30,062 nucleotides of DNA. Origin: a virus. Positions 1 through 30,062 of the stretch are shown one piece after another. The translations under genes and the position numbers were made by a program. Every line of letters starts with the position of its first letter. Position 1 is the first letter of the stretch. The notes under the pieces are model-generated. The model was not told the origin of the DNA, did no database searches, and saw only the letters and a list, made by a program, of their open reading frames with translations. Where the stretch lies: the IMG/VR virus record IMGVR_UViG_3300037321_000049, positions 1 through 30,062 of that record, one strand, 5' to 3'.

Positions 1-238
1 CCTCGTGCTCCCGCGTTGACAGATCGCCGCTGACCGTCACCTTGCCGCCCTTGGTGAGATACTGCGCCACCTTTTCGCCGCGCAGGCCAAACATGGCGCA
101 GTCAAACCAGAGCGTGCGCTTTTTATCCCCGAACCCGTCGTTGACGGCGACAGACCACCTTGTGACCTTGTCGCCGCCTTTCATCTCGTGAACTGCCGCA
201 TCTTTGCCGATGTTGCCCGCAATCGTAACGACCTTCAT
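1..238 (-). CDS. ssb: Single-stranded DNA-binding protein (SSB), 3' end cut by window edge
   Basis: Translating the reverse strand from the ATG at 238 gives 79 codons that begin MKVVTIAGNIGKDAAV and continue through RWSVAVND, WFDCAMFG, GEKVAQYLTKGGKVTVSGDL. This is the OB-fold core of bacterial and phage SSB proteins. The C-terminal half, including any acidic tip that would bind partner proteins, lies outside the window. The start codon overlaps the stop of the RecT-like gene as ATGA, so the two are translationally coupled. The protein would coat single-stranded DNA during phage replication and recombination beside the annealing protein and exonuclease upstream. Family assignment is confident; the length and C-terminus are unknown. 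Confidence 0.93.
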   Translation of the reverse strand, partial: MKVVTIAGNIGKDAAVHEMKGGDKVTRWSVAVNDGFGDKKRTLWFDCAMFGLRGEKVAQYLTKGGKVTVSGDLSTREHE

Positions 239-966
239 TTGCTTTCCTCGATCCACTCGGCGTGCGGGTTGTCCTCGATGACCTCGCCCGTCTCCTCATC
301 GTGCTGCACCGGCACCGGCTCCGGCTCATCCTCAGGCTCCGGCAACTGCGGCGCGAACCGAGGCCCGCCACGGCGAGGCGCTGGCGTCACGTCGCGCGCT
401 GCGTCGGGGCCGTAGTCGCTCACCTCCTCGGCAACGGCCATGCCCATCAGCGCGTCCGCTGCACCGTCGCGCACCGCGAATGCCGTGGCGCGGTTCATCA
501 ACATGCGCGTCGGGTATTGCTTCCAAGGCCCGGCCTTGCCAGCGAGGCCCGCGTTCTCCGCGTCCGCCATCGAGAACGTGCGCTTGAGAACTTGGCCGCT
601 TGCTCGGGTCAGGGTTGCGGTTGCGACCGCGTGCTTGCCCTCACCCGTGACCTCGCAGTCAATCATATGCCCAGCGCGCAGCACCAAGGCCCGAAGCGCG
701 TCACCCCAAATGGTCGGGCGCCCGTTGACGATGGCGATGGCGCTCAGGGCTTGCATCGGCGCCAGGCCAATTTCCATTCCTTTAAGGATTGCCGCCATGA
801 TTTTCTCGGGGTTTTTCTGAAAGTCCCTCGGGATCATATCCCCGCCGCCGCTGAGCGCTTGCGCGAGCCGGTAGGCTTGATCGATATCTTGGGGGATGAT
901 CGCGGTCAGCGTGCCGCCGCAGGTGACGGGGGCGCGGTCCTCGCGCTTGGCGATGCCGTTAGTCAT
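235..966 (-). CDS. RecT-like single-strand annealing protein
   Basis: 243 aa. After a short leader, the segment IPRDFQKNPEKIMAAILKGM followed by EIGLAPMQALSAIAIVNGRP matches the RecT-family pattern (a helical stretch, then GL.P.QA....I.NGRP), as does the later WKQYPTRMLMNRA. The C-terminal 60 residues are Pro- and acid-rich (PEPEDEPEPVPVQHDEETGE) and probably disordered, which is common in phage RecT/ERF proteins and may contact SSB. The start overlaps the stop of the preceding gene (ATGA) and the stop overlaps the SSB start. With the exonuclease at 1998-2948 it forms a RecE/RecT (Red-like) homologous recombination pair. Assignment is from motif recognition only; a more distant annealing family such as ERF is the main alternative. 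Confidence 0.85.
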   Translation of the reverse strand: MTNGIAKREDRAPVTCGGTLTAIIPQDIDQAYRLAQALSGGGDMIPRDFQKNPEKIMAAILKGMEIGLAPMQALSAIAIVNGRPTIWGDALRALVLRAGHMIDCEVTGEGKHAVATATLTRASGQVLKRTFSMADAENAGLAGKAGPWKQYPTRMLMNRATAFAVRDGAADALMGMAVAEEVSDYGPDAARDVTPAPRRGGPRFAPQLPEPEDEPEPVPVQHDEETGEVIEDNPHAEWIEESK

Positions 967-1268
967 GCTGTTGCCTCCTTGGCGATGGCGCGGTCGATGA
1001 GTGCCAGCACGTCCTCTTGCGTGCGGTCCGGAGCGTCATTCCACTCGGTGAGGTTGGACGATGAACTGAGATAAAGATCATCGTCTCCAAGGGAGAGAAA
1101 TAAAGCAGCAAACGCCAATTCCCTTGGTTTATAGTCTGGCGCGGCTTGGCCCATTGCGCCTAAAAGGCACCAGCATTCCACACCATCAACCACGCGCTTA
1201 CATTTTCCCTGCGTCCAGCCCTGCGCGATCAGCTTGCGCGCCTCGGCGAGCGTTGCCGCGACGCTCAT
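963..1268 (-). CDS. DUF6197-like small protein
   Basis: 101 aa, coupled on both sides by ATGA overlaps. The layout, an N-terminal helix with GWTQGKCKR, then [12 protein letters not shown], and a C-terminal [18 protein letters not shown], is the pattern I associate with DUF6197, found in phages and actinobacterial or proteobacterial genomes with no known function. The C-terminal WND plus RT.E.V..L is the strongest part of the match. Its position between GapR and the annealing protein suggests expression with replication genes, but no function can be inferred. Confidence 0.7.
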
Positions 1269-1531
1269 GCCAGCATACCCAGCGCCTGCATATACAGATC
1301 AAGCATGGCTTCGGCCTCCGACCGCTCGTCGGCGGTCTTCTTGCGCAGGCGGATCACCTCGCGCAGAATCTTCGGATCAAACCCGTTGCCCTTGGCTTCG
1401 GCGTAGACCTCCTTCACCTGCTCGGCGATTTCCGCCTTCTCGGCTTCGAGCGTTTCGATGCGCTCGATGATGCCGCGAAGCTGCGCGCCGTGAACCGTGG
1501 TGCTGTGGTTGTCGTCGATAAGGTCGGTCAT
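1265..1531 (-). CDS. gapR: GapR-like nucleoid-associated protein (DUF2312)
   Basis: 88 aa. The core, with [20 protein letters not shown] followed by [20 protein letters not shown] and [10 protein letters not shown], is a near-canonical DUF2312 protein. Caulobacter GapR is the characterised member: it binds overtwisted AT-rich DNA ahead of replication forks as a coiled-coil tetramer. The ATG at 1531 is preferred over 1546 because GAGGA lies eight bases before 1531, whereas it directly abuts 1546. DUF2312 is essentially alphaproteobacterial and is the best host marker in the window. In a phage replication block it could relieve positive supercoils on phage DNA or occupy host GapR sites; that role is inference. 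Confidence 0.93.
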
Positions 1532-1533
1532 GT
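1513..1533. repeat. 21-bp direct repeat at two gene starts, copy 1
   Basis: The + strand text at 1513-1533 and at 1983-2003 is identical at 20 of 21 positions (core ataaggtcggtcatgt). Each copy contains the reverse-strand start codon and first five to seven codons of a gene (gapR here, the hypothetical protein at the other copy). The simplest reading is that one gene start was copied onto the other, or that the segment between them was inserted by recombination at the repeat. Confidence 0.8.
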
Positions 1534-1542
1534 TGTCATTCC

Positions 1543-2001
1543 TCAAAACTGAATTGCAACGCGGGGGACATCCCCGGCGATGATGGCGTTGATTGCGGCT
1601 GTGGCGGCTTCCGCTCCGATGGCGGGAGTTAGCGCCTTGACCGCCGCGGCAATAACCGACGCGGCGAGGCGGTCGTACTTGGCTCTCTCTTTATCAAGGC
1701 GGTCGATTGCCCCGGCGAGTGAGGCGTTCAAAGATTCAAGCACTGAGGCAATGGCGGCTGCAGCGCGCTCTTCAAATTCATCCCATTCACTCCCTTGGGG
1801 AAGGTGCTCGATGATCGAAATGCGTTCGCAAATTTGCCAAGTTTCATTGTTTGCCGTGAAGCCACAAGTCGTTATGGAAGAAAACATAAGCTCTAGCGCA
1901 GCGACCCTGGCGGCTTCCTTGGTTTCCCAGTCCGACAGCGGCGCGCCCTGCTTCGTGGCACACACGGCTGCGAGCGATGTTTCGTCAATAAGGTCGGTCA
2001 T
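1543..2001 (-). CDS. Hypothetical helical protein
   Basis: 152 aa, unrecognised. The N-terminal half contains [15 protein letters not shown] and [17 protein letters not shown]; the C-terminal half is alanine-rich helix ([20 protein letters not shown]) without membrane character. The start overlaps the exonuclease stop by ATGA, and the stop lies 12 bases before the gapR start. It begins MTDLIDE, almost the same as GapR (MTDLIDD), because both gene starts lie in a 21-bp repeat. Nothing visible indicates a function. Confidence 0.8.
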
Positions 2002-2003
2002 GT
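1983..2003. repeat. 21-bp direct repeat at two gene starts, copy 2
   Basis: Second copy of the repeat at 1513-1533, 470 bp away, differing only at one base (A for G at its fifth position). It spans the start of the hypothetical gene ending at 1543. Confidence 0.8.
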
Positions 2004-2948
2004 CGTTGCCCCTCCTGAGGCGATTTCGATTGAGAGCGCCGCTGCGTCACGGCTTGGCTTGGTCTTGCCGCGAGGCGTGAGGGCGTGCAGCGTGTGGCTG
2101 CGGTCCTCCACCTGCGAGGCCATCCAGATCGGCGGCGAGATTTCGACGATTCCCGGCTTGGAATAATCGGGCCATTCCCCGGTTGCTAGGCAGCGCCGCC
2201 AAGTCTTGCGGGCCAAAGATGTTTGGCTTCGTCCAACATCCATGAATGCCTCGTCGAGCGCAACAACGGAAACGCAATGCGGGCGAGTTTTTTCGACGAA
2301 CACAAAGCGCATACCCTTGAGGGCCATCCCGGCGGCGCGGAAAGTGTCAAGATAATGCTCGTGCTGGATGTGATACCCAAACGCCACGATGGATTGCGTC
2401 ACGGCGTCATAGTGCGCGCTCGTTGTGGTTTTCAGGTCGTAGAGCCAGCCGTCTGCGCCGACATAATCTGCCATCGCCCGGCATTGCACGCCCTCGACCT
2501 CAGCGATTGCGACAACCTCAGCGCGCGATGGGTCCGAGAACACTTCGGGCAAGCCTATGCGCTTGAGGGCTGTTTTGACCTTGGCCGCCATATCCAAAAC
2601 CTTGGCGGCGTCCTTCTCCAACAGCGGCGTGTAGCCCTCGGCCCTCGCCTCGTCGCGTTGCTGGCGCGCATCCTTGCTGCGCCAATCGTCATGGGCGATG
2701 ACGCGGATCGACTCGCCTGCGCTCAAAACTGCGGTGTGCGCTGCGGTGCCAACGTCAAACAAATCCTTAAATTCAGGCACGCAATCGGGATCAAGGCGCG
2801 GTGACGATGCGAATGCGTGCGCCGGGCTTTCGCGGAGGATCTTGCGCGCGAGGCTGGATGAGAGGCTCGGCGTCTCGCACGGGTCGGCGTGGTAGACCGC
2901 AGGCGAGATTCCGTAGTGGATGCCGGGGGGTAGGGTTGTGCGGGTCAT
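1998..2948 (-). CDS. PD-(D/E)XK exonuclease, RecE/DUF3799-like
   Basis: 316 aa. Visible nuclease features in order: an N-terminal substrate-handling region (YHADPCETPSLSSSLARKIL), a GTAAH motif at about 68-71, E150 in AIAEVEGVQCRAMADYV with D161, then DLK at 171-173 (YDLKTTTSA), and YHIQHEHYLD near 192-201, matching motif I, the D...(D/E)xK core and the Q..Y motif of YqaJ/RecE-type 5'-3' exonucleases. Such enzymes resect duplex ends for a RecT partner, here encoded three genes downstream. Gene overlaps by ATGA on both sides. Fold family is confident; exonuclease rather than another PD-(D/E)XK activity is inferred from the RecT and SSB neighbours. Confidence 0.85.
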   Translation of the reverse strand: MTRTTLPPGIHYGISPAVYHADPCETPSLSSSLARKILRESPAHAFASSPRLDPDCVPEFKDLFDVGTAAHTAVLSAGESIRVIAHDDWRSKDARQQRDEARAEGYTPLLEKDAAKVLDMAAKVKTALKRIGLPEVFSDPSRAEVVAIAEVEGVQCRAMADYVGADGWLYDLKTTTSAHYDAVTQSIVAFGYHIQHEHYLDTFRAAGMALKGMRFVFVEKTRPHCVSVVALDEAFMDVGRSQTSLARKTWRRCLATGEWPDYSKPGIVEISPPIWMASQVEDRSHTLHALTPRGKTKPSRDAAALSIEIASGGATT

Positions 2949-3718
2949 GCGTCTTGCTCCTCTTTAATTCCATTGGGCCTGTGGCGATCTATCGTCGCCT
3001 TGCGTTGCGCGTCGGCTTTGCGGTCAATGAACGCGTCGTGCTCCTCGACTAGCGTGCGCTCAAACCCTGAGAGCCACTCCGGCTCCTGCGGCAGGTCGTG
3101 CAGATCCATCGCCTTGTCGTATGCGGCGACGCGCTTGCCATGAATCGTGTTGGCGCATTTGATAATGGTTGCCATCATGATCGCGGTGCCAGTCCTGCCA
3201 TCTCGGACGCTGGCGAGTAGATCATTGATGCGCTCAGCCCCCAAGCGGATTGCATCGCGGTCTTGCGCTTCGGGCTTCCTGTTGTTTTTCCGCACCCATT
3301 GCGCCGCGTAGACGTGCGACCCGTCAAGAAAATGCTGGCGCGCATCGGGCGAGTGGATCCAGTCCTTCGCCAACGCCTCGCCTGGATGCTCCACCGCGTC
3401 AGCGGGCGCGGCTGATTCGGTCGGCGCGTAGTCCGCGATCTTCGGCCCGACCTTTTTATAAGCGCCGATGATCTCCTTAATCTCAGGCCACCACCCCGAG
3501 CTTGCCGTCATGTCAAGCTCATCGGCCAAGCGGTCGAGCCAATGGCGAAGGCTGTCGGCTGTGGCGTCGGTTGGCGTGTGGCGATTGAGAAGCCGCACGA
3601 TAGCCTCGAATTCGTCCTCTCGCGATTCCTCGGTGTCGAGCCGCTTGGGTGGCGTCTTGCGCTTGATCCAGCGCGCCAGCCATCCGCCTATGATTGATTG
3701 GCGTTCATTCAAGTGCAT
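2945..3718 (-). CDS. Hypothetical protein downstream of replication initiator
   Basis: 257 aa, mostly charged helices, no membrane segment or recognisable catalytic motif. Patches such as IGGWLARWIKRKTPPKRLD, LRHWLDRLADELDMTASSGWWPE and a C-terminal basic tail (DRKADAQRKATIDRHR) are visible. It overlaps the initiator gene by 14 bases and the exonuclease start by ATGA. Its slot after a gpO-like initiator is where lambda-like phages carry a helicase loader (gpP or DnaC-like), but no AAA+ Walker motifs are present, so loader function is only a positional guess. Confidence 0.8.
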   Translation of the reverse strand: MHLNERQSIIGGWLARWIKRKTPPKRLDTEESREDEFEAIVRLLNRHTPTDATADSLRHWLDRLADELDMTASSGWWPEIKEIIGAYKKVGPKIADYAPTESAAPADAVEHPGEALAKDWIHSPDARQHFLDGSHVYAAQWVRKNNRKPEAQDRDAIRLGAERINDLLASVRDGRTGTAIMMATIIKCANTIHGKRVAAYDKAMDLHDLPQEPEWLSGFERTLVEEHDAFIDRKADAQRKATIDRHRPNGIKEEQDA

Positions 3719-4559
3719 ATTTTTTCCTCATCCGTTCGAGTGTGTCGCTGCCGTCTCTCACGCGGGCCTCCATCTCACTCGGCGCGCGCTGTCTGCCCTC
3801 AACCGCCTTGAGCGCTGGCGCCGACTTCAGGCCCGCGTGCCGTTGCATTGGCTGATCGAAATATCGAAACGCCCCGATCGGTTCATAATGCGGACCCGCT
3901 GCGATGTGGCTGATGACCTCGATAATTTCATCGTCGCTCAGGCCCAGTCCGTGCCACCTGGCGACGCTCATCATGTCGGTCGGGGATCCGATCATTCGGC
4001 CTGTTGCCGTCATGCCCGATCGGTCGTGTTTTGCTGCCACTAGGATGCGCTCTCGGATGCCAAAGCATTCTTCCTCAACGGGGGCCTCGCCTACGCGCGC
4101 GCTACCACCACCACCATCTTCTAGGGTATCTAAGGGGTTGGGGGGATGCTGGCGTCCTATTTTAGGGACGCTACCGTCCGGTTTTAGCGTTAAAATAGGA
4201 TGCTGGCGTCCGGTTTCGGGTTTGCCCATATAGGACGCTGGCGTCCGGTTTTCTTCCTCAATATCGGGAGCGGGCGACGGGTTTTTTGAGGATGATTCAG
4301 GGGCGAAAAGGAGCCGATAATCGTTCGCCTTTTCACGCCCGCGATGGACTGTGCATTGCAGCAATCCGCGCGCTTCAAGTCGGCGGATTGCCTTCCTAGC
4401 GTTGCGCGGATCGACGCAACATTTTCGCCCAAGCTCGGCCATGGACATGAACAAAAAGCCCCCCGCGCTGGCACGGTCGGCAAGCGCAACCAGGGCCAAG
4501 CGCTCGCCTGCCGTGACGCCCTCGACTAGCCATGACGCGTTGAGGTATTGGTTGCTCAC
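3705..4559 (-). CDS. Helix-turn-helix replication initiator (gpO-like)
   Basis: 284 aa. Residues 1-85 form a winged-helix module: GVTAGERLALVALADRASAG, then SMAELGRKCCVDPRNARKAI followed by RRLEARGLL, the pattern of phage replication proteins of the lambda O / DnaD-like kind. A low-complexity middle (about 90-150) is encoded by the iteron array at 4144-4252 and repeats GRQHP twice. The C-terminal part (ERILVAAKHDRSG, GLSDDEIIEVISHIAAGPHY) is helical and could contact a helicase or loader. The start overlaps the HTH gene upstream by ATGA. An initiator gene containing its own binding repeats is the arrangement seen in lambda O. It could instead be a transcription regulator, but the repeats favour initiation. 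Confidence 0.75.
   Translation of the reverse strand: MSNQYLNASWLVEGVTAGERLALVALADRASAGGFLFMSMAELGRKCCVDPRNARKAIRRLEARGLLQCTVHRGREKANDYRLLFAPESSSKNPSPAPDIEEENRTPASYMGKPETGRQHPILTLKPDGSVPKIGRQHPPNPLDTLEDGGGGSARVGEAPVEEECFGIRERILVAAKHDRSGMTATGRMIGSPTDMMSVARWHGLGLSDDEIIEVISHIAAGPHYEPIGAFRYFDQPMQRHAGLKSAPALKAVEGRQRAPSEMEARVRDGSDTLERMRKKYALE
4144..4252. repeat. Four iteron-like repeats, candidate replication origin
   Basis: Four copies of a ~20-bp element with + strand form GGAYGCTGGCGTCCGGTTTT begin at about 4144, 4166, 4198 and 4233. Copy four has a perfect GGACGC-TG-GCGTCC palindrome; copies one and three differ by one base (GGATGC); copy two is more diverged (GGACGCTACCGTCC) and copy one lacks the CGG tail. 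They lie inside the initiator coding sequence, in the low-complexity middle. Spacing is about 22, 32 and 35 bp, so roughly but not exactly phased to helical turns. Repeats are directly seen; origin function is inference from lambda O-type organisation. Confidence 0.7.
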
Positions 4560-4780
4560 GCCTGCGCCCTTCTCAGCCCCGTGACCGGGCCAAAGTCCTC
4601 GACAAGCCTCAACAGCGCCGCCATGTGCGCCGCTGCCAGATTGCTAACCGGCCTTGACGATGCGCCCGCCTCGGCCTCCCACTTGCGAATGGTCCTCGGG
4701 TTAACGCCAAACGCGCGCCCGGCCTGAATCTGCGTCAGGCCAAGGGCGTTGCGTCCCGATTTGAATTGCGCGGGGGTCAA
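4556..4780 (-). CDS. Small HTH DNA-binding protein
   Basis: 74 aa from a TTG start at 4780. That start overlaps the upstream stop as TTGA and has a strong purine-rich stretch (GAAGAGGGGGAAGG) just before it, which is why it is chosen over the longer TTG form at 4831. LTPAQFKSGRNALGLTQIQA followed by GRAFGVNPRTIRKWE is a clear helix-turn-helix of the Cro/XRE type. It is a paralogue of the protein at 5242-5469. Its C-terminal helix (HMAALLRLVEDFG) probably dimerises. Likely a regulator of the leftward block; target unknown. Confidence 0.8.
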   Translation of the reverse strand: MTPAQFKSGRNALGLTQIQAGRAFGVNPRTIRKWEAEAGASSRPVSNLAAAHMAALLRLVEDFGPVTGLRRAQA

Positions 4781-5175
4781 TTTCCTTCCCCCTCTTCCCA
4801 ATCTTGCATATCTTCGGCGACGATTGCCCAAGCGTCTTCAACGGTCCAATCAAATCCCGCAGACCCAAACTCCTCGCCAAGCGATTTCAGCAAGCCGATT
4901 GAGTAATTTGTCGCGTAAAGCCTTTGGATGCTCCAGCGATGTTTGACGGTAACGCGATTGGCAATTTGAGCAATAAAGCCCGACAGGGTGAGCCCCCCGA
5001 CCGCAGTTACGATTTCAGCCACCCTCACCTTTTGACGCGGAATAACGGGCTCTCCTTCCAGCCCGGTTCCCATCTGCATATAAAGCCAATGTGGCCGCGC
5101 TGGCAGCTTGGCGTAGCACTGACCGCAGAGCCAGTAGCCTGAAACAAAGTCACCGTGAAGGTGTTCGCACGTCAT
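4777..5175 (-). CDS. Hypothetical protein with N-terminal Cys/His cluster
   Basis: 132 aa from ATG 5175, preceded by GAGGAAGG; the 13 codons upstream to 5214 lack a better site. The N-terminus MTCEHLHGDFVSGYWLCGQC has C3, H5, H7 and a C-x2-C, a possible zinc-binding knuckle. The rest (VAEIVTAVGGLTLSGFIAQI, WTVEDAWAIVAEDMQDW) is helical and ends in an acidic tail. It is the first gene after the candidate promoter at 5210-5238. Function not recognised. Confidence 0.75.
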   Translation of the reverse strand: MTCEHLHGDFVSGYWLCGQCYAKLPARPHWLYMQMGTGLEGEPVIPRQKVRVAEIVTAVGGLTLSGFIAQIANRVTVKHRWSIQRLYATNYSIGLLKSLGEEFGSAGFDWTVEDAWAIVAEDMQDWEEGEGN

Positions 5176-5209
5176 GTCGCCGCCTTCCTCTTGTTGATTC
5201 CGTTCGCAA

Positions 5210-5238
5210 CACATAGGCCCAATGGGCCGCTATGTCAA
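5210..5238 (-). promoter_or_regulatory. Leftward promoter overlapped by a dyad operator
   Basis: On the reverse strand TTGACA (5238-5233) is followed by a 17-base spacer and TATGTG (5215-5210). The whole element is also an interrupted palindrome on the + strand: ACATAG GCCC AAT GGGC CG CTATGT at 5211-5235. A perfect -35 hexamer with canonical spacing and a symmetrical spacer suggests a repressible promoter for the replication operon starting at 5175. A repressor is not identified; the two paralogous HTH proteins on either side are the obvious candidates. Confidence 0.6.
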
Positions 5239-5241
5239 CGC

Positions 5242-5469
5242 CTAAACGCGCCCATCCACCTCACCCACCGGCCACCCATCCGGCCTAAACCCGGCGAGAT
5301 ACGCCGCCATCAGCGTCGCCGCCTTGCCCGGCACAGGGGCCGCGCTGGCAAGCTCCGGCGCGCGGACCCACCGCTGGAGCGTCGAGAGGCTGACGCCCCA
5401 GAGCGGGGCCGCTTGGGTTTGCGTGAGGTTGAGCGCGGCTAGGCCTGCGCGGAATGCGGCGGGGGTCAT
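5242..5469 (-). CDS. Small HTH DNA-binding protein (paralogue of 4556-4780)
   Basis: 75 aa. MTPAAFRAGLAALNLTQTQA followed by APLWGVSLSTLQRWVRAPEL is a helix-turn-helix with the same TP..F..G..AL.LTQ.QA...GV...T...W pattern as the protein at 4556-4780. The tail (KAATLMAAYLAGFRPDGWPV) may mediate dimerisation. The start overlaps the HNH gene stop by ATGA. Located directly upstream of the dyad-containing promoter at 5210-5238, so it may regulate it. Cro- or transposase-accessory-like HTH proteins are the nearest general class. Confidence 0.8.
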   Translation of the reverse strand: MTPAAFRAGLAALNLTQTQAAPLWGVSLSTLQRWVRAPELASAAPVPGKAATLMAAYLAGFRPDGWPVGEVDGRV

Positions 5470-6032
5470 GGTTTCCTCCCGTGGTTGGCGTGGTAGCCGT
5501 ATTCGATGTTGGCTTTGGCGCGCGCTTCGATTGCCTCATCTTTGTTTTTGAAGCGACCGATAGCTATCTGCCTCCCGTTTTTATATATTTTAGCCAACCA
5601 GACCAGACGTCTATTGTCCCAATAAACGCCGATTGTGCCGCTTGTGTTCTTAATGCCAATAGCGCGATTTTTGCTATTTTCTTGGCTTGTAGCGCTTCTA
5701 AGGTTTGAGATTCTGTTGTCAGACTTGTTTCCGTTGATATGATCTATTTGGCGTTCGGGCCATGCACCCGAGTATATTGCCCACGCAACACGGTGCGAAA
5801 GGTAGTGCCTGACAAATATCCTTCCACTAAAATACCCGCTAGACATTTTTGCGTTGAGCGCGGGCTTGCCTGCGCATCTTGCATTCCAAGTATTCATAGC
5901 GACAAGTGCGGACTTTTTCCCGTCAGTAAAAAACGAAACGTCCCGCACGCGCCAGACAAGCGCGCCGGTCTCCGGGTCGTAATCTATCAGCTGGCGAAGG
6001 ACGCTGGGGGATGGTTGCTCTTTATCGGTCAT
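5466..6032 (-). CDS. HNH endonuclease with AP2 DNA-binding domain
   Basis: 188 aa. The HNH core is at about 80-112: HRVAWAIYSGAWP, then QIDHINGNKSDNRISNLR with the catalytic DH and the distal N. An AP2-type DNA-binding domain follows at about 128-175 (SGTIGVYWDNRRLVWLAKIY then FKNKDEAIEAR). This HNH-AP2 fusion is the common free-standing homing-type endonuclease of phages. The gene is visibly richer in A+T than its neighbours (for example 5570-5600 and 5660-5710), consistent with independent mobility. It is nevertheless fitted into the operon by ATGA overlaps on both sides, so it is not an obvious disruptive insertion. Confidence 0.92.
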   Translation of the reverse strand: MTDKEQPSPSVLRQLIDYDPETGALVWRVRDVSFFTDGKKSALVAMNTWNARCAGKPALNAKMSSGYFSGRIFVRHYLSHRVAWAIYSGAWPERQIDHINGNKSDNRISNLRSATSQENSKNRAIGIKNTSGTIGVYWDNRRLVWLAKIYKNGRQIAIGRFKNKDEAIEARAKANIEYGYHANHGRKP

Positions 6033-6217
6033 GGCATTGCCTCGCTCACCAATGCGTTCGCCTGGTTTATTTGATCGGAGGTTGCAGGCGTGCCATTTTT
6101 GCGCGGCAAGCTACTGACAAAGCGGCATATATTTGCTTGATCTCTTATTGATCGGGGCAGGGTGCAAATATGAATGAGGACGTCGCCAATCGTCACCTCG
6201 CGCACAATCCCGGTCAT
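6029..6217 (-). CDS. Hypothetical small protein
   Basis: 62 aa from ATG 6217, which forms an ATGA overlap with the upstream stop; the longer reading to 6304 only adds an Arg/Gly-rich shadow of the neighbouring frame. Sequence begins MTGIVREVTIGDVLIHICTL and contains RDQANICRFVSSLPRKNGTP. No domain recognised. It lies between a nuclease-like gene and the HNH gene in the early leftward operon. Confidence 0.7.
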   Translation of the reverse strand: MTGIVREVTIGDVLIHICTLPRSIRDQANICRFVSSLPRKNGTPATSDQINQANALVSEAMP

Positions 6218-6507
6218 AGCATCGCCCCCACGCGCGCGGCCCATGCGAGCGCGCTTTCCTCCGACTCGATCACCACGGCCTGACCGCGCCACTCGGCGTG
6301 CCACGCGACCTGAGCGGGGCTGAGCATCCTTGCGGATGGCGGTTTCGCGCCGTCTTTGACCTCCACAAGGTGATTGACGCCATGCGCCCCGAGCATCAGG
6401 TCCGGCACGCCTCGGCCTACCGCGTGGAGGTGCTGGACGCTAAAGCCGAGCTTTCGAAACAGCTTGACCAACGCGGCCTGGTTCGCGTCAACGCGCGCGC
6501 GGATCAT
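6214..6507 (-). CDS. VRR-NUC-like PD-(D/E)XK nuclease
   Basis: 97 aa. GRGVPDLMLGAHGVNHLVEV followed by KDGAKPPSARMLSPAQVAWH is the VRR-NUC signature: D36 in PDL, E49 and K51 in the E-V-K triad, then the P.Q..WH helix. Single-domain VRR-NUC proteins of this size are frequent in phages and are thought to be structure-specific nucleases acting on replication or recombination intermediates (Holliday-junction resolution has been shown for some). The gene is coupled by ATGA overlaps on both sides. Confidence 0.85.
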   Translation of the reverse strand: MIRARVDANQAALVKLFRKLGFSVQHLHAVGRGVPDLMLGAHGVNHLVEVKDGAKPPSARMLSPAQVAWHAEWRGQAVVIESEESALAWAARVGAML

Positions 6508-6713
6508 GCCGCCTTCCTCCGCTTCAGCAGCCCAAGAGCCGCCCGCACCTTAGCAATCGTCGCCATTTTGCATTCCCTCCCTAAGCGCAGGTTGTTGACG
6601 TAGGCCGCATCGTTGAGCGCCATCCTCCCAAATTCGGTGACGGACATGCCGACCCTGAGGCAAGCGGCCTCGATCTCGGCGAGCAATTCGGGGTGTGCTG
6701 GTTTGTGTGTCAT
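6504..6713 (-). CDS. Cro-like HTH regulator
   Basis: 69 aa. The segment LRVGMSVTEFGRMALNDAAY then VNNLRLGRECKMATIAKVRA fits the small HTH family of alphaproteobacteria with the pattern GM...FG..A..D...V..LR.GR.....T..KVR. First gene of the leftward early operon; its start codon lies 7 bases from the -10 of the divergent-region promoter and 10 bases from the nearest operator. By position it is the best candidate for the protein that binds the ATATTG-N8-CAATAT sites and represses its own operon, as Cro does. That binding is inference. Confidence 0.8.
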   Translation of the reverse strand: MTHKPAHPELLAEIEAACLRVGMSVTEFGRMALNDAAYVNNLRLGRECKMATIAKVRAALGLLKRRKAA

Positions 6714-6719
6714 CCCGCG

Positions 6720-6747
6720 ATTATATTGGACGCTGGCAATATCGCAA
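6720..6747 (-). promoter_or_regulatory. Leftward early promoter
   Basis: Reverse strand: TTGCGA (6747-6742), 16-base spacer, then a perfect TATAAT (6725-6720), followed by the HTH start codon at 6713. The spacer is almost entirely the operator at 6723-6742. If transcription starts about seven bases after the -10, the HTH mRNA is essentially leaderless: no Shine-Dalgarno could lie on it. Confidence 0.75.
6723..6742. promoter_or_regulatory. Operator copy 1 (ATATTG-N8-CAATAT)
   Basis: ATATTGGACGCTGGCAATAT, a perfect 6-bp inverted repeat with eight central bases. It fills the spacer of the leftward promoter, so a bound protein would block polymerase. Two further copies are at 6812-6831 and 9659-9678. 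Confidence 0.8.
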
Positions 6748-6806
6748 GCGCCATCGGCCTAGCGCGGGGTGCGCGAATTATTTTTGCCCGGCGGTGAACT
6801 TTGTGG

Positions 6807-6836
6807 TTGCGATATTGGACGCGGCCAATTAATAAT
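6807..6836 (+). promoter_or_regulatory. Rightward early promoter
   Basis: TTGCGA (6807-6812), 17-base spacer, TAATAA (6830-6835, or AATAAT one base on). The -35 and the start of the spacer (TTGCGATATTG) are identical to the leftward promoter read on its own strand, so the two divergent promoters look like copies of one element. It would drive the operon starting at 6878, with a ~35-base leader that carries AAGGAG. Confidence 0.65.
6812..6831. promoter_or_regulatory. Operator copy 2
   Basis: ATATTGGACGCGGCCAATTA. Left half is identical to copy 1; right half is CAATTA in place of CAATAT, but the inner ATTGG...CCAAT arms are perfectly symmetrical. Sits between the -35 and -10 of the rightward promoter. 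Confidence 0.75.
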
Positions 6837-6877
6837 AACGGACGGACGGAAAAACGACAACGCAAGGAGACGAAAAC

Positions 6878-7261
6878 ATGATCCCCCCCTCCTACTACGG
6901 CGCAGAGCCGGACGACGACGAGCGCGCTTTTGACGCCGCCGCCGAAATCCTCGCCGAAAGGCTCCGGGCCGCAAACAAAGCGATCCGAGACGCCGCCCGC
7001 ATCGCCCTTCCCGCCGTCGCGTTTTTGGAATCGCTCGGCGTCACGGTCAACGGTTACGACCTGAGCCGCGACGAAACGCTGGCGATGCTCGGCGGTATCA
7101 GCGCGAGCGCAGAGGCGGACATTCTCGACGCTTGCGTGCATAACTACGCCACCGCGATTGACGCCCTGAACGGGCTGCTGGGCGACGCTGAGCAAGCGCA
7201 GGCCGACGCGATCAAGCAGGGCGCGGCGATTGACGCCGCATACAATGGAGACGCAGCATGA
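6878..7261 (+). CDS. Hypothetical protein, first gene of rightward early operon
   Basis: 127 aa, ATG preceded by AAGGAG at 9 bases. Acidic N-terminus (YYGAEPDDDERAFDAAAEIL) then mostly alanine-rich helices; no membrane segment or recognised motif. The stop overlaps the next start by ATGA. Being first behind a strong operator-controlled promoter suggests abundant early expression, typical of phage host-takeover or counter-defence proteins, but the sequence itself gives no function. Confidence 0.8.
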   Translation: MIPPSYYGAEPDDDERAFDAAAEILAERLRAANKAIRDAARIALPAVAFLESLGVTVNGYDLSRDETLAMLGGISASAEADILDACVHNYATAIDALNGLLGDAEQAQADAIKQGAAIDAAYNGDAA

Positions 7262-7485
7262 CAAACTCAGACATTGACCACCTCTTTGAGATCATCCCCG
7301 AGCGGCGGCAATTCATCGGAGGGTATATTTCCGGCATCCCCATTTTTGTGGTGCCTTGCCCGCGCGAAGGATTCCTGGTCTCAATCGACGACACCAAGAT
7401 TACTGCTTCAGGCGCGCGCCGTCTCGGCCTCGCGCTTCTCGCCGCAGCCGATGCCGCCGAAGCCGCCGGGGCGCGGATCAAATGA
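7258..7485 (+). CDS. Hypothetical protein
   Basis: 75 aa, coupled by ATGA at both ends. N-terminal half looks like a small beta domain (IIPERRQFIGGYISGIPIFV, FLVSIDDTKI); C-terminal half is an alanine-rich helix (LGLALLAAADAAEAAG). Unrecognised. Confidence 0.75.
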   Translation: MTNSDIDHLFEIIPERRQFIGGYISGIPIFVVPCPREGFLVSIDDTKITASGARRLGLALLAAADAAEAAGARIK

Positions 7486-7598
7486 GCGCCATCACTTGGC
7501 GCAACGCGCGCCTCGCCGCGACCACCGCAGCCGAGGCCGCGCTTGTGGCTCTCCTCGCGGCTGGGGTCGGGTTTCTGATTTTGGGAGTGACGCCATGA
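7482..7598 (+). CDS. Small single-pass membrane protein
   Basis: 38 aa: a short polar N-terminus (MSAITWRNARLAATTAAEA) followed by one hydrophobic segment (ALVALLAAGVGFLILGV). Start overlaps the previous stop and stop overlaps the next start, both as ATGA, which is the main support for so short a gene. Possibly an inner-membrane peptide acting early in infection; function unknown. Confidence 0.65.
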   Translation: MSAITWRNARLAATTAAEAALVALLAAGVGFLILGVTP

Positions 7599-8116
7599 CC
7601 GTTCCAGCCCCGATCCACAAAACGTGCCGATCCTGCGACACGCCAAAGCCGGTGACGGCTTTTCACTGGCGCAACCGAGCGCGCGGCGTGCGTCATTCAA
7701 CCTGCAAGGCGTGCCGGTGCGAGGACGAGCGGATGAGATACAACGAGCTGGAATTTGATCGCATCTATTTGGGCGGTCCCGGCCCGCGACCCCTGCCAGC
7801 AATCGCGCCAATCAATCCGCCGCTTCCGTGGGGCTACGGCATGACGCCGGACGACATGGCGGCGATGGACGAGGCGGACGCGGACCCGTTTCCGCCGGCT
7901 GTCTACGGCATGACCCCCAAGCGCGCGGCTGCGCTGAAATGGCTTAAAGACATTCAGAACATCCCGGCGACCACACCGGCGAGCGTGGTTGACCCGGCGG
8001 ACGCCTGCGCCGATCCTGACCCGATGGGCGACGGATCGGCCTGGGGCTGGGTGACGGTCGCCACGATAGGCGCGCTCGTGGCGCTGGTTGCCATTGTCGC
8101 GTGGGTGACGGTATGA
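7595..8116 (+). CDS. Zinc-ribbon protein with C-terminal membrane segment
   Basis: 173 aa. Residues 11-40 hold C-x2-C (C11, C14) and C-x2-C (C37, C40) with the intervening TPKPVTAFHWRNR, the zinc ribbon commonly found in front of phage HNH domains (KTC..C...K....F......G....C..C). No HNH follows here; instead comes a Pro-rich region with the phrase YGMTP twice, then a C-terminal hydrophobic helix (about 150-172, VATIGALVALVAIVAWV). ATGA-coupled on both sides. The combination of zinc ribbon and tail anchor is not one I recognise. Confidence 0.75.
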   Translation: MTVPAPIHKTCRSCDTPKPVTAFHWRNRARGVRHSTCKACRCEDERMRYNELEFDRIYLGGPGPRPLPAIAPINPPLPWGYGMTPDDMAAMDEADADPFPPAVYGMTPKRAAALKWLKDIQNIPATTPASVVDPADACADPDPMGDGSAWGWVTVATIGALVALVAIVAWVTV

Positions 8117-8337
8117 GCCGCTCCGCGTTTCTGCACCGCGCCGACGCGGCGTATCCGTTTCAAAACTGGCAACCGTTCCCGAGCGGCGCAATCGTTCAGG
8201 TAAAAAACCAATATGGGGTCTCGAGAATCGACATGGCCGAGAATCTTTGGTGGGGATATGAGCGAGGACTCAGTGTGCTGGGCGAAGCCGTCATTACGCG
8301 GGCGCGGCGCCTGGATCGCCCGAAGGTGACGGCATGA
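8113..8337 (+). CDS. Hypothetical protein
   Basis: 74 aa, ATGA-coupled at both ends. Contains FPSGAIVQVKNQYGVSRIDM then AENLWWGYERGLSVLGEAVI, suggestive of a small mixed alpha/beta fold. Soluble, unrecognised. Confidence 0.75.
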   Translation: MSRSAFLHRADAAYPFQNWQPFPSGAIVQVKNQYGVSRIDMAENLWWGYERGLSVLGEAVITRARRLDRPKVTA

Positions 8338-8714
8338 GCGCGCCAGATTGGGAGGGATTCGCGCGTGCAATCATGGCCTCTTGGCCTGAAAGCGGAGTTG
8401 ACGGCTGCGATATTCAAGATTTTGCGGTCAAATATCGGCTTATAAAATCGGTTGCGGGCGGGTTTGATGAGCGCGTTCATGCTGACGATTTCGGCGTAGG
8501 CGCGGAAGCTGGCGACGAATGGTTTATTCAGGCGTTTCCCGAGGCGCGCGACTGCCAGTGCGGCGGCGAGGCTACGCTGTCGCACGGCCACGCGCCCGGA
8601 GCGGGCGACGCCTGCGCGGCGTGGTGCTTGGATTGCGGCGCAACCGGGCCAGCGGATGAGGGCGAGGGCGACGCGGTGAAGGGCTGGAATGATATGATGG
8701 AGCGCAAGCCATGA
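8334..8714 (+). CDS. Protein with Lar-like zinc domain (restriction alleviation family)
   Basis: 126 aa, ATGA-coupled. The C-terminal half has C74-x-C76-GGEATL, AWC98LDC101GATGP and AVKGWN, the order C..CGGEA ... W.C..CGA.G......A...WN of the Lar family. Rac-prophage Lar alleviates type I restriction, but most proteins with this domain are uncharacterised. The first zinc pair is C-x-C rather than the usual C-x2-C. The N-terminal ~70 residues (WEGFARAIMASWPESGVDG) are an unrelated extension. In a cluster of unknown early genes this is the one clear hint of counter-defence. Confidence 0.65.
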   Translation: MSAPDWEGFARAIMASWPESGVDGCDIQDFAVKYRLIKSVAGGFDERVHADDFGVGAEAGDEWFIQAFPEARDCQCGGEATLSHGHAPGAGDACAAWCLDCGATGPADEGEGDAVKGWNDMMERKP

Positions 8715-8938
8715 GCGACCACACCCACGCCAAGCTGCGCGCCGACCTCGGAAGCGGGCCATTCTCAATGGACACGCTCTACGCAATGACGCGCGAATGG
8801 AAACCGCGATCAAACAGCTACAGGCTCCGGCGCACGATTGCCGGGTTTGTCCGGCGCGGTGACGTGCTGGTAATCGGCGTCGATGCGCGCGGTCGGCGGG
8901 TGTTCCGGCTCCCGGAGGTGGGGCCGTGCGCGTCTTGA
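8711..8938 (+). CDS. Hypothetical protein, possible winged helix
   Basis: 75 aa. GPFSMDTLYAMTREWKPRSN followed by SYRLRRTIAGFVRRGDVLVI has the feel of a winged helix (helix, helix, recognition helix with basic residues, then a two-strand wing VLVIGVDARGRRVFRL). Start is ATGA-coupled; the 3' end overlaps the next gene by 13 bases. DNA binding is tentative. Confidence 0.7.
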   Translation: MSDHTHAKLRADLGSGPFSMDTLYAMTREWKPRSNSYRLRRTIAGFVRRGDVLVIGVDARGRRVFRLPEVGPCAS

Positions 8939-9525
8939 TCGCCTGCGAGTTTAGCGGCACGGTGCGGCGCGCGTTTACCGCTCGCGGTCACGATGCATGG
9001 TCCTGCGATCTGCTACCCGCTGAGGACGGATCAAACCGGCACATCGTCGGAGACGCGCGCGACCTGCTAAATGACGGTTGGGACTTGCTCATGGTCGCGC
9101 ACCCGCCTTGCACGCGCCTCTGCAACAGCGGCGTGCGGTGGCTCACCAAGGCCCCGCCAGGCCGCACGCTCGCAGATATGTGGGCGGAGCTTGAGACGGG
9201 CGCGGCGCTGTTCTCGGCGTTCTGGAATGCGAAAATCCCGCGCATAGCGGTCGAGAATCCAGTGATGCACCGGCACGCCAAGGCATTGATCGAGGGCTAC
9301 GAGCCGCCCGCGCAGAGCGTCCAGCCGTGGCAGTATGGTCATGGCGAGGTCAAGCGGACTTGCCTGTGGCTGCGCGGCCTACCGGTTCTGACGCCGACCG
9401 ATGTGGTTGAGGGCCGAGAGGCTCGTGTGCATCGGATGCCGCCAGGCCCGAACCGTGGCAAGGAGCGCAGCCGGTTCTTCTCAGGAATTGCCGACGCGAT
9501 GGCGGATCAGTGGGGGGTCGCATAA
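8926..9525 (+). CDS. Cytosine-methyltransferase-like phage protein
   Basis: 199 aa from GTG 8926, with GGAGG eight bases before. LIACEFSG (4-11) resembles the SAM-binding loop, D28 in SCDLLP the acidic residue after strand two, and AHPPC62T the PC motif of C5-cytosine methylases; VRWL, RIAVENPVMH and a C-terminal ARVHRMPPGPNRGKERSRFF then G complete a family common in phages. It is much shorter than a full m5C methylase and has no obvious target-recognition domain, so it may act with a partner, modify free nucleotides or have lost activity. In phages such proteins could protect DNA from restriction. Family is recognised; activity is uncertain. Confidence 0.75.
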   Translation: MRVLIACEFSGTVRRAFTARGHDAWSCDLLPAEDGSNRHIVGDARDLLNDGWDLLMVAHPPCTRLCNSGVRWLTKAPPGRTLADMWAELETGAALFSAFWNAKIPRIAVENPVMHRHAKALIEGYEPPAQSVQPWQYGHGEVKRTCLWLRGLPVLTPTDVVEGREARVHRMPPGPNRGKERSRFFSGIADAMADQWGVA

Positions 9526-9623
9526 TGTACCGGAGATGCCGCTACCACCGCCAGCCCGACCCGAGATTTCTCATCCTCGCCGTGATGCTGGCCATCATGG
9601 GCGTAACTACTTTGCTCGCGTGA
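9525..9623 (+). CDS. Very small membrane protein
   Basis: 32 aa starting in a TAATG overlap with the methyltransferase-like gene. A basic N-terminus (MYRRCRYHRQPDPR) precedes a single hydrophobic helix (FLILAVMLAIMGVTTLLA). Supported by coupling, positive-inside topology and clean hydrophobicity. Function unknown. Confidence 0.6.
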   Translation: MYRRCRYHRQPDPRFLILAVMLAIMGVTTLLA

Positions 9624-9658
9624 CGGATGAGGCGTTGCGCGCGCCACGGCCCGCGTGC

Positions 9659-9678
9659 ATATTGGACGCGGGCAATAT
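9659..9678. promoter_or_regulatory. Operator copy 3, upstream of 9692 gene
   Basis: ATATTGGACGCGGGCAATAT, perfect 6-bp arms and the same core as copies 1 and 2. TATAAG (9676-9681) at its right edge could be a -10 element, but then the AAGGAG at 9680-9685 would fall within it and not be transcribed. It may therefore act as a roadblock within the operon or drive a leaderless transcript. The sequence from the operator through AAGGAGACGAAACATGA repeats what precedes the 6878 gene. Confidence 0.75.
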
Positions 9679-9691
9679 AAGGAGACGAAAC

Positions 9692-9904
9692 ATGAACATT
9701 CCAGGCCCTACCGAAGTGCATATCCGAGCGATGGCGGCCATCCTCGCGCAGCCCCGAGTTTGGCACATGAGCATAGATGAATTGCAAGAGGTCGCCGCCG
9801 CCGCCACTAACGGCAGGGCGAGGCCGTGGCGAGTGAAGTGCACCATCAAGATCATGCGCCGCGGGCGGGGCCTTGGTAATATCGTGAAGGGAGATACGCC
9901 ATGA
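9692..9904 (+). CDS. Hypothetical protein behind operator copy 3
   Basis: 70 aa, ATG with AAGGAG seven bases upstream. MNIPGPTEVHIRAMAAILAQ then MSIDELQEVAAAATNGRARP and a basic C-terminus (VKCTIKIMRRGRGLG). Helical and basic, possibly nucleic-acid binding. Together with 6878 it is one of two rightward genes directly preceded by the operator, so the two are probably co-regulated. Confidence 0.75.
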   Translation: MNIPGPTEVHIRAMAAILAQPRVWHMSIDELQEVAAAATNGRARPWRVKCTIKIMRRGRGLGNIVKGDTP

Positions 9905-10071
9905 CGTTCTCGCAAAAGCGCCGTCTGCTTATCCGCGTCGCATGGGCACTGTGGGCCTCAATCGTGGTCGCCATAATCATAGACGGGAGCGCGCCTTGGG
10001 CCGCGTATGGCGCGTGCGTGTCTGTGACGCTTTACGGTGCGCTCTTGCATTATTGCTTCATGCACGAATAA
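9901..10071 (+). CDS. Small two-pass membrane protein
   Basis: 56 aa, start overlaps the previous stop as ATGA. Basic start (MTFSQKRRLLIR), then hydrophobic segments VAWALWASIVVAIII and AAYGACVSVTLYGALL separated by a short loop, with a His/Cys-containing tail. Looks like an inner-membrane hairpin. Function unknown. Confidence 0.7.
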   Translation: MTFSQKRRLLIRVAWALWASIVVAIIIDGSAPWAAYGACVSVTLYGALLHYCFMHE

Positions 10072-10072
10072 C

Positions 10073-10129
10073 AAAAGCCCCGCCCTTTGGCTTGCCTCCC
10101 GGATCGGTGGAGGGGCGCTAGGGCGGGGC
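10073..10129 (-). terminator. Rho-independent terminator for the leftward late/lysis transcript
   Basis: A 10-bp perfect stem (+ strand GCCCCGCCCT 10077-10086 with AGGGCGGGGC 10120-10129), containing an inner CCTCC/GGAGG stem, is followed on the reverse strand by TTTTG (10076-10072). No T run follows on the + strand, so it should stop leftward transcription beyond the o-spanin gene. Confidence 0.7.
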
Positions 10130-10161
10130 GGATGAGGCAACGTAGCACAGGAGAGATGAGC

Positions 10162-10470
10162 ATGGCAATTACCGCGAACGAGGCGCTGCGCCGGTCCGAC
10201 GATGCGCTGAAACGGATCGAGGCGTTGGAGAGCAGGCTTTGGCGCGCGTTCGCGGGGCTAGATTTGCTCCAAGACCTTACCATCCCGCCGATTGATGCGC
10301 TGGAGGAGCAGCTTGAGCGCGCGATCCAGCGCATCAACGCATTGGAGGCGCTCGTTTTGACGTCCTCAGCGGAGTTGGCCAATCTTGGAATCACGCTCGC
10401 CAACCCAAGCCGCGAGCGCCTTGACCCGCTCGCCACACGCCACCAACGACCCCCGGTCGAGCGCCCATAG
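10162..10470 (+). CDS. Coiled-coil protein, 3' end antisense to o-spanin
   Basis: 102 aa from ATG 10162, preceded by AGGAG nine bases upstream; ATG 10156 is too close to that site. Residues 1-75 are heptad-like (EALRRSDDALKRIEALESRL; LEEQLERAIQRINALEALV). The last ~30 residues (ITLANPSRERLDPLATRHQR) look non-native and coincide with the opposite-strand o-spanin gene, with which it overlaps by 105 bp. A real N-terminal coiled coil with a tail imposed by the overlap is the likely reading. Confidence 0.6.
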   Translation: MAITANEALRRSDDALKRIEALESRLWRAFAGLDLLQDLTIPPIDALEEQLERAIQRINALEALVLTSSAELANLGITLANPSRERLDPLATRHQRPPVERP

Positions 10471-10638
10471 CCGCAGCACGTCACGCGAGGCAAGGGCGCC
10501 CGCCACAGGCTCAGGGGCGGCACACGGGGCGGTGAGGGCCGCAGGCGGCGACGCCAGCACGCCGGGCGACACCGGGGCCAGAGACGAAGTGCAGCCGCCG
10601 AGGGTGATGGCGGCGAGGATTAGAATGAGGGCGCGCAT
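10366..10638 (-). CDS. o-spanin lipoprotein (Rz1/LysC-like)
   Basis: 90 aa from ATG 10638. Signal peptide MRALILILAAITLGGC ends in a lipobox (LGGC) with the lipidated cysteine at 16. A Pro-rich stretch (SPGVLASPPAALTAP) and then VLRLWALDRGSLVACGERVK with AAW follow the P2 LysC/Rz1 pattern (proline-rich linker, then L...L...C......L..W). Such outer-membrane lipoproteins join an inner-membrane spanin to fuse both membranes at lysis. The i-spanin gene is at 10973-11296, but unusually an opposite-strand gene lies between them. Confidence 0.8.
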   Translation of the reverse strand: MRALILILAAITLGGCTSSLAPVSPGVLASPPAALTAPCAAPEPVAGALASRDVLRLWALDRGSLVACGERVKALAAWVGERDSKIGQLR

Positions 10639-10671
10639 TGTGTGGGCCTCGCAGGAGCAGGAGAGACGGAC

Positions 10672-10971
10672 ATGATTAATGAATACGAAAGGGCGGTGCT
10701 GCGCCACCAATTCTACCCGAGCAGGGGTAGCGGCGTGATACCCGGCGCAGCGTTTAACGCGGCGATGGAAAGCCTGACTGGATCGGGCTATATCCGCGAC
10801 GGGCTTATAACGGCAAAGGGCGCTGAGGTCATGGGCTACCCAATGGCGCGCATACCCCGCGCCCGCGTCGTCGGCTTTGCGGCGCTTGTCGTCGCGGCGC
10901 TGGCGATGATCGGGGTTTTAGCGCTGGCGCTTTACGGCGCGCAGCACGTGTTGCAGGCGATGGTCACGTGA
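10672..10971 (+). CDS. Hypothetical protein with C-terminal transmembrane helix
   Basis: 99 aa from ATG 10672, with GGAG/GAGAG upstream. Soluble first ~60 residues (YERAVLRHQFYPSRGSG, MESLTGSGYIRDGLITAKGA; small winged-helix-like look) and one hydrophobic helix (VVGFAALVVAALAMIGVLAL). It lies on the + strand between the two leftward spanin genes, leaving 33 and 1 bp gaps. Good composition and a ribosome site support it; function unknown. Confidence 0.65.
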   Translation: MINEYERAVLRHQFYPSRGSGVIPGAAFNAAMESLTGSGYIRDGLITAKGAEVMGYPMARIPRARVVGFAALVVAALAMIGVLALALYGAQHVLQAMVT

Positions 10972-10972
10972 G

Positions 10973-11296
10973 CTAACGCCCCACAGCGCGCAACGCCTCC
11001 ACAGCCTCAGCGCCCAAGCAAGGCCCATCGTCCTGGGCCGCCTGCGCCGCGTCCCTCGCCTGGCGGGCTATCACGGCCTCCCGCGCCAAAGCAGCGCGAG
11101 CGGCGTCAGCGCCAGCCCGAGCAGCCCATTGCGCGGCCTCGGTCTGGCGTGCCACCTCATCGGCCTGTAGCGCCTCGCACGCGGCCTGTCCGCTGCGGTA
11201 GGCGCGGTGATCCACCCACGCGAGAGCGAGGCATAGGGCGAGCGCTGCGACGGCATACGGGCCGAAGCGGATGGCGGCGGGAAGGATTGCAAGCAT
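10973..11296 (-). CDS. i-spanin (Rz-like)
   Basis: 107 aa. N-terminal membrane anchor (GPYAVAALALCLALAWV) followed by a long Ala/Glu/Arg-rich periplasmic coiled coil (EALQADEVARQTEAAQWAAR) and a short C-terminus with one Cys. This is the Rz architecture and it lies downstream of the endolysin. GGA nine bases before the ATG is a modest ribosome site. Would pair with the o-spanin at 10366-10638. Confidence 0.8.
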   Translation of the reverse strand: MLAILPAAIRFGPYAVAALALCLALAWVDHRAYRSGQAACEALQADEVARQTEAAQWAARAGADAARAALAREAVIARQARDAAQAAQDDGPCLGAEAVEALRAVGR

Positions 11297-11508
11297 GAGC
11301 GCGTTGTCCTATGATCGGCAGGCGTCGCGGTAAAAGCGGTCCCTACGTGGCGACGGCCACGGGCATCAGGTGAGGCGCCCGCCGCGACGCACCAGCGCCT
11401 CATGATCGGCTGAGAGAGCGCCGCCGCCAGCAATGGCCCGCCCGCAAGGGGCGGATACCCAAGGCGAGCCGAGAGTGCGCCGCGCGCCGGATTGGAGCGC
11501 GGCGCGCA
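11297..11508 (-). other. Non-coding gap with four hairpins between endolysin and i-spanin
   Basis: No convincing gene on either strand. It contains four perfect inverted repeats: CGTGGC-N4-GCCACG (11346-11361), TGAGGCGC-N16-GCGCCTCA (11371-11402), CCGCCC-N5-GGGCGG (11438-11454) and GCGCCGCGC-N11-GCGCGGCGC (11477-11505), the last one four bases from the endolysin stop. None is followed by a T run, so they are not classical terminators. They could protect mRNA ends, attenuate the transcript or be part of a structured RNA. Confidence 0.55.
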
Positions 11509-12198
11509 TTACCGCCAGCCCGCCGCCCAGTCCCGCAAGCGCAGCCTGAATATCACCGCAAGGACCGCAATAAGGCCAACGATGATTGCGAGATTGATCC
11601 AGTTGGCCGACAGCGCCGCGTTGACCACGCCACCGCCAGCCGTCAACATGCCGACGCTCACCGCCTGGATGGTCTGCGATTTTGCCGGGCTAGATCGATC
11701 CGGCGACACGGGCCGCGATGCCGGGACGGGGGCCTCCATCGGGGCTGTGGTGTCGTCAGTCAGCCACAGCGCGATCTCGGCTTTGCGCCGGTTGCGCAGG
11801 CCGTTGCTGTCAGCTTTGCGCTTGGTCACGGGGTCGGTGACTTTGATCCACCGGAGAAGCTGGCCGGGCACCTCGTCATAGCGGCCCTGGTTGAGGAGCC
11901 GCACGAGCGTTGACGTGGCGACCTCAGCGCCGCCGACATTAAGCGCCCACGACACAAGTGCGGCGTGCTGATTTGCGGTTATCGGTGCGGTGACGTTGCG
12001 CTCAATATCGTCCTCAGCAATCGCGAGGTCAGCCGTGAAAAATTGCTCTGCCTCGTGCTCGGTGATCCGGTCGCCCATTCGCACGCCGGAGGTGTGCCCC
12101 CAGCCGATGGTGGGCTTGTTCGCTTGGCACAGGTAGGCCGTGAGGCGCAGGCTTTCCCATCTCTTGATAAGGTCACGGCCCGCTTCGCTGGTTCTCAT
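11509..12198 (-). CDS. GH24 lysozyme-type endolysin with C-terminal membrane anchor
   Basis: 229 aa. The glycoside hydrolase 24 catalytic triad E-x8-(D/C)-x5-T is visible as E15, C24 and T30 in WESLRLTAYLCQANKPTIGW then GHT; later QHAALVSWALNVGG and LRNRRKAEIALW are family motifs. The lysozyme domain ends near 150. A Pro/Ser linker and two hydrophobic stretches follow (AVSVGMLTAGGGVVNAAL; INLAIIVGLIAVLAVIF), then a basic tail. There is no N-terminal signal or SAR helix, so release should depend on a holin; the C-terminal anchor is a less common layout. It cuts peptidoglycan at lysis. ATGA-coupled to the small gene upstream. Confidence 0.92.
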   Translation of the reverse strand: MRTSEAGRDLIKRWESLRLTAYLCQANKPTIGWGHTSGVRMGDRITEHEAEQFFTADLAIAEDDIERNVTAPITANQHAALVSWALNVGGAEVATSTLVRLLNQGRYDEVPGQLLRWIKVTDPVTKRKADSNGLRNRRKAEIALWLTDDTTAPMEAPVPASRPVSPDRSSPAKSQTIQAVSVGMLTAGGGVVNAALSANWINLAIIVGLIAVLAVIFRLRLRDWAAGWR

Positions 12199-12305
12199 CG
12201 GAAGCCCTCCACCGCAACCGGCGCGCTATTCATGCCTACGACTTCAATGGCAACCGCGCCGAATGATAAAGCGAGGACGATGGCGGCGGCGATTGTCTGA
12301 GTCAT
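12195..12305 (-). CDS. Small hydrophobic peptide in lysis cassette
   Basis: 36 aa: MTQTIAAAIVLALSFGAVAI then EVVGMNSAPVAVEGFR. Start overlaps the stop of the preceding gene and stop overlaps the endolysin start, both as ATGA. The N-terminal 20 residues could be a transmembrane helix or signal peptide. Could be a small holin, antiholin or lysis accessory; no family recognised. Confidence 0.6.
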   Translation of the reverse strand: MTQTIAAAIVLALSFGAVAIEVVGMNSAPVAVEGFR

Positions 12306-12511
12306 TGGGGGCCTCCCGGCGGGGTCAGTGTTTCAAGGTAGAGCTTCAAAAGCGCTAGCAGAACCGCGCCAAGGACAACCCACACCCGAAGGTTTATCTT
12401 TTCGTGCAGGTCGGCATTCTTTTTAATCGCCGCTTTCATCGTGGCTAGGTCGCTGTCGATGCGCCCTCGCCATTGATTAAAATCGGCCCTTCGGTTTTCG
12501 TCGTCGCTCAC
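12302..12511 (-). CDS. Small membrane protein of the lysis cassette
   Basis: 69 aa from GTG 12511 (GTG 12526 is possible). N-terminal charged helix (SDDENRRADFNQWRGRIDSD; MKAAIKKNADLHEKINLR) and one C-terminal transmembrane helix (VWVVLGAVLLALLKLYLETL). This amphipathic-then-TM layout is common in small phage lysis or tail-associated proteins located just before endolysins. Start overlaps the 3' end of the holin-like gene by 35 bases. Holin or antiholin role is a guess by position. Confidence 0.65.
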   Translation of the reverse strand: MSDDENRRADFNQWRGRIDSDLATMKAAIKKNADLHEKINLRVWVVLGAVLLALLKLYLETLTPPGGPQ

Positions 12512-12786
12512 GGAGCCACCCCGCACATGCTCGTGCGCCGCGCGTGATCGCCCGGACGACGATATAGCCGAGCGTAAACTCTGCTATTACAAGCAGCACC
12601 ATGCCGCCCCAGGCCCACGGCGGCATTGACGTAAACACGTTCAGGAGCGCGCTTTCCACGTCGAGATTGGGCGGCAAGATTCCCGTCAATGCTAGCCCCC
12701 CCAATGCACGATGCGCCTAGAGGTGCGGATAGCACGTTCAGCCAGGCGCGCGCATACCCCAGACAGGTGATGACATTGCTATTCAT
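12477..12786 (-). pseudogene. Holin-like membrane protein, reading frame broken at a G7 tract
   Basis: From ATG 12786 (GGAAGG upstream, overlap with the previous gene) the frame reads MNSNVITCLGYARAWLNVLS then APLGASCIGG and meets seven Gs at 12702-12696, after which it becomes non-protein-like and stops at 12508. In the +1 frame the text continues LALTGILPPNLDVESALLNV, PPWAWGGMVLLVIAEFTLGY and a basic tail RERRRKPKGRF to 12477. With six Gs the two join into a ~102-aa protein with two membrane segments, a holin-like layout. The downstream part alone could start only at a TTG inside the G run. Sequencing error, phase variation, translational slippage or true decay are all possible; the unshifted stop forms GTGA with the next start. 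Confidence 0.6.
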
Positions 12787-13195
12787 CGCGCGCCCTTCCG
12801 AAGATTGCAGCCGCCACGATGGGGCCGAGGGCAACGAACGGAGTCGCCATCAGCCACGCGGCCCACTGCCCGGCCACTGCATCGCCGACCACGAACGCAA
12901 CGGCCCCCGCGCCCGTGGCGTAGGCCGGGAGGTCGCCGAGAAGCCAATCCCGGAGCGTGCGCGTTGTCGGGGTGCGCAGGTATTGTATGGCCTCCCACGC
13001 ACCGCCCCATGCGGCTACGGTGGCCGCGACGGCGAACCATGGCGGAGCGCCAAGCGCAAGCGCGCCAAGGGCGGTCCATGCGCCGATCCAGCCGTGTGAT
13101 GCCTGCGTTGACGCCACCGCGTAGGGCGTCGGGCGGGTGTCGCCGTCGGACGTGCCGAACGCGCCGAACAGATCGCGCAGGCGGGCGGCGATCAT
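12779..13195 (-). CDS. Multi-pass membrane protein
   Basis: 138 aa from ATG 13195, ATGA-coupled to the preceding gene; the longer reading to 13468 is only shadow of that gene. Three or four hydrophobic segments (GWIGAWTALGALALG, WFAVAATVAAWGGAWEAIQY, LPAYATGAGAVAFVVGDAVA, FVALGPIVAAAIFG) with RTPTTRTLRDWLLGDL between. A conserved-looking His (ASTQASHGW) precedes the first helix. Unrecognised; last gene before the lysis group, so a lysis or superinfection role is possible. Confidence 0.7.
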   Translation of the reverse strand: MIAARLRDLFGAFGTSDGDTRPTPYAVASTQASHGWIGAWTALGALALGAPPWFAVAATVAAWGGAWEAIQYLRTPTTRTLRDWLLGDLPAYATGAGAVAFVVGDAVAGQWAAWLMATPFVALGPIVAAAIFGRARDE

Positions 13196-13575
13196 CGGCC
13201 AGTCTCCACCGGAACCAGACCCATCGCTGCAAGCGCCGCAAGCCCGTCGTCGCCTATGATCGCCGTGATCCGCGCGGGCGATGCAAGCGGGCTGGCGTCC
13301 CCCTGAATAAGCGCAACCGCCGCTTGAGCGCGCCCGGCCCCCGCCATGTTGACCACGTTGTCGGTGTCCCACGAGGGCCGTGCAAGCGCTGATGTTGCCA
13401 GCCCTAAAAACTGGGTTCCGATTATGCCAGACGCAGCGGAATACAGGTTCCCAGCGTCGTCTTGCCATGTGCCGCCGTTATAGGTCAGGGCGTCGGCGGG
13501 TCCGAATGCGAGGATCATTGCGAGGTGGTTGGCGTCGGAGACCATAGACACGGGGCAGGCGATTGTGATCCTCAT
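13192..13575 (-). CDS. Tail-associated hypothetical protein
   Basis: 127 aa from ATG 13575 (ATGA with the fibre gene). MRITIACPVSMVSDANHLAM then ILAFGPADALTYNGGTWQDD and GNLYSAASG resembles small proteins that follow fibre genes in rhodobacterial phages, though I cannot name a family. C-terminus (ARITAIIGDDGLAALAAMGL) is helical. Probably a minor structural or fibre-accessory protein. Confidence 0.65.
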   Translation of the reverse strand: MRITIACPVSMVSDANHLAMILAFGPADALTYNGGTWQDDAGNLYSAASGIIGTQFLGLATSALARPSWDTDNVVNMAGAGRAQAAVALIQGDASPLASPARITAIIGDDGLAALAAMGLVPVETGR

Positions 13576-14642
13576 GGTGTGGTATATCCCCCGGTTACGT
13601 TGACGGTCCACCCAAGGCCCGTAAGAGTGTCGATAGCGGGCTGCCCTACGCCCACGGACGGAGCCGACCCGCCTGACTGGTCAAACCGGCGCGTCCCAGC
13701 CGCAATGCCCGAGGCGACAAGCGAAACTAGGATGTTGTCGATACTGGCTTCCAAAAGATTTGTGCCGGTAAAGGCGTTGAGAAAATCACCACCGCTTATA
13801 TCGTCAAAGAAATTTGCTGGAAAATTGGTAAGTGATGAGCAATTTAAAAACATGCTTTGAAAATTAGTGCCGGAAGATGTATCAAGCGAAGTCATGGTCA
13901 CGACGCTGCTATTAGAAAAAAACGTTGATCTGAAGTTCACCACGGAAGATGTATCATACGCTGGGACCGTTACTTGACCCGTGCAGCTTTCCCATGCAAA
14001 CGAAAGGTCGGTGCATGAAGACGTGTCAACCAGAGGAAATTGCGTAACTTCCGATCGGCCTCTCCAAAACACTGACATATTAGTAACTGCGCCGTAACTG
14101 GCTTCTGCGCCATGCACAACCATTTCCGCCTCGGCTGCGGCCTTTTCCACGGCGTTTAGCGAGCCATTGCGAATTACTTGGCCCACCAGCGCTCCGCCGG
14201 GGAAGTATTTACCGTTGGCTCTTCCGCCTATCTCGTAGGCTCCTGCGGGGATTGTCACCTCATAAGACGCCGTGCCCACATCGGTGCCGAGCACCATCGT
14301 GCCGCTCCAACCACCAGATGGAACAGTGATGCCCATCACGTCGTCAACTTTGTCCAGCGCCAACCTGGCCGGGCCGGTCTGATACGTTGGGCGCTTAGAC
14401 GCCGTGGCTTGCGTCGCGTGGTTGCCTCGACCGGACCTGTCGGCCATCCGCGACACAGACTGCCCTGCGGCATCAACAGGGGCTTCGACGCCGCCCGGTT
14501 TTTGGAACAGGGTGCTAAGCGTGGACGGGTCAAACCACGCGCCCTGCTGGCCCCCGGCAAAGAGTGACGCGATGGTCGGGGCCGCACCCCCACCCCCGCC
14601 CCCGCTCCGCGTGAGGCCCACGCCTAGCCCAAGCCGCGCCAT
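13572..14642 (-). CDS. Tail fibre / receptor-binding protein with BspA-like (DUF285) repeats
   Basis: 356 aa from ATG 14642 (TGATG with the upstream stop). After a GGGGGG hinge, ASLFAGGQQGAWFDPSTLST, MADRSGRGNHATQATASKRP and AYEIGGRANGKYFPGGALVG are the phage fibre module often seen in front of lectin-like domains. From about 205 the text repeats units like DTSSCTDLSFAWESCTGQVT, YDTSSVVNFRSTFFSNSSVV, LDTSSGTNFQSMFLNCSSLT: BspA/DUF285-type leucine-rich-like repeats, usually surface-adhesion modules. Likely the host-recognition protein. The repeat part is poorer in G+C than the surrounding genes. Confidence 0.75.
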   Translation of the reverse strand: MARLGLGVGLTRSGGGGGGAAPTIASLFAGGQQGAWFDPSTLSTLFQKPGGVEAPVDAAGQSVSRMADRSGRGNHATQATASKRPTYQTGPARLALDKVDDVMGITVPSGGWSGTMVLGTDVGTASYEVTIPAGAYEIGGRANGKYFPGGALVGQVIRNGSLNAVEKAAAEAEMVVHGAEASYGAVTNMSVFWRGRSEVTQFPLVDTSSCTDLSFAWESCTGQVTVPAYDTSSVVNFRSTFFSNSSVVTMTSLDTSSGTNFQSMFLNCSSLTNFPANFFDDISGGDFLNAFTGTNLLEASIDNILVSLVASGIAAGTRRFDQSGGSAPSVGVGQPAIDTLTGLGWTVNVTGGYTTP

Positions 14643-14911
14643 CAGACGACAAACGCCACAATGGCCGTCGCCGTCGTGCCGGTCGCCCACACGCGCACGA
14701 TGCCGACCTGAAGGTCAGCGCCAGCGGCCACGGCAATAGTGCGATCCGTGCCCGCCACCGTCGTTACCTTGATGTTCCCCGCGTTGCCCGTGACGCGCAG
14801 GCAGATCGCCACCCCCCCAGGGAGGTCAGCGCCGTCGTTGGGCGTGACCGGAATGACGTCGCGGGCGAACCCCGAGAGGTTGCCGCCGGATGAAGTGAAT
14901 GGATTGCCCAT
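14642..14911 (-). CDS. Spike base protein, RcGTA Rcc01079-like
   Basis: 89 aa from ATG 14911 with AAGGA upstream. MGNPFTSSGGNLSGFARDVI, then PVTPNDGADL, GNIKVTTVAGTDRTI and VRVWATGTTATAIVAFV matches the small all-beta family annotated as spike base protein in the Rhodobacter gene transfer agent and many alphaproteobacterial phages (the ending R.WATGTTAT.IVA is characteristic). In RcGTA the protein forms the base of capsid head spikes; here it sits among fibre genes. Overlaps the fibre start by TGATG. Confidence 0.8.
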   Translation of the reverse strand: MGNPFTSSGGNLSGFARDVIPVTPNDGADLPGGVAICLRVTGNAGNIKVTTVAGTDRTIAVAAGADLQVGIVRVWATGTTATAIVAFVV

Positions 14912-14922
14912 GGCGATGTTCC

Positions 14923-15465
14923 TTAAAGTGCGACGCGGCCAGCGTCGGGGGTGACGCAAACGAAGTCCCCACCGTCGAAGCGAAGCGCGTTAATCGCGCC
15001 AGTTTCAGAAGTGTTAAATGATGCTGGCCCGGTAGATAGAAAGAGCCCGCTCGAAAAGTTGTAATAACTGTGCGATGATCTTACAGTGTGGTATTCGGTA
15101 TACGGGTCATCGCCGGGGGGGTTTACAGTTCGGTAAAATGTGCTAAGAATTGCATAGTTTGAGGACCAAGTAGCGCCGTTGTCTGTGGAAACAGCCATAA
15201 CAAGACTGGACCTGCCGGATAGGTTGACCACACTTGCGTCAATAGAAACGCCGCCATACCCGTCAAGTCCCGTTACCGAAGCGGCTGCGCCTCCCGCGTA
15301 AAGAAACACCTTAACGCAAGTGCGAGCAAGCGCCGTGACGCGAGGCGCTCCGGTCGCGCCCTCGGCAATCGCCAGCGGATTATCGCGCAGCGCCGTCACG
15401 GTTGATCCGCTCGGGATACCGCCAACGCCAACCGCTCCGGCTGATAAATCTGTAAACGTCGTCAT
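14923..15465 (-). CDS. Tail-tip or fibre-associated structural protein
   Basis: 180 aa, GGAGAT ten bases before ATG. Begins MTTFTDLSAGAVGVGGIPSG then STVTALRDNPLAIAEGATGA, a phrase seen in phage fibre and structural proteins, and continues with beta-rich text including a sialidase/Asp-box-like SLVMAVSTDNGATWSS. Contains no catalytic residues I can name. Probably a small adhesin or fibre connector between the hub and the distal fibre. Confidence 0.7.
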   Translation of the reverse strand: MTTFTDLSAGAVGVGGIPSGSTVTALRDNPLAIAEGATGAPRVTALARTCVKVFLYAGGAAASVTGLDGYGGVSIDASVVNLSGRSSLVMAVSTDNGATWSSNYAILSTFYRTVNPPGDDPYTEYHTVRSSHSYYNFSSGLFLSTGPASFNTSETGAINALRFDGGDFVCVTPDAGRVAL

Positions 15466-15487
15466 TGCGGTTTATCTCCTGCGCGCA

Positions 15488-17233
15488 TTATAGCCACCTG
15501 AAAGGGCGCGGAACGTCCAGTCCGTCATTGCCGTCGTCGTCTAGCCAGTAGCCTATCTCTTGCTTCTGTTGCTCAGTTGCATCAACAAACGGCGTTACGT
15601 CGCTTTCTTGCCACAACCATAGCACGCCGATAGACCCGTTGTCCTCCATCGTGTAGGCGTAGCGGCTGCCGGGCGCGCTGGAATGCGCCGAGGTAATCAG
15701 CCAATTCCCTGCACGCTTTGAGCCGTCGAACTTAACGTCAAGAAAATGCTCAACATTTACAGAGTCGCCCGTCCAGTAGGTTCCGGCCTGCGGTGCGCTA
15801 AGCTCCATCGTCGCCTCACGCCGCACGTCCTTAAACCGTTGCAAATATGTCGATGCAGTTGATGCCGCGATGGCGTCGGTCTGAATGAACCGGCAAAACA
15901 ATTCGCGGATAGCAGGCTCGCCGCCATATTGCGCCTGCTTGTCAACGTCGATAGCGACCTGCGCCCGCTCATAGCTTCCCTTGTCGGTGATGCTGGCGAT
16001 GGGACTGCGCAGGCCGTAATAGACAAACACCTGCGACGCGCGCTCCTCGGGCTTTTCCTTGATCGCAAAAGACCCGGCCAGGATGTGGCCCTCGTCGGTC
16101 AGCGTCGAAGGCGCGAAGTCCGGGCGCTGAGCCTTGAGGATAATCTTTTGAACGCGTTCATCCCACCACACGTTCGCCATCGCTTGCAGGCAAACCTCAC
16201 CGGCGAGATCGTCAATCTTGGTTGGCTCGGTGATGTAAGCCGTGAATTGATAAGCGCTTCGCCACAACGTGTATTCAGCATCCCACGCGCTCGCGTCAAC
16301 GTAGGCCGCGTCAATGCCACCGCGCGTCACTAGCAGGTCATAGAGAATATCGCTAAACGGCTCGGCGACATACGCCACCACCGTTTGAACGCGCCCGTTC
16401 TGGCTGTGGCTCGCCGCCTCGGTGTTGAGCGCCGCACGGGTTAGCCCGGTGATCCGCACGTTGCTATCGACCAGCGACCGGCCCGTGTATTGGATAAGCT
16501 CCGACCCGATCCGCACCCATCCCGTCGCGGGATAATCGGCGACAACGGCGCCCGCCACGTCAAGCGTCGTCACGCTGGCGTCAATGTCCGATGCAAGCGC
16601 GCCCGGCGACAGCAGCGGCGCGGTGATGCCGGTGTCCGTGACTTTGCGCAGCGCATCCTTTGCGGTGATGCTTACGCCGTCGCGGCCTGCGTCGATCTTC
16701 TCGATGAGGTATTCGCGCCTTATCATTTCGGCCAGCGTATCGCCGAGGTTGCCCTCGTAGATGCGCAAAACATACCCGACATGGAACGGATTGCGCGAAA
16801 GCCACTTAGACCAAAACGAGCCTTGCGTTGCCGGGTCATAGCTGCGATCCGCGACGTAGGGGTCGGTCTCGACGTCGTTGCTCGGGCTGTCCTTTAGCTT
16901 GACGCTGCACACCGCGCGCAGGCCAAGCGGGCCTTTATTCCGCGACCCGCTGGCCACGTTAAGCACGGTTGGCGCGGTTTGGTATCCCATCAGCGTCGGT
17001 ATAGCCGTTGCAGGCTGGAACGCGCCCGCCTCAGTGCGCCACTCGTAAGACCCCATCGGGACGAACCGCAGCGCAAGCGATGCCGTGAGGTCAAGCGCCG
17101 AGCGAAACTTACACGTGGCGTCGGTGTTCCAGCATTTATCGCCGGTCGCGTTGCACGGAGACACGCCAAAGACGCGGCTGCAAAGCGGCTGCACAATCTC
17201 GATGACCTGGATGGGCTGCGTTGCAAACGCCAT
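15488..17233 (-). CDS. Tail-tip hub protein with four-cysteine cluster (lambda gpL-like N-terminus)
   Basis: 581 aa from ATG 17233 (TGATG overlap with the upstream stop; the extra 30 codons to 17323 are shadow). C18, C27, C34 and C41 lie in QPLCSRVFGVSPCNATGDKC then WNTDATCKFRSALD, closely like the cysteine segment of lambda tail-tip protein L (ending GCKFRN), which binds an iron-sulfur cluster, and like RcGTA-type hub proteins. The remainder is beta-rich hub (YVLRIYEGNLGDTLAEMIRR, ITAKDALRKVTD, WVRIGSELIQYTG, GNWLITSAHSSAPGSRY). No separate gpJ-like giant tip protein or NlpC/P60 peptidase gene follows, so this protein may combine roles. Confidence 0.78.
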   Translation of the reverse strand: MAFATQPIQVIEIVQPLCSRVFGVSPCNATGDKCWNTDATCKFRSALDLTASLALRFVPMGSYEWRTEAGAFQPATAIPTLMGYQTAPTVLNVASGSRNKGPLGLRAVCSVKLKDSPSNDVETDPYVADRSYDPATQGSFWSKWLSRNPFHVGYVLRIYEGNLGDTLAEMIRREYLIEKIDAGRDGVSITAKDALRKVTDTGITAPLLSPGALASDIDASVTTLDVAGAVVADYPATGWVRIGSELIQYTGRSLVDSNVRITGLTRAALNTEAASHSQNGRVQTVVAYVAEPFSDILYDLLVTRGGIDAAYVDASAWDAEYTLWRSAYQFTAYITEPTKIDDLAGEVCLQAMANVWWDERVQKIILKAQRPDFAPSTLTDEGHILAGSFAIKEKPEERASQVFVYYGLRSPIASITDKGSYERAQVAIDVDKQAQYGGEPAIRELFCRFIQTDAIAASTASTYLQRFKDVRREATMELSAPQAGTYWTGDSVNVEHFLDVKFDGSKRAGNWLITSAHSSAPGSRYAYTMEDNGSIGVLWLWQESDVTPFVDATEQQKQEIGYWLDDDGNDGLDVPRPFRWL

Positions 17234-18018
17234 CAGAACACGCCCGTGACCGCAAGCGAAACGCTTACATAATCGTTGACTCCCATCGTCTCCGGCGCGA
17301 CGTCGCTGTCGGTCCAGCACCACGCCACATCATCCGAGAACCGCGCGGGGTTGCCGATGATCCCGAACGGATAGAGCGGTAGCGTCTTGGCAAACGGCTC
17401 GAAATAGGTGCGATACCAACCGATGCGCAGATGTTCCCACGAGTAGGAGCCTGTCACCGCTTGGCGCATAAGCTGCCGCCCGAGCCATTGCCCGGTCTCG
17501 CTGAATTGCTGCTTAGCCTGTGTCACGCGGTTAATGCTTGTTGGCGTGTGCCCGGCGTAAAATGCCTGCGTCAGTTGCAGCGACACGCCCGCGCGGATAA
17601 TGCCAACCGTAACATCATCGCCATCATCGACCGAAATGCGAAGGCGGCGCGTCGAAATGGGGTTGCCCGATCCGTCGGAGATCATGGCCGCAATCGTGCC
17701 GTTGTCCGCTGGCGAGATCGTCGCTTGATCCGTAAAGCCCGCCGCAAGGTCAGGGCTTGTGGCGATTACAACCACCTTACCGCTGAGGGAATGTGCCGCG
17801 ATAAACACCGTGTCGATGTTCGCCGCCGCGCCAAGCGTCAACAGCCACGAAACCGCGCCAGTGCCAGGAACCCACCGTTGAAACGTGTAGTCGTTTGCCG
17901 CAAGCTCCGGCGTCGCTCCGCTCCCTGTGACCGCGCCGGTGACAGTGCTGTAGAGAATGCGCGCGTTGGTCAGCGGCTCGTTGCTGCCGAGGGTGTAGCC
18001 CGTGGTTGAGAGCGTCAT
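17233..18018 (-). CDS. Tail-tip protein
   Basis: 261 aa, ATGA-coupled to the tape measure gene and TGATG-coupled to the hub. N-terminal beta domain (ANDYTFQRWVPGTGAVSWLL, NIDTVFIAAHSLSGKVVVIA) resembling carbohydrate-binding-like jelly rolls, and a C-terminal part (YRTYFEPFAKTLPLYPFGII, FSDDVAWCWTDSDVAPETMG). Its slot directly after the tape measure matches distal tail proteins (Dit, lambda M, RcGTA g12). Family not certain. Confidence 0.72.
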   Translation of the reverse strand: MTLSTTGYTLGSNEPLTNARILYSTVTGAVTGSGATPELAANDYTFQRWVPGTGAVSWLLTLGAAANIDTVFIAAHSLSGKVVVIATSPDLAAGFTDQATISPADNGTIAAMISDGSGNPISTRRLRISVDDGDDVTVGIIRAGVSLQLTQAFYAGHTPTSINRVTQAKQQFSETGQWLGRQLMRQAVTGSYSWEHLRIGWYRTYFEPFAKTLPLYPFGIIGNPARFSDDVAWCWTDSDVAPETMGVNDYVSVSLAVTGVF

Positions 18019-19988
18019 GCGATAACCCCGCGAATTGTCCCGCCGTTGCGTTGCGCGTTGTTAAGCTGCTCGACCATCTGGCGAGCGAAGGATTCCCCGA
18101 AGCCCATGGAATCGTTTTGGATGTTGAAACTGAACGTTTGCGTGCGGTCGGGTTCTTTGGCCGCAGCCGCAGCGCCAGCCGCCGCGCCACCGCCTCCGCC
18201 TGCCGAAGCGCCGCCTCCGCCAGGCCTTGCCGACATGATGCTTTTGATGTTGGCAAAGCCGGTTGCGATAATCCCCGCCGCGATGGCGTAGGAGTATGGA
18301 GCCGGATGCTCGGCAAGCGCTCTCGTCGCGCCTGCGAATGTGTCCGCGATTGCCATGGCGACGCGAACGGCTTTGCTCTCGCCGAACAGCGCCATAAGGC
18401 CACCCTTTACCGATGCCATTGCAGCGTTTTGCGAGCGCTGCGTTTGCTGATTCTTGCGCTCCTCAATCGCCGCAACGCGGCTGGCGTGTTCTTGCTCAAG
18501 GCGTTGAAGCTCGGCCTTGTGCTCAGCGGTTGTCAGGAACTCGGCTGCCAGCGCTTCTGCAAGCGTTTGCTTGCTCTGAGCATACCATTCCGCCGTTGCC
18601 TCTGATTCGGTCTGCCAGCCCGCGCGCAACGCCTCAAGACGTAGCGCCATGTCCTCGGCGATCTGCTCCGGCGTTTTAGTTGCGTTAGTATTTGTGTTCG
18701 TGGTTGAAAACGTGCCGCCGATTTCAGGGTCTTCACCATCTGCCGCCGGATCGGTCGGCGTGATGCCCGTGCCGCCGCCTGTCGTGACCATGCCGTCACG
18801 CTGCGCGGCAAGCGCCTCGGTCAAGATCTTCACGCTATCCGCCGCAACCAATTGCTGCTCAGCAAGGCGCGTGTCGGTTTCTAAAAGGGCCTGGCGCTTA
18901 TTAAGCAGGTCGGCGGTGAGAAGCCCCTGCGCCTCATAGGCCGATGATAATCGTTTTGACGATCCCTCAAGCCCGCCCCGAAGCGCGGCTTCAGCGCTTT
19001 GCGAATCCTTGATCTGTTTCGTTAGCGACGCAAAAGATTCGCCGGAAAGCGCAAGCGCCTTTTGCTCCTTGATGATTGCTTGCACGTTTTCAAGTCGAGA
19101 GCGCGCTTCAATTATCTTCTGACGCGCCGCCTCAACCGACATGGTGATGCCGCCGTTCAGCGCCTTGTTCAATTCCGTGGTCTGGCGAATTTCATCGCCC
19201 ATCGCGCGCACCACGTCATCCGCCGCGCGCGAAACTCCGAACATTGCAAACGCTAGCTCAGCCACAAAAGGCGCAGCGGTTAGGCCGATAAAGTCGGCGA
19301 CGTGCTTGATAAACGCCGCCATCGCGTCAATCATCCCGCTATCCACCAAGGCCACGCCAACAGCCGCGACCGCGCTGCCAAGCTGTGCCATGGCCGCACG
19401 AAATTCGCGCCCGCTTGCCGCCGTGTCCTCGCTCGCAAGGCCGTAGCGCTCAACCTGATCCCCGAGGCGCGCAAACTCCGCGCCGTTGTTCTTTAGGAGC
19501 GGCGTAAGAAGCGACGCATCCGAAGCAATCGCCTCAAGGTAGAACGTCATTTCCTTAGATGATACGTTGGCCTTTTCGAGCGTGCTAACGAATAGCTGCA
19601 ACGATTGCGGGCCTGAAAGGTTCTTAAATTGATCCGCCGTCACCCCAACCTGCGGCGCGATTTTCTCAAAGAAGTCTTTAAGCTCGCCGCCGCCGGTCGC
19701 GGTGAAATCGCCGATCTTGTCGTTGACGTCTCGGAAAATGTCTGACAGCTTTTCGTTTTCAATGCCAAGCGACCGAGCGCCAGCAGCAGCGCGTTGAAAC
19801 TCGCGCAAGCTCGCGCCCGCCGCGTTGGCGAGGTCCTGCATCTCAACAGCCGCCGCCGCGCTTTGAATTGCAAACGCGCCGACCGTTGCCCCGAACGCGG
19901 CGACCGCAACTCCCGCTTTCTTCAGGCTCTCGCTTAGCGGCCCAATGTTCGCCCCGATGTTTACGAGGATGTCAGGAATCCCAACCAT
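18015..19988 (-). CDS. Tail tape measure protein
   Basis: 657 aa, the longest gene here and in the canonical position after the tail chaperones. N-terminal glycine/alanine hydrophobic stretch (AGVAVAAFGATVGAFAIQSA), then a conserved tape-measure start (LQEL-type helix LANAAGASLREFQRAAAGAR), long coiled coils (EARSRLENVQAIIKEQKALA; LQRLEQEHASRVAAIEERKN) and a C-terminal hydrophobic plus Gly/Ala-rich region (ARPGGGGASAGGGGGAAAGA). At ~1.5 A per residue it predicts a tail near 100 nm. Overlaps the small chaperone gene by 17 bases. Confidence 0.9.
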   Translation of the reverse strand: MVGIPDILVNIGANIGPLSESLKKAGVAVAAFGATVGAFAIQSAAAAVEMQDLANAAGASLREFQRAAAGARSLGIENEKLSDIFRDVNDKIGDFTATGGGELKDFFEKIAPQVGVTADQFKNLSGPQSLQLFVSTLEKANVSSKEMTFYLEAIASDASLLTPLLKNNGAEFARLGDQVERYGLASEDTAASGREFRAAMAQLGSAVAAVGVALVDSGMIDAMAAFIKHVADFIGLTAAPFVAELAFAMFGVSRAADDVVRAMGDEIRQTTELNKALNGGITMSVEAARQKIIEARSRLENVQAIIKEQKALALSGESFASLTKQIKDSQSAEAALRGGLEGSSKRLSSAYEAQGLLTADLLNKRQALLETDTRLAEQQLVAADSVKILTEALAAQRDGMVTTGGGTGITPTDPAADGEDPEIGGTFSTTNTNTNATKTPEQIAEDMALRLEALRAGWQTESEATAEWYAQSKQTLAEALAAEFLTTAEHKAELQRLEQEHASRVAAIEERKNQQTQRSQNAAMASVKGGLMALFGESKAVRVAMAIADTFAGATRALAEHPAPYSYAIAAGIIATGFANIKSIMSARPGGGGASAGGGGGAAAGAAAAAKEPDRTQTFSFNIQNDSMGFGESFARQMVEQLNNAQRNGGTIRGVIA

Positions 19989-20151
19989 CTAAGCCCGCCT
20001 TTATCTCTTCAATCGCGCCTCGGGTCAGCTTGCCTGCGTAGTCACCCTCTTGGCGTGGCCGCTTCCATTCGTATTCGCAAAGCCACTCCGAAAAGGTCAT
20101 GCTCCAAAACTGATCCGGTGCAATTCCCCATTCGCGTGCTATGAGATACAT
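19972..20151 (-). CDS. Tail assembly chaperone, T-type domain (made by -1 frameshift)
   Basis: The frame from 20229 to 19972 is open and reads, after a Gly/Glu linker, INWDAMYLIAREWGIAPDQF then WSMTFSEWLCEYEWKRP, the helical pattern of phage TAC proteins (DW......GLG....FW.LTP.E). There is an internal ATG at 20151 (59 aa) but no good ribosome site. It is more likely translated as a G-T fusion: 104 residues of the upstream gene, then 85 in this frame (189 aa). It overlaps the tape measure start by 17 bases, as expected of lambda T. Confidence 0.75.
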   Translation of the reverse strand: MYLIAREWGIAPDQFWSMTFSEWLCEYEWKRPRQEGDYAGKLTRGAIEEIKAGLDGWDS

Positions 20152-20162
20152 CGCATCCCAGT

Positions 20163-20540
20163 TTATGCCCTCGGTCGGCGCGCCTTCGCCGCTGCTTTCG
20201 GCGTCGCCTTCACCGCCGGGGCCTCGGGATTTTTTGCGTCTGCCGCGCTCGGACTAACAGCCTCGCCAAGCGCCTTGACGTAGCTTTCCATGTGCGCTCG
20301 GTTGATTATCATCGCGCAATACACGTCGTCCTCATCGCACGCCGCGCCGCCCGCTTTGAGCAATTCAGCAGCGACGAATGCAAGGCCACTCATGTTCGGC
20401 GCTGAAGTGGAGAACGAGTGCAGAACCATCATCGGCGACACGCCTTGCGCCTCGATGCGGCGAAGCAGCTTGTTGGACGGCGTGACAATAATATCAACGC
20501 CGCCCCACTGCATCACGATCTCACGAAAAACGCCACCCAT
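20163..20540 (-). CDS. Tail assembly chaperone, G-type
   Basis: 125 aa, TGATG-coupled to the major tail protein gene. MGGVFREIVMQWGGVDIIVT then PSNKLLRRIEAQGVSPMMVL and GLAFVAAELLKAGGA is the helical chaperone body; the tail (ATPKAAAKARRPRA) is a low-complexity extension encoded across the frameshift region. It lies between the tail tube and tape measure genes, where lambda G and its relatives are found. Would coat the tape measure before tail tube assembly. Confidence 0.8.
   Translation of the reverse strand: MGGVFREIVMQWGGVDIIVTPSNKLLRRIEAQGVSPMMVLHSFSTSAPNMSGLAFVAAELLKAGGAACDEDDVYCAMIINRAHMESYVKALGEAVSPSAADAKNPEAPAVKATPKAAAKARRPRA
20229..20237 (-). promoter_or_regulatory. Programmed -1 frameshift slippery site
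   Basis: In the frame of the G-type chaperone, codons 102-104 are GCA AAA AAT, i.e. the heptamer A AAA AAT in the X XXY YYZ register. A one-base backward slip enters a frame that stays open through the T-type domain to 19972. A short stem CGGCG/CGCCG (20218-20214 with 20203-20199) begins ten bases after the heptamer and could stimulate slippage. Same logic as lambda G/GT. Confidence 0.75.
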
Positions 20541-20947
20541 CAGGCTGCCGCAGTAAAGGTGAACGGGCCGCTCGACTGGAACGATGCGGAGAACGTGGTT
20601 TCGCCGTCGTGCGCTCCGCCAACCTCAAACGAGGTGATGAAGAAATTCGCCACTAGCGTTGCGCCGCTGGCAAAGTCGATCACGTATTCGTCCAGAACCG
20701 CAGCCGCGTTGCCCGTGGCCGCGGTAAGCAACGTGTCGCCGACCATGACGCCCTCGACGCTGAGGTCGATCGAGCGCACGCCAAAATCGGCAAGCATGGT
20801 GCGAACGCCAGCCGAGTCCTTATTCGTAATGTCAATTGGCTCGTTGTTCACGGTGAACGTATCCACGCGCGCGCCAGCAATGACGACAGCCGAAGAGGCA
20901 TCGCCCAACGAAATTCTGACGCCCGTGCGCCCGCTTGAAGCTGCCAT
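20540..20947 (-). CDS. Major tail tube protein
   Basis: 135 aa, strong AGGAGG ribosome site. MAASSGRTGVRISLGDASSA, NNEPIDITNKDSAGVRTMLA then DFGVRSIDLSVEGVM and a C-terminal ETTFSASFQSSGPFTFTA match the TP901-1/RcGTA-type major tail proteins (N-terminal I.ITNKD.AG.RT; S..G..). Forms hexameric rings of the flexible non-contractile tail, so this is a siphophage. Followed directly (TGATG) by the chaperone. Confidence 0.88.
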   Translation of the reverse strand: MAASSGRTGVRISLGDASSAVVIAGARVDTFTVNNEPIDITNKDSAGVRTMLADFGVRSIDLSVEGVMVGDTLLTAATGNAAAVLDEYVIDFASGATLVANFFITSFEVGGAHDGETTFSASFQSSGPFTFTAAA

Positions 20948-20991
20948 ATTGGCCTCCTATGGGATGTGCTGTTGCAATCATACCACAGGTG

Positions 20992-21417
20992 TTACGGTAA
21001 TGCCACAAGCCGAAACGTCATCAGCGCGCGGCGCGTAATGCCATCAGGGTCGCGCGAGAATGCCATGCCCTCGCAGTCCAGCCTCACAAAGCCGGGCAAC
21101 GTCGCCACAATGTCGGCGCGGTCAAGCGCTGTGAAGCAGGCCTGCGCGACGGCCTCGCATTCGCCCGTCTGCAAGCGTGACCATACGTCAACCTGGATGA
21201 GGGCGGACGTGCCGGTGGCGTCCTTAGTGCTGAAACCCGGATCGCTAACTTGCAGGCATGTAATGTAGGGAAACCCCGCGTCGCTCGACGGGTCCGACAC
21301 CTGAGGCGCTTGCTCCCAAAATATCGCGGTCACGCCGTAAGCCGTCGATAGCTGCGACGTGACGCCGGTGACGTTCAGCAGGTTATAAAACGCGGTGCGA
21401 ACTGCAAAGGGGATCAT
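20992..21417 (-). CDS. Tail terminator / completion protein (DUF3168)
   Basis: 141 aa. Pattern of DUF3168: N-terminal helix (VRTAFYNLLNVTGVTSQLST), IFWEQAPQVSDPSSDAGFPY then ITCLQVSDPG, a central strand (ALIQVDVWS) and a C-terminal helix (AVAQACFTALDRADI). These proteins cap the tail end that attaches to the head. ATGA-coupled to the HK97 gp10-like gene. Confidence 0.82.
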   Translation of the reverse strand: MIPFAVRTAFYNLLNVTGVTSQLSTAYGVTAIFWEQAPQVSDPSSDAGFPYITCLQVSDPGFSTKDATGTSALIQVDVWSRLQTGECEAVAQACFTALDRADIVATLPGFVRLDCEGMAFSRDPDGITRRALMTFRLVALP

Positions 21418-21848
21418 TCTGCGGCCCTCCTCATGGCTTCGCGGATTGCGTCCTCAAACGGCCCGCGCTCTGCATCGGTCGCGGGTCGCCAAGATGGGCG
21501 CGGCTGCAAACCTTGACGCCCAAACTCCAACTCGTAGGCGTAGTAAAGGCGGCTGCCGATCTGCGCGGTATCAGGCGACGGTCGAGAATAGTAGATCGAT
21601 GAGGCAAGCGTGCCGGTGTCGTTTGCCGGGGCCTCGCCCGCTGCCGACGATTGATGCGTGCGGCTGAGGTTCTGGCCTGGCGCGCGGGTATGCACGCGCC
21701 CCGTCTTGGGGCCTTGAAGGATGGCGCGCTTAACCCTCGCATTGACCTTAAGCGCGGTCTTGGTGATTTCGCGGCGCACGTTTGCACGCAGCTTGCGCTC
21801 GTATTCGCCGAGCCACCGCTCAAGGTCGTCGGCCCCGCTAACGCTCAT
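21414..21848 (-). CDS. HK97 gp10-like head-tail joining protein
   Basis: 144 aa. GADDLERWLGEYERKLRANV then RREITKTALKVNARVKRA, a flexible loop with TGRVHTRAPGQNLSRTHQSS, APANDTGTLASSIYYS and YAYELEFGRQG..PRPSWRP are the successive motifs of the HK97 gp10 family (....G.L..S......A...YA..VEFG....ARP...PA). ATGA-coupled both sides. Confidence 0.87.
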   Translation of the reverse strand: MSVSGADDLERWLGEYERKLRANVRREITKTALKVNARVKRAILQGPKTGRVHTRAPGQNLSRTHQSSAAGEAPANDTGTLASSIYYSRPSPDTAQIGSRLYYAYELEFGRQGLQPRPSWRPATDAERGPFEDAIREAMRRAAE

Positions 21849-22192
21849 GTGGCCACCCCCGCGTCGGCGTCAATCTCTAGCCACTGATTGCGAAACTCAA
21901 CGTTGTCAATCCGCGTGATGTTGTGCGCGCGCGTGCGGATCAGCACCCTGTCTCCCTCGCGGAGCGCAGCGCTATACCGCACGACAACGCGGAGCCTCGC
22001 CACAGCGTCGGTGCGGTCGCCGGTGCGCTCCTCACGCCCGGACATGCCCCGCAAATGCGCCCGCGTCGGCGCGCCTGAGACGGTTGCCCACGACTTGGTG
22101 AAGGTGCCAGCCGTGCCCTCCGTTGCGGTCTCGCGCTGAAACGTCACCGCCTCGCGCAAGATGCCGCTGGAATAGTCGCAACACAAGCCCAT
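21845..22192 (-). CDS. Head-tail adaptor / head closure protein
   Basis: 115 aa. SGILREAVTFQRETATEGTA then WATVSGAPTRAHLRGMSGRE, the central VVVRYSAALREGDRVLI and HNITRIDNVEFRNQWLEI follow the phage head closure family (SPP1 gp16 / PF05521: G.LR..V..Q......G....W......A.......G.E......R......R.Y......DR....G..Y.I). Closes the connector after packaging. TGATG overlap with the gene upstream. Confidence 0.85.
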   Translation of the reverse strand: MGLCCDYSSGILREAVTFQRETATEGTAGTFTKSWATVSGAPTRAHLRGMSGREERTGDRTDAVARLRVVVRYSAALREGDRVLIRTRAHNITRIDNVEFRNQWLEIDADAGVAT

Positions 22193-22878
22193 CAGATTCT
22201 CACGTTGCGATAACGCGAGACAATCTCAGCCGCGCCACTTGCGTGATAAGCGCTACCCATGTCGCAGCCGTCGCCCCGATGCCCGTAGGCGTATGCCGCA
22301 AGCTGGCGCACCGCGCGCTTCAGAGGGCCGGGCACATCGCTTGCCGCATCGCCATAGCCGGAGACGTGCGCGATCTCGATTGCGTTCACGGCGCGCAATG
22401 CGACGGGCCAAGCCGCGCCTGATTTGAGCGCGAGACGGCCCGGCTTTTGCGCGGTATCGACGTCAAAGGTCGCAGCCACATCAACCGCCGTGGCCACGCT
22501 ATCCTCGCCGTAAACCGTGACCGATGTGACGGACGCCAGCGGCATACGGCGCAGCGTCACGAATGGAGTGCTGCCGTAGCCCATCCCCATGCTAAGGCTG
22601 CCACGATGGCCCTCGCGCACGCCGTCCCACCACTGCTCCTTGTAGCCGGGCCAGCAGTCAATCGTTAGCCGCCACGTCTGCGAGATAAGCGCGAGGCCCG
22701 ATGCGTATTCAACCTCCTCGCGCGCCTCGGCGATTAGGCCCTCAAGATAGGCGTCTGCATCGGTCACGCCGTTAAGCTGCGCGCGCAGGTCATCAGCCGT
22801 CACAGGCTCAGACGCCGGGCCGGTGACGAGGGTATACCCCTCTTGCTGATAGTGCCGGGCGATAGGGCGGAGGCTCAT
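22192..22878 (-). CDS. Head-tail connector protein (gp6/phiE125 gp8-like)
   Basis: 228 aa. N-terminal PASEPVTADDLRAQLNGVTD then AYLEGLIAEAREEVEYASGL and ALISQTWRLTIDCWPGYKEQ are typical of the gp6-like adaptor; PLASVTSVTVYGEDS and the C-terminal VPGPLKRAVRQLAAYAYGHR complete the phiE125 gp8 pattern. Binds below the portal. ATGA-coupled to the small gene upstream. Confidence 0.87.
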   Translation of the reverse strand: MSLRPIARHYQQEGYTLVTGPASEPVTADDLRAQLNGVTDADAYLEGLIAEAREEVEYASGLALISQTWRLTIDCWPGYKEQWWDGVREGHRGSLSMGMGYGSTPFVTLRRMPLASVTSVTVYGEDSVATAVDVAATFDVDTAQKPGRLALKSGAAWPVALRAVNAIEIAHVSGYGDAASDVPGPLKRAVRQLAAYAYGHRGDGCDMGSAYHASGAAEIVSRYRNVRI

Positions 22879-23075
22879 TTACGCTTCCTCCCTCGCTGCG
22901 GCACGTGCAACATTGTCTCGGGCGGCGTGGCGATCTTGACTTCATACGCCGCGCCGTCGAGAACGGCCCACTCGGCGACGTATCCGTCAACGATATCCCC
23001 CTCGGCAAACGCCTGCTTGGCGTAGCCGTTCGGCATACACTCGTAACCGCCTAGCTGGAAAATCTTTGCGCGCAT
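22875..23075 (-). CDS. Hypothetical small protein in head gene cluster
   Basis: 66 aa: MRAKIFQLGGYECMPNGYAK then QAFAEGDIVDGYVAEWAVLD and a basic end (HVPQRGRKRK). Ribosome site GGAGGCC before the ATG. Small beta-type protein, perhaps a capsid-associated accessory; not recognised. Confidence 0.75.
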   Translation of the reverse strand: MRAKIFQLGGYECMPNGYAKQAFAEGDIVDGYVAEWAVLDGAAYEVKIATPPETMLHVPQRGRKRK

Positions 23076-23099
23076 GGCGTGGCCTCCTGTGCTTAGGGA

Positions 23100-23130
23100 T
23101 GAGGCGGCAACCCCGTTGACTGCCGCCTCA
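23100..23130 (-). other. 10-bp stem hairpin upstream of 22875-23075 gene
   Basis: TGAGGCGGCA (23100-23109) pairs perfectly with TGCCGCCTCA (23121-23130). It follows the stop of the decoration-like gene on the transcribed strand but has no T run, so it is more likely an attenuator or mRNA-stabilising element than a full terminator. Confidence 0.6.
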
Positions 23131-23139
23131 CGTCAAAGC

Positions 23140-23583
23140 TCAGGTGCGGGCGACCCGCGCGCCGACGTAGGTGGTCGGCGCGCGGTGCGGCTTGCCGAGC
23201 GTCGCCATGACCGTCACAACCGCGTCGCTGCCGGTGGTGCCGGTGATCGTGAGGCCGAGATACCGCTTGCCGCCGCGATAGCCAATTGCGCCCGCGATGC
23301 TGTGGTCGGCGTCGTCGCTGGTGACGGCAATGGTGTTGACGCCGCCAACGGTTCCGCCCGCCGCGACCGTGGTCGCCGACGCGCCCGCAGTATCGGCGGA
23401 CTCTTGCAGCGTAGCCGTGAACCCGCCCGCAGCGCCCGCATCGGTGACGACGTTGCACACAAGCTCAATCGTCGCCCCGTCGAACCCCAGCGTGTCAACA
23501 TAGCCGGAAAGGAGCGTGCCGGTGCCGCTCATGGTCAGCGAGCCGAGGTGAACGCGCTGGGCGTTAGAGATAAGGTCGCGCAT
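23140..23583 (-). CDS. Capsid-associated structural protein (decoration-like)
   Basis: 147 aa, AAGGAG before ATG. MRDLISNAQRVHLGSLTMSG, then TIELVCNVVTDAG, TATLQESADTAGA, IGYRGGKRYLGLTITGTTGS and a tail RAPTTYVG resembles the all-beta phage protein that often directly follows the major capsid gene in alphaproteobacterial phages (VQ.GYIGGKRYVR...T). Suspected head decoration or fibre protein. Confidence 0.7.
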   Translation of the reverse strand: MRDLISNAQRVHLGSLTMSGTGTLLSGYVDTLGFDGATIELVCNVVTDAGAAGGFTATLQESADTAGASATTVAAGGTVGGVNTIAVTSDDADHSIAGAIGYRGGKRYLGLTITGTTGSDAVVTVMATLGKPHRAPTTYVGARVART

Positions 23584-23617
23584 GGCGAGACTCCTTAGGT
23601 GGGGTTGCGTGGCCCAA

Positions 23618-23637
23618 GGGCGGCGCGATTGCCGCCC
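23618..23637 (-). other. GC-rich hairpin just after the capsid gene
   Basis: GGGCGGC (23618-23624) and GCCGCCC (23631-23637) form a perfect 7-bp stem with a six-base loop, 13 bases past the capsid stop on the transcribed strand, followed by TTGGG rather than a T run. Likely a partial terminator or 3'-end stabiliser that raises capsid mRNA relative to downstream genes. Confidence 0.55.
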
Positions 23638-23649
23638 CCGGAGAAGTCA

Positions 23650-24960
23650 TCAGGACGCGAACTTGATAAGCTGCAAAGCCTCGAAGTTAATGACCGCGCC
23701 GCCGACACGCTTTGTCGAGTAGAACTCCACGAAGGGCTTGGCGCTGAACGGGTCTCGCAGCGTGCGAATGCCCACGCGGTCAACGATCTGATAAGCCGAC
23801 CGCATGTCACCAACAGCGATGGAGAGTGAGCCGGTCGCCGGATCGGGCATATCTTCAAACGAGGCGACAGGATAGCCGAGAAGCGTGGCAGGCTGGCCCG
23901 CCGCAATGCCCGGAGACCAGAGGTAAGCGCCGTCGCTATCCTTCGTCTTGCGCAGAAGGGCCGTGGTCGCGCGGTTAGTGAACCACGAGGCATTGGAGCG
24001 ATACGCGCCCTTGAGGTTGTAAAGCGCGGTCAGCAACACGTCTCCGCCGTTCGGAGCCGCCGCAAGGCCGCCGTTCACGCCGCTGTTCGTGACCGGAATC
24101 TGGCCGGGGTTGGTCACCCCCGCCGGATAAGTGAGGAACCCGCGCGGGCGACCGACGCCATCGCCGGTCACGAACGATTCCGCCTCAGCGCGCGCGAAGC
24201 GATCCGCGACCTTGCCAGCAAGCCACTGCTCAATGTTAATTTCCGGGTCGTCAAGCATCTGCTGCGTGGCGCTCGGATTCGCATACATCTCGTGCACGGC
24301 GATGCGCCACGCCCCGAAATTTGGCGTGCTTGTGACAGGGCGCGCGGCGGTCTCGGCAACCCACCCATAGCCAACTTCGTTGAGGTCAAAAAGGCCTTCG
24401 AGCGCGTCCTTGCTGATGACCTGCACCGCAGCATATGCGCGCATCGGCGAGGTTTCGAAGATCTTCGTGACGATTGCGCCGCTCATGTCGGGGTTGACTG
24501 TGTAGCCGCCGGTTGCGTCTCCGCCGACAGACAGGGCCTTGCGCTCGTCATGGTCGAGGCTGTCAGGGCCTTTCCGGAAATAGCCTTCCATGATTTCAGT
24601 ATAGCTCTTGAGGCTTTCGCCGGTCATCTGACGCGCCTGCATCTCGCCGACAAAGCCACCGGCATGACGACGCCACGAAGCGGCCTTTGCCTCCAGCGCC
24701 GCATCAACGTCAATCGGGTTGCCGTGATCGTCAACCACGACACGAGCGGCGCGCTTGGATGCCAGCACGGCCTCGTCTGCAACGGCCTGAGCGGCGGTGA
24801 TGGCGGCTTCCATCTTGGCGAGCTTGGCTTCGGTCAGCGGGTCGGCGCTGCCCTTGGCTTCGATCTGCGCAAGGCGCTCGTCGTTGGCCTGCTTGTAGGC
24901 GTCAAACCCGGTGTGGATCGCCTTGATGGCGTCCGCAACGCCCTTGATTTCATCAGTCAT
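23650..24960 (-). CDS. Major capsid protein (HK97 fold)
   Basis: 436 aa. N-terminal ~110 residues are a coiled-coil scaffold (KGVADAIKAIHTGFDAYKQA; LAKMEAAITAAQAVADEAVL) expected to be removed by the neighbouring protease. The mature part carries SVGGDATGGYTVNPDMSGAI (the GG.LVP-like start), SPMRAYAAVQVIS, GWVAETAARP, the E-loop region, PSATQQMLDDPEINIEQWLA, FVTGDGVGRPRGFLTYP, and a C-terminus with DMRSAYQIVDRVGIRTLRDP then FVEFYSTKRVGGAVINFEAL: standard HK97 markers. ATGA overlap with the protease gene. Confidence 0.96.
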   Translation of the reverse strand: MTDEIKGVADAIKAIHTGFDAYKQANDERLAQIEAKGSADPLTEAKLAKMEAAITAAQAVADEAVLASKRAARVVVDDHGNPIDVDAALEAKAASWRRHAGGFVGEMQARQMTGESLKSYTEIMEGYFRKGPDSLDHDERKALSVGGDATGGYTVNPDMSGAIVTKIFETSPMRAYAAVQVISKDALEGLFDLNEVGYGWVAETAARPVTSTPNFGAWRIAVHEMYANPSATQQMLDDPEINIEQWLAGKVADRFARAEAESFVTGDGVGRPRGFLTYPAGVTNPGQIPVTNSGVNGGLAAAPNGGDVLLTALYNLKGAYRSNASWFTNRATTALLRKTKDSDGAYLWSPGIAAGQPATLLGYPVASFEDMPDPATGSLSIAVGDMRSAYQIVDRVGIRTLRDPFSAKPFVEFYSTKRVGGAVINFEALQLIKFAS

Positions 24961-25607
24961 TGGAATGCTTTCCCGAAAGATTGAAGGAGGTTTGCGAGGT
25001 CGGCGCGTGCCGCTTCCTCAGCCTTGCCATCATCCACCGCAGCATCCCGCCGGGAGAGGTAGCCTCTGAAGCCAAGCGATGTGATCGCCGTGGCGTCTGC
25101 TTTTGAGTATCCTGCATCCCGCAGAAACCGTTCGAATTGGCGCTCAGTCTCGATTCCCTTGACTGCCGTGACTAGCGCATCAGGCAACATCGGGAACGTG
25201 ACGAGCGAAATTTCCATGAGGTCGATTGCCGTCAGTCGGCGCACTCGGCCATCCGCCTCGGGCTCGGCCTCGCGCACGCGATAGCCGATCGACATTGAGT
25301 CAATGGCCCCGGCGCGCAACAGGATCAACGCCTCTGCGCCTTGCTTAACGTCGGCGAGGAGACGGCCCTTGACCTTCAGCCCATAATCATCCTCGGCAAT
25401 CGACTCATAAACGCCGATTACCTTGGACGTATCGTGCTGCCACAGCATTTTGACCTTGCGGCCCGTGTTGAGCGACGCCCGAAAAGCACCCGGCGCAACC
25501 ACGTCTAGGCCCTGATCGACCACGCCGAAAACCGACGCATACCCCTCAAACGTCCCGTCTGAATCCGGCATTGCCTTGATAAGCGCGGGCGAGTGTTTGG
25601 TCTGCAT
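24957..25607 (-). CDS. Prohead protease (HK97 family)
   Basis: 216 aa, GAGGG nine bases before ATG. FEGYASVFGVVDQGLDVVAP, then VKMLWQHDTSKVIGVYESIA with the catalytic His, and GAIDSMSIGYRV with the catalytic Ser are diagnostic of the U35-type capsid maturation protease; ISLVTFPMLPDALV follows. Cleaves the scaffold segment of the capsid protein made from the next gene. Confidence 0.95.
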   Translation of the reverse strand: MQTKHSPALIKAMPDSDGTFEGYASVFGVVDQGLDVVAPGAFRASLNTGRKVKMLWQHDTSKVIGVYESIAEDDYGLKVKGRLLADVKQGAEALILLRAGAIDSMSIGYRVREAEPEADGRVRRLTAIDLMEISLVTFPMLPDALVTAVKGIETERQFERFLRDAGYSKADATAITSLGFRGYLSRRDAAVDDGKAEEAARADLANLLQSFGKAFQ

Positions 25608-25660
25608 TTATCGGCCCTCATTGCGTGTTGGCTAACTGTAGCATGTTTGCAACACTGTGG

Positions 25661-26416
25661 CTAGACTATCACAAACGCGACGGAGCATCGGCAATTTATC
25701 ACCTCCGAAGCCCTCCCGCCGGGATCGCCTGGGTACATCAGCCGCGTCCCGCCAACGCTAAACGGCTCGTCCGCGCCGACCTCCTGACCGTCCGCGCGCC
25801 TGTGGCTGTCACGGGTCCGCGCATCACTGCCAGCCATCCACTCGCGCCGATACTCAAGGCCCTCCTCGCGGATAGCGGCGTCAGCGCCCGCGTTGGCCGC
25901 GCCGTGGGTTTCGGTGCGGGCGATAAGGTTGGCGCGTCCAATGCTTAGGCTCGGGACATTCTCAAGGATGCGCGCGCCGATACCGGCCTGGCCTAGCCCG
26001 TCCTCATATCCGCGCCGCACGCCGTCAACGATGCTGGCGCGCGTGGTCTCGGAGACGTAAGTGATACGCTGCCGGATCGCCTCGGACGCCACATATCGCA
26101 GCGCAAAAGTCCGCATGATCGCCGCGAAATCCTTGCGCTCGGTCGGACCTGCGCTTGCCTTGGCAACGCGGTTTATGCGCTGCGAAAACGCTAGAATGCT
26201 CTCGCCTGCCATCGACGCATAAAGCGCTTCGACCCGCTCGATGTGGTCGCGCGCCGCTGGCACTTCCCCGGTAATCTCCCAAAACGCCAGCATCTCGCGC
26301 ATTGAGGCGCTAATTTCGCGTCGCATCCGCCGCTCGAATTTACCTGACAGACGGTCGAGCAATAGGCCTTGCGCTCGCAGTTCCTGAGCGCGGGTGTTGC
26401 CGGTGGCGAGCGTCAT
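25661..26416 (-). CDS. Minor head protein (SPP1 gp7 / Mu F-like)
   Basis: 251 aa, ATGA-coupled to the portal gene. Helical N-terminal half, then GRANLIARTETHGAANAGAD and the signature REWMAGSDARTRDSHRRADG, MYPGDPGGRASEVINCRCSV, which is the phage Mu F / SPP1 gp7 motif (R..H....G..........G..L..PGDP.....E..NCRC). Encoded between portal and protease; probably an internal head protein bound to the portal. Confidence 0.9.
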   Translation of the reverse strand: MTLATGNTRAQELRAQGLLLDRLSGKFERRMRREISASMREMLAFWEITGEVPAARDHIERVEALYASMAGESILAFSQRINRVAKASAGPTERKDFAAIMRTFALRYVASEAIRQRITYVSETTRASIVDGVRRGYEDGLGQAGIGARILENVPSLSIGRANLIARTETHGAANAGADAAIREEGLEYRREWMAGSDARTRDSHRRADGQEVGADEPFSVGGTRLMYPGDPGGRASEVINCRCSVAFVIV

Positions 26417-27681
26417 TTAATGTCGTGCCCATATGCCAGCGCCTTGGCGAGAGCGGGGGATATGTCGGCAGGCAAGATCGGCTCGCTTGCCATGCTGAGG
26501 CTGATTTGCGAGGACTGCACAAGCACAACGTCGCCGCCTTCAATCGGGTCGTAGCCCTTCATCTCGCGCCGCTCATTAATGGTGAGATCGTCGGACATAT
26601 TCGCCATGTCCCAAAGCGCAGACCTCTTATCAACGATGGCGGGCACTTGGTCATAGTCCGCTTTGATCTGGATGCCCTGTGGCCTGCCTAACCATGCGCT
26701 CCAATCCTGCGCGATTAGATCGACGAGTGGGATAACCGTGTCTTCCCAAAACGCAAGTCGCGCCTCTTTGTAATTGGAATAAGTGTTGTCACCGGGGATG
26801 CCGAGCATCTGAGGCGGCACGCCAAAGGCAAGCGCAATGTCGCGCGCCGCGCTGTTCTTCGCCTCTTGTATGCCCATGTCGGTTGGGCTGAGGCCCATCT
26901 CGTGCCACGTCAAGCCGCCTTCGAGAATCATCGGACGGCCTGCGTTGTGCGCCCCAGAATACAGGTCTTGCACCTCGGCTTTGAGTCGCTGGAACGCATC
27001 TTCGCCTAGCACCGTGTCACCGCTTGCCACGAGCGCACCGGATGGGCGGGCGCTGTTTTGAAGCAAGGCCTGCATATATTTCATGGCCTCGTTGTGCTGG
27101 TCGATGGCATATGCGCCGGACTCGACGGGGCTTTGACCATACCAATCGTTGATCGGGTTAAACGCCTTCATGTGGCGCAGGTCAAAGGCTCCGCTTGGCG
27201 AGCGCGCAAAGATGACCTTTTTGCCGCCGACCTTGTAGCAATAATATTCCGGCGAGCCATTAGCCGCAGGGATGATCTGCATACGATCCGGGCGAAGCTG
27301 GTAAAGCTCGCGGGCCTGCCCCGCTACCGTCACGCGCTCCTCATAGCCGTTGCCCGCCAACAGGTAATACCCCACCTTGGCGCGGATATACTCGGCCCCG
27401 GACTGCATTGGGTTTGGCTGCGCGATCAACTCCAACAGAGGGTGCGCGATAAGCTCCTGCTCACCCCGGAACGCCAGCCACCGAACCGACGCCACCGCGT
27501 CACAGATGCGATTGACGGCCTGATAGGCAATCACGTTGCGCCGGTATGCCTCATCCGCGAACGCCGCATAATCGCGCGGAGACCACACGGGTTGACCCGG
27601 GGTCATTACATGCGTGTAGGCTGCGGCGGATTCTTTGACGCTCGGCACGTCAGCGCGCCCAAACAGACGTGGGAATTTCAT
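26413..27681 (-). CDS. Portal protein (HK97 family)
   Basis: 422 aa, GAGGA eight bases before ATG. NVIAYQAVNRICDAVASVRW, HPLLELIAQPNPMQSGAEYI, YYLLAGNGYEERV, LYQLRPDRMQI, then GWTWHE-type segment LTWHEMGLSPTDMGIQEAKN and IALAFGVPPQMLGIPGDNTY are successive markers of the HK97 portal. Forms the dodecameric DNA gateway of the head. Its 129-bp upstream gap holds a large inverted repeat. Confidence 0.96.
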   Translation of the reverse strand: MKFPRLFGRADVPSVKESAAAYTHVMTPGQPVWSPRDYAAFADEAYRRNVIAYQAVNRICDAVASVRWLAFRGEQELIAHPLLELIAQPNPMQSGAEYIRAKVGYYLLAGNGYEERVTVAGQARELYQLRPDRMQIIPAANGSPEYYCYKVGGKKVIFARSPSGAFDLRHMKAFNPINDWYGQSPVESGAYAIDQHNEAMKYMQALLQNSARPSGALVASGDTVLGEDAFQRLKAEVQDLYSGAHNAGRPMILEGGLTWHEMGLSPTDMGIQEAKNSAARDIALAFGVPPQMLGIPGDNTYSNYKEARLAFWEDTVIPLVDLIAQDWSAWLGRPQGIQIKADYDQVPAIVDKRSALWDMANMSDDLTINERREMKGYDPIEGGDVVLVQSSQISLSMASEPILPADISPALAKALAYGHDIK

Positions 27682-27753
27682 CTATGCGTCCTCTGCGGCG
27701 TGGCTGTTGCCGAAAGGTAACACGTTTAGCAATGTGTTGCCACTGCGCCACAC

Positions 27754-27795
27754 ATGGCACGGGATAGGTGTGGGCCAACCACCTATCTTGTGCCA
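27754..27795. repeat. Long inverted repeat between large terminase and portal genes
   Basis: ATGGCACGGGATAGGTG (27754-27770), nine-base loop, CACCTATCTTGTGCCAT (27779+1 to 27796 less one; 27780-27795 plus pairing base) give 15 of 17 pairs; the two central mismatches become G-U pairs in + strand RNA. No T run. A second, shorter dyad (AACAC-N10-GTGTT) lies at about 27720-27738. The 27682-27810 gap contains no gene; it could hold an attenuator, RNA-processing site or protein-binding site. Confidence 0.7.
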
Positions 27796-27810
27796 TGCAT
27801 CACAGCGGGC

Positions 27811-29037
27811 CTAGAGCCTGCGCAGCCTCGGAGCGGATCGCGCGCGGATTAGCGGCTGGAGCGCGTAGCGGATTGAGTCGATAAAATGGTTGTGATCGTC
27901 AACAATCGCCGGGAGGATGTCGCCGCTTAGCCGATCCACCTTGTGCGAATACAGCCGCGCCTCACGCGCAGCCATCGGGCAGTCAGGGTGGATCGTCATG
28001 CCCGCCGATTTGATCCAGCTAACGCCATCCTCGACGCTGCCCGCGCCCTTCTTGACGCCGGTGATGCGGGGCAGGCCATGGCGGGAAAGGTAGCTGATGC
28101 TCTCAGGGCGCGCGCTATCGGCCCTTGAGGCGTGGCGATCTATGCCGGGCAGGCGGTCAATAAGAAACGGCGCGGTGTCGTCAAGCTCAAGGCCCACCTT
28201 GCCAGCCTCGCGCCGGATGTGAACGCGCCCGTTGTGCAGCCACACCTCGACGGCGGTCGTCGGGTCCTGTGCAAACCCAAAGTCGATGCCGTAATACGGG
28301 CCGTCCCAGCCGTCGCCCGGCTCAAACTCCGCCACGTCGTAGCGGCTTTTGAACACCTGCGCGTCGGTGATCGAGAGGAAGCCGCCCTCCCAAACGTGTT
28401 CATACGTGTCCGGTCGATTGCGCTGGTCTCGCAGGCGCTCAATCTCAAGCACCGCAGGGAACCACGGATTGTCTCGCCAGTTTAGCGTGGTGATTAGCGT
28501 GTCGGTGTCGCCCGATGCGATAAAACGCCTGTGCGTGGCGCTCTCGCCGCTCTCAGGGTTATAGGTCACGATGTTCTCGGACCCTTCGGCGCGGATCGTC
28601 GGCAACAGCTTATCCCACGCGCTGGCGCTAACGCCCTCGGCTTCATCAGTCCAGTTGTCTAGGATTTGCGCTTTGGACTTGATGCTGTCTAGGTTGTGCC
28701 GCAGGCCAGCAAAGGCGAACGCAACCCGCTTGCACTTGGTGCGAACATATCGCTCGCCAATGTCAAAGCGGTCGAGCATCCAGCCGTGAGCGCGGATCGC
28801 CGCCTTGATCTCCTCAAGGCTAGACTCCTCAAGGCTGTTCAGGTGCTCTCGGCTTGCAAGGATTACGCCGTGCCGCCCATGAGAGGCGTGCAGCAACGCC
28901 CTGTGCGCCGAGTAGACCGCAGCCCCTCGCGTCTTGCCCGAGCCTCGCCCACCTGGGAATACCCGATTGCGCGCAGGCTTGGCGAAGTTTTGCGCCATGC
29001 GCTTGGGGATACGGATTTCATGCTGCGTCGGGGTCAT
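27811..29037 (-). CDS. terL: Terminase large subunit
   Basis: 408 aa from ATG 29037, which overlaps the small subunit by 20 bases; the 54 codons upstream to 29199 are shadow. Walker A FPGGRGSGKT at 27-36, Walker B with the catalytic acidic pair in AQILDNWTDEAEG, coupling motif IVTYNPE, then the nuclease domain with YYGIDFGFAQDPTTAVEVW and the late acidic site VDDHNHFIDSIRYAL. This is the PBSX/terminase_3 type. ATP-driven packaging motor and headful or cos cutting enzyme. Confidence 0.96.
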   Translation of the reverse strand: MTPTQHEIRIPKRMAQNFAKPARNRVFPGGRGSGKTRGAAVYSAHRALLHASHGRHGVILASREHLNSLEESSLEEIKAAIRAHGWMLDRFDIGERYVRTKCKRVAFAFAGLRHNLDSIKSKAQILDNWTDEAEGVSASAWDKLLPTIRAEGSENIVTYNPESGESATHRRFIASGDTDTLITTLNWRDNPWFPAVLEIERLRDQRNRPDTYEHVWEGGFLSITDAQVFKSRYDVAEFEPGDGWDGPYYGIDFGFAQDPTTAVEVWLHNGRVHIRREAGKVGLELDDTAPFLIDRLPGIDRHASRADSARPESISYLSRHGLPRITGVKKGAGSVEDGVSWIKSAGMTIHPDCPMAAREARLYSHKVDRLSGDILPAIVDDHNHFIDSIRYALQPLIRARSAPRLRRL

Positions 29038-29416
29038 CAGGGTCCACGCCCACGAAGGTAACGCCGATCGGCGACATCGTGCCATCCGTTGACTTGTGGT
29101 CAACGTTCTCGGTGAACATCGCCATGTGCTTGCCGAGAGCGACAACCGACGCGACGCGGGCGGCGTGAGACGAGCCTTCGCCCTCGCGCTCGGCCTCAAT
29201 CACAAGGCGGCGCAAGACATAATCTTGCGTTACCTGCGTGCGCTCTTGTTGCTTTATCTGCCCGTCGGCAATCGCGGCCCTAACTTCAGGATGCTTCAAC
29301 AGCGCCGAGCCTTGGGCATACGAGGTCTTGGGGCTGTAGCCCGCCCGAAGCGCCGCCTGCGTTGCATTGCGATCAATGAGGTATTCGGCGGCGAAGATGG
29401 CCTGCTTTTCGTTCAT
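29018..29416 (-). CDS. terS: Terminase small subunit
   Basis: 132 aa from ATG 29416, which has GGAGG five bases upstream; longer readings cross the terminator. MNEKQAIFAAEYLIDRNATQ then AALRAGYSPKTSYAQGSALL with HPEVRAAI is the terminase_2 family (Q..F..EYL.D.NATQAA.RAGYS..TA...G..LL..P.V...I). DNA-recognition subunit for packaging; C-terminus (FVGVDPDDPDAA) probably contacts TerL. Confidence 0.93.
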   Translation of the reverse strand: MNEKQAIFAAEYLIDRNATQAALRAGYSPKTSYAQGSALLKHPEVRAAIADGQIKQQERTQVTQDYVLRRLVIEAEREGEGSSHAARVASVVALGKHMAMFTENVDHKSTDGTMSPIGVTFVGVDPDDPDAA

Positions 29417-29429
29417 GGTTCCTCCAATG

Positions 29430-29462
29430 AAAAAGCCGCCCCCCGCGTTGGCAGGAGGCGGC
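29430..29462 (-). terminator. Rho-independent terminator 14 bases before the terS start
   Basis: On the reverse strand GCCGCCTCC (29462-29454), a ten-base loop, and GGGGGCGGC (29443-29435) form a 9-bp stem with one T-G pair, followed by TTTTT (29434-29430). The terS ribosome site begins four bases further on. It should stop transcripts from the 29539-30062 genes; the late genes then need read-through or an overlapping promoter. Confidence 0.8.
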
Positions 29463-29538
29463 AGTCGCAGGAGGAGACGACAGGCACATGACAACCCGAC
29501 AACGCCAATGTGCCACGGGTCGCGCGGGCGGTCAAGCG

Positions 29539-29754
29539 CTAGTCGTCGCCCGGCTCCCAGTCGTCTATCTCCGCGTCAGAGTCCTCCTCGGCGGAATCCC
29601 AGATCAGCCCCTCAGCGGAGCTATACATGCCGCCGCGCAGGTAGCCCTCAAGGATAGCTCGGTCGTCGCCCCTCATGTTCATAGCGTCGGCGGTTGCCCG
29701 TATTTTCACGGCTCTTTTTTCACCGGGGGTCATTCGCTGTACTACTCCTCGCAT
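29539..29754 (-). CDS. Hypothetical small acidic protein
   Basis: 71 aa. TAATG overlap with the upstream stop supports ATG 29754; ATG 29733 (MTPGEKRAVKIRATADAMNM) with GAGGAG about 11 bases before is an alternative. Helical core, strongly acidic C-terminus (DSAEEDSDAEIDDWEPGDD). Function not recognised; located just ahead of the terminase genes, where small DNA-mimic-like or terminase accessory proteins can occur. Confidence 0.7.
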   Translation of the reverse strand: MRGVVQRMTPGEKRAVKIRATADAMNMRGDDRAILEGYLRGGMYSSAEGLIWDSAEEDSDAEIDDWEPGDD

Positions 29755-29945
29755 TAGTCGGGATCGTAAATCTTTTGCATGATCTCGTGCTTCGCGATCT
29801 CTAACGCGCCCAGCGCTTCAAATCCGGTCACGCCGCCCTCAGCGTTATAGATTGCCTCCATAATTGCCTCTAAGAGCGCGTCCGCGGCGCTTTCGCCGTC
29901 GCCGGTGATAACGCGCCACGGGCCAATCGTCACCTCATCCGCCAT
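29754..29945 (-). CDS. Hypothetical small protein
   Basis: 63 aa, acidic: MADEVTIGPWRVITGDGESA then ADALLEAIMEAIYNAEGGVT and EIAKHEIMQKIYDPD. The ATG lies 3 bases after the upstream stop, with AAAGGGAGCTTGACGC as ribosome site. No domain recognised. Confidence 0.72.
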   Translation of the reverse strand: MADEVTIGPWRVITGDGESAADALLEAIMEAIYNAEGGVTGFEALGALEIAKHEIMQKIYDPD

Positions 29946-29948
29946 GCG

Positions 29949-30062
29949 TCAAGCTCCCTTTGACCGCTGCAAACAAGCAAGCTCAAGGGTAACGGGCCGC
30001 CCGGCTGCGGCGTGAAACCCCTTCACCACAGGCGCGGTCATTTCCAAAAACGTGAGGCAAGC
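29949..30062 (-). CDS. Partial hypothetical gene, 5' end outside window
   Basis: The reverse strand is open from the window edge to a TGA at 29951-29949: ACLTFLEMTAPVVKGFHAAA then GRPVTLELACLQRSKGA. It may begin at ATG 30041 (30 aa) or extend beyond the window. Tight spacing to the next gene suggests one operon. Nothing more can be said. Confidence 0.5.
   Translation of the reverse strand, partial: ACLTFLEMTAPVVKGFHAAAGRPVTLELACLQRSKGA

Follow-up and report, generated by a model that had tools for sequence, protein, structure and literature searches.

A putative Cro-type repressor and three candidate operators at the divergent early promoters and within the rightward operon of a virus contig

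We propose that a 69-aa helix-turn-helix (HTH) protein encoded in a virus contig of 30,062 bases (62% G+C; the whole stretch analysed, hereafter the window) is a Cro homologue which quite probably represses its own leftward promoter, P_L, together with the divergent rightward promoter, P_R, and for which a third operator is situated within the rightward operon. In lambda the early promoters are controlled by Cro and CI; here, comparative evidence from fold, gene position and dyad spacing argues strongly for the first of these two partners. The features concerned are as follows.

235-6507, minus strand: remainder of the leftward operon, with a VRR-NUC-like nuclease, HNH, two HTH proteins, an O-like initiator, a RecE-like exonuclease and RecT
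5242-5469 and 4556-4831, minus strand: the further HTH proteins of the leftward operon, regulators of the phrog_14076/phrog_7950 type
6504-6713, minus strand: ORF of the Cro-type HTH protein (69 aa), with which the leftward early operon opens
6720-6747, minus strand: P_L, predicted leftward promoter, TTGCGA-16-TATAAT, 10/12 consensus bases, conserved in relatives
6723-6742, no strand: operator 1, ATATTGGACGCTGGCAATAT, perfect 6-bp arms, within the P_L spacer
6807-6836, plus strand: P_R, predicted rightward promoter, TTGCGA-17-TAATAA or TTGCGA-18-AATAAT, 9/12 consensus bases
6812-6831, no strand: operator 2, ATATTGGACGCGGCCAATTA, perfect TTGG-N6-CCAA core, within the P_R spacer
6878-10071, plus strand: rightward operon, ORFs, small genes mostly of unknown function
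8926-9525, plus strand: DNA methyltransferase-like gene (phrog_757, E 1e-58), in the rightward operon
9635-9663, plus strand: weak candidate promoter overlapping operator 3, TTGCGC-17-CATATT, read from the sequence
9659-9678, no strand: operator 3, ATATTGGACGCGGGCAATAT, perfect arms, between a 32-aa ORF (9525-9623) and an ATG at 9692

The three dyads are real and beyond chance. A search with the full dyad pattern, allowing up to 3 mismatches, recovers all three where a preliminary description of this DNA had placed them, and nothing else in the window, with no match in any of 100 dinucleotide shuffles; a search for the arms only (ATATTG-N8-CAATAT, at most 2 mismatches) returns the same three sites against 0.32 expected. 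Furthermore, of the 103 perfect 6-bp inverted repeats of the window (gap 0-12), no more than three are so rich in A/T that an arm contains 5 or more, and two of these three are sites 1 and 3. The core at site 2 (6815) is TTGGACGCGGCCAA, that is, TTGG-N6-CCAA, while one outer arm of this operator is degenerate, the right arm reading CAATTA rather than CAATAT. At 6726 (site 1) and 9662 (site 3) the core is TTGG-N6-GCAA, such that each of these sites combines one TTGG half with one TTGC half.

P_L and P_R, identified from sequence, are divergent and sigma-70-like, and both contain TTGCGATATTG, as had been claimed. The same description placed "the first two" of its sites in the spacers of divergent promoters; this wording fits 6723 and 6812, the site with the altered arm, and does not fit 9659, which is without a convincing promoter. 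The start codon of the 69-aa gene, an ATG, lies 7 nt beyond the P_L -10 hexamer. Given this spacing, the P_L transcript would start at or adjoining the ATG, at about 6713-6714, and the mRNA of the 69-aa gene is probably leaderless or nearly so.

The 69-aa protein is predicted to be a small HTH protein with a lambda-repressor-like fold. AlphaFold2 gives a confident four-helix model (pLDDT 87; helices 8-21, 25-33, 38-43 and 50-68), and the fold matches found with Foldseek and VIA-align comprise lambda CI, 434, P22 c2, SinR and C-proteins including C.Esp1396I. The Foldseek probabilities reach 1.00 (434: 0.99), but with E-values above 0.01, and the VIA Z scores to 434, P22 c2, lambda CI and the C-proteins are modest (5-6). 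Searches against Pfam, PHROGs and NCBIfam return no match to the protein, and its sequence has no detectable counterpart in the known Cro families; neither a nucleotide match nor a match to the HTH protein is found in the phage collection. By contrast, the HMM of a cellular family of S24 companions, described below, matches the protein with an E-value of about 1e-22, and this profile has no other match in the whole window. Identity to cellular members is 30-46%. The phage protein has A, A and N at positions 36, 37 and 41, at the recognition helix, where the family has P, R and D, and these departures would be consistent with the altered half-site of the phage dyads.

The family was delineated by a scan of genomes, in which a narrow alignment gave nothing and a wider alignment (seeded search) gave 50 loci, mostly from Sphingomonadales, in which the matched segment is 36-62% identical. 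In all 50 the family gene stands head-to-head with a gene for an S24 (CI/LexA-like) protein, an arrangement found also in Bradyrhizobium and Sphingomonas plasmids; Pfam confirms the S24 assignment in 7 of the 8 partner proteins scanned, 5 of them from the 50 loci. In those loci the family gene occupies the Cro position beside a CI-like S24 repressor. We assign the 69-aa protein, on its sequence and on the geometry of its putative operators, to this unnamed alphaproteobacterial family of S24 companions, and the distribution of the family makes alphaproteobacterial hosts likely. The head-to-head S24 partner is absent for the phage gene, as it is beside methyltransferase-fused and several tandem-HTH members of the family.

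A common operator geometry runs through the family. The dyad TAGG-N6-CCTA occurs in 31 copies within 9 kb of S24-HTH control regions and is absent from the remaining 371 kb of these loci, and 31 of 37 TAGG/CCTA hits have a spacing of 6, other spacings being nearly absent. Across 52 more distant loci, the window included, symmetric NNGG-Ng-CCNN dyads are enriched at g=6 only (17 versus 6.1 expected); without the window the same NNGG-N6-CCNN test gives 16 of 51 loci (P about 0.0025, corrected for 15 spacings). The phage core, TTGG-N6-(C/G)CAA, has the identical 14-bp geometry. Fusions to a methyltransferase-like domain, which have no S24 neighbour, retain TGGG-N6-CCCA upstream, and because these members still carry it the dyad is tied to the small HTH protein itself and not only to S24. 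The operator rule is not universal, since a perfect symmetric GG-N6-CC dyad is missing from 35 of the 52 distant loci, and one locus (L016, from Roseicitreum) has neither a detectable S24 gene nor a GG-N6-CC dyad.

The preliminary description had suggested searching relatives for co-conservation of the protein and the motif. The 69-aa HTH gene is found in three viral contigs, whose proteins are 90-93% identical to that of the window, and each keeps all three dyads; the same gene beside unrelated intergenic sequence, the outcome that would have spoken against the proposal, is seen in none of them. Operator 1 is identical in all three, within a run of 35 invariant columns (6716-6750). One relative (L006) has, as its site 2 core, the exact reverse complement of the sequence found in the others, GGCCGCGTCC for GGACGCGGCC, as might be expected of a symmetric binder. 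Over the four phages, conservation at the sites is only weakly above that of the remaining control region (hypergeometric P 0.07 and 0.04), and as the relatives are close, site conservation by itself is weak evidence and does not serve as our main argument. Exact matches to the pattern, ATATTGGACGCAAGCAATAT, also occur in three further viral contigs (L004, L007 and L008), all of which have the same stretch; these were set aside since none of the records holds a family member and a few chance matches to a 17-base pattern are expected at the size of the collection. Among relatives identified by their terminase (80 loci), no family member occurs in the loci fetched, nor in 15 of their contigs searched whole.

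That the locus constitutes a full switch of the Cro/CI type, as had been supposed, is not borne out: neither a CI-like S24 protein nor an integrase turned up among the proteins scanned, be it in the window or on the contigs of the relatives. The S24 profile that matches all 50 cellular loci has no match in the window or its viral relatives, and the side of the P_L/P_R region expected to carry CI is where the rightward operon starts instead. The head, tail, tape-measure, endolysin, portal and terminase genes lie in the right part of the window on the minus strand, and neither an integrase nor an S24 repressor is found among the window proteins scanned, which come from an incomplete contig. As the window and its relatives are contigs without end repeats, an S24 repressor gene could lie elsewhere in the genome. 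The stretch corresponding to the gap between the two ends of the window contig is covered in another contig (L188), which has a RecT 85% identical to that of the window and carries an initiator, RecT, SSB, Thy1, a YfbR-like protein, ParB_N, Mom and the large terminase; no S24 protein or integrase is among its proteins scanned. This is only suggestive as to the missing part, L188 being a different phage. Because the adjacent S24 partner was tested for and is absent, we do not class the locus as a full Cro/CI switch.

The third site requires separate consideration. A promoter of the P_L/P_R type is lacking at 9659, where the -35 position reads CGTGCA; a -10-like TATAAG, considered as part of a P_L-type promoter, was rejected because two of the three relatives have TATCAG and TATCGT in its place. 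The weak candidate at 9635-9663 scored under the cut-off of the promoter scan, and both of its hexamers are identical in the four phages. It is unlikely, in our judgement, that only sites 1 and 2 are operators and that site 3 is a non-functional copy carried by duplication. Such a reading would accommodate the want of a clear promoter at site 3, but this site has perfect arms and is present in four phages though both of its neighbours change: the gene directly after it differs among the four, the methyltransferase-like gene upstream is a different one in one relative, and GGCGTTGCGCGCGCCACGG, which lies upstream, is retained together with the dyad, only 1 of the 20 positions of the site varying. 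We give hardly any credence to the notion that the dyads are junctions of recombination or gene exchange, or debris of duplicated promoters, rather than operators. The variable genes directly after site 3, an additional gene after P_R in one relative (L011) and the downstream AAGGAGACGAAA which sites 2 and 3 have in common are all in keeping with it; sites 1 and 2, however, lie exactly in promoter spacers, the core geometry is the operator geometry of the adjacent gene's own family, and no recombinase was found in the window.

As to which protein occupies the dyads, it is distinctly unlikely that the main binder is one of the two other phage HTH proteins, or a CI whose gene lies in the part of the genome not covered by the contig, with the 69-aa protein a minor partner or a Cro-like competitor for the sites. 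Both other genes (5242-5469 and 4556-4831) do belong to the leftward operon, the control region in the cellular relatives is shared with an S24 repressor, and the window contig is not a closed genome. Neither protein, however, is in the family tied to GG-N6-CC dyads, whose profile matches the 69-aa protein only, and the missing RecT-to-terminase part as represented in L188 shows neither S24 nor integrase among the proteins scanned. That a host regulator binds the dyads and is exploited by the phage seems very improbable. The likely alphaproteobacterial hosts possess paralogous HTH/S24 pairs that share this 14-bp geometry, but the half-site is TAGG in cells and TTGG in the phage, the cellular form TAGG-N6-CCTA does not occur at all in the window, and the phage has its own family member adjoining the sites.

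We therefore retain the 69-aa protein as the presumed binder, and it is reasonable to postulate that it would bind as a dimer to ATATTG(G/C)NCG-CGN(C/G)CAATAT, with the core TTGG-N6-CCAA, at operators 1 and 2. Since these operators take up the spacers between the -35 and -10 hexamers of both promoters, P_L and P_R, RNA polymerase would be excluded, and the accumulating protein would turn down both the leftward replication/recombination operon, which is its own, and the rightward operon. Operator 3, 2.8 kb downstream, may provide a second block ahead of the exchangeable genes at the distal end of the rightward operon, acting either as a roadblock to elongation or as a cover over the weak internal promoter (TTGCGC-17-CATATT). 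With the S24 gene absent from its place, the arrangement looks like shut-off of early genes by Cro acting on its own, rather than a switch with two repressors, and the phage may well be lytic.

The system resembles lambda Cro in that a small HTH protein of the lambda-repressor fold is the first gene of an early operon, with dyad operators over both early promoters, and in that the members of its family are divergent to a CI-like S24 repressor. Unlike lambda, the phage has no CI-like gene on the divergent side, which is taken up by the start of an operon of accessory genes; there is one operator per promoter here and three in lambda, and an extra operator lies inside the operon. With the cellular S24-companion family (L014, L015 and L020-L069) it shares a homologous protein and a GG-N6-CC dyad in the control region, and differs from it in the half-site (TTGG versus TAGG), in having no S24 partner, and in its recognition-helix residues (AAYVNN versus PR(L/F)VxD). 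In cluster A mycobacteriophages, a repressor that is a two-domain monomer acts through operators and stoperators, which are many asymmetric 13-mers oriented with transcription (PMC9283540). The present sites are comparable to those (PMC9283540) in lying both in promoters and in a short intergenic space inside an operon, but they are three dyads served, in all likelihood, by a single-domain protein of 69 aa, and do not qualify as stoperators. The virulent Staphylococcus phage SA97 keeps an integrase within a partial lysogeny module and has no cI- or cro-like gene (PMC4632378). This phage resembles SA97 (PMC4632378) in what looks like a partial lysogeny module without CI and, unlike SA97, keeps a Cro-type gene with its operators.

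These observations connect an unnamed family of small HTH proteins, without a match in Pfam, PHROG or NCBIfam, with S24 repressors across Alphaproteobacteria and with a concrete geometry of the operator, and provide natural protein-operator pairs distinguished by a single operator position and a few residues of the recognition helix. Should CI be truly missing from the phage, this would be an instance of the Cro half surviving the CI half with its operators retained, and it would bear on the role of Cro when no lysogeny decision is needed. More tentatively, and with rather less confidence than we would need to advance it as a conclusion, one may imagine a simple operator rule that runs through a widespread, unannotated alphaproteobacterial family, T-N-G-G-N6-C-C-N-A, in which residues 36-37, where the recognition helix begins, set the variable base, along with a phage lineage from which the CI half disappeared and in which only the Cro half is in use, its stoperator-like third site guarding an exchangeable gene slot. 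Among the distant loci, the second base of the half-site is A in 6 of the 7 with P36 and in none of the 8 without P (Fisher P 0.0014, tallied by eye and not corrected for ancestry). In the pairs that make up the proposed rule, PR, PA and PG at residues 36-37 go with A, GK with G and RD with C, and the phage has AA at these residues with T as the second base of its site.

The window and related phages show the following further features of gene content.

L011, about 5515-5830: extra gene, inserted immediately 3' of the P_R ribosome-binding site
L010, 4872-5120: extra XRE-type repressor-like protein, within the rightward operon
L188, 8932-9609: Mom-family DNA modification gene, adjoining a ParB_N gene
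Window, 6029-6304: ORF retaining a methyltransferase-like start, MTGIVREVTIGD, with a differing remainder

The L011 insertion, seen in that one relative, makes both P_R, the rightward early promoter, and site 3, the proposed operator inside the rightward operon, look like points of gene exchange. The XRE-type protein is likewise confined to a single relative, and the Mom-family gene belongs to a related phage. The start retained in the window ORF is that of a 262-298-aa DNA methyltransferase-like protein found in L010, L011 and L012, and an HNH gene comes after this ORF, the picture of a replaced methyltransferase.

In other Alphaproteobacteria (L167, L174, L189-L191), the HTH domain type of the window's 69-aa protein forms the N-terminal part of proteins of ~460 aa, assigned by eye as SAM-methyltransferase-like. 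As TGGG-N6-CCCA lies upstream at these loci and no S24 repressor gene is found nearby, self-regulation of the fusions is suggested; a related locus, L192, is without a perfect dyad. Elsewhere (L169, L197-L222, all of one alphaproteobacterial order), the domain occurs twice in a single ORF, with several such tandem ORFs per genome, and in L163 (1099-3111) it is continuous in frame, with no intervening stop, with what by eye is an apparent class II fumarase.
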